A stretch of 63,382 nucleotides of DNA from Rhodanobacter sp. (GTDB lineage Bacteria; Pseudomonadota; Gammaproteobacteria; Xanthomonadales; Rhodanobacteraceae), in NCBI GenBank assembly GCA_004322005.1, contig SCRF01000016.1, forward strand, positions 1 to 63,382, written 5' to 3'. The translations under genes and the position numbers were made by a program. Shown here in pieces: positions 1 to 63,382 of the stretch. The notes beneath the pieces were generated by a model. That model was not told where the DNA came from, did not search any database, and was given only the letters and a program-made list of their open reading frames with translations. Every line of letters begins with the position of its first letter. The first letter of the stretch is position 1.

Positions 1-21
1 CGCGCGGCCTGAGGCCGCGCG
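1..21. other. Perfect hairpin upstream of pstC
   Basis: A 9-bp perfect inverted repeat (cgcgcggcc / ggccgcgcg) with a 3-base loop. It probably lies between an upstream gene, expected to be pstS but outside the window, and pstC. No strong T run follows, so it may be an mRNA end-protecting or attenuating hairpin rather than a full terminator. Confidence 0.4.
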
Positions 22-64
22 CAGCTTGCTTTTGATCAAAAAAACACCGACGGAAACGTGCCCC

Positions 65-1039
65 ATGCAAGTGACCCGCGCCGAACAACCGCTTGCCCGC
101 GACATAGACAAACGCTCGCTGGCCGATGCACGTCACGACCGCATCTTCCAGCGGGTACTGAAGTTCTGCGCCCTGCTGGTTCTGGCGACATTGCTGGGTG
201 CGGCATTGTCGACATTGTGGGGCGGGCGCGAGGTGCTGTTCGGGCACGGCCTGCATTTTCTCACCAGCGACACGTGGAATCCGGTCACCGACGACTACGG
301 CGCCATGGCCCCGATCTTCGGCACCCTGGTGACCTCGGTGATCGCCCTGGTGCTTGCAGTACCCGTGAGTTTCGGCATTGCCATCTTCCTGACCGAGATC
401 GCCCCCGCCTGGATGCGCGGACCGGTAAGTGCGGCCATCGAGTTGCTCGCCGGCATTCCCTCGATCATCTACGGCATGTGGGGCCTGTTCGTGTTTGTGC
501 CGTTCATGGCCAACATCGAACCCGCACTGTCGAACATACTGGGCAGACTGCCGTTGATCGGCCAGTTGTTCCAGGGTCCACCGCTGGGGCTGGGTCTTTT
601 GACGGCGGGCATCGTGCTGGCCGTGATGATCCTGCCATTCATTTCCTCGGTGATGCGCGAAGTGTTCCAGACCGTGCCTACGCGGTTGAAGGAATCGTCC
701 TATGCGCTCGGTTCCACCACGTGGGAGGTGCTGTGGGATATCGTGCTTCCCTACACACGTTCGGCGGTCATCGGCGGCATCTTCCTTGGCCTGGGTCGCG
801 CGCTCGGTGAAACCATGGCGGTAACCTTCGTGCTGGGCAATTCCTACAACATCACCTCGTCGCTGCTGATGCCCGGCACGTCGATCTCCTCCAGCATCGC
901 CAACGAATTCAACGAGGCCGTGGGCATCCATCGGTCCGCGCTCATTGCACTGGGCTTCCTGCTGTTCGTGGTCACCTTTGTCGTGCTGCTTGTCGCGCGC
1001 CTGATGCTGCACCAGCTGGCCAAGCGGGAGGGCAGGTAA
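65..1039 (+). CDS. pstC: Phosphate ABC transporter permease PstC
   Basis: Inner-membrane permease of the high-affinity phosphate importer; with PstA it forms the channel driven by PstB. The 324-residue protein has about six hydrophobic segments and, in its last third, the ABC-permease coupling motif (ESSYALGSTTWEVL...). The ATG at 65 is preferred over an in-frame TTG at 26 because ggaaa lies 8 bases upstream of it and the protein then begins at the usual family position. The stop overlaps the pstA start (TAATG), implying translational coupling. PstS is expected to the left of the window. In this family expression is usually induced by phosphate starvation through PhoBR; no Pho box can be judged here. 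Confidence 0.95.
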   Translation: MQVTRAEQPLARDIDKRSLADARHDRIFQRVLKFCALLVLATLLGAALSTLWGGREVLFGHGLHFLTSDTWNPVTDDYGAMAPIFGTLVTSVIALVLAVPVSFGIAIFLTEIAPAWMRGPVSAAIELLAGIPSIIYGMWGLFVFVPFMANIEPALSNILGRLPLIGQLFQGPPLGLGLLTAGIVLAVMILPFISSVMREVFQTVPTRLKESSYALGSTTWEVLWDIVLPYTRSAVIGGIFLGLGRALGETMAVTFVLGNSYNITSSLLMPGTSISSSIANEFNEAVGIHRSALIALGFLLFVVTFVVLLVARLMLHQLAKREGR

Positions 1040-1911
1040 TGTCAGCTGCCGGCATCTATCTTCGCCGCCGTATCACCAACGTGGGGGCGCTGATCTTCGG
1101 CAGTCTCGCGACCGCATTGGGCCTGCTTTTCCTGGTGTGGATCCTGTGGGTGACGATCAGCAACGGTATCAGCTCGATCCATCTGAACCTGTTCACCAAG
1201 ATCACCGCCTATGCCGACCAGGGCGGCCTTTCCAATGCCATCGTCGGCAGTCTGATCATGGATCTGATGGCACTGCTGATCTGCGCCCCGATCGGCGTGA
1301 TGGCCGGAACCTATCTGGCCGAGTATGCCAATCGCACCCGTCTGGGTTCCTCAATCCGCTTCCTCAACGACATCCTGCTGTCGGCGCCGTCAATCGTAAT
1401 GGGCCTGTTCGTCTACGTGATCATCGTGCTGCCGATGTCGAACATGACCCACGGCAACATCTCGTTCTCCGGCTTTGCCGGCGGTGTGGCGCTGGCCCTG
1501 ATCGGCCTGCCGGTCATCGTGCGCACCACCGACGAAATGCTCCAGCTGGTGCCCGGCACGCTGCGCGAGGCGGCGCTGTCGCTGGGCGTGCCGCAGTGGA
1601 AGCTCACCGTCCAGGTGCTGATCCGCGCGGCCAGCTCCGGTATCCTGACCGGCATCCTGCTGGCCCTGGCCCGGCTGGCCGGCGAGACGGCACCGCTGCT
1701 GTTCACCGCCTTCGGCAACAATTTCATGACCTTGCATCCGCTGGACAAGATGGCCAGCCTGCCGATAGCGATCTACCAGTACACCAACGATCCAAGCCCG
1801 GCCATGCATTCGATCGCCTGGGCCGGAGCGTTGCTGATCACGCTTTTCGTGCTGGCATTGAGCCTGCTGACACGCCTGCTGTTTTCGCGCAAGAAGGTGA
1901 GCTATGAATGA
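1039..1911 (+). CDS. pstA: Phosphate ABC transporter permease PstA
   Basis: Second permease subunit of the Pst phosphate importer, 290 residues, with hydrophobic segments spread along the chain. The conserved coupling loop reads [20 protein letters not shown], at about residue 175, and docks on PstB. The ATG shares its A with the pstC stop codon, and the pstA stop overlaps the start of pstB by 8 bases, so the three genes are a tightly coupled operon. The match to the family is unambiguous from sequence and context. Confidence 0.95.
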
Positions 1912-2707
1912 CCTTGCCGCCGCCATCGCGGCGCCCCTGGCCGATGTCCAGGAGAACACCAAGATCAAGGTGCGTGACGTGCACTTCTACTACAGCGGCT
2001 TCCAGGCGCTGAAAGGCGTCAGCATGGACATCCCGGAAAAGCAGGTCACCGCCATCATCGGGCCGTCCGGTTGCGGCAAGTCCACCCTGTTGCGCATCTT
2101 CAACCGCATCTACGCGATCTATCCCAAGCTGGAGGCCACGGGCACGATCGAGCTGGACGGCGAGAACATCCTCGACCCCGGTTATTCGATGAATCGCCTG
2201 CGCAGCAAGGTCGGCATGGTGTTCCAGAAGCCGGTACCGTTTCCGATGACGATTTTCGAGAACGTGGCCTATGGCATCCGCCATCACGAAAAGCTGTCCA
2301 AACCCGTCATGGCCGATCGCGTCGAGCAGGCGCTGCGCAGCGCCGCACTGTGGGACGAGGTGAAAGACAAGCTCAAGCAGAACGCGCTCGGTCTCTCCGG
2401 TGGTCAGCAGCAGCGGCTGTGCATCGCTCGCGCCATCGCGCTGAAACCCGAGGTGCTGCTGCTGGACGAGCCGACCTCGGCGCTCGATCCGATCGCTACC
2501 AGCCGCATCGAACAATTGGTGGAGGAGCTCAAGAGCGAGTACACCATAGTCATCGTCACCCACAACATGCAGCAGGCGGCTCGCGTCTCCGATTGCACCG
2601 GCTTCATGTACATCGGCGAGCTGATCGAGTTCGGCAACACCGAAAAGATCTTCACCAAACCGGACAAGAAGCAGACCGAGGACTACATCACCGGACGTTT
2701 CGGATAA
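1904..2707 (+). CDS. pstB: Phosphate import ATP-binding protein PstB
   Basis: Cytoplasmic ATPase of the Pst importer (267 residues). Visible motifs are Walker [10 protein letters not shown] near residue 50, the ABC signature LSGGQQQRL near 165, Walker [14 protein letters not shown], and the switch histidine in IVTHNMQQA. The family-typical segment [18 protein letters not shown] is present. It overlaps the end of pstA by 8 bases. A 112-bp gap without a clear terminator separates it from phoU, which is likely co-transcribed. Confidence 0.97.
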
Positions 2708-2819
2708 TCATGGCAACACTCCCTCTGCCCTGCAGGCAGCAGTTCCCTCGGCGGAGAGATGGCCAGGGTGTGAGGCCACGTCGCCCCGCGCCCCCTACCC
2801 CAAGCATGCGAGCACCGAT

Positions 2820-3557
2820 ATGAGCAGCACCGGAAAAGACCACATCATCAAAAGCTACGACAGCGAGCTGAGCCGCCTTACCGGCGAAATCGTGCGCATG
2901 GGAGAACTGTCGGTCAGCCAGCTGGAGTCAGCGATCGACGTGATCGGTCGCCGTGACGAACGCGCTGCCCGGCGCGTAGTGGACAACGATGAAGCGATAG
3001 ACCATCTCGAACAGGAAATCAGCCATGACGTGGTGCGCCTGCTCGCCCTGCGCGCACCAATGGCCGGCGACCTGCGCAACGTGTTCGCCGCCCTGCGTAT
3101 CGCCGCCGACATCGAACGCATCGGCGACTATGCCGCCAACGTGGCCAAGCGTTCGATTCCACTGTCGATGATGCCGCCGATACCCCCGACCAAGGGCCTT
3201 GACTACCTTGCCGAACTGGCGGCTGAAGAAGTGCGCGACGTGCTGAAGGCCTATCACGAGCAGGATGCCGAGCGTGCCTACCAAGTATGGAAAGACGATG
3301 CCGAGCTGGACGAAGCCTACACCGGTTACTTCCGCCAGCTGCTCACCTACATGATGGAAGATCCGCGCAACATCACGCCCTGCACGCACCTGCTGTTCAT
3401 GGCCAAGAACATCGAACGGATTGGCGACCACGCCACCAATATCGCCGAAAGCGTGTGGTATCAGGTGCATGGTGAGCCGCTCACCAAGCAGCGCCCGAAC
3501 CGTGACCTGACCTCAAGCCCGGAGTCGGTGAATCTCGGCGACAAACCCGCCAAGTAG
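2820..3557 (+). CDS. phoU: Phosphate signalling protein PhoU
   Basis: Peripheral membrane regulator that links the Pst transporter to the PhoR sensor kinase, holding the Pho regulon off when phosphate is plentiful. The 245-residue protein shows the two tandem three-helix PhoU repeats; the paired metal-binding signatures read AADIERIGDYAANVA near residue 95 and AKNIERIGDHATNIAE near 200. It is the last gene of the pst operon; the 227 bp that follow contain no recognisable gene before the tRNA. Confidence 0.96.
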   Translation: MSSTGKDHIIKSYDSELSRLTGEIVRMGELSVSQLESAIDVIGRRDERAARRVVDNDEAIDHLEQEISHDVVRLLALRAPMAGDLRNVFAALRIAADIERIGDYAANVAKRSIPLSMMPPIPPTKGLDYLAELAAEEVRDVLKAYHEQDAERAYQVWKDDAELDEAYTGYFRQLLTYMMEDPRNITPCTHLLFMAKNIERIGDHATNIAESVWYQVHGEPLTKQRPNRDLTSSPESVNLGDKPAK

Positions 3558-3784
3558 TCACTCGATTCAGAGCCAGGTGATAGCGGCCGGCGGGAACAAG
3601 CGGCGGGCGGGCGTCACTCAGCGTTGGATCGCTGACGACGGACTACAACGGACGATACGGCGGAAATACTTGCTGCAGGCATCGTCTGATGCTCGGGCCG
3701 GTCTGAGGCAGCACCCGGGAAAATGCCGGGGCGACTGGTTTATCCAACCCCGATTTTGCCCAACCCCGATGATGAGCGCTGAAT

Positions 3785-3861
3785 TGGTCGGGGCGGCGAG
3801 ATTCGAACTCGCGACCACTACGCCCCCAGCGTAGTGCGCTACCAGGCTGCGCTACGCCCCG
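3785..3861 (-). tRNA. tRNA-Pro, anticodon GGG
   Basis: A 77-nt cloverleaf on the minus strand. The 7-bp acceptor stem is cggggcg/cgccccg, the T arm has the standard GTTCGAATC loop, and the anticodon stem CTACG/CGTAG closes the 7-base loop CTGGGGG, giving anticodon GGG (reads CCC). The discriminator base A is followed by an encoded CCA. Its position behind ihfA and a MerR gene is common in Pseudomonas and Xanthomonas relatives. Confidence 0.95.
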
Positions 3862-3918
3862 ACGAAACAGCGAATGTGCATTCTAACAGAATCCCGGCGA
3901 TCGCCGAAAGCCGTCCGT

Positions 3919-4275
3919 TCAACGCCGAAGAAGCAGCAGCACTTCTTCCAGTTCCATCCGCACCTGGCGCACGATCTGGTGCGAGATGCTTGCTTCCATC
4001 CGTGCCTGCGGACCTTCCAGCCGTGCACGCGCACCGCTGATGGTGAAACCTTCGTCGTACAACAATGAACGTATCTGGCGGATCATCAATACGTCGTGGC
4101 GCTGGTAATAGCGGCGGTTGCCGCGGCGCTTGACCGGATTGAGCGCGGGAAACTCCTGCTCCCAATACCGCAGCACGTGGGGTTTCACACCGCACAACTC
4201 GCCGACTTCACCGATGGTGAAGTAGCGCTTGGCCGGAATCGCCGGCAGCTCGGTGTTATTCCCTTGATCCAGCAT
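3919..4275 (-). CDS. MerR-family transcriptional regulator next to ihfA
   Basis: A 118-residue DNA-binding protein. The N-terminal winged helix-turn-helix is clear ([20 protein letters not shown], residues about 18-37), followed by the wing segment [15 protein letters not shown]. The remaining helix [16 protein letters not shown] is short and there are no metal-binding cysteines of the MerR/CueR kind, so it belongs to the compact ihfA-linked MerR group whose ligand is unknown. Its start overlaps the 3' end of ihfA by 20 bp, so the two are co-translated. Confidence 0.9.
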
Positions 4276-4555
4276 AACCTTCGACTCTTGCCTTGAGTTT
4301 CTGCCCTGGTCGGAATGTCACTACGCGCCGGGCCGAGATGGGAATCTCTTCACCGGTTTTCGGATTGCGTCCCGGTCGCTGATTTTTCAACCGCAGATCG
4401 AAATTGCCGAACCCGGACAATTTCACCTGCTCGCCCTTTTCGAGCGCTTCGCGAACCACCTCGAAGTAGGCGTCCACGAATTCCTTCGCCTCGCGCTTGT
4501 TGAGCCCCACGTCGAGGAAAAGCCGCTCGGCCATTTCCGCCTTGGTCAGCGCCAT
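4256..4555 (-). CDS. ihfA: Integration host factor alpha subunit
   Basis: Small nucleoid protein (99 residues) that pairs with IHF-beta to bend DNA at specific sites. The sequence [20 protein letters not shown] and the beta-arm segment [20 protein letters not shown] with its intercalating proline are typical. It starts one base after the pheT stop, as in the enterobacterial pheST-ihfA operon, and overlaps the MerR gene at its 3' end. Confidence 0.97.
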
Positions 4556-4556
4556 C

Positions 4557-6986
4557 TCATCCTCGCAACTTTGCCCTGCATGTTTGCTCCAACGCAGCTA
4601 TCGCTTCTCGTACGCAACGGTCCGCGTCGTCGTCAGTAAGGGTGCGTGAAGCGTCCTGTAAAATCAAGCCCATAGCGAGACTTTTTCTGCCCACATCGAC
4701 CCCTCTGCCACTGTACCGGTCAAACAGCCGCAGCTCTTTCAGGCGCGCGCCGAGGGTGGCGCGCACAACTTGCTCAATTTGTGACCAGTTGATCTCTTCC
4801 GGCAAGTCCAGCGCAATGTCGCGGCGTACCGAGGGGAAATGCGGAACCGGCTTCGCCTGCGGCAGGCGCCGCGCCAGCACCGGCTCCAGCGCCAGTTCCA
4901 GCACGTGGACATCGGCCCCCAGATCCAGCGACTTGGCCAGCTGCGGGTGCAGCGCACCAAGATAGCCGACCGTGACGCCATCACGCGCGACGCGCGCACC
5001 GCGCCCGGGATGCAGCCAGCCGGACAGCTGGTCGGCGTGCACCGACCAGCGCTGCGGCTCGCCGCCCCAGGCGATCAATGCGTCCAGATCGCCCTTGAGA
5101 TCGTGGAAATCCAGCAATCGGGGAGACTCGCCCCATTGCTCCGCGCGTGCGTGGCCGCAGGCGACGATGGCCAGGCTCGGCGTTTCCACCGGCGGATCGC
5201 CCGCTTGAAGAGTCCGGCCATGGATGGCCGGTTCTTCGCGCAGGGACGCGTCTTGTTGAAATACCCGCGCGACCTCGAACAACCGCACCCTTTCCTGCTG
5301 GCGGGCGCGATTGTGCCGCAATGCCTCGATCAGGCCCGGCAGCAGCGAGGGTCGCATCACCGCCAGATCCGCCGACAGCGGATTGGCCAGGGGCACCAGC
5401 CGTTCGGTGAAGCCCCAACGCGCCAGCAGATCGGCCGCCACGAAGGACAGGTTCACCGCCTCGTGATAGCCGCGCGCGGCCAGCTGTTCGCGCAGCGCCA
5501 GTTCGCCGATGCGCGCTTCCGGCTCGATCGCCAGCGCGAGCGCGCCGGTGGGCGAATGGGTGGGAATGTTGTCGTAGCCGAAGATGCGCGCGACTTCCTC
5601 GATCAGGTCCTCCTCGCGCTCGATGTCGAAGCGGCTGCTCGGCGCGGTGACCTGCCAGCCGTTCGCCGTTGCGGTCACGTGCATGCCCAGCGCAGTGAAG
5701 ATACGCGTCACTTCGGCATCGGCCACGTCCACGCCCAACACCCGCTTGAGCCGCATCCGACGCAGCGTCACGGTCGGCGGCGGCGGCAGGTCGGCAAGGT
5801 TTTCCGCCCGCAGCACCGGCCCGACCCGGCCGCCGGCAATCGCCAGCAACAGCCCGCTGGCGCGCTCCAACGCACGGCGCGGCAGCTCGGGATCGACACC
5901 TCGCTCGAAACGGTGCGAGGCATCGGTGTGCAGGCCGAGCTTGCGCGCACGGCCCATGATCGCCGCCGGCGCGAAATGCGCGGATTCGAGGAAGACGTTG
6001 CGGGTAGCGTCGGTGACGCGCGAGTCGTAACCGCCCATCACGCCGGCCACGGCCAAAGCCTTGTGCTCGTCGGCGATCAGCACGAAGCCTTCGTCCAGCT
6101 TCGCTTCGTTGCCGTCGAGCAGCTTCAGCGACTCGCCGGCACCGGCATGACGCACCACGATATCGCCTTGCAGCGTGTCGTTATCGAACGCGTGCAGCGG
6201 CTGCCCCAGTTCCAGCATCACGTAGTTGGTGATGTCGACGACCGCGCTGATCGGACGCAGGCCGGCGCGGCGCAGGCGCTCGGCCAGCCACAACGGCGTG
6301 CGTGCCGCCGGATCAATGCCCTCGACGATGCGGCCCAGATAGCGCGGCGCATCCTTGCCTGCCTGCAGCCGGATGCCACGGCGCGCCTCGCTGGCAACCG
6401 GTGCATCCACCTGTGCCGGCACCTTCACCGCACTGCCGAACAGCGCGGCGACATCGTGCGCCAGGCCGTACAAGCCCAGGCAATCGGGTCGATTCGGCGT
6501 GAGCTTCAACTCGATGCTGGCATCGGGCAGTCCGAGGCAGTCGGCCAGCGGCTGGCCGATCGGCGCATCCAGCGGCAACTCCAGCAGGCCCGAGGCATCG
6601 GTGTCGATGCCCAGCTCCTTCGCCGAGCACAGCATGCCGCACGATTCGACGCCGCGCAGCTTCGCCGCCGTGATGGAAATACCACCGGGCAGCTTCGCAC
6701 CCACCATCGCCAGCGGCACCTTGATGCCCACGCGCGCGTTCGGCGCGCCACAGACGATCTGCAGCGGCGCGCCCTGCCCCACATCGACCTTGCATACCCG
6801 CAGGCGATCGGCTTGCGGATGCGGCTCGGCTGCGACGATCTCGGCCACCACCACGCCGGCGAGCTCCTCGCCCAGCGGGGTCAGCTCTTCCACTTCCAGC
6901 CCGGCCATGGTCAGTGCATGGGCCAGCGCCGCCCGATCGGCCTTGATGTCGACCAGCTCGCGCAGCCAGTTCTCGGAGAATTTCAT
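4557..6986 (-). CDS. pheT: Phenylalanyl-tRNA synthetase beta subunit
   Basis: Beta chain of the (alpha-beta)2 enzyme that charges tRNA-Phe. The 809 residues include the N-terminal tRNA-binding domain ([17 protein letters not shown] near residue 50), the B3/B4 editing domain, the B5 domain, and a C-terminal FDX-ACB domain ([16 protein letters not shown]). The ATG at 6986 has gagg 7 bases upstream and is preferred over the adjacent GTG at 6989. At 5208-5245 the gene contains a palindromic repeat also found after tsf, translated in frame as [16 protein letters not shown] in a variable region. It lies 141 bp after pheS. Confidence 0.97.
5208..5245. repeat. Palindromic repeat inside pheT coding sequence
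   Basis: The + strand carries aagagtccggcca then tggatggccgg then ttct. This nearly equals the reverse complement of the intergenic repeat at 19782-19808, and the downstream cagggacg resembles the cagggatg that follows the intergenic copies. It is read through in frame by pheT on the minus strand. Confidence 0.6.
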
Positions 6987-7127
6987 CACAGGCCTCGGGA
7001 CCGGGGGCCAGGGGCCGGGGATCGGTCCGCAAAACGTCTCATCGCCATATCGAATGTCCTTCGCTTGTCAACGCCCACATCAAGAACTCCTGCCAGCCCC
7101 GGCCTCGCCACCAGTCCCTGGTCCCCA

Positions 7128-8249
<1,122 letters not shown>

Positions 8250-8251
8250 TC

Positions 8252-8290
8252 AATCCTCTCCCCAGAGGAAACAAGAGCAGGGGAGAGGAG
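8252..8290. repeat. Interspersed palindromic repeat, 'ctcaccc' family, copy 2
   Basis: Opposite orientation to copy 1: ccctcacctcaatcctctcc then a short spacer and aggggagagg. Copies 1 and 2 face each other across about 70 bp in the rplT-pheS gap. Confidence 0.8.
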
Positions 8291-8315
8291 GCAATCGCAA
8301 AGAGCGTTCATCCAA

Positions 8316-8351
8316 ATAAAAACGGGGAGGAGGCGTTTGGCCTCCTCCCCG
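8316..8351 (-). terminator. Rho-independent terminator after rplT
   Basis: On the minus strand a 12-bp perfect stem (cggggaggaggc / gcctcctccccg) with a 5-base loop is followed by TTTTTATTT. It ends the thrS-infC-rpmI-rplT transcript before pheST. Confidence 0.9.
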
Positions 8352-8394
8352 CTTGCTTTACATCATATCGTGCCGGCGCCCGCGCGCCGGACGA

Positions 8395-8754
8395 TCAAGC
8401 GGCCAGACTGGCCTTGGCCTTCTCGGCAATCACTTCGAACGCCTTGATGTCGTGCACGGCGATGTCGGCCAGCACCTTGCGGTCAACCGTGATGCCAGCC
8501 TTGTTCAGACCATTGATCAGGCGGCTGTAGGACAGGCCGAACATGCGTGCAGCGGCGTTGATGCGCACGATCCACAGTGCGCGGAACTGGCGCTTGCGCT
8601 GTTTGCGGCCGATATAGGCGTACTGACCGGCCTTGATGACCGCCTGGTTGGCGACCCGGAAGACCTTGCGGCGGGCATTGTAGTAGCCCTTCGCGCGGCC
8701 GATGACTTTCTTGTGACGACGACGGGCGGTAACGCCACGCTTTACACGAGCCAT
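8395..8754 (-). CDS. rplT: 50S ribosomal protein L20
   Basis: Ribosomal protein L20 (119 residues), an early binder of 23S rRNA in large-subunit assembly and, in enterobacteria, the translational repressor of rpmI-rplT. It begins [20 protein letters not shown] and is highly basic, with the conserved [20 protein letters not shown]. It follows rpmI by 16 bp, and a strong terminator lies directly after it. Confidence 0.98.
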
Positions 8755-8770
8755 GGTTTATCTCCTCGTC

Positions 8771-8968
8771 TTACAAGTACGGCAACATGCGCGCTACACC
8801 CTTGGTGTCGCACGCCTTGAGATGGTTCTTGGCACGCAGGCCACGTTTCTGCTTGGTCGACTTCTTGGTCAGAATGTGTGACTTGAAGGCGTGACCGCAC
8901 TTGATTTTGCCCGACGCGGTCTTGCGAAAACGCTTCGCCGCCGCCCGGTTGGTCTTGATCTTGGGCAT
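8771..8968 (-). CDS. rpmI: 50S ribosomal protein L35
   Basis: Ribosomal protein L35, 65 residues, starting [20 protein letters not shown]. An open frame continues upstream, but the family start and an aggga segment upstream fix the ATG at 8968. The gap to infC (8969-9334) is long because repeats fill it, which may separate the two transcriptionally. Confidence 0.97.
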
Positions 8969-9130
8969 GGTAATGCTCCCTGATGGGGGTAACCCCGGTT
9001 TCTGACTGATCTGGCGGCGACCTTGATCCTGCTCGGGACCATGCCACGCTTTCCGTCCTGCCATGATCGGCTCACGACCCTTCCAGACGGGTCGAACCGG
9101 CGATTATACGCAGTTCATGCAACCGATGCC

Positions 9131-9304
9131 AGTAGGAGCACACCCTGTGCGCGATGCCAGCGCACCCTGTGCGCGATGCCGTAGGAGCCCGCTTGCGGGC
9201 GATGCTTTGCTTTCATGACTCGCAAGAGCCAAGAGCATCGCCCGCAAGCGGGCTCCTACGGCATCTCCCTCAAGAGCGTCGCGCACAGGGTGCGCTCCTA
9301 CGGC
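9131..9304. repeat. Compound REP cluster between infC and rpmI
   Basis: Several units of the 'gtaggagc...gcgatgc' repeat lie head to tail: gtaggagcacaccctgtgcg, a second gcgcaccctgtgcgcgatgcc, then an inverted pair gtaggagcccgcttgcgggc / gcccgcaagcgggctcctac, then another right-hand unit gcgcacagggtgcgctccta. The inverted units form long hairpins. They fill most of the 366-bp infC-rpmI gap; no gene is seen there. Confidence 0.85.
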
Positions 9305-9334
9305 AGAACGCGGCAGTCCAGTGCCGCGGCGCGG

Positions 9335-9859
9335 CTATTTTTTCTTCGGCCCGATCATCATCACCATCTGGCGCCCTTCCAGGCGCGGATAGGACTCGAT
9401 CTGGCCGTTCTCGCCGACGTCTTCCTGGATCTTCTTCGCCAGGTTCTGGCCAAGGTCCTGATGCGACATCTCGCGGCCGCGGAAGCGGATGGTGACCTTG
9501 ACCTTGTCACCCTCTTCGAGGAAGCGAAGCATGTTGCGCAGCTTGATCTGGTAGTCGCCCACGTCGGTGACCGGACGGAACTTCACCTCCTTGATCTCGA
9601 CCTGCTTCTGCTTCTTCTTGGCGGCCTGCGCCTTCTTCTGGGCTTCGAACTTGAACTTGCCGTAATCCATGATGCGGCAGACCGGCGGATCGCCGTTCGG
9701 CTGGATTTCGACCAGATCCATGCCGGCTTCCTGCGCCAGCGCCAGCGCCTCGTCGCGGGTGAGAATGCCCAGTTGCTCCGCCTCGGCGCCGATCACGCGT
9801 ACGCGCGGAACGCGGATTTCCGAGTTGCGACGATTACCCTTGTTGTCGGTGGTTGCGAT
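9335..9859 (-). CDS. infC: Translation initiation factor IF-3, AUC start codon
   Basis: IF-3 binds the 30S subunit, prevents premature 50S joining and checks start-codon pairing. The two IF-3 domains are clear (EIRVPRVRVIG at the N-terminus; VKVTIRFRGREMSHQDLGQ in the C-domain). No ATG or GTG gives a full-length protein: the first GTG (9796) would remove the conserved N-terminus. With ATC at 9857-9859 the product has the normal 174 residues and starts (M)ATTDNKGNRRNSEIRV. GGAGG lies 8 bases upstream (9868-9872). E. coli infC starts at AUU, which allows IF-3 to repress its own synthesis, so the same control is likely here. It follows thrS by 45 bp. Confidence 0.9.
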   Translation of the reverse strand: MATTDNKGNRRNSEIRVPRVRVIGAEAEQLGILTRDEALALAQEAGMDLVEIQPNGDPPVCRIMDYGKFKFEAQKKAQAAKKKQKQVEIKEVKFRPVTDVGDYQIKLRNMLRFLEEGDKVKVTIRFRGREMSHQDLGQNLAKKIQEDVGENGQIESYPRLEGRQMVMMIGPKKK

Positions 9860-9867
9860 ACCACGAT

Positions 9868-9872
9868 CCTCC
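9868..9872 (-). promoter_or_regulatory. infC ribosome binding site that decides the AUC start
   Basis: A perfect GGAGG on the minus strand, 8 bases before ATC (9859-9857). No ATG, GTG or TTG lies in frame at a suitable distance. Confidence 0.75.
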
Positions 9873-9904
9873 AGAAGAAGTGTTGATTGGACCGAACAGT
9901 GCTA

Positions 9905-11806
9905 TCAGCGCTGCGTCTCGGCCTGCAGACGTTCGATGAAGTCGGCCAGCGGCATGCTGCCCAGATCCTCGCCCGAACGGGTACGAACGGCAATGGTACC
10001 AGTCTCTTTCTCGCGGTCACCGACCACCAGCAGATAAGGCACTTTCTGCATTGTATGTTCGCGGATTTTATAGCCGACCTTTTCGTTGCGCAAATCGGAC
10101 TGTACCCGGAAACCTTTGTCGACAAGGGTTTGCGTCACTTGGCTGGCGTAAACCCCCTGTGCATCGGTGATATTGACGACCACCGCCTGCACCGGCGCCA
10201 GCCAGGCCGGCAGCAACCCGGCATGGTGCTCGATCAGAATACCAATGAAACGCTCCATCGAACCGACGATCGCCCGGTGCAGCATCACCGGATGCCGTTT
10301 TTGCGACTGTTCGTCCACATATTCGGCGCCCAGGCGTTCGGGCATCATGAAATCGACCTGCATGGTGCCGACCTGCCAGGCGCGGCCGATCGAGTCTTTC
10401 ATGTGGTATTCGATCTTCGGGCCATAGAACGCGCCCTCGCCCGGCAACTCCTCCCATTCCACGCCGGCCGCGGACAATGCCGTACGCAAGGCGGCCTCGG
10501 CACGATCCCAGACCTCATCGCTGCCGATGCGCTTGTCCGGACGCAACGCGATCTTCAGGCCGATGTCCTGGAACCCGAAGTCGGCGTAGACCTGCATCGC
10601 CTGGCGGTGGAACGCGGTGACTTCCGATTCGATCTGCGCGGCGGTGCAGAAAATGTGACCGTCGTCCTGGGTGAACGCGCGCACCCGCATGATGCCGTGC
10701 AGCGCGCCGGACGGCTCGTTGCGATGGCAGCCGCCGAACTCGCCGTAGCGGATCGGCAGCTCGCGGTAGCTGTGCAGGCCGGTGTTGAAGATCTGCACGT
10801 GACCCGGGCAGTTCATCGGCTTCAGCGCGTAGGTGTGCTTCTCCGATTCGGTGAAGAACATGTTCTCGGCATAGTTGTCCCAATGGCCGGATTTCTTCCA
10901 CAACGACACATCCAGCACCTGTGGGCAGCGCACTTCCTGGTAGCCGCTCTTGCGGTACACGCCGCGCATGTACTGCTCCACCTGCTGCCAGATCGCCCAG
11001 CCGTTCGGGTGCCAGAACACCATACCCGGGCCTTCTTCCTGCTGGTGGAACAGGTCCAGCGCCTTGCCGAGCTTGCGGTGATCGCGCTTCTCGGCTTCCT
11101 CAAGCTGGTGCAGATGCGCCTTCAGATCCTTGTCGTTCAACCACGCGGTGCCGTAGATGCGGGTGAGCATCGCGTTGTTCGAATCGCCGCGCCAGTAGGC
11201 GCCGGCCACCTTCATCAGCTTGAAGGCGCGCAGCTTGCCGGTATTGGGCACATGCGGGCCGCGGCACAGATCGGTGAACTCGCCCTGCGTATACAGCGAC
11301 AGAGCCTCGGTGGCCGGGATCGACTCGATGATCTCGGCCTTGTAGTTCTCGCCCAACCCGCGGAAAAACGCCACCGCCTCGTCGCGCGATTTCACGCTGC
11401 GCGTCACCGGCAATTGTTCGGCGACGATCTTTTCCATCTCCGCCTCGATCTTCGGCAGATCCTCGGGCGTGAACGGCCGCTCGTAGGCGAAATCGTAGAA
11501 GAACCCGTTGTCGATCACCGGACCGATCGTGACCTGCGCCCCCGGGTACAGGCGCTGCACGGCCTGCCCCATCACGTGCGCGGTGGAGTGGCGCAGGATG
11601 TCCAGTGCCTCGGGGCTCTTGTCGGTGACGATCTGCACGCTGGCGTCATGGTCAATCGGAAAGCTGGCATCGACCAGTTGGCCATCCACCTTGCCGGCCA
11701 GGGTCGCCTTGGCCAGACCGGCGCCGATCGAGGCGGCCACGTCCTGCACGGTAACGGGATGCTCGAACGGCCGCTTGCTGCCGTCGGGTAGCGTGATCTC
11801 GATCAT
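9905..11806 (-). CDS. thrS: Threonyl-tRNA synthetase
   Basis: Class II synthetase that charges tRNA-Thr. The 633 residues contain an N-terminal TGS domain ([20 protein letters not shown]), the editing domain, the catalytic core with [10 protein letters not shown] (zinc cysteine) and [20 protein letters not shown], motif 3 [18 protein letters not shown], and a C-terminal anticodon-binding domain. The start at 11806 (MIEITLPDG) matches the family; an upstream in-frame ATG giving 21 extra residues cannot be excluded. It is the first gene of the thrS-infC-rpmI-rplT group, and its 5' leader contains an attenuator-like structure. Confidence 0.97.
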
Positions 11807-11823
11807 TTCTGAAGCACCTGGAA

Positions 11824-11851
11824 GCACGCGGGGAGAGGCGTGCGTTTTTTT
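11824..11851 (+). other. Terminator-like hairpin on the opposite strand of the thrS leader
   Basis: On the + strand a 6-bp stem gcacgc/gcgtgc with 8-base loop is followed by G and seven T. On the thrS mRNA it would be a hairpin 18-38 bases upstream of the start codon, preceded by an A run. It could stop antisense transcription or act as an mRNA hairpin in the thrS leader. Confidence 0.4.
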
Positions 11852-11916
11852 GATGGGGACTGTGGTCATGGCCCGCCCCGGTTTCACGACCCACCGCGAT
11901 CCACCCGGACGACGGA

Positions 11917-11944
11917 CAAAAATAAAGGGCCTCACGCCCTTTAT
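11917..11944 (-). terminator. Intrinsic terminator in the thrS leader
   Basis: On the minus strand a 9-bp perfect stem (ataaagggc / gccctttat, 11922-11944) with a 5-base loop is followed by a T run at 11918-11922. It lies 110 bases upstream of thrS in the same direction, so thrS is only expressed if RNA polymerase passes it. Confidence 0.85.
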
Positions 11945-11954
11945 CCGGAACGCG

Positions 11955-11966
11955 GGGCGCAGAGGC
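11955..11966 (-). promoter_or_regulatory. Candidate antiterminator strand of the thrS attenuator
   Basis: GCCTCTGCGCCC on the minus strand can pair with GGGCGTGAGGC, the rising arm and loop of the terminator (11929-11939), in two 5-bp helices around a small internal loop. This pairing would break the terminator stem. Confidence 0.55.
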
Positions 11967-11996
11967 TCAGCAGCAGTGGAAGCGGGTAGTCGCCAT
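11967..11996 (-). CDS. Putative thrS leader peptide (MATTRFHCC)
   Basis: A 9-codon open frame beginning ATG GCG ACT ACC, with two consecutive threonine codons, whose stop codon abuts the candidate antiterminator strand. A ribosome finishing the peptide would cover that strand and let the terminator form; a ribosome stalled at the Thr codons for lack of charged tRNA-Thr would leave it free. The upstream ribosome site is weak (gag). Two Thr codons is few for such peptides, so this is an inference from geometry. Confidence 0.5.
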
Positions 11997-12152
11997 GTCG
12001 CACACTCGGCCGGCGAAGAACGCAGGCCACCTTCATCGGGGAAACCATTGTCGAAAAGCTAGTTTAGCCCAGATCGGCTGTCAATCCTCACCATCGCGGC
12101 CGCAGCGCCATGCGTGGGCGATAGAATGAGCCGCACACTTCGAGGACAGTCC

Positions 12153-13163
12153 ATGCGCATTCTGGTCACCGGCACCGCCGGCTTCATCGGCGCCGCGCTG
12201 GCGCAGCGCCTGCTGGCGCGCGGCGATGAGGTCTGCGGCTTCGACAACCACAACCACTACTACGATCCCGCGCTGAAGGAAGCGCGGCTGGCGCAGTTCA
12301 TCGACCACCCCCTTTACACCCATCATCGCGCCGACCTCGCCGATGCTGCCGCGGTGGATCGGGCGTTCGCCACGTTCAGGCCGCAGCGCGTGGCGAACCT
12401 GGCCGCGCAGGCCGGCGTGCGCTATTCGCTGCAGCACCCGCAGGTCTATGCGTCGAGCAACCTGGTCGGCTTCGTCAACATCCTCGAAGCCTGCCGGCAT
12501 GGCGACGTGGAGCATCTGGTCTACGCCTCGTCCAGCTCGGTCTACGGCGCCAACCGCAAACTGCCTTTCGCGGTGGAGGATGCGGTCGATCACCCGGTCA
12601 GCCTGTATGCGGCGACCAAGAAGGCCAATGAGCTGATGGCGCATACCTACAGTCACCTGTACGGCCTGCCCACCACCGGCCTGCGCTTCTTCACCGTGTA
12701 CGGGCCGTGGGGCCGGCCGGACATGTCGCCGATGCTGTTCGCCGACCGGATCAGTCGCGGCGAGCCGATCGACGTGTTCAACCACGGCCGGCACAGCCGC
12801 GACTTCACCTACATCGACGACGTCGTCGAGGGCGTGATCCGCACGCTCGACCGGGTCGCCCGACCCGCTCCGGGCTACGACCCGATCCAGCCGAGCCCCG
12901 GCTTGTCCAGCGCGCCTTACCGCCTCTACAACATCGGCAACGATCAGCCGGTGCAGTTGCTGCGCTTCATCGAACTGCTGGAGCAGAACCTCGGCCGCAC
13001 GGTGGAGAAACGCCTGCTACCGATGCAGCCCGGCGATGTTCCCGATACCTGGGCCGACGTATCGGCGCTGCGCCGTGACATGGGCTACGCACCGAACACC
13101 TCGATCGAGGATGGCGTGGCGCGCTTCGTGGCGTGGTATCGCGGGTATCGCGGCCTCGCCTGA
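12153..13163 (+). CDS. NAD-dependent nucleotide-sugar epimerase
   Basis: Extended short-chain dehydrogenase, probably a UDP-glucuronate 4-epimerase-type enzyme making precursors for surface polysaccharide. In the 336 residues the N-terminal NAD motif GTAGFIG (residues about 7-13), the serine motif SSSSVYG, and the catalytic YAATKKAN are intact, as is the family-specific FFTVYGPWGRPDMSP. The ATG at 12153 has gagga 6 bases upstream. It diverges from thrS and stands alone. The exact substrate (UDP-GlcA, UDP-GalA or UDP-Glc) cannot be decided from sequence. Confidence 0.9.
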   Translation: MRILVTGTAGFIGAALAQRLLARGDEVCGFDNHNHYYDPALKEARLAQFIDHPLYTHHRADLADAAAVDRAFATFRPQRVANLAAQAGVRYSLQHPQVYASSNLVGFVNILEACRHGDVEHLVYASSSSVYGANRKLPFAVEDAVDHPVSLYAATKKANELMAHTYSHLYGLPTTGLRFFTVYGPWGRPDMSPMLFADRISRGEPIDVFNHGRHSRDFTYIDDVVEGVIRTLDRVARPAPGYDPIQPSPGLSSAPYRLYNIGNDQPVQLLRFIELLEQNLGRTVEKRLLPMQPGDVPDTWADVSALRRDMGYAPNTSIEDGVARFVAWYRGYRGLA

Positions 13164-13185
13164 TAGGTCGTCCGCACTGCCCCTT

Positions 13186-13265
13186 GTAGGAGCCCGCTCG
13201 CGGGCGATGCTCTTGATCCTTTTCCCGGGCCACAGAAAGGGCATCGCCCACAAGTGGGCTCCTAC
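13186..13265. repeat. REP hairpin downstream of the epimerase gene
   Basis: Inverted pair gtaggagcccgctcgcgggc ... gcccacaagtgggctcctac enclosing a short spacer; one 'gtaggagc' family hairpin between two convergent genes. Confidence 0.85.
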
Positions 13266-13287
13266 AACAACAACAGCAACACAGGGC

Positions 13288-13740
13288 TCAGAACGGTTTG
13301 GCGATCACCAGGTAGATCACGGCAAGCAGCAACACGGTCGGGATCTCGTTGATCCAGCGCAGCGCCCGCGACGACGGCAGCGCACCGCCGGCAATATTGC
13401 GCTTGAGCAAGCGGCCACACCAGGTGAAATAGACCAGCAACAACGCCACCAGGGTCAGCTTGGCATCCATCCAGTGCATCGGGCCGACCATGTTCGGCAA
13501 GGCTGCGGGAAATACCCTCCAGCCCTGCCACAGCAGCACCCCGAACACGAACGCGATGCCGAATACCATGTGACCGAACGAATACAGTCGGCGCCCCATC
13601 AGCTGCAGCCGCGTCTGTACCGCCGGTTCGTGGGTGGTCTCGGTCAGATTCACCAGAATCCTGGGCAGATAAAGCACCGTGGCCATCCAGGCCATGACGA
13701 ACAGCAGGTGCAGGCTCTTGATCAGCAGATAGGTCATCAT
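13288..13740 (-). CDS. hemJ: HemJ-type protoporphyrinogen oxidase, membrane protein
   Basis: Predicted inner-membrane enzyme of the HemJ family (150 residues), which oxidises protoporphyrinogen IX in haem synthesis. Four hydrophobic segments are visible. The first carries the family motif SLHLLFVMAWMATVLYLPR with its conserved histidine, and the conserved lysine lies in HWMDAKLTL. The ATG at 13740 was chosen over a GTG seven codons upstream because it sits next to the conserved N-terminus. It is convergent with the epimerase gene and followed by glnD upstream on the same strand. Confidence 0.85.
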   Translation of the reverse strand: MMTYLLIKSLHLLFVMAWMATVLYLPRILVNLTETTHEPAVQTRLQLMGRRLYSFGHMVFGIAFVFGVLLWQGWRVFPAALPNMVGPMHWMDAKLTLVALLLVYFTWCGRLLKRNIAGGALPSSRALRWINEIPTVLLLAVIYLVIAKPF

Positions 13741-13888
13741 GAAAAGGGCGTCCCTGGGCACTGCGGTGCGCAGCGGACGCGATTATAAGGAATGAGTGGA
13801 GAGATGGTGAGAAACGGGTGAAGACCGCACTGCCGATCACTCTGCACCCACTCCTCTCCACTCACTTCTCTCATTCACTCCTCCCGCC

Positions 13889-16534
13889 TCACTTCGCTGC
13901 CCCGATCCGCGACAACAGCGCCTGCAACAGGCGCTGTTGCTGTGCGGCATCGAGTGGCGCGTTGTGTCGATCGGTCAACAGGAAGAAATCCTCGACGCGT
14001 TCACCGAAGGTCGCGATGCGTGCATCGTGCACCCGCACTTCGGTTTGCAGCATCACCTGTGCCACCGCGGCCAGCAAACCCGGACGGTCGGTACCGACCA
14101 GAGCGAGCTGGGTACGTCCACCGGCGGCATGGAAACTGATCTTCGGCGTCATCTGGAAATGCTTCTGATGGCGCGACATGCCGCGTTTGCTCGGCTGCAC
14201 GCCGGCCGATTGCGCCAGAGCGCGCTGCAGTCGCTGCTGCAGCTCCTCCGCGCGTGCCGGGCTGGCCGGTTGCTGGCTCTCCGCCTCGAGCAGCAGGAAC
14301 GTATCCAGCGCGATGCCGGTCGGTGAACTCAGGATGCGCGATTCCATCACCGAGAAATGCAACCGGTCCAGCACCGCGGTCACCGTGGCGAACAGCCCAT
14401 CACGGTCGGGCGTGTAGACGAACAGCTCGGTGCTGCCGCGCACCGACAACGGATGCACCGCGACCAGCGGCACGGCGCCCTGCGCGCGCAGGATCGCGCC
14501 GGTCTGCCAGGCGACCTGTTCCGGCCGATGACGCAGGAAGCTGAGCTGCGGAAAATCGGCCCAGACGCGTACGACGTCGGCTTCGGCAAAGCCGTCGTTC
14601 ATCAGCAGGGCGAGCGCATACTCGGAGCATTCGCGTACGCGAATCCCGGCGTCGCGCGGCAGATCCACGTCGCTGCGCAAGGCATACCGGGTGGTGGCAT
14701 GCAGATCCGACAACAGCCGGTCCTTCCAGCCGTTCCACAGCCGCGGGCTGGTGCCGATGATATCGGCGATGGTCAGCAGGTACAGCTGGCCCAGCCGCTC
14801 GCGATCGCCGACCAGCTCCGCAAACCGGTGCACCACGTCGGGGTCGGTGATGTCCTGGCGCTGCGCGGTGGTGCTCATCAGCAAATGCCAGCGCACCAGC
14901 CAGGCGACCCGCTCGATGTCGACCCTGGGCAACCCGAGCCGGACGCAGAACGCGCGTGCATCCTGCTCACCCAGCACCGCATGATCGCCACCGCGGCCCT
15001 TGGCGATGTCATGAAACAGCGCCGCCAGCAACAGTATTTCCGGTTTGGACAACTTGCCCCATATCTCGCAGGCCAGCGGAAACTCCTGTTTTGCCGAAGC
15101 CTCGGCAAAACGTGCCAGCTGACGCAGCACGCGCAAGGTATGTTCGTCGACGGTGTACACGTGGAACAAGTCGTATTGCATGCGGCCGAAGACCTTGCCG
15201 AATGCCGGCAGGATGGCCGCCAGCAGGCCATGGCGATTCATGCCCCACAATGCCTTCACCGCCGACGCGCCACGGCGAAGCAGTTGCAGGAAAGCCGCCA
15301 GCACCTCGCGATCTTCCGACAGCGCATCGCCGAGCGCATCGACCGCCTGATGGATGCGCCGCATGGTGTCGGCGCTGAACCCGAGCAGACCTTCCTGGTC
15401 GAGCCGGGCGATGAAGATTTCCACCAGCGCCGCCGGCCGTTGCAGGAACAGCTGGGGCTCGCGCACCGCCAGCCGCGAGCCGCAACGCACGAAATCGGCA
15501 TCTACCGGTGTTGTCTCGCCCGGTGGCTCCAGCATTTCCTCGAAGCGCTCGGCCACCTGCACGCCGAGCCGCTCGACCTGACTGGCTGCGCGGTAATACC
15601 CTTGCATGAATTGCTCGACGCCGAGGTTCTTTTCGTGCTCGTCGCGAAAACCCAGCCGGGCGGCCAACGCCCGCTGATAATCGAACAACAGCCGTTCCTC
15701 GGCCCGCCCCGCTTCCAGGTGCAGCGCGTAACGATAACGGCGCAGGGTCGCTTCGGATTGTTCCAGCGTGGACTGCTCGGCAGGATCGAGCAGCCCCTCG
15801 ACCACCATTCCGGTAAGGTCGTTCGTGTGCGCCAACCGCTGTCCCATCCAGCGCAGCGAATCCATCGTGCGCAGGCCGCCGGGGCCATCCTTGAGATTGG
15901 GCTCGAGGTTGTAGGCGGTATCGTCGTAGCGGGCGTGGCGGGCATCGCGCTCGGCCAGCCTTGCAGCCAAGTATTGCTGCGCCGGCCATAATGCGTCGTC
16001 GTCCACGATGCTGCGCAACCGTGCATCGAAAGCCGGATCGCCGGCCAGCCGGTGTGCATCGAGCAGGCTGGTGAACACACTGACGTCCTGCGCCGCCAAG
16101 GCACGGCACTGCGCCGTATTGCGCACCGCATGACCGACCTTCAGCCCGACATCCCACAGCGTGGCGAAACACTGCTCCAGCGCGCGCAGACGCGCCGGTT
16201 CCGGCGCATTCACCAGCACCAGCAGGTCCACATCGGAATGCGGAAACAGCAGGCCGCGGCCGAAACCGCCCACCGCGAACAGTGCGGTCTCGCTGACCTC
16301 GCCGAGACAGGCCAGCCAGACGTGCGTGACCACCCGTTCAACCGACTGGCAGCGACGCCGTGCCAGCAAGCTGGCATCGGCGCCATCGCGAAACGCGGTG
16401 GCCAGCGCCCGATCGACATCGCCCAGCAATTGCCGCAGCGCGCGACGGGCATCGATCGATACACCCGAACGCGGCACCGCCACCGGCAGACGTGGCAGTG
16501 GCGGCAGGGTGACGGAGGCAGCTATCGACGACAT
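13889..16534 (-). CDS. glnD: Bifunctional uridylyltransferase/uridylyl-removing enzyme GlnD
   Basis: Senses glutamine and adds or removes UMP on PII proteins, setting nitrogen metabolism. The 881-residue protein has an N-terminal nucleotidyltransferase domain (GGFGRGLLFPHSDVDLL, catalytic DxD near residue 103), an HD hydrolase domain (LFHDIAKGRGGDH) and two C-terminal ACT domains (ELFVYTPDRDGLFATV; LALVGTDRPGLLAAV). The ATG at 16534 follows ggag at a slightly long 12-base spacing; another ATG at 16552 lacks a ribosome site. A REP cluster separates it from map. Confidence 0.95.
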   Translation of the reverse strand: MSSIAASVTLPPLPRLPVAVPRSGVSIDARRALRQLLGDVDRALATAFRDGADASLLARRRCQSVERVVTHVWLACLGEVSETALFAVGGFGRGLLFPHSDVDLLVLVNAPEPARLRALEQCFATLWDVGLKVGHAVRNTAQCRALAAQDVSVFTSLLDAHRLAGDPAFDARLRSIVDDDALWPAQQYLAARLAERDARHARYDDTAYNLEPNLKDGPGGLRTMDSLRWMGQRLAHTNDLTGMVVEGLLDPAEQSTLEQSEATLRRYRYALHLEAGRAEERLLFDYQRALAARLGFRDEHEKNLGVEQFMQGYYRAASQVERLGVQVAERFEEMLEPPGETTPVDADFVRCGSRLAVREPQLFLQRPAALVEIFIARLDQEGLLGFSADTMRRIHQAVDALGDALSEDREVLAAFLQLLRRGASAVKALWGMNRHGLLAAILPAFGKVFGRMQYDLFHVYTVDEHTLRVLRQLARFAEASAKQEFPLACEIWGKLSKPEILLLAALFHDIAKGRGGDHAVLGEQDARAFCVRLGLPRVDIERVAWLVRWHLLMSTTAQRQDITDPDVVHRFAELVGDRERLGQLYLLTIADIIGTSPRLWNGWKDRLLSDLHATTRYALRSDVDLPRDAGIRVRECSEYALALLMNDGFAEADVVRVWADFPQLSFLRHRPEQVAWQTGAILRAQGAVPLVAVHPLSVRGSTELFVYTPDRDGLFATVTAVLDRLHFSVMESRILSSPTGIALDTFLLLEAESQQPASPARAEELQQRLQRALAQSAGVQPSKRGMSRHQKHFQMTPKISFHAAGGRTQLALVGTDRPGLLAAVAQVMLQTEVRVHDARIATFGERVEDFFLLTDRHNAPLDAAQQQRLLQALLSRIGAAK

Positions 16535-16590
16535 GGCGTGGCGGGACTCCATAAAAAAACTTGCCGCTCGCGGGCAGGCAGGCCCGTCTC

Positions 16591-16778
16591 GTAAGGAGCG
16601 CGCTTGCGCGCGATGCTCTTTGCCACAGTGTGGAGGAAGAGCATCGCGCACAAGGTGCGCTCCTACGCGATGCTCTTTGCCAGAGGTGGAGGAAGAGCAT
16701 CGCGCACAGGGTGCGCTCCTACGCGATGCTCTTTGCCAGAGGTGGAGGAAGAGCTATCGCGCGCAAGCGCGTTCCTAC
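16591..16778. repeat. REP cluster with tandem units between glnD and map
   Basis: Starts gtaaggagcgcgcttgcgcg and then repeats a unit of about 57 bp, 'gcgatgctctttgcc...aagagcatcgcgca...gcgctcctac', three times with small differences, ending in gcgcgttcctac. Each unit is itself palindromic. No gene lies in 16535-16834. Confidence 0.85.
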
Positions 16779-16834
16779 GTGGATCGGATCTTCAATGGCC
16801 GGTCTTTTGTTGTGGGATCAGTATCCTCGCACGA

Positions 16835-17599
16835 TCAGGCATCCGGCCACGGCGTGAGTATCTCGAAGCCGTTGTCGGTCACCGCGATGGTATGTTCCCA
16901 CTGTGCCGACAGCGAATGGTCCCTGGTGACGACGGTCCAGCCGTCCGGCAGTTGCCTGGTCTGCGGCTTGCCGGCGTTGACCATCGGCTCGATGGTGAAG
17001 GTCATGCCTTTGGTCAATTCGAGCCCGACACCTGCCTTGCCGTAGTGCAGCACCTGCGGCTCGTCGTGATAGACCTTGCCGATGCCGTGGCCGCAATACT
17101 CCCTGACCACGCTGAAGCCCGCGGCCTCGGCATGTTGCTGGATCGCATGACCGATATCGCCCAGCGTGGCGCCGGGGCGCACCACCCGGATGCCGCACAT
17201 CATCGCCTCGAACGTGGTGTCGACCAGCCGCCTGGCCAGTACCCCCGGAGTCCCGACGAAGTACATCCGGCTGGTGTCGCCGTGCCAGCCATCCTTGATC
17301 ACGGTAACATCGATGTTCACGATGTCGCCATCCTTCAGCACCTTGCCCTCGTTCGGTATGCCATGGCAGATCACGTGGTTGACCGAGGTGCACAGGGTCT
17401 TGGGGAACCCGTGGTAGCCGACGTTGGCCGGAATCGCCTTCTGCACATTGACGATATGCTCGTAGGCACGGCGATCCAGCTCTTCGGTGGTGACGCCCGG
17501 CCTGACATGCTCCTTCAGCATCGCCAGCACTTCGGCCGCCAGCTTGCCGGCCACGCGCATGCCGGCCAGGTCGTCAGGGGTTTTCAGGGTGATTGCCAT
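16835..17599 (-). CDS. map: Methionine aminopeptidase, type I
   Basis: Removes the N-terminal methionine from new proteins. The 254-residue protein has the type I fold with the metal ligands visible in VNIDVTVIKDGWHGDTSRMY (two aspartates), the histidine in GHGIGKVYHDEPQVLHY, and the glutamates in FTIEPMVN and the C-terminal WEHTIAVT. The start MAITLKTPDDLAGMRVAG matches the family. It is divergent from rpsB, the common arrangement in gammaproteobacteria. Confidence 0.96.
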   Translation of the reverse strand: MAITLKTPDDLAGMRVAGKLAAEVLAMLKEHVRPGVTTEELDRRAYEHIVNVQKAIPANVGYHGFPKTLCTSVNHVICHGIPNEGKVLKDGDIVNIDVTVIKDGWHGDTSRMYFVGTPGVLARRLVDTTFEAMMCGIRVVRPGATLGDIGHAIQQHAEAAGFSVVREYCGHGIGKVYHDEPQVLHYGKAGVGLELTKGMTFTIEPMVNAGKPQTRQLPDGWTVVTRDHSLSAQWEHTIAVTDNGFEILTPWPDA

Positions 17600-17645
17600 C
17601 AAGTTCCACTCATGGGGCGGCAGAAGCGCCTGGAATCCGGGCGAC

Positions 17646-17675
17646 TTGCCGCACTGCCGGCGCACCGGCTACAAT
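17646..17675 (+). promoter_or_regulatory. Candidate rpsB promoter
   Basis: TTGCCG (17646-17651) and TACAAT (17670-17675) separated by 18 bases, in the 310-bp map-rpsB divergent region. Initiation would leave a leader of about 230 bases with GC-rich hairpins, consistent with the known S2-regulated rpsB leader, though the S2 binding site itself is not identified. Confidence 0.45.
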
Positions 17676-17909
17676 TCGGGAGTTTTGCTGACCTGGCGTG
17701 GCCGTTTCAACCGCCCCCCAGCGCAAAGCGAACGGGAATTGTAACCCTCACCGGTGCAACACCCAACCAACGCCACACACGCATCGGCACCGCCTTCGGG
17801 GTGCCGCGGTCGTTTCCACCATTTTCGGAACGCCGCGGTCGAAGTCGGGGATGCGTGGAGGTCCCAACCCCCCCGGTCTCCCATCGAGACCACTGCAAGG
17901 AGTTACACC

Positions 17910-18773
17910 ATGGCCCAAGTCACCATGCGCCAGATGCTCGAAGCCGGCGTCCATTTCGGTCACCAGACCCGTTACTGGAATCCGAAGATGGCCCCGTACA
18001 TCTTCGGCGCCCGCGGCAAGATCCACATCATCAACCTCGAGAAAACCCTGCCGCTGTTCACCGACGCGATGAATTTCCTGTCGAGCCTGGCACAGAAGCG
18101 CGGCACCATCCTGTTCGTCGGTACCAAGCGTTCGGCCCGTGAGCCCTTGGCCGAAGAGGCCGCACGCGCCGGCATGCCGTTCGTCACCTCGCGCTGGCTC
18201 GGCGGCATGCTGACCAACTTCCGCACCGTGAAGCAGTCGGTATCGCGCCTGAAGGAGCTGGAAGCGGCCGAGACCGATGGCAGCTTCGAGAAGCTGGTCA
18301 AGCACGAGGTGCTGGCCCGCCGCCGCGAGCGCGACAAGCTGCAGGCCTCGCTGGGCGGCATCAAGGACATGAACCGTCTGCCTGACGCGCTGTTCGTGAT
18401 CGACATCGGCCACGAAGACATCGCGGTGCAGGAAGCCAAGAAGCTCGGCATTCCGGTGATCGCCGTGGTCGACACCAACTACAACCCGGAACTGGTCGAT
18501 TACGCGATCCCGGGCAATGACGACGCGATCCGCGCGATCCAGCTGTATGCCCGCGCCGCCGCCGACTCGATCCTGGAAGGCAAGGCCGCGGCGCCGGCCG
18601 CCGCGCAGGGCGACGGCAACGATTTCGTCGAACTGGACGAGGAAGGCAACCCGGTCGCCAAGGTGGACCGTCCGCGCCGCGATGCCGCCCCGAAAAAGGG
18701 CGCGCCGCGCCGTGACGGTGGCCGTGACGGTGGCCGTGGTCCGCGCAACGATGGCGCACCGGCCGCCAGGTAA
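17910..18773 (+). CDS. rpsB: 30S ribosomal protein S2
   Basis: Ribosomal protein S2 (287 residues), starting [20 protein letters not shown] after aaggag at 17897-17902. The core ends near residue 225; beyond it is a tail of about 60 residues, first acidic ([12 protein letters not shown]) and then Arg/Gly-rich ([15 protein letters not shown]), which the 241-residue E. coli S2 lacks. It heads the rpsB-tsf-pyrH-frr run. Confidence 0.97.
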
Positions 18774-18780
18774 GCGCGAC

Positions 18781-18803
18781 GACGGCGGTTCACGACCGCC
18801 GTC
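18781..18803 (+). other. Hairpin between rpsB and tsf
   Basis: A 9-bp perfect stem gacggcggt/accgccgtc with a 5-base loop and no T run; probably an mRNA processing or attenuation hairpin that lowers tsf relative to rpsB expression. Confidence 0.5.
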
Positions 18804-18874
18804 GCATCCGCACGCGATAACCGCGCGATGGCCCGCAATCGCCATCGCGCCACCAAGGCATTAGAGGAATACCG

Positions 18875-19756
18875 ATGAGCAATATTTCCGCCCAACTGGT
18901 CAAGGAACTGCGCGAGCGGTCCGGCGCCGGCATGATGGAATGCAAGAAGGCGCTGGTCGAGAACAACGGCGACATCGACGTCGCGATGGAATGGCTGCGC
19001 AAGTCCGGCCTGGCCAAGGCTGACAAGAAGGCCAGTCGCATCGCCGCCGAGGGCCGCATCGCTGCCGCCCAGGCCGCCGGCAAGGCGGTGCTGGTCGAAG
19101 TGAACTGCGAGACCGACTTCGTCGCCAAGGACGCCAGCTTCCTGAAGTTCAGCGATACCGTCGCCGACGTTGCGCTGGCCTCCGGTGCCGCCGACATCGA
19201 CGCACTGAAAGCAGCCGCCTATCCGGGCGCCAGCAACGTCGAGGAGGCCGCCAAGGCCCTGATCGCCACCATCGGCGAAAAGATCGACGTGCGCCGTCTG
19301 GCCCGCATCGAAACCGGCGGCGTGATCGGCAGCTATGTGCACGGCGGTCGCATCGGCGTGCTGGTGGCCATCGAGGGCGGCTCCGCGGAGCTGGCCAAGG
19401 GCATCGCCATGCATGTGGCCGCGATGAACCCGGCCCACATCCGCGCCGCGGACGTCCCCGCCGAGTTCCTGGCCAAGGAGAAGGAAATCGCGCTGAGCCA
19501 GATGTCCGACAAGGACAAGGCCAAGCCGGCCGAAATCCTCGAGAAGATCATCGCCGGCAAGATCAACAAGATCGTCTCCGAAGTCACCCTGCTGGGCCAG
19601 GCCTACGTCCTCGACACCAACATGACGGTGGCCGAAGCGCTGAAGAAGGAAGGCGCGGATGTCATTTCGGTCGCTCGCCTGGCTGTCGGCGAAGGCATCG
19701 AGAAGGTCGCCGAGGATTTCCACGCCGAAGTGATGAAACAGGCTGGCCTGAGGTAA
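18875..19756 (+). CDS. tsf: Elongation factor Ts
   Basis: Nucleotide-exchange factor for EF-Tu (293 residues). The N-terminal UBA-like helix pair [19 protein letters not shown] and the signature [14 protein letters not shown] are present. The ATG at 18875 is preceded by agagga. It follows rpsB by about 100 bp and is followed by repeats and a strong terminator. Confidence 0.98.
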
Positions 19757-19769
19757 GTAGTCATCCCTG

Positions 19770-19856
19770 ACTGGCAGACCGGCCATCCGTGGCCGGACTC
19801 TTCGAAAAAACAGTCATCCCTGACCGAAAGAGCGGCCATCGTTGGCCGGTCTTTTC
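19770..19856. repeat. Two copies of the 'ggccat..tggccgg' palindromic repeat after tsf
   Basis: Two similar units, each beginning gtcatccctga and each containing a ggcca...tggcc palindrome (accggccatccgtggccgga and gcggccatcgttggccggtc). A related copy lies inside pheT (5208-5245) and a fragment lies near 16796. Confidence 0.75.
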
Positions 19857-19867
19857 AAAAATAGAAG

Positions 19868-19892
19868 GCCGCGGGGAAACCGCGGCTTTTTT
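19868..19892 (+). terminator. Rho-independent terminator after tsf
   Basis: Stem gccgcgg/ccgcggc with a 5-base loop followed by six T (19887-19892). It separates rpsB-tsf from pyrH. Confidence 0.9.
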
Positions 19893-20011
19893 GTGCGGCG
19901 CGCCGGGATTCGCAATACGGAAAAATTCGCGGCAGCATCCGCAACACTCCCTGCCTGCACGTGGCAAACGCTACAATGCGGCTGTTTTGTTGCACAAATT
20001 CCGGAGACCCC

Positions 20012-20734
20012 ATGAGCACCTCGTTGAAATACCGCCGCATCCTGCTCAAGCTCTCCGGCGAGGCATTGATGGGCGAAGCCGATTACGGCATCGATCCAAA
20101 GGTGATCCGCCGGCTCGCCGACGAGATCATCGAGGTACAGCGGGCCGGGATCCAGATTGGCGTGGTGATCGGCGGCGGCAACATCTTTCGTGGCGCCGGC
20201 CTCGCTGCGGCAGGCATGGATCGGGTTACCGGCGACCACATGGGCATGCTCGCCACCGTGATGAATGCACTGGCCCTGCAGGACGCCATCGAGAAGAGCG
20301 GCGGCTTCGCCCGCGTGATGAGCGCCATCCAGATCCATGATGTGGCCGAGGATTACATCCGCCGCCGCGCGATCCGGCATATCGAGAAAGGCCGCATCGT
20401 GCTGTTTGCCGCCGGCACCGGCAACCCGTTCTTCACCACCGACTCGGCCGCCGCTCTGCGCGCGGTGGAACTGGGCGCCGACCTGCTGCTGAAGGCGACC
20501 AAGGTCGATGGCGTATACACCTCGGACCCGGCCCATCACGACGACGCCGTCCGCTACGACCGGCTCAGCTACGACCAGGTGATCGAGCGCAAGCTGGCCG
20601 TGATGGACACTGCCGCGATCGCACTGTGCCGCGATCAGCAGGTACCGCTGCGCATCTACGACGTGACCGTGCCGGGCAACCTGATGCGGATCATGCATGG
20701 CGAACAGGTCGGTACCCTGGTCGATTGCGGCTGA
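20012..20734 (+). CDS. pyrH: UMP kinase
   Basis: Phosphorylates UMP to UDP in pyrimidine synthesis (240 residues, bacterial amino-acid-kinase type). The start [19 protein letters not shown] and the segments [10 protein letters not shown] and [15 protein letters not shown] are diagnostic. The ATG at 20012 has ggag 7 bases upstream. It lies 75 bp before frr, which also appears to have its own promoter. Confidence 0.97.
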
Positions 20735-20766
20735 CGGCTCCCGCCCGCAGCCCTGCGCAGGCGGGC

Positions 20767-20775
20767 TGCTATAAT
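20767..20775 (+). promoter_or_regulatory. Extended -10 promoter element before frr
   Basis: TGCTATAAT, a consensus extended -10, ends 33 bases before the frr ATG. There is no good -35 box, as is usual for extended -10 promoters. Confidence 0.5.
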
Positions 20776-20808
20776 CGACCGCTTGCCAGATTCATCGGAA
20801 AACGTCAC

Positions 20809-21366
20809 ATGCTCAACGACATCAAGAACGATGCCCAGACCCGCATGGGCAAGAGCATCGACTCGCTCAAGCACGAACTGATCCGCCTGCGCACCGGACG
20901 CGCCAGTACCGCGCTGGTGGAAGGCATCAAGGTGCCCTACTACGGCGCGGACATGCCGTTGACCCAGGTCGCCTCGGTGTCGCTGGCCGATTCGCGCACC
21001 ATCATCATTTCGCCATGGGAAAAAACCATGGTGGCGCCGATCGAAAAGGCCTTGATGGCTTCCGACCTTGGCGTCACACCGACCACGGCCGGTACCGTGA
21101 TCCGCCTGAACATGCCTGCGCTCACCGAAGAACGCCGCCGGGAGCTGGCCAGGCATGTGGCGCACGAGGGCGAGAACACCAAGATCGCGATACGCAACGT
21201 GCGCCGCGATGCCCTGCAGCAGGTCAAGGAACTGCTCAAGGAAAAGCTGATCACCGAGGATGACGAACGGCGTGTCGACGACGACATCCAGAAGCTCACC
21301 GATCGCGCGGTCAAGGATGTCGACTCGGTGGTGAAAGCCAAGGAAGAGGAGTTGATGGCCCTTTGA
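20809..21366 (+). CDS. frr: Ribosome recycling factor
   Basis: Releases ribosomes from mRNA after termination together with EF-G. It has exactly the usual 185 residues; conserved segments are LRTGRASTALVEGIKVPYYG and the C-terminal helix region NVRRDALQQVKELLKE. The ATG at 20809 begins MLNDIKNDAQTRM. It lies between pyrH and uppS on the same strand. Confidence 0.98.
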   Translation: MLNDIKNDAQTRMGKSIDSLKHELIRLRTGRASTALVEGIKVPYYGADMPLTQVASVSLADSRTIIISPWEKTMVAPIEKALMASDLGVTPTTAGTVIRLNMPALTEERRRELARHVAHEGENTKIAIRNVRRDALQQVKELLKEKLITEDDERRVDDDIQKLTDRAVKDVDSVVKAKEEELMAL

Positions 21367-21469
21367 TGATGAAGCCGTCGGGAGCCATCGCTGCGCACCG
21401 ATCCGCGCTGCCCATTGTGGCGAACCCGCACGGCACGTCCGCTCTGTCGCCACGCCGTGGGGAGTTGAA

Positions 21470-22270
21470 GTGGGGGCCGCGCCCGCCGCCAGAGCACGGC
21501 CGAACCGCATGACCGCCAACCCTCCACCCGCAAGCAGGTCGCCGTCGGTTCCACGCCATATCGCGATCGTGATGGACGGCAACGGCCGCTGGGCCAAAGC
21601 ACGTCACCGGCCGCGCAGTTTCGGTCACAATGCCGGCCGCAAGGCGGTTCGGCTGGCGGTGGAAGCGTGTCTGCGCGAAGGTGTGCGGGCACTGACCCTG
21701 TTCGCCTTCTCCAGCGAGAACTGGCAGCGTCCGCAGGATGAAGTGGGCGCGCTGATGGGCTTGTTCATGCGTGCGCTGGACAAGGAAGTCGACGAACTTC
21801 ACGGTCACGGCGTGCGCCTGCGTTTCATCGGCGATCTGGATGCCTTCGACGAACCGCTGCGCCGCCGGATGCAGGCGGCGATGGCGCATACCGCCGACAA
21901 CGATCGTTTGCACCTGAACATCGCGGTGAATTATGGCGGCCGCTGGGACATTGTGCAGGCGAGCCGCCAGGCCGCTGCCGCCGTGGCCCGTGGCGAGCTG
22001 CAGATCGGCGATATCGACGAGGCCCGGCTGGGCCAATGGATATCCCTGGCCGATCTGCCGCCGCTGGACCTGCTCATCCGCACCGGTGGCGAATATCGCA
22101 TCAGCAATTTCCTGCTGTGGCAGGCTGCCTACGCCGAGCTGTACTTTACCGATACCCTGTGGCCCGATTTCGATCAGGCTTGCCTGCATCAGGCCATCGA
22201 GGACTATGCCCGCCGCGAGCGCCGTTACGGTCGCACCAGCGAGCAGATCGCCAACGTTTCCAAAGGATAA
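21470..22270 (+). CDS. uppS: Undecaprenyl diphosphate synthase
   Basis: Cis-prenyltransferase that makes the C55 lipid carrier for peptidoglycan and O-antigen. The catalytic P-loop HIAIVMDGNGRWAK, the SSENWQRPQDEV segment and the C-terminal RTGGEYRISNFLLWQ are all intact. The GTG at 21470 has ggag 5 bases upstream; the ATG at 21509 gives the more typical length (253 residues) but lacks a ribosome site, so the start is uncertain. It is followed two bases later by cdsA. Confidence 0.95.
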   Translation: MGAAPAARARPNRMTANPPPASRSPSVPRHIAIVMDGNGRWAKARHRPRSFGHNAGRKAVRLAVEACLREGVRALTLFAFSSENWQRPQDEVGALMGLFMRALDKEVDELHGHGVRLRFIGDLDAFDEPLRRRMQAAMAHTADNDRLHLNIAVNYGGRWDIVQASRQAAAAVARGELQIGDIDEARLGQWISLADLPPLDLLIRTGGEYRISNFLLWQAAYAELYFTDTLWPDFDQACLHQAIEDYARRERRYGRTSEQIANVSKG

Positions 22271-22272
22271 CG

Positions 22273-23091
22273 ATGCTGCTTCAGCGCACCCTCACCGCCC
22301 TGGCGCTCGCGCCTGTGGTGATCCTGATCATCCTGCTGTCCTCGACGGCAGTGCTGGCGTTGATCGCCACGGCGGTATTTCTGGCGGCCTGGTGGGAATG
22401 GATCCGGTTGAGCGGACTTCATCGCGCATCGTGGTGCATCGCCTCGCTGGTCGTGGCGGCAGCCATGTTCGCGCTGCTGTGGTGGGTCCATGCCACCGCA
22501 TTGACGCCATGGCTGCTGGCCGCCGGCGTGACATGGTGGCTGCTGGCCTGCCTGTGGCTGCGTCATTTCGCGTTCGGCGCCGCGCCAACCCGCGAGAATC
22601 TCTGGTTGAAACTGCTCGCCGGCATGTTCGTGATGTTTCCGGCGTGGATCGCCCTGACCAGCATCCACGACCATCGGCCGCACGGCCATTACTGGACCCT
22701 GCTCGCCCTGTTGATCATCTGGGCCGCCGACATCGGCGCCTACTTCAGCGGCCGCACCTTCGGGAAACGCAAGCTGGCGCCACAGATCAGCCCGGGCAAG
22801 ACCCGGGCCGGCGCTTATGGCGCGCTGGTGGCCGGCGTGCTGGTCACCTTGCTGGGCGGCTGGTTGCTGGACGTGCGCGGTGCCCGGCTGCTCGGCCTGG
22901 CCGCGCTGGCGGCGCTTACGGTCAGCGCATCGATCGTCGGCGACTTGATCGAGAGCCTGATGAAGCGGCATGCCCGGGTCAAGGATTCGGGCACGCTGAT
23001 CCCCGGTCACGGCGGCCTGCTGGATCGCATGGACAGCGTATTCGCGGCGCTGCCGGTGTTCGCCGCCGGTCTGCTGCTGCTGGGGCTTTGA
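22273..23091 (+). CDS. cdsA: Phosphatidate cytidylyltransferase
   Basis: Inner-membrane enzyme converting phosphatidic acid and CTP to CDP-diacylglycerol. The 272-residue protein has about seven or eight hydrophobic segments and the C-terminal family signature with [18 protein letters not shown] and the following DRMDS. It starts two bases after uppS ends and stops one base before dxr starts, so the three are one translational unit. Confidence 0.95.
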
Positions 23092-23092
23092 G

Positions 23093-24313
23093 ATGTACAA
23101 GGTCGCCATCCTCGGCGCCACCGGCTCGATCGGTGGCAACGCCCTCGACGTCATCGCCCGCCACCCGGAGCGTTTCCGCGCCACGGTACTGACCGCGCAC
23201 CGCGAGGTCGCGGCACTGGCCGAACTGTGCGTGCGGCACCAGCCGGACCTGGCGGTGATCGCCGACACGTCGCTGGAAGCCGAACTGTCGCGGCGACTCG
23301 CGGCGGCCGGGCTGCGCTGCGAAGTGGCCAGCGGCCATGCCGCACTGACCGCCGCCGCCGAGGGCGGACTGTGCGACACCGTGGTGGCCGCCATCGTCGG
23401 CGCCGCCGGGCTGGAGTCCACACTGGCGGCGGCGCGCGCCGGCAAACGCCTGTTGCTGGCCAACAAGGAATCCATCGTGATGGCCGGGCCGCTGCTGCTG
23501 GAGGCGGTCGCCGTCGGCGGCGGCGTGTTGATCCCGGTCGACTCCGAGCACAATGCCATCTTCCAGTGCTTGCCTGATCAGAGCCGGCCCGACCAGAGCC
23601 GGCCCGATCAGAGCCGGTCGGGTGGGCGACCGGATCTTCGCGCCCGCGGCGTTCGCCGCCTGATCCTCACCGCCTCGGGTGGCCCGTTCCGCGGTCGCAC
23701 GCGAGCGGAACTGGCCAGCATCACCCCGGAGCAGGCCTGCAAGCACCCCAACTGGGTCATGGGCCGCAAGATTTCGGTGGACTCCGCGACCTTGATGAAC
23801 AAGGGCCTGGAAGTGATCGAAGCACACCACCTGTTCGGCGCCCCGGTCGATGCGATCGAGGTCCTGGTGCACCCGCAGAGCCTGGTGCACTCGCTGGTCG
23901 AGTACCTCGACGGCTCGGTGCTGGCCCAACTGGGCAACCCGGACATGCGCACCGCGATCGCCCACGCGCTGGCGTGGCCGGAGCGGGTCGATGCAGGGGT
24001 GACGCCGCTGAACCTGGCCGCCTGCGCGCCGCTGGCGTTCGAACCACCGGATCTGGCCACCTTCCGCTGTCTGGCGCTGGCATACCAGGCACTGCGCGCC
24101 GGCGGCGATGCCCCGGCGATCCTGAATGCCGCCAACGAGATCGCGGTGGAAGCCTTCCTGGCCGGCGCGCTGCCGTTCCTGTCCATCGCCGATGTGGTCG
24201 AGGCTGTACTGGCGGAACTGCCGGCACAAGCCGTGGTCGATGTTCAGACCCTTGGCGAACGCGACCGGGTCGCCCGCGAGGCGGCCCGTCGCATACTGCG
24301 CAATGCATGCTGA
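23093..24313 (+). CDS. dxr: 1-deoxy-D-xylulose 5-phosphate reductoisomerase
   Basis: Second enzyme of the non-mevalonate isoprenoid pathway (406 residues). The N-terminal NADPH motif [15 protein letters not shown], the metal-binding [14 protein letters not shown], the loop segment [16 protein letters not shown] and the C-terminal [13 protein letters not shown] are present. Between the metal site and [11 protein letters not shown] a variable loop is built from three PDQSR repeats (23573-23617). It sits between cdsA and rseP. Confidence 0.96.
23573..23617 (+). repeat. Three 15-bp tandem repeats in dxr
   Basis: cctgatcagagccgg, cccgaccagagccgg and cccgatcagagccgg in direct succession, each encoding PDQSR. 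The unit is a multiple of three, so copy-number changes would keep frame. Confidence 0.9.
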
Positions 24314-24349
24314 TATTCTTGTACTGACGACTTACCCCGACGGCAATTG

Positions 24350-25696
24350 ATGACTTCCTTCTTCGGCTCGGTGTTCTGGTTGCTGGTCACGCTTGGCGTG
24401 CTGGTGACCTTTCATGAATTCGGCCACTACTGGGTCGCGCGCCGCTGTGGCGTCAAGGTGCTGCGTTTCTCGATCGGCTTCGGCAAGGCAGTCTGGAAAC
24501 GCATCGGCCGCGACGGCACCGAGTACCAGATCGCCGCAATCCCGCTGGGTGGTTACGTCAAGATGCTCGATGCGCGCGAGGGCGAGGTCGACCCCGCCCT
24601 GCGCGACCAGGAGTTCACCGGCAAGCCGGTATGGCAACGCATCGCCATCGTGGCCGCGGGCCCCGGCTTCAATCTGATCTTTACCGTCGCCGCGCTGTGG
24701 CTGATGTTCATGCTGGGGCGGCCGGATGTCGCGCCGGTGGTGACCGCCACGCCGCACAGCATCGCCGCTGAAGCGGGCATCCAGCCGGGCGACCGCATTC
24801 TCAGCATCGATGGTCGCCCGGTCAGCACCTGGAGCGACTCGATCGACGCGGTGGCCAATGCCCTGCTCGGGCGCACGCCTCTGCCGCTCACCGTACGCGG
24901 CGATCGTGGCGGCCAGCGCCGGCTGGTGCTGCCGCTCAACCAATTGCCGGCCGGACAGTCGATCGAGCAATACCTGGACAGGTTGGGCCTGCATCTGGCG
25001 CCAGCGCCGCCGATTGCCGCCAGTGTGATGCCCGGCCAACCCGCCGCGCGGGCCGGCATGCAAGGCGGCGATCGCATCGTCAGCGTCAATGGCCAGCCAG
25101 CCAGCGATTTCCAGGCCTTCGGCAAACTGGTGCAGGTCGACGCCGCCAGATCGCCCGTACTGGCGATCACGGTCGAACGCGCGGGCCGGCCGCTGCAGCT
25201 GGACGTCACGGCAAAATGGGAATCACTGGAAGGCCAGCCGCCCAAATGGGTGCTGGGCGTCAGTGCACCGATGCCCGAGCTCGCGACCGTGCGCTACGGC
25301 CCGGTCAAGGCACTTGGCGCCTCGCTCAGCACCACTTGGCGCAACGCCACGCAGACCTTCGGCATGCTCGGCAAGATGCTCAGCGGCAGGGCCTCGACCA
25401 GCAACCTGTCCGGCGTGATCGGCATCGCCCAGGTGGCCAATGCCTCGGCCAATATGGGGCTGCCATGGTTTCTGCAATTCCTGGCGCTGGTGTCGCTGAG
25501 TCTGGCGATCCTCAACCTGCTGCCTATCCCGGTCCTGGATGGGGGGCACCTGCTGTATTATCTTGTCGAACTGATCAAGGGCAGCCCGGTCAGCGAACAG
25601 GCGATGATCGTCGGCCAGTACATCGGCATGGCATTGCTGTTCACCTTGATGGGGCTGGCGCTCTACAACGATATTCACCGCACGCTGCTGTCGTGA
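24350..25696 (+). CDS. rseP: Site-2 protease RseP
   Basis: Inner-membrane metalloprotease of the sigma-E envelope stress cascade (448 residues). The zinc motif FHEFGH lies in the first membrane helix near residue 22, two periplasmic PDZ domains follow (EAGIQPGDRILSIDG; RAGMQGGDRIVSVNG), and the second catalytic motif reads LPIPVLDGGHL. The ATG at 24350 is chosen over an adjacent TTG. It precedes bamA, as in most gammaproteobacteria. Confidence 0.95.
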   Translation: MTSFFGSVFWLLVTLGVLVTFHEFGHYWVARRCGVKVLRFSIGFGKAVWKRIGRDGTEYQIAAIPLGGYVKMLDAREGEVDPALRDQEFTGKPVWQRIAIVAAGPGFNLIFTVAALWLMFMLGRPDVAPVVTATPHSIAAEAGIQPGDRILSIDGRPVSTWSDSIDAVANALLGRTPLPLTVRGDRGGQRRLVLPLNQLPAGQSIEQYLDRLGLHLAPAPPIAASVMPGQPAARAGMQGGDRIVSVNGQPASDFQAFGKLVQVDAARSPVLAITVERAGRPLQLDVTAKWESLEGQPPKWVLGVSAPMPELATVRYGPVKALGASLSTTWRNATQTFGMLGKMLSGRASTSNLSGVIGIAQVANASANMGLPWFLQFLALVSLSLAILNLLPIPVLDGGHLLYYLVELIKGSPVSEQAMIVGQYIGMALLFTLMGLALYNDIHRTLLS

Positions 25697-25892
25697 CAGC
25701 GATGACTGCCAGCAGCGGTAAATCGTCGACATGGCTACCGCGCCGGCAGATGACCGGCATGGTGGCGCGTCGAATGGCACACCCGCGCAGATTGCGGACA
25801 TGCTCTCGAGATGGGGGTTACACCCTGCCTCATGCTCCTGACCGGGAGAGCCACATCGGCCCTTCCATCGAAATAACCCAACGGAATCGACG

Positions 25893-28301
25893 ATGAAGCG
25901 TATCGCCGCGCTGATCCTGCTTGCCTCCCTCTCCGCCAATGCGTTTGCTTTTGACCCGTTCGTGGTGTCGGACATCCGCATCGACGGTCTCAACCGCATC
26001 TCGGCCGGCACGGTCTACAACTACCTGCCGGTGAACAAGGGGGACCGCCTGACCAACGAGGAGGCCCAACGGGCGATCCGGGCGTTGTACCAGACCAAGT
26101 TCTTCAGCGATGTGGAATTCGACCGCGATGGCAACATCCTGGTCATCAAGGTGGTCGAGCGGCCGTCGATCGCCAAGCTGAGCCTGCGCGGCAACCACGA
26201 CATCAAGTCCGACGACCTCAAGAAGGGCCTGAAGCAAATCGGTCTCGCCGAAGGCGAGACCTTCGACCGGTTGTCGCTGGACAACGTGCAGCAGGAGCTG
26301 ATCCGGCAGTACTACAACCGCGGCAAGTACAACGTGTCGGTGATTCCGCACGTGACCCGGCTGGACCGCAACCGCGTGGCGATCGACATCGAGATCCGCG
26401 AGGGCAAGGCCGCCAAGATCCGGGAACTCAACATTCTCGGCAACCACGCGTACACCGACAAGCAGATCCGCAAGAATTTCGAATCCAATACGCCCGGCCT
26501 GATGTCCTGGTATTCGAAGGACGACCAGTATTCGCGCGAGAAACTTTCGGGCGATCTGGAGAAGCTGCAGTCCTATTACATGGACCGCGGCTACGCCGAT
26601 TTCGGTGTCGATTCCACCCAGGTGACGATCGCTCCGGACAAGCGCTCGATGTACATCGACGCCAGCGTGAAAGAAGGCGAGGTCTACAAGATTGCCGACG
26701 TCAAGCTGCTCGGCAAGCTGATCCTGCCGGAGACGACATTGCGTCAGCTGGTGTATGTCCGCAAGGGCGAAACCTTCAATCGCGCCGCGATCGAGGCCAG
26801 CACCAAGGCGATCAAGGCCATCCTGGCCAATATCGGTTATGCCTACGCCAAGGTCACGCCGATCCCGAAGCTGGACAAGAAAAAGCGCACCGTCGATCTG
26901 ACGCTGTACATCGAGCCCGGCCAGCGCGTGTACGTGCGCCGGGTGGTGTTCCAGGGCAACACCCGCACCGAGGACGGGGTACTGCGCCGCGAGATGCGTC
27001 AGCTTGAGGGCTCCTGGTACTCGCAGGCGGCGATCGACCGCTCCAAGATCCGCTTGCAGCGATTGGGATTCTTCAAGAAAGTCGATATCGACAAGAAGCT
27101 GGTTCCGGGCACCCAGGATCAGGTCGACATCAGCGTCAAGGTCGAGGAACAGTCTGCCGGCAGCCTGCAGTTCGGCATCGGTTATTCGCAGTTGTCCGGC
27201 GTGATCCTCAATGCCTCGGTTTCGCAGAACAACCTGTTCGGCACCGGCGACAGCTTTTCGGTCAGCGCCCAGACCAGCACGTTCACCAAAAGCGTCAGCC
27301 TGAGCTACTACAACCCGTACCTGACCGACAACGGCATCGGCATCGGCTACAACCTCGGCTACACCAAGACCGACTACGGCAACATCTCGTCGCTGGCCAA
27401 CTTCGCCACCAGCAACAAGAGTTTCTCCAGCTATCTGGGCATACCGATCTCCGAGACCGACGGACTGCGCGTGGGCATGGGCATCAGCAGCAACAATGTC
27501 AGCCTGATTCCAGGTTACAGTCCGCTGCAGCTGGTCGATTACCAGAACGAGATCGGCAACAAGACCATCCACTCGGTGACCGGTACGCTGGGCTGGAACC
27601 ACGATACCCGCAACGGTTACTGGGCACCGACCCGTGGCGGCCTGATGTCCGTCTCGACGGATGTCGCGCTGCCCGGCTCGACCGTGCAGTACTGGAAGTT
27701 GATGGCCGAGGCGAACCATTACTGGCCGATCGGCAAGGGTTTTGTGCTGTATCTGGACGGCCAGGTCGGCTACGGCAAGGCCTACGGCTCGAACGGCATC
27801 AGCGATGCGGCGTTGTCCACACTCCAGGCCAACACCACCGATCATGTCGTGGTCGACATGCGCAAGGACTTCCCGTTCTGGGAGAACTTCTTTTCCGGCG
27901 GCGTGCGCGACGTGCGCGGCTTCCAGGACAACACCCTGGGACCGCGTACCTGCATCAACGGGAGTACGCCATTGCCCACCGGTTTCTGTACGGACGGCAA
28001 TTACGCACAGCCGATCGGCGGCGCGTTCAAGGTGCTGGGTACCGCAGAAATGTATCTGCCGCTGCCGTTCCTGAAGGATGTCAACACGGCTCGTGTTTCG
28101 GTGTTCATGGATGTCGGCAACGCGTACAAGGACTACCAGAGTTTCGACACCAAGACCCTGCGCGCTTCGGCCGGCGTGTCGCTGCACTGGCAGGCACCGA
28201 TCGGTCCGTTGATCATCAGCCTGGCCGTACCGTTCCGCACCCAGCAAAGCGACAGCCATTTCGAGGAACGCATCCAGTTCACGTTCGGCAGCCAATTCTG
28301 A
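25893..28301 (+). CDS. bamA: Outer-membrane assembly factor BamA
   Basis: Central component of the machine that inserts beta-barrel proteins into the outer membrane. An N-terminal signal peptide (cleavage likely after ANAFA, residue 19) is followed by five POTRA domains to about residue 420, then the Omp85 barrel ending IQFTFGSQF with the terminal aromatic. Barrel signatures GGVRDVRGFQDNTLGPR and ARVSVFMDVGNAY are intact. The length of 802 residues is typical. No skp gene lies between bamA and lpxD, unlike E. coli. Confidence 0.96.
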   Translation: MKRIAALILLASLSANAFAFDPFVVSDIRIDGLNRISAGTVYNYLPVNKGDRLTNEEAQRAIRALYQTKFFSDVEFDRDGNILVIKVVERPSIAKLSLRGNHDIKSDDLKKGLKQIGLAEGETFDRLSLDNVQQELIRQYYNRGKYNVSVIPHVTRLDRNRVAIDIEIREGKAAKIRELNILGNHAYTDKQIRKNFESNTPGLMSWYSKDDQYSREKLSGDLEKLQSYYMDRGYADFGVDSTQVTIAPDKRSMYIDASVKEGEVYKIADVKLLGKLILPETTLRQLVYVRKGETFNRAAIEASTKAIKAILANIGYAYAKVTPIPKLDKKKRTVDLTLYIEPGQRVYVRRVVFQGNTRTEDGVLRREMRQLEGSWYSQAAIDRSKIRLQRLGFFKKVDIDKKLVPGTQDQVDISVKVEEQSAGSLQFGIGYSQLSGVILNASVSQNNLFGTGDSFSVSAQTSTFTKSVSLSYYNPYLTDNGIGIGYNLGYTKTDYGNISSLANFATSNKSFSSYLGIPISETDGLRVGMGISSNNVSLIPGYSPLQLVDYQNEIGNKTIHSVTGTLGWNHDTRNGYWAPTRGGLMSVSTDVALPGSTVQYWKLMAEANHYWPIGKGFVLYLDGQVGYGKAYGSNGISDAALSTLQANTTDHVVVDMRKDFPFWENFFSGGVRDVRGFQDNTLGPRTCINGSTPLPTGFCTDGNYAQPIGGAFKVLGTAEMYLPLPFLKDVNTARVSVFMDVGNAYKDYQSFDTKTLRASAGVSLHWQAPIGPLIISLAVPFRTQQSDSHFEERIQFTFGSQF

Positions 28302-28356
28302 TGACAGAGCCCGACGCACCGGCGTCCCGCCGGGCGCCGATGCGCGGAGCATACCC

Positions 28357-29400
28357 GTGACCACGATCACTCATTCTCTCGCCGAACTCGCCGAGCGCTT
28401 TGAATTGTCACTGCATGGAGACGGCACACGTCGGATCGACGGTGTCGGCACACTGGCTGGCGCCGGCCCAAGCCAGTTGAGTTTTCTCGCCAACGGCAAA
28501 TACACCGCACAACTGGCAGCGACCCGCGCCGGCGCCGTGGTGGTGCGTGAGGAGAACCTCGCCGACTGCCCGACCGCGGCGCTGGTCGCCCGAGATCCCT
28601 ACGTCATGTACGCCAGGATCGCCGCCTTGTTCGAGCGCTTGCCGGCGGCCCCTGCAGGCATCCACCCCAGTGCCGTGGTCGCCGCCGGTGCCCACATCAG
28701 CGGCAGCGCCAGCATCGGACCCTGCTGTGTGATCGAGGATGGCGCCATGATTGAAGATGGCGCCGTGCTCGGCCCGCACTGCATCGTCGGCACCGACTGC
28801 ACGGTCGGTGCGCAGTCGCGGCTGGTGGCACGGGTCACGCTGGTCACCCGGGTCACCCTGGGCAAACGCGTACTGGTCCACCCGGGGGCAGTCATCGGCT
28901 CGGACGGCTTCGGCCTTGCGTTCGACCGTGACGCGTTCGATCATGGCGGCTGGATCAAGCTGCCGCAGCTCGGCGGCGTATCCATCGGCGACGACTGCGA
29001 GATCGGCGCCAACACCACGATCGACCGTGGCGCGCTGGAAAACACCGTACTCGAGGAAGACGTGCGGCTGGACAACCAGATCCAGATCGCCCACAACGTG
29101 CATGTCGGCGCGCACACGGCGATGGCCGGCTGCGCGGCCGTTGCCGGCAGCGCCAGGATCGGCCGCTATTGCATGATCGGCGGCAATGCCGGCGTGCTGG
29201 GGCATCTGCAGCTCGCCGACCGGGTTACTATTACCGCCAAGAGTCTGGTCACGCATTCGATTCGCGAACCGGGGGAATACTCCTCGGGCGTGCCGCTGCA
29301 GGGGAACCGTCAGTGGCGAAGGAATGCGGCCCGCTTCAAGCATCTGGACGAGTACGCGCGCCGATTGTCGGCGCTGGAGAAGGACAGTAACGATGAATGA
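28357..29400 (+). CDS. lpxD: UDP-3-O-acyl-glucosamine N-acyltransferase
   Basis: Adds the N-linked acyl chain in lipid A synthesis. The 347 residues have an N-terminal uridine-binding domain (PSQLSFLANGKYTAQL), a left-handed beta helix of hexapeptide repeats (from about residue 100) and a C-terminal helix. The start is GTG at 28357 with gcggagc upstream. The 3' end overlaps fabZ by 8 bp. Confidence 0.95.
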   Translation: MTTITHSLAELAERFELSLHGDGTRRIDGVGTLAGAGPSQLSFLANGKYTAQLAATRAGAVVVREENLADCPTAALVARDPYVMYARIAALFERLPAAPAGIHPSAVVAAGAHISGSASIGPCCVIEDGAMIEDGAVLGPHCIVGTDCTVGAQSRLVARVTLVTRVTLGKRVLVHPGAVIGSDGFGLAFDRDAFDHGGWIKLPQLGGVSIGDDCEIGANTTIDRGALENTVLEEDVRLDNQIQIAHNVHVGAHTAMAGCAAVAGSARIGRYCMIGGNAGVLGHLQLADRVTITAKSLVTHSIREPGEYSSGVPLQGNRQWRRNAARFKHLDEYARRLSALEKDSNDE

Positions 29401-29866
29401 CAACACCGCGACCTTCAGCCTGCCGGTGACCGTGGAACAGATCCAGCAACTGCTGCCGCACCGCTACCCGTTTCTGCTGGTGGATCGCGTGATCGAGCTG
29501 GTGCCCGATGTCAGCGTGGTGGCGTTGAAAAACGTCACCATCAACGAGCCGTTTTTCCTCGGCCATTTCCCCGGCCACCCGGTGATGCCCGGCGTGCTGA
29601 TCATCGAGGCGATGGCGCAGACCGCCGGCCTGCTGACCCAGATCAGCGGCCGCATCAAGGGCGACAGCAACAGCTCGCTGTTCTATCTGGTCAAGGTGGA
29701 CAACGCACGCTTCAGTGCGCCGGTGGTGCCGGGCGACCAGTTGCGGATGGAGGTCAGCATGAAGCGGCTGATGCGCAGCATGGGCATCTTCATGGCGCGC
29801 ACCCTGGTCGACGGCAAGGAAGTGGCCAGTTGCGAACTGATGTGCGCAGCAAGGTCCGAAAAATGA
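29393..29866 (+). CDS. fabZ: 3-hydroxyacyl-ACP dehydratase FabZ
   Basis: Dehydratase of fatty-acid elongation (157 residues) with the hot-dog fold. The catalytic histidine lies in [20 protein letters not shown] and the N-terminal [14 protein letters not shown] is typical. It overlaps lpxD at its start and lpxA at its end (ATGA), a coupled lipid A/fatty acid block. Confidence 0.97.
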
Positions 29867-30651
29867 TCCACGCCACCCCGATCCATCCTACTGCGCTGAT
29901 CGATCCCGCCGCCGTCATCGGTGCCAATGTCAGCATCGGCGCCTACAGTGTGATCGGCGCCGACGTGGAAATCGGCGATGGCACGGCGATCGGACCGCAC
30001 GTGGTGATCGAGGGGCCGACCAGGATCGGCCGCGACAACCGCATCACCCAGTTCGCCTCGCTCGGCGGCGCGCCGCAGGACAAGAAGTTCGCCGGCGAAC
30101 GCACCGAGCTGGTGATCGGCGATCGCAACCTGATCCGCGAGTTCGTCACCATCAACCGCGGCACCGGCGATGGCGGCGGCATCACCCGCATCGGCAACGA
30201 CAACTGGGTGCTCGCCTACGTGCACGTCGCGCACGACTGCCTGATCGGCGACCACGTGGTGTTCTCCAACTACTCCGCGCTGGCCGGGCACGTCGAGATC
30301 GGCGACTGGACGATCCTTTCCGGATATTCCGGCGTGCACCAGTTCTGCAAGGTCGGTGCCCACGCCTTCATCGGCATGGGCTGCCTGGTCGGTTCGGACG
30401 TGCCGCCGTTCGTGATGATGGCGAACGAACAGCACGGCCGGCCGCGCGGCATCAACAGCGAAGGTCTGAAACGCCGGGGCTTCGATGCCGCCCGGATCTC
30501 CGCGATCAAGCGCGCCTACCGCACCTTGTACATGGCCGGCCTGTCGCTGCCCGAGGCACGCGAGCAACTGATGTTGCAGGCGCAGACCAGCGACGACGTG
30601 CGCGCCATGCTCGAATTTCTCGACCGTTGTGATCGAACGCTCGCTCGCTGA
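29863..30651 (+). CDS. lpxA: UDP-N-acetylglucosamine acyltransferase
   Basis: First enzyme of lipid A synthesis (262 residues). Hexapeptide repeats from residue 8 form the beta helix; the catalytic histidine region is [15 protein letters not shown] and the C-terminal helical domain follows. The ATG overlaps the fabZ stop. A 12-bp perfect hairpin (30647-30673) spans its stop codon. Confidence 0.97.
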
Positions 30652-30673
30652 TATGCGCGCAGCGCATATCAGC
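30647..30673. other. 12-bp perfect hairpin over the lpxA stop codon
   Basis: gctgatatgcgc (30647-30658) and gcgcatatcagc (30662-30673) with a 3-base loop; the TGA stop of lpxA is inside the left arm. There is no T run, so it is more likely an mRNA stabiliser or processing site than a terminator. Confidence 0.6.
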
Positions 30674-30712
30674 AAATCAAACATGCGCTCTTGCTCTTTT
30701 CAGGGCTGAATC

Positions 30713-31915
30713 ATGTCTGCTTTAGAATCAGTTCCCGCCCCCCTCATCGCCCTCGTTGCCGGCGAGGATTCCGGCGACCAGCTCGGCGCCGATCTGATCG
30801 TCGCACTGCGCCGGCGCTACCCGCATGCCCACTTCGTCGGCATCGGCGGCGCCCGCATGCAGGCCCAGGGATTCGAATCCTGGCACGACATCCGCGAGCT
30901 GTCCCTGTTCGGCTTCAGCGAAGTGATCACGCACCTGCCGCGACTGCTGCGGCTGCGCCGCACACTGGTGGCGCGACTGCTCGAAGCCCACCCTGCCGTC
31001 GTGGTCGGCATCGATGCGCCCGACTTCAATCTCGGCGTGGAACAACGCCTGAAACAGGCCGGCCTGAAAACCGTGCATTACGTCAGCCCGTCGGTCTGGG
31101 CATGGCGCGAAAAACGCGCGCAGAAGATCGGCCGCAGCGCCAACCGCGTGCTGTGCCTGTTTCCCATGGAGCCGGCGATCTACGCCAGGCACGGCATCGA
31201 CGCACGGTTCGTCGGCCATCCGCTGGCGGATCGCTTCGCCCTGGTCTCCGATCGCGTCGGTGCGCGCGATGCCCTGCAGCTGCCGCAGAAGGTGCCGGTA
31301 CTGGCCCTGTTGCCGGGCAGCCGGCCGTCCGAACTGGCGCGCATGGGGCATATCTTCATCGATGCCGCGACCCGGGTCGCCGCGGCACTGCCGGGACTGC
31401 GCATCGTGATACCGGCGGCCAACCCGCGGGTGCATGCCCTGCTCGAGGCGCTGCTGGCGAAAGGCCCGCGCGACGAAACCGCACCGCTGCTGCTGGACGG
31501 CCATGCGCATGAGGCGATGCTGGCCGCCGACGTGGTGCTGCTGGCCTCCGGCACCGCCACGCTGGAGGCCATGCTGGCAAAGCGACCCATGGTGGTCGGC
31601 TACCGCGTCGCACCGCTGAGCTATCGCATCGCACGCGCGCTGAGGATGATCAAGACCGACGTCTACACACTGCCGAACATCCTGGCGCGCGCCAGCGGCC
31701 TGGGCAACGAGCTGCTGGTGCCCGAGCTGATGCAGGACGACTGCACCGCCGAGCATCTCGCCGCCGCCACGCTGGCGCTGTTCCAGGACAGCGCGCGACG
31801 CGGCGCGATCGTTGCCGCGTTCGAGCACCTGCACCAGGAACTGCGCGCGGGGCGCGACGACCATGCGGGGGATCGCGCGGCGGCAGCCATCGCCGAGTTG
31901 GTGGATGCAGAGTGA
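30713..31915 (+). CDS. lpxB: Lipid A disaccharide synthase
   Basis: Glycosyltransferase joining two acylated glucosamines (400 residues). The N-terminal [16 protein letters not shown] and the later segments [17 protein letters not shown] and [12 protein letters not shown] are characteristic. Its stop codon overlaps a GTG (31912) in the rnhB frame. It follows lpxA after a 61-bp gap with the hairpin. Confidence 0.96.
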
Positions 31916-31946
31916 TTTCGCGAGGGAAGTTTGGGACGAACACGGG

Positions 31947-31982
31947 CCCCTCACCTCAATCCTCTCCCCGAGGGGGAGAGGA
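31947..31982. repeat. 'ctcaccc' family repeat, copy 3, between lpxB and rnhB
   Basis: cccctcacctcaatcctctc then cccgagggggagagg; same family and orientation as the copy at 8252. Confidence 0.8.
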
Positions 31983-32019
31983 GGCGAACGACACTGCGCG
32001 AATCTGTTCCATTGAAGCG

Positions 32020-32069
32020 CCCTCACCTCAATCCTCTCCCCCAAGCGAAGCAGGAGCCGGGGGAGAGGT
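32020..32069. repeat. 'ctcaccc' family repeat, copy 4, at the rnhB start
   Basis: ccctcacctcaatcctctcc, a spacer with caggagcc, then gggggagaggtgg. The right arm contains the GTG proposed as the rnhB start and aggag 11 bases before it. Confidence 0.8.
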
Positions 32070-32664
32070 GGCAAACGCAAGAAGCATTTTCATTGCGGGC
32101 GTCGACGAGGCGGGCCGCGGCCCGCTTGCCGGGCCGCTGGCCGTCGCCGCCGTGATCCTCGATCCGCAGCGTCCGATCCCCGGGCTCGACGACTCCAAGA
32201 AGCTCAGCGCGGCGAAACGCGAGGCGCTGTATCCGCAGATCGTCGAATGCGCACTGGCCTGGTGCGTGGTGCTGATCGAGCCGGACGAAATCGACCGGCT
32301 GAACATTTTCCAGGCCACCATGAGCGGCATGCGCCGGGCCGTGGCCGGCCTCGTGCCGGCCGCCCACGAAGCGCTGATCGATGGCAACAAGCTGCCCGGA
32401 GACCTGCCCTGCCGTGGCCGCGCGATCGTCGGCGGCGACGCGCTGGAACCGGCGATCAGCGCTGCCTCGATCCTCGCCAAGGTCAGTCGCGACCGCTTGA
32501 TGGTACTGCTGGATGCCGTGCACCCGGGTTACGGTTTCGCCGTGCACAAGGGCTACCCGACCCCCGCGCACCTGGCCTCGCTGCAGCAGCTCGGCCCCTG
32601 CCCGCAGCACCGACGCAGCTTTGCACCGGTGCGGCGACTGCTGGATCAACGGGCATTGTTCTGA
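32068..32664 (+). CDS. rnhB: Ribonuclease HII
   Basis: Cleaves RNA in RNA-DNA hybrids, including single ribonucleotides in DNA. The conserved core begins [16 protein letters not shown], and the catalytic carboxylates plus LDDSKKLS and [13 protein letters not shown] are present. Two starts are possible. GTG at 32068 gives 198 residues, with aggag 11 bases upstream supplied by a repeat. GTG at 31912 overlaps the lpxB stop and would add 52 residues translated from two repeats ([11 protein letters not shown] and [10 protein letters not shown]). Confidence 0.93.
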
Positions 32665-32680
32665 GGGTACGCGGTGTACC

Positions 32681-32752
32681 GTAGGAGCGCGCTTGCGCGC
32701 GATGCTCTTCCACGAAAATTCACAAGAGCATCGCGCGCAAGCGCGCTCCTAC
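32681..32752. repeat. Near-perfect REP hairpin between rnhB and dnaE
   Basis: gtaggagcgcgcttgcgcgc then gatgctctt on the left and the exact reverse complement on the right, around a short AT-rich loop. The remainder of the 235-bp gap shows no gene. Confidence 0.9.
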
Positions 32753-32898
32753 GCATCAGGGTTGTTCGAGGTGCACCGTGGTCGCGACGACCATCCGACG
32801 GTCAAGCCCCTTCCCGCTTCCCGCAAGTGCGGCGAATGTCAATCTTGCCGCTGCGCCGGGTGCCGGTTAGCCTGCGTGGATTCAGCGCGTAAACCTGC

Positions 32899-35800
32899 AT
32901 GACCGTTCGCTACACCCATCTGCACCTGCACAGCGAATACTCGCTGGTCGATTCGACCATCCGCATCAAGGCGCTGGTCGAAGCCTGCGCGCGCGCGGGG
33001 ATGCCCGCGGTGGCGCTCACCGACGAATGCAACATGTTCGCGCTGGTCAAGTTCTACAAGGCCTGCAGCGCGGCCGGCATCAAGCCGATCTGCGGCAGCG
33101 ACCTGTGGATCGCCTCGCCGGACGATCCGCGGCCTTGGCGGCTCACCGCGCTGTGCCAGAACCGCGCGGGCTACCTCAACCTGTCGCGGCTGGTTTCGCG
33201 CGCATGGCGCGAAGGCCAGCATGGCGGCCATGCGCTGATCGAGGCACTGTGGCTGCAGGCGGCAGCGGCCGATGGGCTGATCGCCCTGCTCGGCCGCGAC
33301 AGCGGGGTCGGTCGCATCGCCGCAAGCAAGGGCATCGATGCGGCGCTGGCGCAGCTGCGCCCGCTCGTGCAGTTGTTCCCCGGTCGGCTGTATCTGGAGT
33401 TGACCCGCTGCGGCCGCGACGGCGAGGAAGACTGGAATGCCGCCGCGCTCGCCCTGGCCGCCGAACTCCAGTTGCCGGTAGTTGCCAGCAACGACGTGCG
33501 ATTCCTGAAACAGGACGACTTCGAGGCGCACGAGGCGCGCGTGTGCATCCATCAGGGCCGCGTGCTGGTCGACCCCAAGCGGCCGCGCGAATACAGCGAT
33601 CAGCAATACCTCAAATCGCCCGAGGAGATGGCATCGCTGTTCGCCGACCTGCCCGAGGCGCTGGAAAATACCGTCGAGCTGGCCAGGCGCTGCAACCTGA
33701 CGCTGGAGTTCGGCAAGTATTACCTGCCGGACTTCCCGGTGCCGCAAGGCCATGACCTTGCCAGCTACATCCGCGAGTTGTCGCGTGCCGGCCTGCGGCA
33801 GCGCCTCGATGCGGCGCCGCTGGCCAGCGGCCGCACGCTGGCCGACTATCGCGAGCGGCTGGAGCGCGAACTCGACGTCATCATCGCGATGGGTTTCCCC
33901 GGCTACTTCCTGATCGTGGCGGACTTCATCAACTGGGCCAAGCAGAACGGCATCCCGGTCGGCCCCGGCCGCGGTTCCGGCGCCGGTTCGCTGGTGGCCT
34001 GGGCACTGAAGATCACCGACCTGGACCCGCTGCAGTTCAACCTGCTGTTCGAGCGGTTCCTCAATCCCGAACGCGTGTCGATGCCCGACTTCGACATCGA
34101 CTTCTGCATGGACCGCCGCGACGAGGTGATCGACTACGTCTCGCGCAAGTACGGCCGCGATCGCGTCAGCCAGATCATCACCTACGGTTCGATGGCTGCC
34201 AAGGCGGTGCTGCGCGATTCCGGCCGCGTGCTCGGCATGGGCTACAGCCAGGTCGACAAGCTGGCCAAGCTGATCCCGCCGCGGCCACTGGATCTGACGC
34301 TTTCCGATGCGCTGGGCCGCTCCGAGAAATCGAAGAAGGAGACCGATCGCGTCGTCAGGGAATTCTGCGAGGCGTACGAGCAGGACGAGGACGCCCGCGC
34401 GCTGATCGACCTCGCGCTGAAACTGGAAAACCTCACCCGCAACGCCGGCAAGCACGCCGGCGGCGTGGTGATCGCGCCGACTCCCCTGACCGACTTCGCG
34501 CCGCTGTATTGCGAAGCCGGCGGCGGCAGCGTGGTCACCCAGTACGACAAGGACGACGTGGAAGCGGTCGGCCTGGTGAAGTTCGACTTTCTCGGCCTGC
34601 GCACGCTGACCATCATCGACTGGGCGGTGAAGGCGATCAACGCGAGGCGCGTGAAATCCAGCGAGCCGCCGCTGGACATCTCGCAGCTGCCGCTGGACGA
34701 TCCGGCACCTTACGGTCTGCTGAAAAAGGCGCAGACGGTCGCCGTGTTCCAGCTCGAATCCTCCGGCATGCAGCGCATGCTCAAGGACGCCCGGCCCGAC
34801 CGCTTCGAGGACATCATCGCGCTGGTGGCACTATACCGTCCCGGCCCGATGGACCTGATCCCCAGCTTCATCGCGCGCAAGCACGGCCGCGAGGAAGTGG
34901 AGTATCCCGACCCGCGCGTCGAGCCGATCCTCGAGGAGACCTACGGCATCATGGTCTACCAGGAGCAGGTGATGCAGATGGCGCAGATCGTGGGCGGCTA
35001 CTCGCTCGGCGGCGCCGACCTGCTGCGCCGCGCGATGGGCAAGAAGGACGCCGGGAAGATGGCGGAGGAACGCGCCAAGTTCCGCGTGGGCGCGGCCGAC
35101 AACGGGCTCGGCGGCGACAAGGCCGACACCATCTTCGACCTGATGGAGAAGTTCGCCGGCTACGGCTTCAACAAGTCGCACGCCGCCGCCTACGCGCTGG
35201 TCAGCTACCAGACCGCGTGGCTGAAGGCGCACTACCCGGCCGAGTTCATGGCCGCGACGATCTCCGCGGACATGGACAACACCGACAAGGTGGTGACCTT
35301 CCTCAACGAAGCGCGGGCACTGGGCATCGCCGTGCAGCCGCCGGATGTCAACGCGTCGGTCTACATGTTCGTCGCCGGTGAGCCGGACGCTTTGTCCGAT
35401 GCCTCGCGCCAGGGCGCTCGCACCATCCAGTACGGACTGGGGGCGATCAAGGGCGTCGGCCAGGGGGCGTGCGAGGCGATCGTCGCCGAACGCAGCCTTG
35501 GCCCCTACACCGACCTGGCCGACTTCTGCCGCCGCGTCGACCCGGGCAAGTTGAACCGCCGCGTGCTCGAGGCCCTGATCCTGTCCGGCGCACTGGACCG
35601 GCTGGCGCCGAACCGCGCCAGCCTGATGCTGCAGTTGCCCGATGCGGTCAAGGCCGCCGAGCAGCATCTGCGCGATCGGCAATCCGGCCAGAACGACATG
35701 TTCGGCACCGCCATGGGCGGCACCGAGACGGGTTCTGCCACGCCGATCCTCAAGCTCGATCTGCCGGTCGCTGCGGAGTGGCCGCTGGAACAGATCCTGC

Positions 35801-36486
35801 AGGGCGAGCGCGACACGCTGGGGCATTATCTCTCCGGCCACCCCGCCGACCCGTGGAAGGACGAACTGGCCCAGCTGTCGACCTGCCCGCTGGGCGAAAT
35901 TGCCGAACGCTACCAACCACCGAAGCCACGCAAGAACGACAACGACGATGGCAACCGTTTCCGCCGCGGCCCGGACACGCCGTGGACGGTCGCCGGCATG
36001 GTCGCCGCCGTGCGCAAGCGCGGCGACAGCGAAGCCTTTGTGCGGCTGGAAGACGGCAGCGGCAGCATCGAGGTCAGTTTCTTCGGCGAACTGTATCAGC
36101 AGGTCGCGCCGATGCTCACCCGCGACGAAATGCTGATCGTCGACGGCGGCCTGCGCATCGACGATTTTTCCGGCGGCGGCTTCCAGTTGCGCGCCCGCAG
36201 CGCCTGCACGCTGGCCGATGCCTGCCGCCGGCATGCACGACTGCTGCAGCTGAAATTGAACGGCATCGAGCCCGGCTTCGTCGAACAACTGCAACAGGTG
36301 CTGGCCGGCTATCGCGGCGGCCGCGCCACGGTGATGCTGCACGGTTATCACAACCGCAGTGCGCAGGCCGATCTCGAACTCGGGGAAGCCTGGCGCGTCG
36401 ACGCCATCCCCGCCTTGCTGCGCGCCGTACGCGCCCTGCCCGGAGTGCAGGCCGCCAGGTTGCGCATCGTCAAGCAGCCGGACTGA
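32899..36486 (+). CDS. dnaE: DNA polymerase III alpha subunit
   Basis: Replicative polymerase catalytic subunit (1195 residues). An N-terminal PHP domain (RYTHLHLHSEYSLVDSTIRI) precedes the polymerase core; the catalytic aspartates are in MPDFDIDFCMDRRDEVIDYV near residue 400. The fingers, a helix-hairpin-helix region (YGLGAIKGVGQGACEAIV) and a C-terminal OB fold (WTVAGMVAAVRKRGDSEAF) follow. Size and domain order match E. coli DnaE. Confidence 0.98.
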   Translation: MTVRYTHLHLHSEYSLVDSTIRIKALVEACARAGMPAVALTDECNMFALVKFYKACSAAGIKPICGSDLWIASPDDPRPWRLTALCQNRAGYLNLSRLVSRAWREGQHGGHALIEALWLQAAAADGLIALLGRDSGVGRIAASKGIDAALAQLRPLVQLFPGRLYLELTRCGRDGEEDWNAAALALAAELQLPVVASNDVRFLKQDDFEAHEARVCIHQGRVLVDPKRPREYSDQQYLKSPEEMASLFADLPEALENTVELARRCNLTLEFGKYYLPDFPVPQGHDLASYIRELSRAGLRQRLDAAPLASGRTLADYRERLERELDVIIAMGFPGYFLIVADFINWAKQNGIPVGPGRGSGAGSLVAWALKITDLDPLQFNLLFERFLNPERVSMPDFDIDFCMDRRDEVIDYVSRKYGRDRVSQIITYGSMAAKAVLRDSGRVLGMGYSQVDKLAKLIPPRPLDLTLSDALGRSEKSKKETDRVVREFCEAYEQDEDARALIDLALKLENLTRNAGKHAGGVVIAPTPLTDFAPLYCEAGGGSVVTQYDKDDVEAVGLVKFDFLGLRTLTIIDWAVKAINARRVKSSEPPLDISQLPLDDPAPYGLLKKAQTVAVFQLESSGMQRMLKDARPDRFEDIIALVALYRPGPMDLIPSFIARKHGREEVEYPDPRVEPILEETYGIMVYQEQVMQMAQIVGGYSLGGADLLRRAMGKKDAGKMAEERAKFRVGAADNGLGGDKADTIFDLMEKFAGYGFNKSHAAAYALVSYQTAWLKAHYPAEFMAATISADMDNTDKVVTFLNEARALGIAVQPPDVNASVYMFVAGEPDALSDASRQGARTIQYGLGAIKGVGQGACEAIVAERSLGPYTDLADFCRRVDPGKLNRRVLEALILSGALDRLAPNRASLMLQLPDAVKAAEQHLRDRQSGQNDMFGTAMGGTETGSATPILKLDLPVAAEWPLEQILQGERDTLGHYLSGHPADPWKDELAQLSTCPLGEIAERYQPPKPRKNDNDDGNRFRRGPDTPWTVAGMVAAVRKRGDSEAFVRLEDGSGSIEVSFFGELYQQVAPMLTRDEMLIVDGGLRIDDFSGGGFQLRARSACTLADACRRHARLLQLKLNGIEPGFVEQLQQVLAGYRGGRATVMLHGYHNRSAQADLELGEAWRVDAIPALLRAVRALPGVQAARLRIVKQPD

Positions 36487-36492
36487 AACCCC

Positions 36493-36611
36493 GGCAGGAG
36501 CGCACCCTGTGCGCGAATGCTTTTGCTTGACCCCTGACAAAGAGCATTCGCCCACAGGGTGGGCTCCTACAGTCGGCGCCAAGCGCATTCGCGCACAGGG
36601 TGCGCTCCTAC
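36493..36611. repeat. REP cluster between dnaE and the HNH gene
   Basis: ggcaggagcgcaccctgtgc ... gcccacagggtgggctccta forms one inverted pair, and a further right-hand unit gcgcacagggtgcgctccta follows. It overlaps the 3' end of the HNH gene by a few bases. Confidence 0.8.
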
Positions 36612-36982
36612 CGGCTGCGCTCCATCATCGCCTTCAGGTCGGCGAACGGGTTGCCGGTGGCGGCCGGCGCTGCCTGGTCGTCGATCACCCCGCCGCGCAC
36701 ATGGTCGATATGGCGCGAGTGCTCGTTGTCGTGGCAATACACGCACAGCAGTTCCCAGTTGCTGCCGTCGGGCGGGTTGAAGTCGTGGTCGTGATTGCGA
36801 TGATGGACCGTCAGCTCCTGCAGGTTCGTGCGCGTGAACTCGCGCGCGCAGCGGCCGCAGATCCACGGATACATCTTCAGCGCGCGCGCGCGGTAACCCA
36901 GTTCGCGCTGCTCGGCGTTGCGCCGCGCCTCGGCCACGATGCGGTCGAGCTTGTGGTTGTCGATGGGTGGTTTGATCGGCAT
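36608..36982 (-). CDS. yajD: HNH nuclease-fold protein YajD
   Basis: A 124-residue protein that matches E. coli YajD closely, including [16 protein letters not shown], the HNH core [20 protein letters not shown], the [10 protein letters not shown] zinc segment, and the C-terminal [12 protein letters not shown]. The two CxxC pairs probably hold a structural zinc. The start MPIKPPIDN was chosen because family similarity begins just after it. The biological role of YajD is not established. Confidence 0.88.
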
Positions 36983-37155
36983 GGTTGGATCCGGCCTGCA
37001 GGCACTCGTTGGTACGGACAATAGCGCACCCGGTGGCGGCCCGGAAACCATCCCGCAGAGACCTTTCCACCACGGCATGTCGCCATACGGCAGCGTTCTC
37101 GTCTTTCTCCGGGGAACGGTATACTGAGGCGCTTCTGTGCCATGAATTGCCACGA

Positions 37156-38112
37156 ATGAACCCGAACTTCCTCGATTTCGAACAACCGATTGCCGAACTG
37201 GAAGCCAAGATCGAAGAGCTTCGTCATGCCAGCGATGGCCAGGCATTCAATATCGAAGATGAAGTTGCCCGCCTGCGCGAAAAGCTGAAGATCAAGACCG
37301 CCGACATCTTCCGCAACCTCAATTCATGGCAGATGACCCAGCTGTCGCGCCATCCGGCGCGGCCGTACACGCTCGATTACATCGGCGTGATCTGCGAGGA
37401 ATTCCACGAGCTGGCCGGCGATCGCGCGTATGCCGACGATGCCGCGATCGTCGGCGGGCTCGGGCGCATCAACGGCCGGCCGGTGATGATCATCGGCCAC
37501 CAGAAAGGTCGCGACACCAAGACCAAGGTCCGCCGCAACTTCGGCATGCCCAGGCCCGAGGGCTATCGCAAGGCGATGCGCCTGATGCAGATGGCCGAAC
37601 GTTTCAAGCTGCCGTTGCTGACCCTGATCGACACCCCGGGCGCCTACCCCGGCGTGGGTGCCGAGGAACGCGGCCAGAGCGAGGCGATCGCCCGTAACCT
37701 GCTGGTCATGGCCGAACTGAAAGTGCCGATCGTCTGCACGGTGATCGGCGAAGGCGGTTCCGGCGGCGCGCTGGCGATCGGCGTGGGCGATCGCACGGTG
37801 ATGCTGCAGTATTCGACCTATTCGGTGATCACACCGGAAGGTTGCGCCTCGATCCTGTGGAAGAGCCAGGACAAGGCCCGGGATGCCGCCGAGGCGCTGG
37901 GCATGACCGCGCCGCGCCTGCTGGAACTGGGTCTGATCGACAAGCTCGTGCGCGAGCCGCTCGGCGGCGCCCACCGCAATCCCCGTTCGATGGCGGTGCG
38001 CCTGAAGGCCGTGCTGCTGAACCAGCTCGACGAACTTGAGGCGATGCCCGTCGGCGACCTGCTCGAACAGCGCTACAAGCGCCTGCGCAGCTACGGCGCG
38101 TATCAGGAATAG
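37156..38112 (+). CDS. accA: Acetyl-CoA carboxylase carboxyltransferase alpha subunit
   Basis: Transfers carboxyl from biotin to acetyl-CoA to make malonyl-CoA (318 residues). N-terminal [20 protein letters not shown] and the CoA/carboxyl-binding core [20 protein letters not shown] and [16 protein letters not shown] are conserved. It follows dnaE as in E. coli, with yajD inserted on the other strand. Confidence 0.97.
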
Positions 38113-38201
38113 CCGCCACCGGCGCCCTATGCGGTCGCCTTGCGCACGGCGTGGCCGCTGTCGCGCACGCATCAGGAATCACCGTCACCGCCGCTCCCAC
38201 C

Positions 38202-38283
38202 GTAGGAGCCCGCTCGCGGGCGATGCTTTTGTTGGCATCCACGGCCCCCCCAGAAAAAGCATCGCCCGCGAGCGGGCTCCTAC
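38202..38283. repeat. REP hairpin between accA and the NYN gene
   Basis: gtaggagcccgctcgcgggc then gatgctttt, and its inverted partner gcccgcgagcgggctcctac; arms are almost perfectly complementary. Confidence 0.85.
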
Positions 38284-38335
38284 GGGTGAACGGGCTGCGC
38301 GGTAAGATCGGCCCTGTCGCAACGGGAGCTGGACC

Positions 38336-39085
38336 ATGGCCAACGTCACCACCCACAAACTCGCCGTGCTGATCGACGCCGACAACGCCCGCCCGGCGAT
38401 CGTCGAAGGTCTGCTGGCCGAGATCGCCAAATACGGCACCGCGCACGTGAAGCGCATCTATGGCGACTGGACCAAGCCCGACCTCACCGGCTGGAAGGAG
38501 GTACTGCTGCGTCACTCGATCCAGCCGATCCAGCAGTTCCGCTATACGGTCGGCAAGAACGCCACCGACTCGGCGATGATCATCGATTCGATGGATCTGC
38601 TCTACACCGAGCGTTTCGACGGTTTCTGCATCGTCTCCAGCGACAGCGATTTCACCCGGCTGGCCTCGCGCATCCGCGAATCGGGACGCATCGTCTATGG
38701 CTTCGGCGAGAAGAAGACCCCCGAACCGTTCCGCACCGCCTGCGACAAGTTCATCTATACCGAGGTACTGGCCGGCGCGTCGGCCGGCGCGGCCGAAACC
38801 GAAGCCGCGCCCAAACAGCGCTCGGCGAAGGAACTGCGCGGCGATTCGCATTTGATGAACCTGCTGCGCAACGCGATGGAGGCCGCCTCCGACGACACCG
38901 GCTGGGCGAGCCTGGGCACCATCGGCAACATCATCAGCAACCAGTCGCCCGATTTCGATTCGCGCAACTACGGCTACGCCAAGCTCAGCGGCCTGATCAA
39001 GGGCATCGGCCTGTTCGACACCGAGGAGCGCCACATCGGCAACGGCAAGCATCTATACGTGCGGCCACGCGCCAGCAAGAAGTGA
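38336..39085 (+). CDS. NYN domain protein with C-terminal OST-HTH domain
   Basis: A 249-residue protein of the NYN (PIN-like) nuclease family. The N-terminal AVLIDADNARP, the middle KNATDSAMIIDSMDLL, and VSSDSDFTRL carry the conserved acidic residues expected of an RNase active site. After a low-complexity linker (residues about 145-165), the C-terminus (GWASLGTIGNIISNQSPDFD...YGYAKLSGLIKGI) is an OST-HTH/LOTUS RNA-binding domain. Its stop overlaps the tilS start (GTGA), so it may act in RNA metabolism alongside it; the substrate is unknown. Confidence 0.85.
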   Translation: MANVTTHKLAVLIDADNARPAIVEGLLAEIAKYGTAHVKRIYGDWTKPDLTGWKEVLLRHSIQPIQQFRYTVGKNATDSAMIIDSMDLLYTERFDGFCIVSSDSDFTRLASRIRESGRIVYGFGEKKTPEPFRTACDKFIYTEVLAGASAGAAETEAAPKQRSAKELRGDSHLMNLLRNAMEAASDDTGWASLGTIGNIISNQSPDFDSRNYGYAKLSGLIKGIGLFDTEERHIGNGKHLYVRPRASKK

Positions 39086-40548
39086 ACCACCCGCTGCTCT
39101 CCCATCTGGCCCGCGCACTGGCGACCGTGCCGCCGGCGCCGCTGTGTGTAGCCTACAGCGGCGGCCCGGATTCCACTGCACTGCTGCATGCGCTGGCCCA
39201 GCTGCCGGCAGCGCGCGCGCGCGGCCTGCGCGCGCTGCATGTCGATCACGGCCTGCACGCGGACAGTCCGCACTGGGCCGCGCACTGCCTGCGTTTCTGC
39301 GCCGCGCTGGATGTGCCATGCGAGGTGCTGCGGGTACGGGTCGAAACCGGCAACGGCGCCGGGCTGGAAGCCGCGGCACGGCATGCGCGCTATGCCGCCC
39401 TGACCGCGCAACTCAAGAAAGGCGAATGGCTGCTGCTCGGCCATCATCGCGACGACCAGGCCGAAACGGTGCTGCTGAAGCTGCTGCGCGGCGCCGGCCC
39501 GCAAGGGCTGGGCGGCATGCGCGCGCTGCGCCCGCTCGGCCCTAGGAGCCTGTCGGGCTTTGGTGGTCGAGGCGAGAATTCGGCTGTGCGAGGACAGATT
39601 TCTGACGCTTTGTCGGCCCATAGTGGTGCTATGGGCCGGCAAAGCGGCGGGAATCTGGACCGCACAGGCGGATTCGCAGCCCGGCCAACCAAAGCCCGAC
39701 AGGCTCCTAACCAGCTGTGGCGACCGCTGCTCGCGCTGTCGCGCCGGCAACTGCGCGAGTATGTCGACGCCAGCCAGCTGGCCTGCATCCACGACCCATC
39801 CAACGACGACACCCATCCGGCACGCAACCAGCTGCGCCACGAGGTCCTGCCGCGGCTGATGCGGCACTGGCCGCACGCGGTGGATTCGATCCTGCACAGC
39901 GCCGCGCTGTGCCAGGCCGCCGCGGATGCGCTCAAGGTGCAATGGCTGGCGGCATTCGCGATCCTGCACGACCCGGCCACCGGCAGCCTGCACGCCGCCG
40001 ATTGGCTGGCGCTGGACCGGGCCCTGCGCGAACCGCTGCTCGATCACTGGCTGCACGCGCGCGGCCTGCCCGCGCCCACCACCGCACAACGCCGCCAGAT
40101 CGAACGGCAGTGCGGCGCTCGCGCGGGCCAATCGCCGTGCATCCGCTGGCCCGGGGTCGAGCTGCACATCTGGAAGGGTCGCCTGTGGGCGTTGTCGCCG
40201 CGGCCCGTTGTCGCGGTGGACTGGCACGCCCGCTGGCGCGGCGAGCCGCTGGCCCTGCCCGATGGCGGCGTGCTGTCGCTGACCGATGCCGACGCACGGC
40301 TGTCCGAACCCCTGGACGTGCGCCTGCGCCGCGGCGGCGAGCGCATCAAGCCGGCCGGCGACGCCCACACCCGGGAGTTGCGCGACCTGTTCCAGCTTGG
40401 GCTGATCCCACCCTGGCAGCGCATCGCCTGCCCGCTGCTGTATGCCGGCGACGAGCTGGTCGCCGTTGCCGATCGCTGGTTGAGCGCGCGCGGTACCGCG
40501 ATCTTTCGGCAAACTGCCGCACGGCCCCGCTGGCTGCCTGCAAGCTGA
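39082..40548 (+). CDS. tilS: tRNA(Ile)-lysidine synthetase with an in-frame repeat insertion
   Basis: Changes C34 of the minor tRNA-Ile to lysidine, required to read AUA. The PP-loop AYSGGPDSTALLHAL (residues about 17-31) and LGHHRDDQAETVLLKLLRGA are intact, and the middle and C-terminal domains are present, giving 488 residues, about 57 more than without the insertion. Residues about 154-210 are translated from an inverted-repeat element (39541-39711) between MRALRPLG and LWRPLLALSRRQL. The frame stays open, so function may be retained. Start is GTG, overlapping the NYN gene stop. Confidence 0.92.
   Translation: MNHPLLSHLARALATVPPAPLCVAYSGGPDSTALLHALAQLPAARARGLRALHVDHGLHADSPHWAAHCLRFCAALDVPCEVLRVRVETGNGAGLEAAARHARYAALTAQLKKGEWLLLGHHRDDQAETVLLKLLRGAGPQGLGGMRALRPLGPRSLSGFGGRGENSAVRGQISDALSAHSGAMGRQSGGNLDRTGGFAARPTKARQAPNQLWRPLLALSRRQLREYVDASQLACIHDPSNDDTHPARNQLRHEVLPRLMRHWPHAVDSILHSAALCQAAADALKVQWLAAFAILHDPATGSLHAADWLALDRALREPLLDHWLHARGLPAPTTAQRRQIERQCGARAGQSPCIRWPGVELHIWKGRLWALSPRPVVAVDWHARWRGEPLALPDGGVLSLTDADARLSEPLDVRLRRGGERIKPAGDAHTRELRDLFQLGLIPPWQRIACPLLYAGDELVAVADRWLSARGTAIFRQTAARPRWLPAS
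39541..39711. mobile_element. MITE-like inverted-repeat element inserted in tilS
   Basis: Terminal inverted repeats are perfect over 22 bp (taggagcctgtcgggctttg+gt at 39543-39564 against 39688-39709). Inside, a second hairpin cgctttg-cggcccatag / ctatgggccg-caaagcg lies near the centre and further arms pair (ctgtgcg/cgcacag), so the whole segment folds into one long hairpin. It encodes no transposase. Confidence 0.85.
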
Positions 40549-40636
40549 ATGGCGCCGCAAAAGACAACTACCGTTCAGTGCACGATATCCCGCATGCCAT
40601 TACGCTGAACCACACCACCTCCAATGGAACCTCCCA

Positions 40637-41071
40637 ATGAGACGCATGCTCCCGGCCGCCATCCTGCTGGCATTGGCCTGCCTGGCCGCCGCGCCGGCCA
40701 CCCGCGCCGATCCGCCGCCGTGGGCCCCCGCGCATGGCTGGCGGGCCAAACACCACTACACCTACTACCCCCGCGGCGAAATCTATTACGCGCCGGAATC
40801 CCGCCTGTGGTTCTGGCTGGACGGCAACGACTGGCGCTCCGGCGTCCGCCTGCCGCTGGAGTTCCGGAGCTATATTCGCACCGGCGGCGTCGACATCGAG
40901 CTGGGCACCGACCGGCCGTATGTCGAGCATCGCTACGTGATCGAACACTACGGCGGCGAAGCCCCGCGCGAGTATCGCCAACGCCGCGGCTGGCGCGACG
41001 ATGATCGCGGCGACCGTGACCGGCGCCACGGACATGGCCACGATCACGACGAGGGCGACGATGGCGGTTGA
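40637..41071 (+). CDS. Secreted protein of unknown function, His/Asp-rich tail
   Basis: 144 residues with a clear signal peptide (MRRMLPAAILLALACLAAAP, cleavage likely after ATRA, residue 24). The mature part has aromatic-rich segments (HHYTYYPRGEIYYAPESRLW, FWLDGNDWRSG) and ends in a charged tail rich in His, Asp and Arg (RRHGHGHDHDEGDDGG) that could bind metal. It resembles short conserved periplasmic proteins of Xanthomonadales; no function is known. Confidence 0.7.
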   Translation: MRRMLPAAILLALACLAAAPATRADPPPWAPAHGWRAKHHYTYYPRGEIYYAPESRLWFWLDGNDWRSGVRLPLEFRSYIRTGGVDIELGTDRPYVEHRYVIEHYGGEAPREYRQRRGWRDDDRGDRDRRHGHGHDHDEGDDGG

Positions 41072-41116
41072 TGCGCGGATTGATTCCGTGCCGCTGCTGC
41101 GCTAGCGTTGCAGCTC

Positions 41117-41374
41117 ATGGCCAAGACCGTTCCCGCTCCCGTCAAAACCCCGCCTCCAGCCGATTTCGAGCACTCGCTGGACGAACTGGAACAGTTGGTC
41201 GCGCGGATGGAAGGCGGCGAGTTGAGCCTGGACGAATCGCTCGCCTCCTTCGAACGCGGCATCGGCCTGTATCGCCATTGTCAACAGTCGCTGGAACAAG
41301 CCGAACTGCGCGTGCGCCTGCTGCTTGATCCCGATGCCCCCGACAGTGCCGAACCGTTTGAACCCGAGCTCTGA
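41117..41374 (+). CDS. xseB: Exodeoxyribonuclease VII small subunit
   Basis: Small subunit (85 residues) of the single-strand exonuclease. [20 protein letters not shown] and [20 protein letters not shown] are the family pattern. It overlaps ispA, as is usual in the xseB-ispA-dxs arrangement; dxs itself is not nearby. Confidence 0.95.
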
Positions 41375-42248
41375 CGCCCTGCAAGCGTTGCTCGTGCGTG
41401 CCGAACACGCATTGGACCGAAGCCTGCCGCCGGTCGCGCAAGCCCCGACCGAATTGCATCGCGCGATGCGCTACGCCGTGCTTGGCGGCGGCAAGCGGCT
41501 GCGCCCGCTGCTGGTCTATGCCACGGCACATGCGCAGGGCGAGGACAGCCGGTCGCTGGATGCCCCCGCCTGCGCGGTGGAGTTGATCCACGCCTATTCG
41601 CTGGTGCACGACGACCTGCCGGCGATGGACGACGATGCCCTGCGCCGCGGCCGGCCAACCTGCCACATCGTGTTCGGCGAGGCGATGGCGATCCTTGCCG
41701 GCGACGCGCTGCAGGCGCTGGCCTTCGAGATCCTGGCCGACGAGACGGGGCGTACGACCGATGCCGCCACCGGCATCGCGATGCTGCGCAGCTTGAGCCG
41801 TGCCTGCGGTGCCGAAGGCATGGCCGGCGGGCAGGCGCTGGACCTGGCCGCCGTCGGCCACCCGCTGACCCTGGCCGAGCTGGAACACATGCATGCCTGC
41901 AAGACCGGCGCGCTGATCCGCGCGTCGGTGCAGCTGGGGGCGCTGGCCAGCGGCGCCGATGCCGCCACACGCAGCGCGCTGGACCGCTATGCCGATGCGG
42001 TGGGCCTGGCGTTCCAGGTGCGCGACGACATCCTCGACGTGGAAGGCGAATCGGCGGTGATCGGCAAGACCGCCGGCAAGGATGCCGCCGCCGACAAGCC
42101 CACCTTTCCCTCGATCATCGGCCTGGCTGCCTCGCGCGCCCGGCTGGCCGAACTGACCGACCTCGCGCTGGCCGCGATCGCGCCGCTCGGCAGCCGAGCG
42201 AACCTGCTCGCGGAACTGGCCCGCTACGCGGCCCAGCGTGCGCATTGA
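41334..42248 (+). CDS. ispA: Farnesyl diphosphate synthase
   Basis: Prenyltransferase making FPP (304 residues from the ATG at 41334; a TTG at 41358 is an alternative). Both aspartate-rich motifs are present: DDLPAMDDD in the first (preceded by [14 protein letters not shown]) and [11 protein letters not shown] in the second, with [11 protein letters not shown] at the N-terminal substrate site. The start overlaps xseB by about 40 bp. Its product feeds UppS, encoded in the same window. Confidence 0.95.
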
Positions 42249-42432
42249 ACGCGCATTGAAACGGACCGCTGCTTGAGCGACGCACGGCACGGACGGCACG
42301 ACAACCCGGGCATGCCGATCGACCGCCCGCGCCAGTGCGTCCTGCGCCTTGCACGCCACGCACCTCCACCGGCAGGCTGCTAGACTCGCCTCGCTGCGTC
42401 TGCCCGGCGCGCTTTCAATCCGCGGAGGGTGC

Positions 42433-43245
42433 ATGGGATTCCTGCATGGCAAACGTGCCCTGATCGTCGGCATTGCCAGTCAGCGCTCGATCGCCTGGGG
42501 CATCGCCAACGCGATGCATCGCGAGGGTGCCCAACTCGCGTTCACCTACCAGAACGACCGCTTGAAAGATCGCGTCGAGGAAGCGGCCAACGCCTTCGGC
42601 TCGAACATCGTGCTGCCTTGCGATGTCGCCGAGGACGCCCAGATCGCGCAGTTGTTCGTGGAACTTGGCCAGCACTGGAACGGTTTCGACATTCTCGTGC
42701 ACTCGGTGGGCTTCGCACCGCGCGAGGCACTGCAGGGCGGGTTCCTGGACAACCTCACCCGCGAGAACTTCGCCATCGCGCACGACATCTCCAGCTACAG
42801 CCTGGCGGCACTGGCGAAGGCGGCGCGGCCGATGATGGCGGGGCGCAACGGCGCGATCCTCACCCTGACCTATCTCGGCGCCGAACGCGCGCTGGACGGC
42901 TACAACGTGATGGGGCTGGCCAAGGCGAGTCTCGAGGCGAACGTGCGCTACCTGGCCTACAACCTCGGGCCGGAAGGCACCCGGGTCAACGCGATTTCGG
43001 CCGGGCCGATCAAGACGCTGGCCGCCGCGGGCATCTCCAATTTCCGCAGGATGCTCGATCACGTCGACGCGCATGCGCCGCTGCGCCGCAGCGTCACCAT
43101 CGACGAGGTCGGCAATGTCGGTGCGTTCCTCTGCTCCTCCCTGGCGTCGGGCGTGACCGGCGAGATCACCCATGTCGATGCCGGCTACAACATCCTGGGC
43201 ATGACCGGTATCTCAAGCGAGACGCCGCCGGTACCGGGTGCTTGA
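42433..43245 (+). CDS. fabI: Enoyl-ACP reductase FabI (NADH)
   Basis: Last step of each fatty-acid elongation cycle (270 residues). N-terminal [20 protein letters not shown], the substrate region [11 protein letters not shown], and the catalytic Y-x6-K within [19 protein letters not shown] match E. coli FabI. The ATG at 42433 follows gcggaggg. It is monocistronic; the 184 bp upstream show no gene. This is the triclosan- and isoniazid-type target enzyme class. Confidence 0.96.
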
Positions 43246-43298
43246 AACCCCCAGTGGCGAGTGTGACGATATGCCATCCCACCCAGCGGGATTCCAGC

Positions 43299-43787
43299 AT
43301 GTCCGACGACGCCTTTGAAGGTGCCTGCACCTGTGGTGACATCGAGTATCGACTGACCAGCGTACCGCTGTTCGTGCATTGCTGCCACTGCACCTGGTGC
43401 CAGCGGGAATCCGGCTCGGCGTTCGCGCTGAACGCCTTGATCGAAACGGCCCGGCTGCAACGGCTGCACGGCGAACCGGTCATGGTGAACACGCCATCGA
43501 ACAGCGGCAAGGGACAACAGGTCGCCCGCTGTCCGCGCTGCCATGTCGCGCTGTGGAGCCATTACGCCGGGGCCGGCGAGGCGTTCGCGTTCGTTCGCGT
43601 GGGCACGCTCAGGCAACCGGACCGGTTGCCACCGGACATCCACATTTTCACGTCGACCCGGCTGCCGTGGGTATCGCTCCCGGCGAACACCCCCGCGGTG
43701 GCCGAGTACTACGACCGCAATGCGTACTGGCCCGCGCAGAGCCTTGCCCGCCGCACCGCGGTGCTGGCCGGCACCACGGGCAGCTGA
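43299..43787 (+). CDS. GFA-domain (glutathione-dependent formaldehyde-activating type) protein
   Basis: 162 residues with the zinc-binding cysteines of the GFA fold: CTCGD near residue 10, HCCHCTWCQRESGSAFALNA near 30 and RCPRCHVALWSHY near 82. These proteins are often annotated as aldehyde-glutathione adduct enzymes, but most members have no tested substrate. It stands 53 bp after fabI. Confidence 0.85.
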   Translation: MSDDAFEGACTCGDIEYRLTSVPLFVHCCHCTWCQRESGSAFALNALIETARLQRLHGEPVMVNTPSNSGKGQQVARCPRCHVALWSHYAGAGEAFAFVRVGTLRQPDRLPPDIHIFTSTRLPWVSLPANTPAVAEYYDRNAYWPAQSLARRTAVLAGTTGS

Positions 43788-43807
43788 AAAACCCGGTTGA
43801 TCCACGT

Positions 43808-44129
43808 TCAGTCGCTCCGCGAATCCGCCTTGCCGGCCGGTACCGGCGTGCGGCGCAGATCCTGGAAATCGAAACTGAAATCGGTCAACGGCGATACCGG
43901 CCGCATGCGCATTTCGCGGATATGGCCGTCCATGTCCAGCGCGAAATCGACGAACGCATCGGCGTAACCGCTGCGGAAACCGTTCTTGAGCGGCACGACA
44001 CGCAGGTGCTCGACCACCTCCCTGGTCGTGTACGAAGTCGGCGGCGAACGCGAACAAGGCACAGCAGGCTGCCAGCCTTGATCCAGGCAGGCGCGGCGGA
44101 AAGGTTCGCATCGACATCGGCGACTCCAT
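43808..44129 (-). pseudogene. Remnant of a beta-lactamase-family serine hydrolase
   Basis: The 3' part encodes the C-terminal strand pattern of secreted beta-lactamase-like hydrolases (FALDMDGHIREMRMRPVSPL, then TDFSFDFQDLRRTPV). In another frame the 5' part encodes a signal-peptide-like start (MESPMSMRTFPPRLPGSRLA, ATG at 44129). The catalytic domain (SxxK, YxN) is missing. This looks like an internal deletion plus frameshift. Confidence 0.55.
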
Positions 44130-44410
44130 GGTTTCAAGGCCTGCAACTATCGCGGCAAACCATGCTCGGCGCCACCGTCCCGCCACCGCCCCGCGCACCA
44201 TCGCGGGCTTGTCGTCCGGCGCGCGGCAAGCGGCAGGCGACGGCGGCGAATTTCGGGATCCTGCCCGGTATACCGGTTGACGCAAGCCTGCCCGGGATGG
44301 CCACGGCATGCCATGGCTTGCATTCACCGCGTTGCCCGGCAACGATGGTGATGCCGGCCGAGTAGCCGAAACCGCGCCACCCCGATCCACTCTCCCTGCC
44401 ACGGAAAACC

Positions 44411-44641
44411 ATGCCCATCATCGAATTCGAACTGGAAGGCGATTACGTCGAACTCAACATGCTGCTGAAACTCTGCGGCCTGTGCGACAGCGGTGGCGCC
44501 GGCAAGAAGCTGGTCGCCAGCGGCACCGTAGCGGTGGACAGGCAAATCGAATTGCGCAAGACCTGCAAGATCCACGCAGGTCAGACCGTCCGCATCGGCG
44601 ACATGGACATCCACGTGCTGGCCGATGCCCGCGAAGGGTGA
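44411..44641 (+). CDS. Small S4-domain RNA-binding protein, YbcJ-type
   Basis: 76 residues consisting of one S4 RNA-binding fold: FELEGDYVELNMLLKLCGLC, GGAGKKLVASGTVAVDRQIE, KTCKIHAGQTVRIGDMDI. It closely resembles E. coli YbcJ in length and pattern. The RNA target is unknown. It survives intact between two pseudogenes. Confidence 0.85.
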   Translation: MPIIEFELEGDYVELNMLLKLCGLCDSGGAGKKLVASGTVAVDRQIELRKTCKIHAGQTVRIGDMDIHVLADAREG

Positions 44642-44876
44642 TGCGATTCGTCCGCGCCGCGGCGGAAACGACCCGCCGTCGATGGGATTCCCGTGAATCC
44701 AACTCGCTTCCGGGCGCCTCTATTGCAGGGAACCCGTTGGCAAGCCCGGTATGGGCAGGAAACAGGATGCTTGCACCTCTTTGGTGCCCGCTGACGCATC
44801 ACGACCCATGTTGCCTGCTGAGCGAATCCGCCCGGCGCAGCTTGGTCGGTCTCAACAAACCGAGATGGGGAAACGC

Positions 44877-45180
44877 ATGCGTATTGCCAGCCCGGCCCTT
44901 GCGCCGGACTTCGACATCCCGGATATCCAGGGCAACCGTATCCGGCTCAGCGACCTGCGCGGAAAGTAAGGTCCTGCTGAGCTTCTTTCGCGATGCGGGT
45001 TGTCCGTTCTGCAACCTGCGTGTCTACGAACTCTCCACCGAGTACGAAAAGCTCCGCGCCCGGGGCGTGGAGGTCATCGCCTTCATGGCATCGAAGGCAT
45101 CGCAGATGCCGACGATGCGAGCCATCTCGGGGATCGCACTTGCAACGACCGGCGACGGGTACAACCACTGCGCATTGCCG
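44877..45180 (+). pseudogene. Frameshifted peroxiredoxin-like (AhpC/TSA) gene
   Basis: The first frame encodes MRIASPALAPDFDIPDIQGN and then IRLSDLRGK before a TAA at 44967. Ignoring the T at 44967 restores the frame: KVLLSFFRDAGCPFCNLRVY, ELSTEYEKLRARGVEVIAFM and so on, with the peroxiredoxin-like GCPFC site. After about 45110 the similarity fades, so the 3' half is also damaged. A one-base insertion is the most economical explanation of the break. Confidence 0.65.
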
Positions 45181-45261
45181 CCCTGCAGCCCACATGCACT
45201 GCTGGACCCGGCGGCCACACCTGCTGCGTGCGAGGGATCGCGATCCCGCCGCCGAAGGGAT

Positions 45262-46167
45262 TCACACCACCGTCGTGCTCACCAGTAGGCTCTTGGCGAT
45301 CTGTCCGTGCAGCCGGGCCACTCCACGCACCAGGTGCAACGTGGCGAACAGCAGCACGACGCCGAGCAGGCCCAGGCCGATGGTGCCGGGCCAGCCCGGA
45401 CCGTGGTAGCCGGCACCGTCGATGTTCATGTTGATCACGTCGACACCGCCCAAGAACTTCACGAACGGCGCGCCGATGAAACCCACGGATACGCCCAGCA
45501 AGGTCACGCTGATGGTGAAGTAGAGGATCCCCAGCGGCAGCATCAGCAGCATGTAAAGCAGCGCGGTCCAGCTGCGTGCGTCGGTGAACATCGCACCGAT
45601 GCGTTTCAGCAGCGGCACAGCTTGCTGTGGCGGATACGGCGGGCGGCGCGGCATGCGTACGCCCAGCATGGCTTCGACGATGCGCCCCTCCAGCAGCGAC
45701 AGCGCGCGCACGCTGCCGAAAAACAGCACGATGAAGGGAATGCCGATGATCAGCACCGAGAAGCCCGCCGACAGCGATATGCCGACGACCACCCAGGTGA
45801 AATAGAAGATGCCGGTGGCCAGCGCCAGCAGCATGTAGAACAGCGCGCCCCAGGTATGCGGATCGGCCGCCACGCCGAAGAATCGCCCGAGTGCCGAGCG
45901 CCTCGGCGGCACCGGCGGCGGCCGCAGCGCGCGCTGGATCTTGATCTCCTGGTCGCGATAGATGTCGGCCACTTCCTCCGGCGCGCCGTAGCTGCCGACC
46001 ACCTGCTGCAGCATCTCCGCTTCGCCGCGCGCGGGCTGTTCGGCCAGTTCGGCGCGCAGGTGTTCCTCCGCGTCGTACAGGGCGTCCTGTACCAGGGCCG
46101 GATCGGCACCGCGCAGGGCGGCACGCAGTTGCTCGAGGTATTCGTGGATCGTACGTGGCGTGTTCAT
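45262..46167 (-). CDS. Sensor-domain membrane protein partnered with PadR
   Basis: 301 residues. The N-terminal 80 residues form a helical cytoplasmic HAAS-like domain (HEYLEQLRAALRGADPALVQ). The rest has two similar pairs of hydrophobic segments (GALFYMLLALATGIFYFTWV and TALLYMLLMLPLGILYFTIS), the tandem pattern of the sensor (DUF1700-related) family. The ATG follows a strong aaggagggg and overlaps the PadR stop (TGATG), so the pair is co-translated and probably forms a membrane-linked regulatory unit. The signal is unknown. Confidence 0.8.
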   Translation of the reverse strand: MNTPRTIHEYLEQLRAALRGADPALVQDALYDAEEHLRAELAEQPARGEAEMLQQVVGSYGAPEEVADIYRDQEIKIQRALRPPPVPPRRSALGRFFGVAADPHTWGALFYMLLALATGIFYFTWVVVGISLSAGFSVLIIGIPFIVLFFGSVRALSLLEGRIVEAMLGVRMPRRPPYPPQQAVPLLKRIGAMFTDARSWTALLYMLLMLPLGILYFTISVTLLGVSVGFIGAPFVKFLGGVDVINMNIDGAGYHGPGWPGTIGLGLLGVVLLFATLHLVRGVARLHGQIAKSLLVSTTVV

Positions 46168-46529
46168 CACACCCCTCCTTGAAGAACGTTGTCGACGGAA
46201 TCGCGGGTGGCGTTCCAGGCCGCGACCCACTCGCGCAGCACCTCGCGCCCCGGTTTGGTGATGCGGTAATAGCGGCGCGGCGGCCCGCTGACCGACGGCT
46301 CGACCTCGCTGGCGAGCAGACCGGCGCCTTCCAGATTGCGCAGCACCGGATACAGCGCGCTCTGCTTGCCCGCCAGCACGCCCTCGCCACCCTCCTCCAG
46401 CCGCTTGGCGATCTGGTAGCCGTACAGCGGCTGGCGCGACTGCCCCAGCACCGCCAGCAGCACCAGCGACACCGTGCCAGCGGCAAGCTCCTTCTGGAAT
46501 TTCTTCAGCTGGTTGGCAACGTCATCCAC
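46167..46529 (-). CDS. PadR-family transcriptional regulator
   Basis: 120-residue winged-helix regulator: LVLLAVLGQSRQPLYGYQIA, KQSALYPVLRNLEGAGLLAS and RRYYRITKPGREVLREWVAA are the PadR pattern. It probably represses its own operon with the overlapping sensor gene; no operator was identified in the 110 bp upstream. Confidence 0.92.
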   Translation of the reverse strand: MDDVANQLKKFQKELAAGTVSLVLLAVLGQSRQPLYGYQIAKRLEEGGEGVLAGKQSALYPVLRNLEGAGLLASEVEPSVSGPPRRYYRITKPGREVLREWVAAWNATRDSVDNVLQGGV

Positions 46530-46639
46530 GGCTGCTCCGCACTTCCGCTCAGGTATGACTGAAGCATAGTGCGAAGTTATGGATAGTGCGTGGGCTGGAA
46601 GTCATGGGTGGCACGTGAACAGACTTCAGCGGCCCGGCC

Positions 46640-46966
46640 TTGGCGGAAAGCGCTGCGGGTGCCGAGAAACACGCACCGGCCAAGCGTGGGCGGAAGTGGC
46701 ATATCGCGGCCAAGCGCAGCAAGGTCAAAGCGATCGAGGATGAGACGTTGCGCGCTCAGACCGAACAGATCGAACACATCAAGGCATCGATCCGCACCGC
46801 CGTCGAGCATCCGTTCCGCGTGGTCAAGCGGCAATTCGGTCATGTCAGGGCGCACTATCGTGGCCTGGCCAAGAACGGTGCGCAGGTGCTGACGCTGTTT
46901 GCGCTGAGCAATCTGTGGATGGTGCGACGAACCTTGTTGGCGACCGCAGCAGAGGTGCGCCTGTGA
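46640..46966 (+). mobile_element. C-terminal remnant of an IS5-family transposase
   Basis: The frame encodes the transposase C-terminus: HIKASIRTAVEHPFRVVKRQ, FGHVRAHYRGLAKNGAQVLT, LFALSNLWMVRRTLL, including the last catalytic glutamate region. The N-terminal two-thirds and the terminal inverted repeats are absent. It marks the left border of the cassette region. Confidence 0.8.
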
Positions 46967-47110
46967 GGCGGGTAATGGGAGATCAACCGAGGCACAGCAG
47001 CGGAATTGCGGCCAGAATCAATCCGAAATTCATCATTTCAACGTAGCAAAGCCGGAGTTTTCGCGCGGTCGTTTGGACGGCTATTTCGAGCTCAATTGAT
47101 CAGACCATCC

Positions 47111-47632
47111 TTAGCCGTCATTTTGCAACAGCTGTTCGAACGCCGAGCGATAGTACAAGGAGAACGCGTCACGCAAGTCAGCGCGCGCTTGCGCAGACGG
47201 ACGCTGCCGCCGATTGAGTAGTGGATCGTAGGCTGTGACTGCGATATTTTCCGCTTGCGTAATTTCTGAGAAATCTTTGGACGAAAAGTACAAATCCAAA
47301 GTTGCGTCCGGAGTGGACTCAGCCAGAAAGGCGCGAAATATGCGTAATTTGTAATCGTTTGGCGAGTGGGGCTGGAACTCGCCGACGTAGTTCTGCATGC
47401 GGTATGCCATGGAGTTGGTCTTGCCGATGTAGATGCTAAACAACCGCTCGCCTTGGCGCATGATCCAGAAGTAGATGCCCGGAACCCGCTTGTACTCCGC
47501 GATGATGCGGTCAACGCGACTACACCGAGACAAGTCAGTCTCCGGCACGAGCAACGTAAAATCGGCGCGCAGTGAAGCCGCCTGCGAGGCGCTGAGCTCA
47601 AATTGGCTGAAGTCTCGCGAGAAATTTGGCAT
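47111..47632 (-). CDS. GIY-YIG-like nuclease-fold protein in a gene cassette
   Basis: 173 residues. The segment GIYFWIMRQGERLFSIYIGK, continuing TNSMAYRMQNYVGEF, is a GIY-YIG-type core, with a later glutamate in ITQAENIAVTAYDPLLN. The ATG lies 4 bases after the end of an attC-like site and has no Shine-Dalgarno sequence, as is common for cassette genes. Base composition is visibly less GC-rich than in the flanking core genes. No attC could be recognised after its stop codon. Confidence 0.6.
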   Translation of the reverse strand: MPNFSRDFSQFELSASQAASLRADFTLLVPETDLSRCSRVDRIIAEYKRVPGIYFWIMRQGERLFSIYIGKTNSMAYRMQNYVGEFQPHSPNDYKLRIFRAFLAESTPDATLDLYFSSKDFSEITQAENIAVTAYDPLLNRRQRPSAQARADLRDAFSLYYRSAFEQLLQNDG

Positions 47633-47636
47633 GACA

Positions 47637-47692
47637 GCTAGACAGTTTGAGTTAAGCGGCGGCGTAGCCGTCCGCTTGAATGACAGTTAGAC
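47637..47692 (-). other. attC-like site 1
   Basis: Minus strand: GTCTAAC (matches RYYYAAC), TGTCATTCAAGC, a hairpin AAGCGGACGGC-TAC-GCCGCCGCTT, AACTCAAACT, then a degenerate GTCTAGC. Layout and sequence closely follow the aadA-type attC (GTCTAAC...ATTCAAGC...GCTTAA.TCAAGC...GTTRRRY). It lies directly between two same-strand cassette genes. Confidence 0.65.
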
Positions 47693-47698
47693 CTATTC

Positions 47699-48058
47699 TT
47701 ACTGACAGGCCTTAAAGGCGGATAAATCCTTGCTTTTGCCACCGATGACATGGCCTCTGTAATAGTTGGTAACTGAACCACCACCTTTTTCTAAGATGTC
47801 GATAGCTATGAGCGTATTGCCCATACGCGCAACTTGAATCGAGTACCCATTTGACAAAGGCCGCACATACATTTCGCTGGAGTGGCCCTCACGCTCAAGA
47901 ACATTTGCTATGCAGTCCATGACCATTCGCGCAGCTTTCGGACTGGAGTATGACTCAACGGGCCCCTTGCTCCTTGCAGCTTGCGGAGTTGCACATGCTG
48001 AGATCGCGCAAGACATTGCGCTAATTGCCAAGAGACGATGATATTTTGATGTGAGCAC
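47699..48058 (-). CDS. Small lipoprotein in a gene cassette
   Basis: 119 residues; start GTG with ggaaa 5 bases upstream. A signal peptide with lipobox (AISAMSCAISAC, Cys near residue 22) predicts a lipid-anchored envelope protein. The mature part (ARMVMDCIANVLEREGHSSE, VRPLSNGYSIQVARMGNTLI) has no recognised domain. It is flanked by attC-like sites on both sides, so it is probably a mobile cassette. Confidence 0.6.
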   Translation of the reverse strand: MLTSKYHRLLAISAMSCAISACATPQAARSKGPVESYSSPKAARMVMDCIANVLEREGHSSEMYVRPLSNGYSIQVARMGNTLIAIDILEKGGGSVTNYYRGHVIGGKSKDLSAFKACQ

Positions 48059-48071
48059 TGAATTTCCGATT

Positions 48072-48124
48072 GGTCAACGCTGGAATTAAGCGACGGCGTA
48101 GCCGTCCGCCTTGAATTGTTAGAC
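48072..48124 (-). other. attC-like site 2
   Basis: Minus strand: GTCTAAC, AATTCAAGG, hairpin CGGACGGC-TAC-GCCGTCG, CTTAATTCCAGC, GTTGACC. Both core sites and the L-type inner boxes are recognisable, and the central hairpin is nearly the same as in site 1. It starts 18 bases after the stop of the next cassette gene. Confidence 0.75.
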
Positions 48125-48142
48125 CTGCGCACAACTAAGGTG

Positions 48143-48364
48143 TCAGGACTCTTGGCAATACTGGCATGGCTTGAACGCACCTTGGGGAAACTCTCGCTGC
48201 GCCACCACTTTTGCCTCAGTGTTGGACGATACCGCGAACCAACCGCCGTCGCGGCCCAATGTGCCGAGCGGCTTGTACTGGGTGCCGTACGGTTGAGGAA
48301 CGTGCGAACAAGTTTCATCGTGCAGCGTCGATGTGCGAAGAGGCTTGTCGATGTTTAGCAGCAT
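48143..48364 (-). CDS. Small cassette protein of unknown function
   Basis: 73 residues (MLLNIDKPLRTSTLHDETCS to the C-terminal FKPCQYCQES). The ending with CxxC could bind metal. There is no recognised family. It is accepted because its stop lies 18 bases before attC-like site 2 and a GTTGACC core-type sequence (48387-48393) lies 22 bases before its ATG, the expected cassette geometry. Confidence 0.45.
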   Translation of the reverse strand: MLLNIDKPLRTSTLHDETCSHVPQPYGTQYKPLGTLGRDGGWFAVSSNTEAKVVAQREFPQGAFKPCQYCQES

Positions 48365-48386
48365 GCTCGCTGATCTCGCGAATGCA

Positions 48387-48393
48387 GGTCAAC
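48387..48393 (-). other. Core-site-like GTTGACC upstream of the first cassette
   Basis: Minus strand AGCGTTGACC, identical over 10 bases to the right end of attC-like site 2. No matching GTCTAAC partner lies within about 100 bases upstream, so it may be the end of a truncated attC or of an attI site. The remaining 48394-48726 holds no gene I can support and no integrase. Confidence 0.35.
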
Positions 48394-48726
48394 GCTAAGT
48401 AAACCCCAAATGCGAGGTGACGCACGAAGTATGCAGGTATCAATCACAGGGGCACAAGCGGCATCGTGCGCGCAAGCAGCCGTGGACGTTATCGCGCACT
48501 TTTGCTGCTGTATAAGTTACACCAGCGAAAGTGTGGATGTAACTGAAACGCGCCTGCCGCAGCTGCTCAAACCGGTGTATCTGCGGACGCAACCGCAGGG
48601 CATGGGCACGCGGCACATACTGCCGGCCGATGTTGACGCCTTGGCCGGGCCTGCGAGAGGCTGCCGATTCCGACGCACTGCATGCACCCGTCCCTTTTGC
48701 ATCTCCCCACGCTCGAAGACCCAAGC

Positions 48727-49602
48727 ATGACTGACGCATCTCCCTACACCCCGCCGCCCGTCTGGACCTGGAAGCCCGGGAACGGCGGCCGCTTCGCCAA
48801 CATCAACCGGCCGGTTGCCGGGGCTACCCACGAGAAGGACCTTCCGGTCGGTCGCCATTCGCTGCAGCTGTATTCGCTGGCCACGCCGAACGGCGTCAAG
48901 GTGACGGTGATGCTGGAGGAGTTGCTGGCGCTGGGCCATGCGGGCGCCGAGTACGACGCGTGGCTGATCCGCATCGATGAGGGCGAGCAGTTCGGCAGCG
49001 GCTTCGTCAGTGTGAACCCGAACTCCAAGATCCCGGCGCTGCTGGATCGCAGCGGCGCGGCGCCGATCCGGGTGTTCGAGTCCGGCGCGATCCTGCTGTA
49101 TCTGGCGGAAAAGTTCGGTGCCTTGTTGCCGACCGCCGGCGCGGCGCGCGCCGAGTGCCTGTCGTGGCTGTTCTGGCAGATGGGCAGCGGGCCGTTCCTC
49201 GGCGGCGGGTTCGGCCACTTCTACGCCTATGCGCCGAGCAAGATCGAATACGCCATCGACCGCTATGCGATGGAGGTCAAGCGCCAGCTCGACGTGCTCG
49301 ACCGGCGCCTCGCCGAGAGCCCGTACCTGGCGGGTGACGACTACACGATCGCCGACATCGCGGTATGGCCCTGGTACGGCGCGCTGCTCAAGGGCGCGCT
49401 GTACGACGCGGGCGAGTTCCTGCAGGTGCAAGGCTATACCCACCTGATGCGCTGGACCGAGCAGATCGCGCAGCGTCCCGCCGCGCAGCGCGGCCGCATG
49501 GTCAACCGCACCTGGGGCGAGCCGTCCAGCCAGCTGCACGAGCGCCACGACGCCGGCGACTTCGACACGCGCACCCAGGACAAACTGGCTGCACCCGGCT
49601 GA
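48727..49602 (+). CDS. yghU: YghU-type glutathione S-transferase / disulfide-bond oxidoreductase
   Basis: 291 residues. A family-specific N-terminal extension (YTPPPVWTWKPGNGGRFANI) precedes the thioredoxin-like GST domain with LQLYSLATPNGVKVTVMLEE, the cis-proline NPNSKIPALLDR and ESGAILLYLAEKFG, followed by an all-helical domain. The YghU/YfcG group bind two glutathiones and reduce disulfides and peroxides. It is 30 bp upstream of a second GST gene. Confidence 0.9.
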   Translation: MTDASPYTPPPVWTWKPGNGGRFANINRPVAGATHEKDLPVGRHSLQLYSLATPNGVKVTVMLEELLALGHAGAEYDAWLIRIDEGEQFGSGFVSVNPNSKIPALLDRSGAAPIRVFESGAILLYLAEKFGALLPTAGAARAECLSWLFWQMGSGPFLGGGFGHFYAYAPSKIEYAIDRYAMEVKRQLDVLDRRLAESPYLAGDDYTIADIAVWPWYGALLKGALYDAGEFLQVQGYTHLMRWTEQIAQRPAAQRGRMVNRTWGEPSSQLHERHDAGDFDTRTQDKLAAPG

Positions 49603-49632
49603 TCCCCGCTCCCGACCCGACAGGCTCCCGCC

Positions 49633-50265
49633 ATGCTCACCCTGTACGACTGCGCCACCGCCCCCAACCCGCGTCGGGCCCGCATCCTGCTGGCCGAAAA
49701 AGACGTCGCCCACGACACCGTGCAGATCGACCTGCGCAGCGGCGAGCACCTGGGCGCGGCTTACCGCGCCGTGAACCCGCAATGCACGGTGCCCGCGCTG
49801 CGCACCGACGACGGGCTGCTGCTGACCGACAACGCCGCGATCAGCGCGTGGCTGGAGGCGCGTTTTCCCCAGCCGCCGCTGCTGGGCAGCACGCCCGAAG
49901 AAAAGGCCGAGATCGCCAGCTGGAACTGGCGCATGGAGTTCGACGGCCTGCTCGCCGTCGCCGAGGCCTTGCGCAACAGCGCGCCGGCGATGACCAACCG
50001 CGCGCTGCCGGGGCCGATTGACTACGCGCAGATCCCGGCACTGGCCGAGCGCGGCCTGGCACGCGCGCAGCAGTTCCTGGTGATGCTGGACGAACGGCTG
50101 GCCGGCCGCGACTTCATCGCCGCCGATCGATTCTCCATCGCCGACATCACCGCCGTGGTGACGGTGGACTTCGCCCGCGTGGTGAAAATCAGGCCCGACG
50201 AGCGGCATCCGCATCTGCAGCGCTGGCGCGCGGCGATGGCGCAGCGGCCGTCGATGTCGCTTTAG
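49633..50265 (+). CDS. Glutathione S-transferase family protein
   Basis: 210 residues with the GST N-domain (LYDCATAPNPRRARILLAEK, NPQCTVPALRTDDGLLLTDN) and the helical C-domain ending in SIADITAVVTVDFARVV. The substrate cannot be inferred. It is probably co-transcribed with the yghU-type gene, so the pair may serve detoxification or thiol homeostasis. Confidence 0.88.
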   Translation: MLTLYDCATAPNPRRARILLAEKDVAHDTVQIDLRSGEHLGAAYRAVNPQCTVPALRTDDGLLLTDNAAISAWLEARFPQPPLLGSTPEEKAEIASWNWRMEFDGLLAVAEALRNSAPAMTNRALPGPIDYAQIPALAERGLARAQQFLVMLDERLAGRDFIAADRFSIADITAVVTVDFARVVKIRPDERHPHLQRWRAAMAQRPSMSL

Positions 50266-50409
50266 GAAGCAGGCCCGACCCTGCGGTTGCTGCGGTCGCG
50301 ACGAATCCCCGGCTCCGCGAACCGGCGCTCGCCAGCTGACCTGGATCACGGCACCGGATCGGCACGCTGTCAGACTGCCGACTTCCTCATTTGAACCCGG
50401 GGGTACCCC

Positions 50410-50694
50410 TTGGCACACATTCCCGATGCCCTGCTCGGTTTGGGCAAGATCCATGGCGCCTCCTGCGATGTCACTGTCGCCACCCGCGAAAACACCAGCA
50501 CGCCAGCCCACACGCATCCCACGGCCAACCATGTGCTCGTCACCGAAGGGGTCCTTTACCTGACCCTTGATGGCATCGAACGGGAAATAGGCGCCGGCGA
50601 ATGGTGCCTTGTTCCGGCCGGGGCCGAGCACGCGGAGCGCTTCGCAGCCAGGACCTCCGTCATCGTCTTCTGGCTCAGGGATGCGGCTCAGTAA
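50410..50694 (+). CDS. Small single-domain cupin
   Basis: 94 residues, one cupin fold. The metal-site motif reads TPAHTHPTANHVLVTEGVLY and the second motif GAGEWCLVPAGAEHAE. The start appears to be TTG at 50410, with a g-rich stretch upstream; an alternative short start is not obvious. The function of stand-alone small cupins is not predictable. Confidence 0.75.
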   Translation: MAHIPDALLGLGKIHGASCDVTVATRENTSTPAHTHPTANHVLVTEGVLYLTLDGIEREIGAGEWCLVPAGAEHAERFAARTSVIVFWLRDAAQ

Positions 50695-50836
50695 TCGTGG
50701 ATTTGCCGAGATTCATGCCCCTTTTCACCTTCATCCTGGCTCCATACCATCTGGAGCCCCGGTTTATCCAAGATTGTCCTCACGGCCGGATTGTCTTGAC
50801 CCATCGGGTTGTCTCGACGACACGGCAACGGCGCAA

Positions 50837-51205
50837 TCAAGCGCTGGTGCGCGCCTTGGCTGGGCGAGCTTTGGGCGCGACCTTGACCGTTTTCAGCACG
50901 GCACGGCCCTTGATTTTGGCCTTGGCCGGCTTGGCGATCATGCGCACGCCAAGGGCACCCATGATCCTGGATACGGTGATGAAGCCGGGCTTGGCACCTG
51001 GCCGCAGCGCTTTGTAGAGGCTTTCGCGGCCAAGGCCGCTATCCTCGGCCACCTTGCTCATGCTCCGTGCGCGCGCAATGTCGGCAAGCGCAGACAGAAA
51101 CATGTCTGCATCGTCTGCTTCGAGAACCTCATTGAGGTACGCGGCAATGGCTTCGTCACTGTCGAGATACTCGGCGGCATCGAACGCCGAGAAGTGGGTG
51201 GACAT
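50837..51205 (-). CDS. HigA-type antitoxin of a toxin-antitoxin pair
   Basis: 122 residues of the 'addiction module antidote' family: SDEAIAAYLNEVLEADDADM, LADIARARSMSKVAEDSGLG and RESLYKALRPGAKPGFITVS form the Xre-like helix-turn-helix. A lysine/alanine-rich tail of about 30 residues follows. It lies 35 bp downstream of the toxin gene, the toxin-first order of HigBA modules. Confidence 0.88.
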   Translation of the reverse strand: MSTHFSAFDAAEYLDSDEAIAAYLNEVLEADDADMFLSALADIARARSMSKVAEDSGLGRESLYKALRPGAKPGFITVSRIMGALGVRMIAKPAKAKIKGRAVLKTVKVAPKARPAKARTSA

Positions 51206-51240
51206 GACACGCTCCTGTCTTGGTGCTACCTGTCTGGGCA

Positions 51241-51540
51241 CTACACTGGCGACGAACTTGCCGCCAATATCTTTTTTGCTTTTTCGATGTCCTTTTGCTG
51301 GCTCGACTTGTCGCCGCCGGACAGCAGCAGGTACAAGGCATTTCCTTTCCTGGCGACGTAGATCCGGTAGCCCGGGCCATAGTCGATGCGCATTTCGCTG
51401 ATTCCGTCGAAATGCTTTGCATCACCCATGTTGCCTGCTGCGAGACGCTTGACCCGGACCAGCACCTTCGCCCTCGCGGTTTGATCCTTCAGGCCGGCGA
51501 GCCACGTCTTGAATTCATCGGACTGAAGGACGATGTTCAT
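51241..51540 (-). CDS. RelE/HigB-like toxin
   Basis: 99 residues of the phage-derived Gp49-like/HI1419 group within the RelE superfamily: MNIVLQSDEFKTWLAGLKDQ, RVKRLAAGNMGDAKHFDGIS, EMRIDYGPGYRIYVARKGNA, LYLLLSGGDKSSQQKDIEKA. These are ribosome-dependent mRNA nucleases in characterised relatives. The start codon lies 5 bases after a good -10 box, so the transcript would be nearly leaderless. Confidence 0.88.
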   Translation of the reverse strand: MNIVLQSDEFKTWLAGLKDQTARAKVLVRVKRLAAGNMGDAKHFDGISEMRIDYGPGYRIYVARKGNALYLLLSGGDKSSQQKDIEKAKKILAASSSPV

Positions 51541-51545
51541 CAGGC

Positions 51546-51573
51546 ATTGTATCCATTCGGATACGCTTGTCAA
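51546..51573 (-). promoter_or_regulatory. Toxin-antitoxin promoter with internal operator palindrome
   Basis: Minus strand TTGACA (51568-51573), 16-base spacer, TACAAT (51546-51551), then 5 bases to the toxin ATG. The palindrome GTATCC-N4-GGATAC (51549-51564) fills the spacer and touches the -10 box, the expected position of an antitoxin operator. Confidence 0.75.
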
Positions 51574-51791
51574 AGCCCCGGCTGCGCAACGGTGTTCTCG
51601 AATCGGCCGCATCGCGGACAAATGCCGCCAGGCGCGTGGCATGGAGGCATTCAGGGAAGGATGGGGAGCGGTCGCACTGACCAAGATCATCGAACAGGCA
51701 CTGGCGTGGACAATGGCGCATCACCGCACCGCCGTATGGCTCGGTGGTCTTTCGCCAGCTGACGGGCGACACTATATGAAAGGGGAAAGCC

Positions 51792-52754
51792 ATGCCGTAT
51801 CGCCGTCACCTTACCGCCGCGCTTTGCGCCTGTCTGCTCGCGCTGCCAGCGCTTGCCGCACCAAGCAAGGCCACACCCACGCCGACCGCGCAGCAGCTGC
51901 TGGCCGCCTCCCAACCCGCCGAATGGCGCACGCCCGATCCGCGCAACCTGCTGGTGATGCAGCTCAGCACGGGCCGCGTGCTGATCGAGCTGGCACCGGA
52001 TTTCACGCCGCGGCATGTGGCGAACATCCGCACGCTGGCGCATGAGCACTACTACGACGGGCTGGCGATCGTGCGGGTGCAGGACAACTTCGTGACGCAG
52101 TGGGATGACCCGGCCGGCGACGACGGCGGCGACAAGGCGAAGCTGCGTTCGCTGGGCACGGCGCACGCCACGCTGGCGCCGGAATTCACCCGACCGTTCG
52201 ATGCGAAGCTGCCGTTCACGCGGCTGCCGGACGGCGACATGTATGCACCCGAGGTGGGTTTCTCCGCGGGCTTTCCGGTGGCGCGCAACCGCAAGGCCGG
52301 GCAGGAATGGCTCACGCACTGCTACGGCATGGTCGGCGTGGGCCGCGACAACCCGCCGGACAGCGGCAACGGCAGCGCGCTGTATGCGGTGATCGGCCAG
52401 GCACCGCGCCGGCTGGACCGGAATCTTGCCGTGGTGGGTCGCGTGATCGAGGGCATGCCGCTGCTGTCCGGCTTGCCGCGCGGCAAGGGGCCGATGGGTT
52501 TCTATGCCACGCCGGCGCATCGCACGGTGATCGAGTCGGTGCGACTGGCCGCGGATCTGCCTGTGGCGCAGCGACCCGCCGTGCAGGTGCTGCGCACCGA
52601 CAGCGTGACCTTCGCGGCGCTGGTCGAGGCCCAGCGCAACCGCCACGATGCGTTCTATGCGGTGCCGGCCGGCAAGATCGACCTGTGCAGCATCGACGTG
52701 CCGGTGCGCTCCCACACAAGTGCCGGGAACCGGGTTATTCGAGGCGCCCCATAG
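51792..52754 (+). CDS. Periplasmic cyclophilin-type peptidyl-prolyl isomerase
   Basis: 320 residues with signal peptide (MPYRRHLTAALCACLLALPA, cleavage likely after LAA, residue 22). The cyclophilin domain starts at NLLVMQLSTGRVLIELAPDF and continues TPRHVANIRTLAHEHYYDGL; a large insertion and a C-terminal extension of about 60 residues are typical of the periplasmic subgroup in Xanthomonadales. It probably assists folding of envelope proteins. Confidence 0.87.
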   Translation: MPYRRHLTAALCACLLALPALAAPSKATPTPTAQQLLAASQPAEWRTPDPRNLLVMQLSTGRVLIELAPDFTPRHVANIRTLAHEHYYDGLAIVRVQDNFVTQWDDPAGDDGGDKAKLRSLGTAHATLAPEFTRPFDAKLPFTRLPDGDMYAPEVGFSAGFPVARNRKAGQEWLTHCYGMVGVGRDNPPDSGNGSALYAVIGQAPRRLDRNLAVVGRVIEGMPLLSGLPRGKGPMGFYATPAHRTVIESVRLAADLPVAQRPAVQVLRTDSVTFAALVEAQRNRHDAFYAVPAGKIDLCSIDVPVRSHTSAGNRVIRGAP

Positions 52755-52870
52755 CCGCCGACGCATTGGAAGCGTCCCGGAAAAACATTTTATTCATCCA
52801 CGCGCGGTAACTTGGGCTGTATGCGTGTCTGTCTGTGTGCGCCCCGTGATGCGTCGACCCGGAAATCCAC

Positions 52871-53464
52871 ATGTTTTTGAGCGACATCCTGAACTTCTGG
52901 CGTGCCTGGTTGCGGGCTCCCCGCAGCATCGGCGCACTGGCTCCCTCGGGAGCATCGCTGACGCGGCTGATGACCTCGCATGTCGGCCGCCACGACGGCC
53001 CGGTGATCGAGCTGGGCCCCGGCACCGGCGTGTTCACCCGGGCGCTGCTCGCGCGCGGGTTGCCGACCCATCGCCTGGCGCTGATCGAGACCGATCCGGT
53101 TTTCGCCCAGGCCCTGACGCGGCGCTATCCTGACGCACAGGTTCTGAGCATGGACGCCGCGCAGCTGGGCGAAACCCTGCCGCTGTTCGGCGAGGAGCGC
53201 GCCAGCGCGGTGATCAGCGGGCTGCCGCTGCTGACGATGCCGGCCGGCCAGGTCGCGGCCATCATCCGCGGCGTGTTCGAGCGGCAATTGCATGCCGACG
53301 GTGCGTTCTACCAGTTCACCTACGGCCCGCGCTGTCCGTTGCCGCGCCACTTGCTGGAACAACTGGATCTCAAGGCGGTGCGCATCGGCAGCGTGTTGTT
53401 CAACCTGCCGCCGGCCTCGGTGTACCGGATCGACCGCCGCCAGCCCAACCTTGTCGCGGCATGA
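52871..53464 (+). CDS. Phospholipid N-methyltransferase-like SAM enzyme
   Basis: 197 residues. The N-terminal FWRAWLRAPRSIGALAPSGA and the SAM motif VIELGPGTGVFTRALLARGL are the PmtA pattern, followed by LIETDPVFAQAL (motif II) and SGLPLLTMPAGQ. Such enzymes methylate phosphatidylethanolamine or act as rRNA-adenine-methylase-like proteins; the substrate is not certain. Confidence 0.75.
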   Translation: MFLSDILNFWRAWLRAPRSIGALAPSGASLTRLMTSHVGRHDGPVIELGPGTGVFTRALLARGLPTHRLALIETDPVFAQALTRRYPDAQVLSMDAAQLGETLPLFGEERASAVISGLPLLTMPAGQVAAIIRGVFERQLHADGAFYQFTYGPRCPLPRHLLEQLDLKAVRIGSVLFNLPPASVYRIDRRQPNLVAA

Positions 53465-53587
53465 CGCGGCGGTCCGTCTGAATCGCTGCTGAGCGCGCCG
53501 CCCGCTTGCATACATAACCTTGCCATCGGCTTGGCTATGAAGGAGGGCATGGACCCGCCATCGCGGGCGACGCACGGAAAACAACCG

Positions 53588-55744
53588 ATGAAGCGCGGCC
53601 GCAAGGTACTTGGCTGGATCCTGGCTGCACCGCTGGCGGCGATCGTCTTCGCGGTCGTGATCGTCGCCACTTTCGACTGGAACCGGCTCAAACCGTATCT
53701 CGACAACCAGGTGAGCCTGGCCATCGGCCGGCCGTTCGTGATCCAGGGCGAGCTCAGCGTGGATTGGCAACGCGACACCTCGGCCGGCTGGCTGCATGGG
53801 CTGCTGCCGTGGCCGCAGTTCACCGCGCGCGACGTGCGCATCGGCAATCCAGGCTGGGCGGCAACGCCGCAATTCGCCCGACTCGATGCCCTGCGCTTCC
53901 GGCTTGCGCCGCTGCCGTTGCTGGCCCACCGCATCGTGGTGCCGTCGCTGCAACTGGTGCATCCGGACGTGGATCTGCAGCGCGACCGGCAAGGCCGCGC
54001 CAACTGGGACTTCGCGCCGCCGTCCGGCAGCGCGCCGTCCGCGTGGAAGCTTGAGCTGGGTTCGATCGGCTTCGATCGCGGCCGGCTTTCGCTGGATGAT
54101 GCCCGCCGCCGGATGCACTTGCAGGTGACGGTCGAGCCGCTGCAACAGGCGATCCCGTACGAGCAGATCGCGGCCCGGCAGGCCGCGGCCGCCAGCGCGC
54201 AAGCCGGCAGGACTGCCGGCGCCGCCGCGGGCAAGGCCGTGGCCGAGCACGGCGGCACCCCGGCAGCCGCGGACGCCATGGCGGCCGCCACCCGCTACCA
54301 GTTCGCCTGGCAGGCAGCCGGCACCTATCAGGGCAAGCCGTTCAAAGGCAGCGGCAGGACCGGCGCGGTGCTGGCGCTGCACAGCGACACCCAGCCGTTT
54401 CCGGTGCAGGCCGACGTGCACATCGGCGACACGCACATCGCGCTGGCCGGCACGTTGACCGACCCGCTGCAACTGGACGCGCTCGACGTGAAGCTGTGGC
54501 TTTCCGGCGCCAGCATGGCCAGGCTCTATCCGATCCTTGGCATCACCCTGCCCGACACGCCCCCGTATGCCACCACCGGCCGGCTCAAGGCCGAGCTGCA
54601 TCGCCACGGCAGCCACTTCGTCTATCGGAATTTTCGCGGCCGCGTCGGCGGCAGCGATCTGGCCGGCAACCTGGATTATCGTGCCGGCAACGGTGCCGGC
54701 ACCCGGCCCAAACTGAGCGGCGAGGTCAATTCGAAGCTCATGCAATTCGCCGATCTGGCACCGCTGATCGGCGCCCATGCCCAGGGCGCCGACGCCATCG
54801 CGCAACCGGCGGGCAGGGTGTTGCCGGTCACGCCGTTCCGTACCGGGCGCTGGCGCGCGATGGATGCGGACGTGCGCTTCACCGGCGCGCGCATCATGCA
54901 CGGCGGCAAGCTGCCGATCGAATCGCTGGTCACGCACCTGGTGATGAACGATGGCGTGCTCACGCTCGACCCGCTGCGCTTCGGCCTGGCCAGCGGTGCG
55001 CTGAACGGCGCGCTCACCCTGGACGGCACCCAGTCGCCCATGCGCGGCACGCTGCGGCTCACCGCGCGCCACCTGAAACTCAGGCAGCTTTTTCCCGAGT
55101 TCGCTCCGATGCACACCAGCCTTGGTGAAATCAACGGCGATGCGGCGCTCGATGCCCGCGGCAACTCGGTGGCCGCCCTGCTGGGCAGCGCCAACGGCGA
55201 ACTGAAGCTGCTGATGAACGACGGCGCGATCAGCAGGAACCTGCTGGAAACCGCCGGCCTCAACGTGGGCAACGTCATCCTCGGCAAGCTGTTCGGCGAC
55301 AAGACGGTGCCTATCCATTGCGCTGCGGCCGACATGCCGGCGAAGGACGGCGTGTTCGACATGCGCCTGTTCGTGTTCGATACCGCCGACGCGGTGATCA
55401 ACGTGGACGGCACCGTCAACCTCGCCACCGAGCGGCTCGACCTGGACGTGAAACCGCACACCCGGAATGTGAGGATCTTGTCGCTGCGCTCGCCGCTGTA
55501 CGTCAAGGGCACGCTGGCGAATCCTGACGTCGGTGTGCAGAAAGGCCCGTTGTTGATGCGCGGTGCCGGCGCGGTGGCGCTCACGGTATTCGCCGCACCG
55601 GCCGCCGCCCTGCTCGCGCTGGTCGCACCCAGCCACGACAACGGCGGCGAAAACACCTGCCGTGCCGTGCTCGAACAGCTGCGCAGCTCGGGGCGGATGA
55701 TGCCGTCGGCCAGGAGAGCTTCCGGCAGGGGAACCTCCAGATAG
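53588..55744 (+). CDS. AsmA-family envelope protein
   Basis: 718 residues with one N-terminal membrane helix (VLGWILAAPLAAIVFAVVIV) and the AsmA start segment FDWNRLKPYLDNQVSLAIGR, followed by a long beta-rich periplasmic region and the C-terminal AsmA repeat (NDGAISRNLLETAGLNVGNV, LDLDVKPHTRNVRILSLRSP). Family members are thought to move phospholipid between membranes or affect outer-membrane protein assembly. Start: ATG at 53588 with ggaaa 7 bases upstream; ATG at 53549 and 53537 are possible. Confidence 0.85.
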   Translation: MKRGRKVLGWILAAPLAAIVFAVVIVATFDWNRLKPYLDNQVSLAIGRPFVIQGELSVDWQRDTSAGWLHGLLPWPQFTARDVRIGNPGWAATPQFARLDALRFRLAPLPLLAHRIVVPSLQLVHPDVDLQRDRQGRANWDFAPPSGSAPSAWKLELGSIGFDRGRLSLDDARRRMHLQVTVEPLQQAIPYEQIAARQAAAASAQAGRTAGAAAGKAVAEHGGTPAAADAMAAATRYQFAWQAAGTYQGKPFKGSGRTGAVLALHSDTQPFPVQADVHIGDTHIALAGTLTDPLQLDALDVKLWLSGASMARLYPILGITLPDTPPYATTGRLKAELHRHGSHFVYRNFRGRVGGSDLAGNLDYRAGNGAGTRPKLSGEVNSKLMQFADLAPLIGAHAQGADAIAQPAGRVLPVTPFRTGRWRAMDADVRFTGARIMHGGKLPIESLVTHLVMNDGVLTLDPLRFGLASGALNGALTLDGTQSPMRGTLRLTARHLKLRQLFPEFAPMHTSLGEINGDAALDARGNSVAALLGSANGELKLLMNDGAISRNLLETAGLNVGNVILGKLFGDKTVPIHCAAADMPAKDGVFDMRLFVFDTADAVINVDGTVNLATERLDLDVKPHTRNVRILSLRSPLYVKGTLANPDVGVQKGPLLMRGAGAVALTVFAAPAAALLALVAPSHDNGGENTCRAVLEQLRSSGRMMPSARRASGRGTSR

Positions 55745-55754
55745 CAATCAGCCC

Positions 55755-55845
55755 GTAGGAACGCACCCTGTGCGCGATCAGCGCGCCAGCGCTGCGCTTT
55801 CTCGACGCACAGGCAAAAGGCATCGCGCACAGGGTGCGCTCCTAC
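55755..55845. repeat. REP hairpin between asmA-like and EamA genes
   Basis: gtaggaacgcaccctgtgcg on the left and gcgcacagggtgcgctccta on the right around a spacer with its own small palindrome (cagcgcgccagcgctg). Confidence 0.85.
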
Positions 55846-55921
55846 GGGCTCCCGATCCTGCGGCGGCATCGGGAGCAGAGTCCGGCGCTAGAATGCCGTT
55901 TCCCCAACGTGCGAATTCCCC

Positions 55922-56851
55922 ATGCAACCCGTCAACAAGGCCCGTCTGCAGATTCACTTCTGCGTGTTGCTGTGGGGCTTCACCGCGATTCTCGGCAAGC
56001 TGATCACGCTGCCGGCGCTGCAGTTGGTGTGGTGGCGCATGCTGCTGGTGGCGGCGGCCCTGTTGCTGATGCCCAAGGTCTGGCGCGGGCTGTTCGCGAT
56101 GCCGGCGCGGTTGCGCTGGGCGTATGCCGGCATCGGCGTGCTGGTGTCGCTGCACTGGCTGACGTTCTATGCGGCGATCAAGCTGTCCAACGCCTCGGTC
56201 GGCGCCACCTGCATCGCGCTGGGGCCGGTGTTCCTGGCCTTCATCGAGCCGTGGATCGCGCGGCGCCGGTTCGACCCGCGGGAACTGCTGATCGGCGCCG
56301 CGGTGGTGCCGGGCGTGGCGATGGTGGTCGGCGGCGTGCCGCACGGCATGCGCCTGGGCATCGCGGTGGGTGTGCTGTCGGCGCTGTTCGTGGCGCTGTT
56401 CGGCTCGCTCAACAAGCGGCTGGTGGAACACGGCGACCCGCTGACGGTGACCTGTCTCGAACTGGGCACCGGCACCGTCTTCCTCACCGCACTGGCGCCG
56501 CTGCTGCCGCACACCGGGGCCGCCTTCGTGCTGCCGGACCGGCACGACACGTTGCTGCTGCTGGCGCTGTCGTTCGGCTGTACCCTGCTGCCGTTCGCGC
56601 TGGCGCTGGTGGCACTGCGCCACTTGAGCGCATTCGGCACGCAGATGGTGACCAACCTGGAGCCGGTCTACGCGATCGTGCTGGCGATCGTGCTGCTGGG
56701 CGAGCAGCGCGAGCTGGACGGCTGGTTCTATGCCGGCGTGGCGGTGATCCTGTCCGCCGTATTCATCCACCCGTTGTTGAACCGCCAGCGCCGCAGCACC
56801 GCGCAACCCGAGTTGATGAGCACCGCCGAAAGTCGCAGCATGATCGACTGA
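55922..56851 (+). CDS. EamA/DMT-family transporter 1
   Basis: 309 residues, about ten hydrophobic segments in two EamA halves (IHFCVLLWGFTAILGKLITL and GVLSALFVALFGSLNKRLVE begin the halves). DMT permeases export or import small metabolites; the substrate cannot be read from sequence. It lies 38 bp before another EamA gene, unlike it in sequence. Confidence 0.85.
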   Translation: MQPVNKARLQIHFCVLLWGFTAILGKLITLPALQLVWWRMLLVAAALLLMPKVWRGLFAMPARLRWAYAGIGVLVSLHWLTFYAAIKLSNASVGATCIALGPVFLAFIEPWIARRRFDPRELLIGAAVVPGVAMVVGGVPHGMRLGIAVGVLSALFVALFGSLNKRLVEHGDPLTVTCLELGTGTVFLTALAPLLPHTGAAFVLPDRHDTLLLLALSFGCTLLPFALALVALRHLSAFGTQMVTNLEPVYAIVLAIVLLGEQRELDGWFYAGVAVILSAVFIHPLLNRQRRSTAQPELMSTAESRSMID

Positions 56852-56889
56852 CCAGGCCATAGCGCCGTTCGAAGCAGGAGACACCACCG

Positions 56890-57960
56890 ATGCGAAACAC
56901 GAACCACGACCATGTCCGCGGCATCGCGCAGGCACTGGCCGCGGCCGTGCTGTTCGGGCTGAGCACGCCGCTGGCGAAAATTCTCACCGGCAGCATCGCG
57001 CCGGTGCTGCTGGCCGGGCTGCTGTATGCCGGCTCGGGCATCGGCCTGTCGTCGTGGATGCTGCTGCGGAAATTGCGCCGGCAGCCGATGACCGAAGCGC
57101 CGCTGATCCGGCGCGATGTGCCGTGGCTGGCGGGCGCGGTGCTGTTCGGCGGCGTGCTCGGCCCGCTGCTGCTGATGCTGGGGCTGGCGCGGACACCGGC
57201 GTCGAGCGCTTCGCTGCTGCTGAATCTGGAGGCGGTGCTGACCGCGGTGCTGGCATGGGTGGTGTTCCGCGAGAACGTCGATCGCCGTGTGTTGCTGGGC
57301 ATGCTGGCGATCGTCGCCGGCACGCTGCTGCTGTCCTGGCAACGCCCGGCGAACGTGGTGTTTCCGTGGGGCGCACTGGCGATCGCCGGCGCCTGCCTGT
57401 GCTGGGCGATCGACAACAATCTCACCCGTGCGGTGGCCGGTGGCGATCCGGTACAGACCGCCGCGATCAAGGGCGGCGTGGCCGGCGCGATCAACATCGG
57501 CATTGCGATGGCCATGGGCTACCGGTTCCCCGCGGCGCTGCCGTTGCTGGCCACCGGGCTGCTCGGCTTCGTCGGTTACGGCCTGAGCCTGGTGCTGTTC
57601 GTGCTGGCCCTGCGCAGCCTGGGCACGGCGCGCACCGGCGCGTATTTCTCCACCGCGCCGTTCGTGGGCGCGGCGCTGTCGCTGCTGCTGTTCGCCGAAC
57701 ATCCCGGCATCGCATTCTGGCTGGCCGGCGCGCTGATGGCGCTGGGCGTGTGGCTGCATGTCAGCGAACGGCATGTGCACGAACACGCGCACGAGGCGCT
57801 GGCGCACAATCACCGTCATCGCCACGACGAGCATCACCAGCACACCCACGATTTTCCGTGGGACGGCAAGGAGCCGCACACGCATCCGCATGTGCACGAG
57901 CGGCTCGTGCACAGCCACCCGCATTATCCGGACAGCCATCATCGACACCGGCATTCGTGA
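56890..57960 (+). CDS. EamA/DMT-family transporter 2 with histidine-rich tail
   Basis: 356 residues. Ten hydrophobic segments in two EamA halves (AQALAAAVLFGLSTPLAKIL; LGFVGYGLSLVLFVLALRSL) end near residue 290. The last 65 residues are cytoplasmic or periplasmic and dense in histidine (HEHAHEALAHNHRHRHDEHH, HTHPHVHERLVHSHPHYPDS). Such tails usually bind Ni, Co or Zn, so a metal-related role is possible. It is 14 bp upstream of a methyltransferase gene and preceded by gcaggag. Confidence 0.85.
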   Translation: MRNTNHDHVRGIAQALAAAVLFGLSTPLAKILTGSIAPVLLAGLLYAGSGIGLSSWMLLRKLRRQPMTEAPLIRRDVPWLAGAVLFGGVLGPLLLMLGLARTPASSASLLLNLEAVLTAVLAWVVFRENVDRRVLLGMLAIVAGTLLLSWQRPANVVFPWGALAIAGACLCWAIDNNLTRAVAGGDPVQTAAIKGGVAGAINIGIAMAMGYRFPAALPLLATGLLGFVGYGLSLVLFVLALRSLGTARTGAYFSTAPFVGAALSLLLFAEHPGIAFWLAGALMALGVWLHVSERHVHEHAHEALAHNHRHRHDEHHQHTHDFPWDGKEPHTHPHVHERLVHSHPHYPDSHHRHRHS

Positions 57961-57973
57961 GGAGAGCCCCGGC

Positions 57974-58588
57974 ATGGTCAGCAGGCAACATTGGGAAACG
58001 GTCTACCGGACCAGGGCCGTCGACGCGGTCAGCTGGTACCGCCCGCACCTGGATACCTCGCTGGCGATGATCGAGCGGGCGGTGCCGGATCGCGACGCGT
58101 GCATCATCGACATCGGCGGCGGCGAGGCGACGCTGGTCGACGATCTGCTGGCCCGCGGCTATCGACAACTCAGCGTGCTCGACATCTCGCCCGCGGCCAT
58201 CGAGGTGGCGCGCAAGCGCCTCGGCGCTGCCGCGGCGCAGGTGACGTGGCTGGCCGACGACATCCTGCAGGTGGCGCTGCCCGCGCAGCGCTTCGACCTC
58301 TGGCACGATCGCGCGCTGTTCCATTTCCTCACCGGTGCCGAGCAGCGGGCGCGCTACGTCGAGCAGCTCGCCCGTGCGCTGAAACCGGGCGGCCACGCCA
58401 TCATCGCCACGTTCGGCCCGCAGGGACCGGGCCAATGCAGCGGACTCGACACCGTGCGCTACGACGCCGCGTCGTTGCAGCGCGAACTCGGGCCGCGCTT
58501 CGAGGTGATCGAACACACCACCGAACTGCACCGCACCCCGTTCGACACCACGCAGCAGTTCGTCTACAGCCATTGCCGCCTGGTTTGA
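57974..58588 (+). CDS. Class I SAM-dependent methyltransferase
   Basis: 204 residues. HWETVYRTRAVDAVSWYRPH at the N-terminus and the SAM motif CIIDIGGGEATLVDDLLARG, then LSVLDISPAAIEVARKRLG and LARALKPGGHAIIATFGPQG, match the small SAM methyltransferases often found beside metal or thiol resistance genes. The start follows ggagag. It may act with the His-tailed transporter; the substrate is unknown. Confidence 0.82.
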   Translation: MVSRQHWETVYRTRAVDAVSWYRPHLDTSLAMIERAVPDRDACIIDIGGGEATLVDDLLARGYRQLSVLDISPAAIEVARKRLGAAAAQVTWLADDILQVALPAQRFDLWHDRALFHFLTGAEQRARYVEQLARALKPGGHAIIATFGPQGPGQCSGLDTVRYDAASLQRELGPRFEVIEHTTELHRTPFDTTQQFVYSHCRLV

Positions 58589-59025
58589 GCGGCCGATCCG
58601 ACTGCCGTTGATGGGTGAAAATCGCCTGGTGTCAAGGCTCATGCTACCCGGCAGAGATCCGGGTTCTCGTACATCGTCCACGGCCGCGAACCCGTGTTCA
58701 ACGAATGTCCCGCACATGGTCTGCACAGCGACCGGCCCGACCATCGGCCCAAAATGGTCGGTCGCATGTGCGCTGTGCCGCCCACCGCAAAACCGGTGAG
58801 CAGCAGCGCGATACCGAGGCAAATGACGAACGAACTGTGACATCGGCAGACCGTGCTCGAACTGCACCAATTCATCGCCCTGTCCCACCTCCGCATCTAA
58901 GCTGGGTTTGCCACCCGTCCCAGTACGCCTCAAATCGCGCGACAGCCGACTGAGGTCAGCACTGATCAGGTGCATTCGTGCACTCGAGAGGCAGTGGTGA
59001 TGAATGGCAGATTGCACCTTGAGCA
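58589..59025. other. Junction region without a supported gene
   Basis: This 437-bp stretch joins GC-rich DNA to the AT-richer block. Only short or antisense frames occur. One minus-strand frame at 58639-58896 has a hydrophobic stretch (SFVICLGIALLLTGFAVGG) but no ribosome site or family resemblance; it may be a relic. Confidence 0.5.
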
Positions 59026-59358
59026 TCACTTCGAACTACGGGGAATACTTCGCAGATAAACCAGTAGCGCCTTCGCATCTTCGGCTGTCAGACTTGAGTC
59101 CCCGCCTTTTGGGGGCATCCCCATCGGTGAATCTGGTGACTGGAACCCATTCAGAATATGGCCAATCAATATCGCGTCAGGTTTTGCAAGGCGCCCGCTG
59201 GTGATCAGGTCCGGCACACCTGGAAATGCTCCTTGTGCATGATCTCCATGACAAGAGGCACAGTTTGCATCAAACAACGCCTTGCCGTCGGCGGCAAATG
59301 CCTTAGGCATCGCGATGAGCAGCGAGAATGCAGGTATGAGTAAAAGGCTGATTTTCAT
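59026..59358 (-). CDS. Small periplasmic monoheme cytochrome c
   Basis: 110 residues with signal peptide (MKISLLLIPAFSLLIAMPKA, cleavage after residue 22). The haem site is NCASCH (Cys33, Cys36, His37) and the distal methionine probably lies in SPMGMPPKGGDSSL; the C-terminal helix LTAEDAKALLVYLRSI completes a class I fold. An aggga sits 8 bases before the ATG. It is the last gene of the AT-rich cytochrome block and could be a soluble electron carrier for its partners. Confidence 0.9.
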   Translation of the reverse strand: MKISLLLIPAFSLLIAMPKAFAADGKALFDANCASCHGDHAQGAFPGVPDLITSGRLAKPDAILIGHILNGFQSPDSPMGMPPKGGDSSLTAEDAKALLVYLRSIPRSSK

Positions 59359-59534
59359 GTGTTTTAGTCCCTGGTTGAATGAAAGAACAATTGTTTTGGC
59401 GAATGCAAAGCTATATCGCGCGATATGCACAGTCTAAAGTACGGCCTATTTCTTTAGATACGCCATTCATTCGCAGACATGACGTGCAACCATGAATCAA
59501 TTGTCAGATGATCGAGAATCAATTCATCGATACG

Positions 59535-59957
59535 TCAATTATTTTTGGCTCCTTGATCGACCCATTTGCTGATCAGCCCGATGTCATGGTCCGACAACGA
59601 GCGAGCGCCGGTTCCAGGCATGATTGTTTGCTGGTGATTCTTCAAATCAAGCGAATAGTCCTTGGGCATGTTTATTGTAGCGTCTGCCTGGTGCTTGATC
59701 AGCCTGACCAAGGTACTGCCAACACTGGAACCAGGATTGATTACAGGTCCATACTTGGTTCCCTTCATCAAATCCTGATACGTAGCCACGCTGAACCCGC
59801 TTTTCAGGTAGCCTGCGCCGCCCGGAGTGTGGCAAACCGCACAATTGTTTTGCAGAATTGGGTTCACGTCACGGCTGAAGCTGACTTGTTCCCGACTGCA
59901 GGAAGCCGTGCTTAAAGCAACAAAAGACAACAAGGCAATACTTTTCAATGCGTACAT
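59535..59957 (-). CDS. Monoheme c-type cytochrome lipoprotein (PSCyt1-like)
   Basis: 140 residues. The signal ends in a lipobox-like LSTASC (Cys20), so the protein is probably lipid-anchored. The haem motif NNCAVCH (Cys39, Cys42, His43) lies in VSFSRDVNPILQNNCAVCHT, the pattern of planctomycete-type cytochrome C domains, followed by STLVRLIKHQADATINMPKD and ALSDHDIG-like C-terminal helix (LSDHDIGLISKWVDQGAKN). A strong aaggag precedes the ATG. Confidence 0.88.
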   Translation of the reverse strand: MYALKSIALLSFVALSTASCSREQVSFSRDVNPILQNNCAVCHTPGGAGYLKSGFSVATYQDLMKGTKYGPVINPGSSVGSTLVRLIKHQADATINMPKDYSLDLKNHQQTIMPGTGARSLSDHDIGLISKWVDQGAKNN

Positions 59958-60150
59958 GTCTTACTCCTTAAATGATGAAGCAATACCATCAAACATTTGC
60001 CGAATGGGGCAGCAATCAATTTTAAGTAACCACCCAAGCTGCTGCCTTGAACCATTATGTAAATCATCTTCGTGAATTAGCTAAATACCCGAACAGACGA
60101 AATACGCATGGTTACTTGCAAATAATCTGATTGTCCATGATAAGGACTAG

Positions 60151-61269
60151 TCAAATCACCTCCTCTTCTTGCCGGCTATAAGTTAGGAATATAATCTGGT
60201 AAAGCGAAACAAAGATTTGAAACGCCCAGGAAAGTCCCATCACAGAACCAGCCACCAATACCGTATAGGCGAATATCGGATCCCACTTTGTCAGAAACCA
60301 TGTGGCGATATCAATTACCACTGCACCGAATGGGGCAACAATTACCACATTCTTCAACCACGCAGGAAGCTCAGTAAAAGTAAATACGAAACCAAGAACA
60401 AACGTCACCAAGCCGATACCGAATAGATGGATATGTGAAAGCTTCACCAAGGTTTGGATAGACATACCCGTGTCAACTTTTGCGACAGCGCGGATACCGG
60501 CATACGTTGTGAAATCAGGCAGATTCATTCCTGATTTTGAACTATGACAGCGGGCGCATTTTTGCTCGATGATAGGATGTATGGTTTTGTCGTAACCAGC
60601 TTCATCCGCACCAGATTTCAACCATGCAACAATTTTGGCAAGATCATCTTCACTTCTCATACCAGACATCGGGCCTCGCAACATCTGTTCAAGCCGTGTC
60701 CCGCTACGATTTCCGTAATACGTGATCGCAAGATCCTGTACGGACACACCCGATTTTCCGTCGAGGCCGGAATGGGTCATGTAGAGATACCCAATCGCCA
60801 TGGCATAACCAAGACCAAGAACGACCAGCACAAGCCCGTACAAGGTGCGTTCACTACTGGAACACTCGCGAAACGTCCTTCCTTTCACAGTCCTGCGATT
60901 TTTTGGCAAACGTCCAAAGACACGCCGTATCCATACAAATGCAATAAAAAGACCGACAGTGCCGATCAGCACGTGGATTATTGACATCTCCTTTTGGGTA
61001 AATGACAGTGTATCTGGAGCCAGTAGTATCCATAGATCGAGCAAAGCAAACGCCCAGGCTGGCCAATAATCATGGCGCCGTATTAACGCAATGATGGCCA
61101 CAGCTACGATGAGGCTGCCCGTAATAACGCAGTTCCAAAATCCATCAACATGGGTTGTTGCCTGTGGCCCGTAGACATACCATGGCATCAACATCATCAT
61201 GAACCCGATTATCAATGCAGACAATCTGGCTGACGTTTTTCCTTTGTAATCTTTATCGCGGCTTAGCAT
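60151..61269 (-). CDS. Membrane protein joining an SPW-type domain to a c-haem domain
   Basis: 372 residues. Residues 15-115 hold four hydrophobic segments with SPW-repeat character (MMLMPWYVYG, FWNCVITGSLIVAVA, FALLDLWILLAPDTLSF, VLIGTVGLFIAFVWI). A fifth helix (142-163) leads to a periplasmic region with one haem motif CARCH (Cys238, Cys241, His242). Four further helices (about 279-360) follow, the first carrying KLSHIHLFGIG, whose histidines could bind a b-type haem. AGGTGA lies 6 bases before the ATG. I know no characterised protein with this architecture; an inner-membrane redox link is inferred. Confidence 0.75.
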   Translation of the reverse strand: MLSRDKDYKGKTSARLSALIIGFMMMLMPWYVYGPQATTHVDGFWNCVITGSLIVAVAIIALIRRHDYWPAWAFALLDLWILLAPDTLSFTQKEMSIIHVLIGTVGLFIAFVWIRRVFGRLPKNRRTVKGRTFRECSSSERTLYGLVLVVLGLGYAMAIGYLYMTHSGLDGKSGVSVQDLAITYYGNRSGTRLEQMLRGPMSGMRSEDDLAKIVAWLKSGADEAGYDKTIHPIIEQKCARCHSSKSGMNLPDFTTYAGIRAVAKVDTGMSIQTLVKLSHIHLFGIGLVTFVLGFVFTFTELPAWLKNVVIVAPFGAVVIDIATWFLTKWDPIFAYTVLVAGSVMGLSWAFQIFVSLYQIIFLTYSRQEEEVI

Positions 61270-61405
61270 GATAATTCACCTGTTCATTGATTTTTACAAG
61301 CCTGAAGCGAATTTTGTTTCATCCCATTTAAACCGCTTGCTCGTGTTGGAAATGGCTTTCTTGCTAATGTACGATGCTTCGGCGCTCATGCCGCCAGGTC
61401 TCTGC

Positions 61406-61437
61406 CAGCCATTCCGAATAAATCCGGAATGGCTGGT
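61406..61437. other. 12-bp perfect hairpin between the cytochrome-porin and membrane cytochrome genes
   Basis: ccagccattccg (61406-61417) and cggaatggctgg (61426-61437) around an 8-base AT-rich loop. No T run follows in either direction, so it may protect or process the upstream mRNA. The rest of the 263-bp gap has no gene. Confidence 0.6.
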
Positions 61438-61532
61438 TATTCGGCAGGTCACCATCCTATACGCTGATTCATGGTTTGACTGGCGTTTTATGACTTATCG
61501 TGCTCACCGAAGTCCACGTTTCGCACATCGGC

Positions 61533-62876
61533 TCAGAACAGGTAACTCTGAAAAACAAGGTACAGGGTATTGTTATCACTTGCGTGACTCGTGGTTCCGT
61601 TGAACTTTGTGTAGAAGGTGTACTGGAGCCCAACTCTCAGGTTCAAATAGGGTTCTGCCCAGCTGTCACCTTTGCCAAACGGAACCCAATTCAACTCAAT
61701 GGATCCACCGTTGGTATTGGGGGAGTCATTCGCAGAACTAGCAGAGTAAAGCAAGGAATCCCGGTTACCACTGGTAGTGAACGCACCTACAGTGACTCCG
61801 TAAGTGTTTTTGTAATAATAGTTTGCGTTCATATTCAAGGAACTGAGGTGATTGTGCAGGTTTGAGGCATTACCCGCCGCGTAGCTATTGTTCAGAGTTT
61901 GTGTTTCGTACAAATACTGCCCCTGCACCGTGACAGCGTGCTTGCTCCCACTAAACCACTCATAGCTTGCATCCAGTCCGTAGTCCTTATAGTCGTCCGA
62001 CCCCGGACCCATGCTACCCATCGGATGCAGCTTTGGCTCGAAATACAGGGCACCAACCTCCAGATTACTGCTGGAACTTGGACTGGCCTGGTATGCCATC
62101 CGCAGGTAAGGGGCAGGGACGTCAAGACGCCCGGGATACATGCCGTTGACATGATCAATGAAGGATTTTGATGGGACCTTGTATGCCCCTGCTTCGATAT
62201 ACCATTTGCCGTCAACCTGGGTATATGCCGTCAGACCCAGAACGCCGTTCATAAATCCGCCGTTGATGATCGGGCTGGCAACGGCTCCAGGCGCTAGATC
62301 GGGACCAAAGTAAGGATATTGCCAGGCGGGACCCGTGTTGTAGATATCGCTAATGGTCGGGTTATTGTTGACAGTGAGACCCCATACCGCTGTATGCGAT
62401 CCAAGCTTCGCGGTGCGTGCATAGCGAATGTCGGTCATATCCCATCCTGCGGTGTGCCCATTCTGTGAATAAGCCACCTGCATGAACATACCCATATGAT
62501 CGGAAATAGCACCAGCAAGATACATACCCGCTGTCTGGAATTCCCAATTATCATTACTGCCGAATCCAGGTGCTGCAGGTCCGGACTGGTCCTTTTGGGT
62601 ATGCGTGAATGATTCAACTAGCTCTAACGAAACCTTCGGGGTAAAACCCGAACTGGCGGTCTTCATGGTGTATCCGGTTAGTTTGAACTGACGTCCAAAC
62701 GGAGTCAGTTGCGGTCCGAAACCACCGACATGACATGAGGTACAAGGCATGTTGACTTGCCGAGAAAATGCCGGAATGGCTCTTGCTTGAGGAACAAATC
62801 CAGCTATCACCATTGCTATCAAAGACAATAGTGGCCACGTTAGTTTTGAACTTGTTGACAGGATTATCTTTTTCAC
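61533..62876 (-). CDS. Cyc2-like fused cytochrome c / outer-membrane barrel
   Basis: 447 residues from GTG with GGGAG 7 bases upstream. A signal peptide (cleavage after QARA, residue 33) is followed at once by IPAFSRQVNMPCTSCHVGGF (haem Cys45, Cys48, His49) and GPQLTPFGRQFKLTGYTM, the layout of Cyc2 and related cytochrome-porins. The remaining 370 residues alternate short amphipathic strands and turns and end LYLVFQSYLF, with the C-terminal aromatic of outer-membrane barrels. Cyc2 in Fe(II) oxidisers takes electrons from outside the cell. Whether this one oxidises iron is not shown; related barrels of unknown role share the motif. Confidence 0.72.
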   Translation of the reverse strand: MKKIILSTSSKLTWPLLSLIAMVIAGFVPQARAIPAFSRQVNMPCTSCHVGGFGPQLTPFGRQFKLTGYTMKTASSGFTPKVSLELVESFTHTQKDQSGPAAPGFGSNDNWEFQTAGMYLAGAISDHMGMFMQVAYSQNGHTAGWDMTDIRYARTAKLGSHTAVWGLTVNNNPTISDIYNTGPAWQYPYFGPDLAPGAVASPIINGGFMNGVLGLTAYTQVDGKWYIEAGAYKVPSKSFIDHVNGMYPGRLDVPAPYLRMAYQASPSSSSNLEVGALYFEPKLHPMGSMGPGSDDYKDYGLDASYEWFSGSKHAVTVQGQYLYETQTLNNSYAAGNASNLHNHLSSLNMNANYYYKNTYGVTVGAFTTSGNRDSLLYSASSANDSPNTNGGSIELNWVPFGKGDSWAEPYLNLRVGLQYTFYTKFNGTTSHASDNNTLYLVFQSYLF

Positions 62877-63021
62877 GTTGTATCTCCCTTGTTAGCGACT
62901 AAAAGATGAATTTTTGTGTGCCACCGTTTTCCTTAAGATATTGCTCCATGGAAATGAGTTGATTGAATAAATGGCTGTTTCCATCGGCGTGACTAATCTT
63001 CTTATGGAAAGCGTCAGTGAC

Positions 63022-63382
63022 TTAACCTGTGTGGTACTGGAGGGTTTCGACGTTACGGATAGCGATCGCGTGAGCAGAATCCGGATCACTCAGGCGTTGA
63101 CCTTGGCTGTAACCGGCTTGCTTGAACTTGCTGACACGCGGGCGCACAGATGCTGTGACCAGCACGTTTCGCTGATTGCCACCGAAAGAGATGCCGTCCG
63201 AAAACTGCGCAGAAGTTATGCACTCTGTAGTTTCGAAGTGGCTAATGGCCTTGGCAAACCCCAAGGTGGCTGCCGTTGCGACAACCTTCGCCTGAATTTC
63301 GACGGTATACGCCGTCAGAGCCACAGCAATGACTGCTGCGACGATCAAAGTTAGCCCACGCGTCTTGAGAGAGGAAGTCGAG
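63022..63382 (-). CDS. Short protein with one N-terminal helix, 5' end outside the window
   Basis: The frame stays open to the window edge, and the visible part is about 119 residues. It begins STSSLKTRGLTLIVAAVIAV then ALTAYTVEIQAKVV, which looks like a prepilin N-terminus (KxRG|xTLI) but lacks the usual glutamate at mature position 5. The rest (ISHFETTECITSAQFSDGIS, GGNQRNVLVTASVRPRVSKF) matches nothing I recognise. A TTG at 63348 could also be the start. It is on the same strand as the cytochrome genes and 145 bp upstream of the cytochrome-porin. Confidence 0.4.
   Translation of the reverse strand, partial: STSSLKTRGLTLIVAAVIAVALTAYTVEIQAKVVATAATLGFAKAISHFETTECITSAQFSDGISFGGNQRNVLVTASVRPRVSKFKQAGYSQGQRLSDPDSAHAIAIRNVETLQYHTG

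Follow-up and report, generated by a model that had tools for sequence, protein, structure and literature searches.

A Cyc2-family cytochrome-porin with a candidate inner-membrane adaptor in an A+T-rich block of Rhodanobacter sp.

The last positions of a Rhodanobacter sp. contig (SCRF01000016.1, assembly GCA_004322005.1; the window, i.e. the whole stretch of 63 382 nucleotides that was analysed) carry the genes for a Cyc2-family cytochrome-porin (PCY), a predicted inner-membrane cytochrome (IMC) and two small cytochromes (LIP and SOL; Table 1). These proteins probably act together (rough probability 0.6) in bringing extracellular electrons, with Fe(II) as the likeliest donor, to the inner membrane, IMC-LIP being a common adaptor. 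To our knowledge, none of the block's genes has been studied experimentally. The new element is the set of inner partner genes behind the Cyc2-family protein and not Cyc2 itself, homologues of which have already been reported from this family, namely from the Rhodanobacter of culture KS and from Rhodanobacteraceae (PMC5566968, PMC10654088, available text).

Table 1. Features of the A+T-rich block and its left border, in positions of the window.
Feature	Positions	Strand	Basis or remark
SOL, small class I monohaem cytochrome c, 134 aa	59026..59430	-	CxxCH, frame call
LIP, monohaem cytochrome c, 140 aa	59535..59957	-	PSCyt1, Cytochrom_C
IMC, predicted eight-helix inner-membrane monohaem cytochrome, 372 aa	60151..61269	-	SPW + PF27139-type domain
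PCY, Cyc2-family cytochrome-porin, 447 aa, GTG start	61533..62876	-	homology, motifs, modelled barrel
A+T-rich block	59026..63382	.	G+C 0.483 (48.3%), runs to contig end
Similarity breakpoint versus relatives	58567..58589	.	3' end of methyltransferase gene

Block layout: An earlier note on this DNA, made from the letters alone, had described four single-CxxCH genes on one strand, in DNA poorer in GC than its neighbours, and both observations were confirmed. All four frames lie on the minus strand with one CxxCH apiece and are separated by intergenic gaps of 104, 193 and 263 nt. Throughout the window CxxCH was present in five of 51 called frames of at least 100 aa; four of these are the block genes, and the fifth (42429-43787) matches a formaldehyde-activating enzyme family. 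The G+C content of the block (0.483) compares with a mean of 0.651 for 1-kb tiles over positions 1-59000 (sd 0.034, minimum 0.522), and positions 59941-60000 contain 21 G or C in 60. The contig, one of 136 in the source assembly, terminates at 63382, so the sequence to the right of the block is unreadable. Positions 62877-63382 were examined for a further gene and no convincing one was seen; the "five-gene block" of the earlier note was therefore corrected to four genes.

PCY: By sequence comparison, PCY is a relative of Cyc2 over nearly its whole length, as had been proposed for the cytochrome-barrel fusion. Its identity to a Cyc2-like protein encoded in a rusticyanin-type operon is 30% over near full length (E 5e-56, as a single-comparison value; BLASTP cut-off for Cyc2 similarity 1E-5). 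In this reference operon rusticyanin scored 136.4 bits, below the cut-off of 146.7, coxA, coxB and ctaA were below their own cut-offs and ctaB above, and a dihaem cyc1 was not among the frames called next to the Cyc2-like gene. The length of PCY and its one CTSCH (residues 45-49) agree with the published size criterion of at least 365 aa plus a haem-binding site (PMC8406198, available text). From the N-terminus, a likely signal peptide is followed by AIPAFSRQV-NMP-CTSCH, by PQL and by the modelled barrel. AIPAFSRQV departs at two fixed positions from the strict consensus AXPXFAR[Q/K][T/Y], which was matched in full in 31 of the 54 rows of alignment A1 (the query plus 53 of 120 listed homologues); the rusticyanin-type reference (AVPAFARQL) misses its last position. 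The PXL motif is present as PQL, five residues past the haem His versus four in the published description available, and P.L was found 3-6 residues from CxxCH in all 54 rows. Structure prediction, which had been suggested as a check, gave a 16-strand porin behind the haem region, with the same top PDB entry as that named for AfCyc2 in the available text, and with pLDDT <50 in the haem region itself; PCY is predicted to be an outer-membrane protein with a porin barrel.

Distribution of PCY: PCY matches were obtained in 59 genomes of the class, in 30 of them as weak matches only, mostly to the N-terminal haem region. In the PCY tree (52 rows; of 18 class loci, L120 is absent because none of its frames passed the filter) a second copy from the same genome (contig C14) falls into a separate clade of 16 rows, together with seven further copies from the genus or family (47-52% identity). 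No IMC match was present in any of the 14 scanned stretches with PCY copies at 43-52% identity.

IMC: The protein consists of an SPW repeat (PF03779, residues 18-110, 38.1 bits versus a cut-off of 31.5) and an unnamed monohaem membrane domain, annotated as precomputed PF27139 in relatives. In the predicted topology the haem site CARCH lies in a long loop joining helices 5 and 6 (structure model, pTM 0.47). An HxH pair (H279, H281), invariant in 58 of 58 rows of alignment A2 (the IMC query plus 57 of 120 listed homologues), resembles the HxH of COX1 in appearance only. Assignment as haem-copper oxidase subunit I was rejected, with an hhalign probability of <1% for A2 against the longest frame at each of three COX1 loci of the same genome. 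Assignment as a NapC/NirT tetrahaem cytochrome (CymA/ImoA) was also rejected, the protein having one CxxCH only and not matching PF03264 at E 1. PF27139-type membrane cytochromes gave matches in 63 of the 369 class genomes, weak ones only in 7, and in three annotated loci (L129, L132 and L133) they lie near genes for 2-oxoacid:ferredoxin oxidoreductase (POR). Because such proteins are widespread and some are found near POR genes, the core domain of IMC is not in itself a mark of extracellular electron transfer. The IMC tree comprises 48 rows, with gene context known for 10.

LIP and SOL: LIP scored 27.0 bits for PSCyt1 (cut-off 22) and 22.5 for Cytochrom_C (cut-off 21.3); an atypical lipobox, TASC, judged by eye, makes it a possible lipoprotein. 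SOL is likely soluble and exported, and Met at residue 25 (∼59358) is a likelier start than that of the frame.

IMC-LIP pair across loci: LIP follows IMC in ten of ten long-form loci, which represent few independent events because they come from nine genomes of a single genus. The genes ahead of the pair are Cyc2-like in three loci, MtoD-MtoA-MtrB in five and neither in two, i.e. a porin-cytochrome conduit precedes it in eight of the ten. In the two loci with neither, the pair stands alone (G023) or has as neighbours a dihaem cytochrome and a 445-aa frame free of haem sites (G037). Because the frame picker overlooks genes, LIP on contig C78 among them, tblastn was used to count LIP, SOL and MtoD. 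On contig C78 the second IMC-LIP locus of the genome is placed behind MtoD-MtoA-MtrB genes. Its MtrB/PioB barrel matches PF11854 with E 1.1e-114 over 784 aa, the adjoining gene has 10 CxxCH, and to judge by these matches the genes are those of an MtoAB/PioAB-type conduit (decahaem plus barrel); the IMC paralogue there scored 28.0 bits for PF03779, below the 31.5 cut-off. Since the same genome has the pair behind MtoD-MtoA-MtrB as well, IMC-LIP may be regarded as a common inner-membrane adaptor. The gene order and the sharing of the module, like the Cyc2 relationship, are shown at the level of sequence. This most informative fact, the pair behind a decahaem MtoAB-type conduit in the same genome, lies outside the window.

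Proposed path: Fe(II) would go into the PCY barrel and reduce the haem plug, SOL and/or LIP would ferry the electron over the periplasm, and IMC would take it at its periplasmic haem and pass it to the respiratory chain (to an oxidase directly, or to quinone/bc1). IMC-LIP would be constant, and the periplasmic carrier would depend on the conduit: SOL for Cyc2, MtoD for MtoAB. The cell location of each protein is predicted, and we infer Fe(II) as the substrate, the direction in which electrons move and the link of IMC to quinone, bc1 or an oxidase. A stronger version, to which we would give somewhat less than even odds, is that IMC-LIP is a previously unnamed portable entry port into which Cyc2 and MtoAB both plug within one cell, each with its own carrier (SOL or MtoD), in place of CymA/ImoA and rusticyanin-Cyc1.

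Comparison with known systems: PCY shares near full-length homology, the N-terminal single-haem region and a modelled 16-strand porin with Cyc2 of cluster 2, encoded in the Acidithiobacillus rus operon (cyc2-cyc1-cup-coxBACD-rus). This operon contains rusticyanin, Cyc1-c4 and cox, whereas the readable block lacks these and has IMC, LIP and SOL. A rus operon was therefore rejected: the neighbours of PCY on the one readable side are IMC, LIP and SOL, and no match to rusticyanin was obtained in the genome. The partners are thus distinct from the rusticyanin/Cyc1/aa3 set, and likewise from MtoD and CymA/ImoA as described in the available text, both of which the earlier note had anticipated. With MtoAB/MtoD and ImoA/CymA of Sideroxydans lithotrophicus ES-1 the block has in common that genes for a periplasmic monohaem carrier and for a cytochrome of the inner membrane lie beside those of an outer-membrane conduit; ImoA, however, is described as a member of the NapC/NirT family with four haems, held in place by a TM segment (PMC13390432, available text), unlike the predicted eight-helix monohaem IMC with its SPW repeat. 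In the Gallionellaceae of culture KS, which have MtoAB, a pair of small cytochromes and a single inner-membrane one (Cytc1-Cytc2-Cytbc) are likewise encoded, downstream of the mto genes; Cytbc is reported as a cytochrome b561 fused to a dihaem cytochrome (PMC5566968, available text), but IMC has one CxxCH and no such Pfam match. Inner-membrane and periplasmic cytochromes are also encoded by ircABCD/Slit_1321-1324, which go up with Fe(II) oxidation (PMC12442390, PMC10734462, available text); the b-type inner protein and dihaem cytochrome of ircABCD, as described there, set IMC apart. IMC-LIP behind an outer-membrane conduit was not found in print within the open-licence PMC literature.

Alternatives: The conduit could be real with a physiological donor other than Fe(II), e.g. 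another reduced metal, a mineral, a humic substance or a partner cell, which we consider unlikely. In the available text, He et al. find Cyc2 homologues in many bacteria not known as Fe(II) oxidisers and raise other extracellular roles (PMC5566968), Keffer et al. call for functional verification in distant homologues (PMC8406198), and the Rhodanobacter isolate of culture KS, which may or may not carry the block, did not oxidise Fe(II) on its own (PMC11366258). Against this, the Cyc2 proteins tested, one representative for each of three clusters, are Fe(II) oxidases (PMC8406198, available text), PCY can be aligned with the Cyc2-like product of a rusticyanin-type operon, and the nearest homologue carries the name of a genus from which isolates have been grown on Fe(II), the Sulfuriferula label resting on database names of metagenome-assembled records.

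It is rather improbable that PCY needs only soluble carriers and the host bc1 or oxidase, while IMC, LIP and SOL are passengers beside it with roles in other redox routes. The breadth of the short IMC family and its three POR-associated loci would fit this, as would G037, in which the PCY gene is on one contig and the IMC-LIP-SOL genes on another. The constant order of IMC and LIP and the conduit ahead of them in eight of ten loci argue for cooperation instead, and no CymA/ImoA-type tetrahaem was found in the genome. Moreover, four near pairs of PCY and IMC were seen class-wide versus 0.11 expected from chance placement, two of the four (G298 and G392) having weak PCY matches only, mostly to the N-terminal haem region. 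These four loci were fetched since both searches placed the genes close; among 20 class stretches fetched, the frame picker found IMC in 18, but not in L131 and L143.

Outward flow of electrons, with Fe(III) or some other acceptor outside the cell, is very unlikely: direction is not readable from sequence, and MtrAB homologues reduce Fe(III) in Shewanella (PMC5566968, available text), but the tested Cyc2 proteins oxidise Fe(II) (PMC8406198, available text), the block has no extracellular multihaem gene, and the RuBisCO present in the genome fits uptake.

Origin of the block: The four genes were probably acquired from another lineage, as had been suggested; this is supported by the tree, by the base composition and, in a relative, by IS flanks. 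Past the breakpoint (Table 1), three relatives carry three different cargos. An assembly chimera with DNA of another organism, to which the position at a contig end, the abrupt shift in composition and the other genus name of the top homologue might point, is scarcely credible, since the gene order recurs in a genome of the same genus (G040; 80, 75, 69 and 58% identity, equally A+T-rich) in the interior of a 3.99-Mb contig, PCY-IMC-LIP is found again in G014, and IMC and LIP paralogues lie on another contig of this genome. The co-occurrence in other genomes that the earlier note had proposed to look for was thus found.

The passage of electrons from outer-membrane iron oxidases to the inner membrane is under revision even in the model Sideroxydans (PMC13390432, PMC12442390, available text). 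An IMC-LIP pair that stays constant while the conduit alternates between Cyc2 and MtoAB is a concrete candidate for this step. Such a pair would account for the exchange of one iron oxidase for another by transfer, and it would help in deciding which of the Cyc2 carriers, now known from many bacteria of unknown physiology, are equipped to take up electrons. If the stronger version given above is true, iron oxidisers would have, in IMC-LIP, a third kind of inner-membrane step.

The final 4.4 kb of the window, which is an entire contig ending at 63382, were found to carry a block of four cytochrome genes. The earlier description of single-CxxCH genes on one strand in G+C-poor DNA was borne out: all lie on the minus strand, and the G+C content is 48.3% in the block versus a mean of 65.1% (sd 3.4; 1-kb tiles) in the other 59 kb. 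CxxCH was present in five of the 51 called frames of at least 100 aa in the window, the four cytochromes among them. A further G+C dip (0.522) at 47001–48000 holds a small 173-aa frame (47111–47632), possibly a second acquired gene.

Features of the cytochrome block and of the neighbouring variable-cargo site
Feature	Positions	Strand	Length	Remarks
PCY (Cyc2-family cytochrome-porin)	61533–62876	minus	447 aa	single CxxCH
IMC (predicted inner-membrane cytochrome)	60151–61269	minus	372 aa	single CxxCH
LIP (cytochrome)	59535–59957	minus	140 aa	single CxxCH
SOL (small cytochrome c)	59026–59430	minus	134 aa as called, ~110 aa from likelier start	single CxxCH
Variable-cargo site	58567–58589			3′ end of methyltransferase gene; similarity to relatives stops at 58567–58571

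IMC and LIP were found as a pair behind different outer-membrane conduits. IMC-like frames occurred in 10 of 100 relatives (own genome counted). Ten long-form IMC loci (SPW repeat domain plus PF27139 part) were obtained from nine genomes of a single genus, and LIP lies 3′ of IMC at all ten. A search for the same gene block in other genomes showed the Cyc2-like gene with IMC–LIP recurring in G040 and G014, so that the gene ahead of the pair is Cyc2-like at three loci including the window. At five others (contig C78 of the same genome, G036, G010, G043 and G019) the pair is preceded by MtoD–MtoA–MtrB. The order on C78 is MtoD-like, decahaem MtoA-like, MtrB/PioB (PF11854, E 1.1e-114), IMC and LIP, the last two being 63% and 66% identical to their window counterparts. 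The G037 locus has a haem-free 445-aa frame and a dihaem cytochrome ahead of the pair, and the G023 locus has none of these partners there. Of the long-form loci, those of the window, G040 and G037 have SOL, and G014 gave a weaker match (39%); no SOL was seen at the five MtoAB loci. MtoD is present at all five of these and at none of the other five long-form loci. The G037 frame (L062:11996-13333), which has a coiled-coil-like start, a barrel-like body by eye and no Pfam match, adjoins IMC–LIP–SOL and the dihaem cytochrome and may represent a third type of partner.

As a control, MtrB-family matches were counted and found in 47 of 100 relatives. Each of the five 782–797-aa MtrB-family frames in the genus adjoins IMC. 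Strong matches were confined to larger frames (at least 871 aa) in 18 genus genomes, 17 of them without any IMC match; in the eighteenth, G040, IMC lies ~470 kb from that frame. A third conduit locus of the own genome lies on contig C33, where the second MtrB-type barrel, truncated at the contig end, accompanies the second 10-haem cytochrome (L164:2-2389 and 2429-3565); C33 gave no IMC match.

The MtoAB-linked copies cluster in the IMC tree in a group of 14 rows (100/100), and a different group, of 12 rows, contains those of the window and G040; the G014 copy, which is Cyc2-linked, belongs to neither. This pattern is consistent with an IMC–LIP module that was re-paired with different conduits, gene context being known for ten rows only.

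The SPW repeat match covers IMC residues 18–110. CxxCH was kept in all 120 homologues among the matches listed, for which PF27139 was precomputed. The predicted structure has four helices, a fifth helix, a loop of ~100 residues with CARCH and three further helices. Positive charge in the first half sits in the would-be cytoplasmic loops, which have 4, 2 and 7 Lys+Arg, against 0 and 0 for the short loops on the opposite side; on this charge pattern the haem loop would be periplasmic. Charge in the C-terminal loops is uninformative for topology. Besides the haem motif, C136, Y155, M157, H279 and H281 are among the columns invariant in 58/58 aligned rows. Structure and fold searches found neither a solved relative nor a confident fold. 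A profile comparison with one frame from each of three own-genome COX1 loci led us to reject a relationship to haem-copper oxidases. In P0191, P0202 and P0234 the PF27139 membrane cytochrome is joined with an FMN-binding domain (PF04205) in one protein. P0202 is annotated by one source as Na+-transporting NADH:ubiquinone oxidoreductase subunit C.

Acquisition by transfer, as the earlier note had proposed, gained support from the PCY tree, the A+T-rich composition, the flanks in G040 and the variable site. In the tree the window protein is sister to one with the label Sulfuriferula sp. (100/99); both belong to a seven-member group (100/100) that includes same-genus G014 and G040. A second own-genome copy on contig C14 (L008:11872-13254; 53% identical, no IMC adjoining) belongs to a different group of 16, alongside further Rhodanobacteraceae copies. 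The G040 block is equally A+T-rich, lies within a 3.99-Mb contig and is flanked on both sides by transposase-family genes, with one more between LIP and SOL. Three relatives carry three different cargos at the methyltransferase site (L178, L179, L180). By sequence reading, G021 carries an RND efflux-type protein there and G014 a MerR-like regulator with efflux proteins, and in G023 the cargo begins with an A+T-rich SOL-like cytochrome. The simplest reading is that the block was transferred into a variable site. Sulfuriferula is not established as donor, because isolates of that genus have 55–58.7% G+C (PMC12285272). A PCY relative in G037 (L032:9014-10447) is broken over frames; after it come what seems to be part of a further copy and transposase-like genes.

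The host is likely a Rhodanobacter or a neighbour of that genus; G037 has the same genus placement. The host genome (96% complete) encodes a RuBisCO large subunit, read from the sequence as form I with adjoining cbbS and cbbX, and three COX1-family frames. NapC/NirT tetrahaem proteins gave only a partial match within a 10-haem frame. The partner set had been said to differ from the rusticyanin type; this held, with no rusticyanin match in the genome and the Cyc2-like gene adjoining IMC–LIP. At 96% completeness, genes that gave no match may still be present in the organism.

In a class-wide sample of 369 genomes, 63 had IMC relatives (7 of them only weak matches), nearly all outside the own genome matching only behind the SPW domain. 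PCY relatives were found in 59, 30 of them weak and mostly over the N-terminal haem region. Both occurred in 19 genomes versus ~10 expected (own genome excluded; Fisher p 0.0009, uncorrected for genome relatedness). The matches lie at most 5 kb apart in 4 of the 19 versus 0.11 expected by random placement; in two of these (G298, G392) the PCY match is confined to the N-terminus. Counting against the proposed role, the short form, without the SPW domain, lies near 2-oxoacid:ferredoxin oxidoreductase subunit genes at three annotated loci (L129:12220-15130, L132:10571-12435, L133:7395-8117), so PF27139 itself is of wider use than extracellular conduits, a hint of another role of the family. A methyltransferase gene lies upstream of the short cytochrome in L129 and L133.

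Rhodanobacter Cyc2 has been published before (PMC5566968, section 12), and in PMC11366258 Cyc2- and MtoAB-like proteins are reported for enrichment members of Rhodanobacter and Gallionellaceae. No paper naming an SPW/PF27139 membrane cytochrome in electron uptake was found in the open-licence PMC literature. Homology, gene order and the sharing of IMC–LIP between conduits were established by sequence comparison. We infer cell location, direction of flow, carrier order, the electron acceptor of IMC and Fe(II) as donor, the last not firmly, because a Rhodanobacter isolate from culture KS is described in PMC11366258 as not oxidising Fe(II) by itself. The block is best read as an electron-uptake route in which a Cyc2-type front (PCY) would take up electrons, each conduit would use its own periplasmic carrier, and IMC–LIP would form the inner part common to both.
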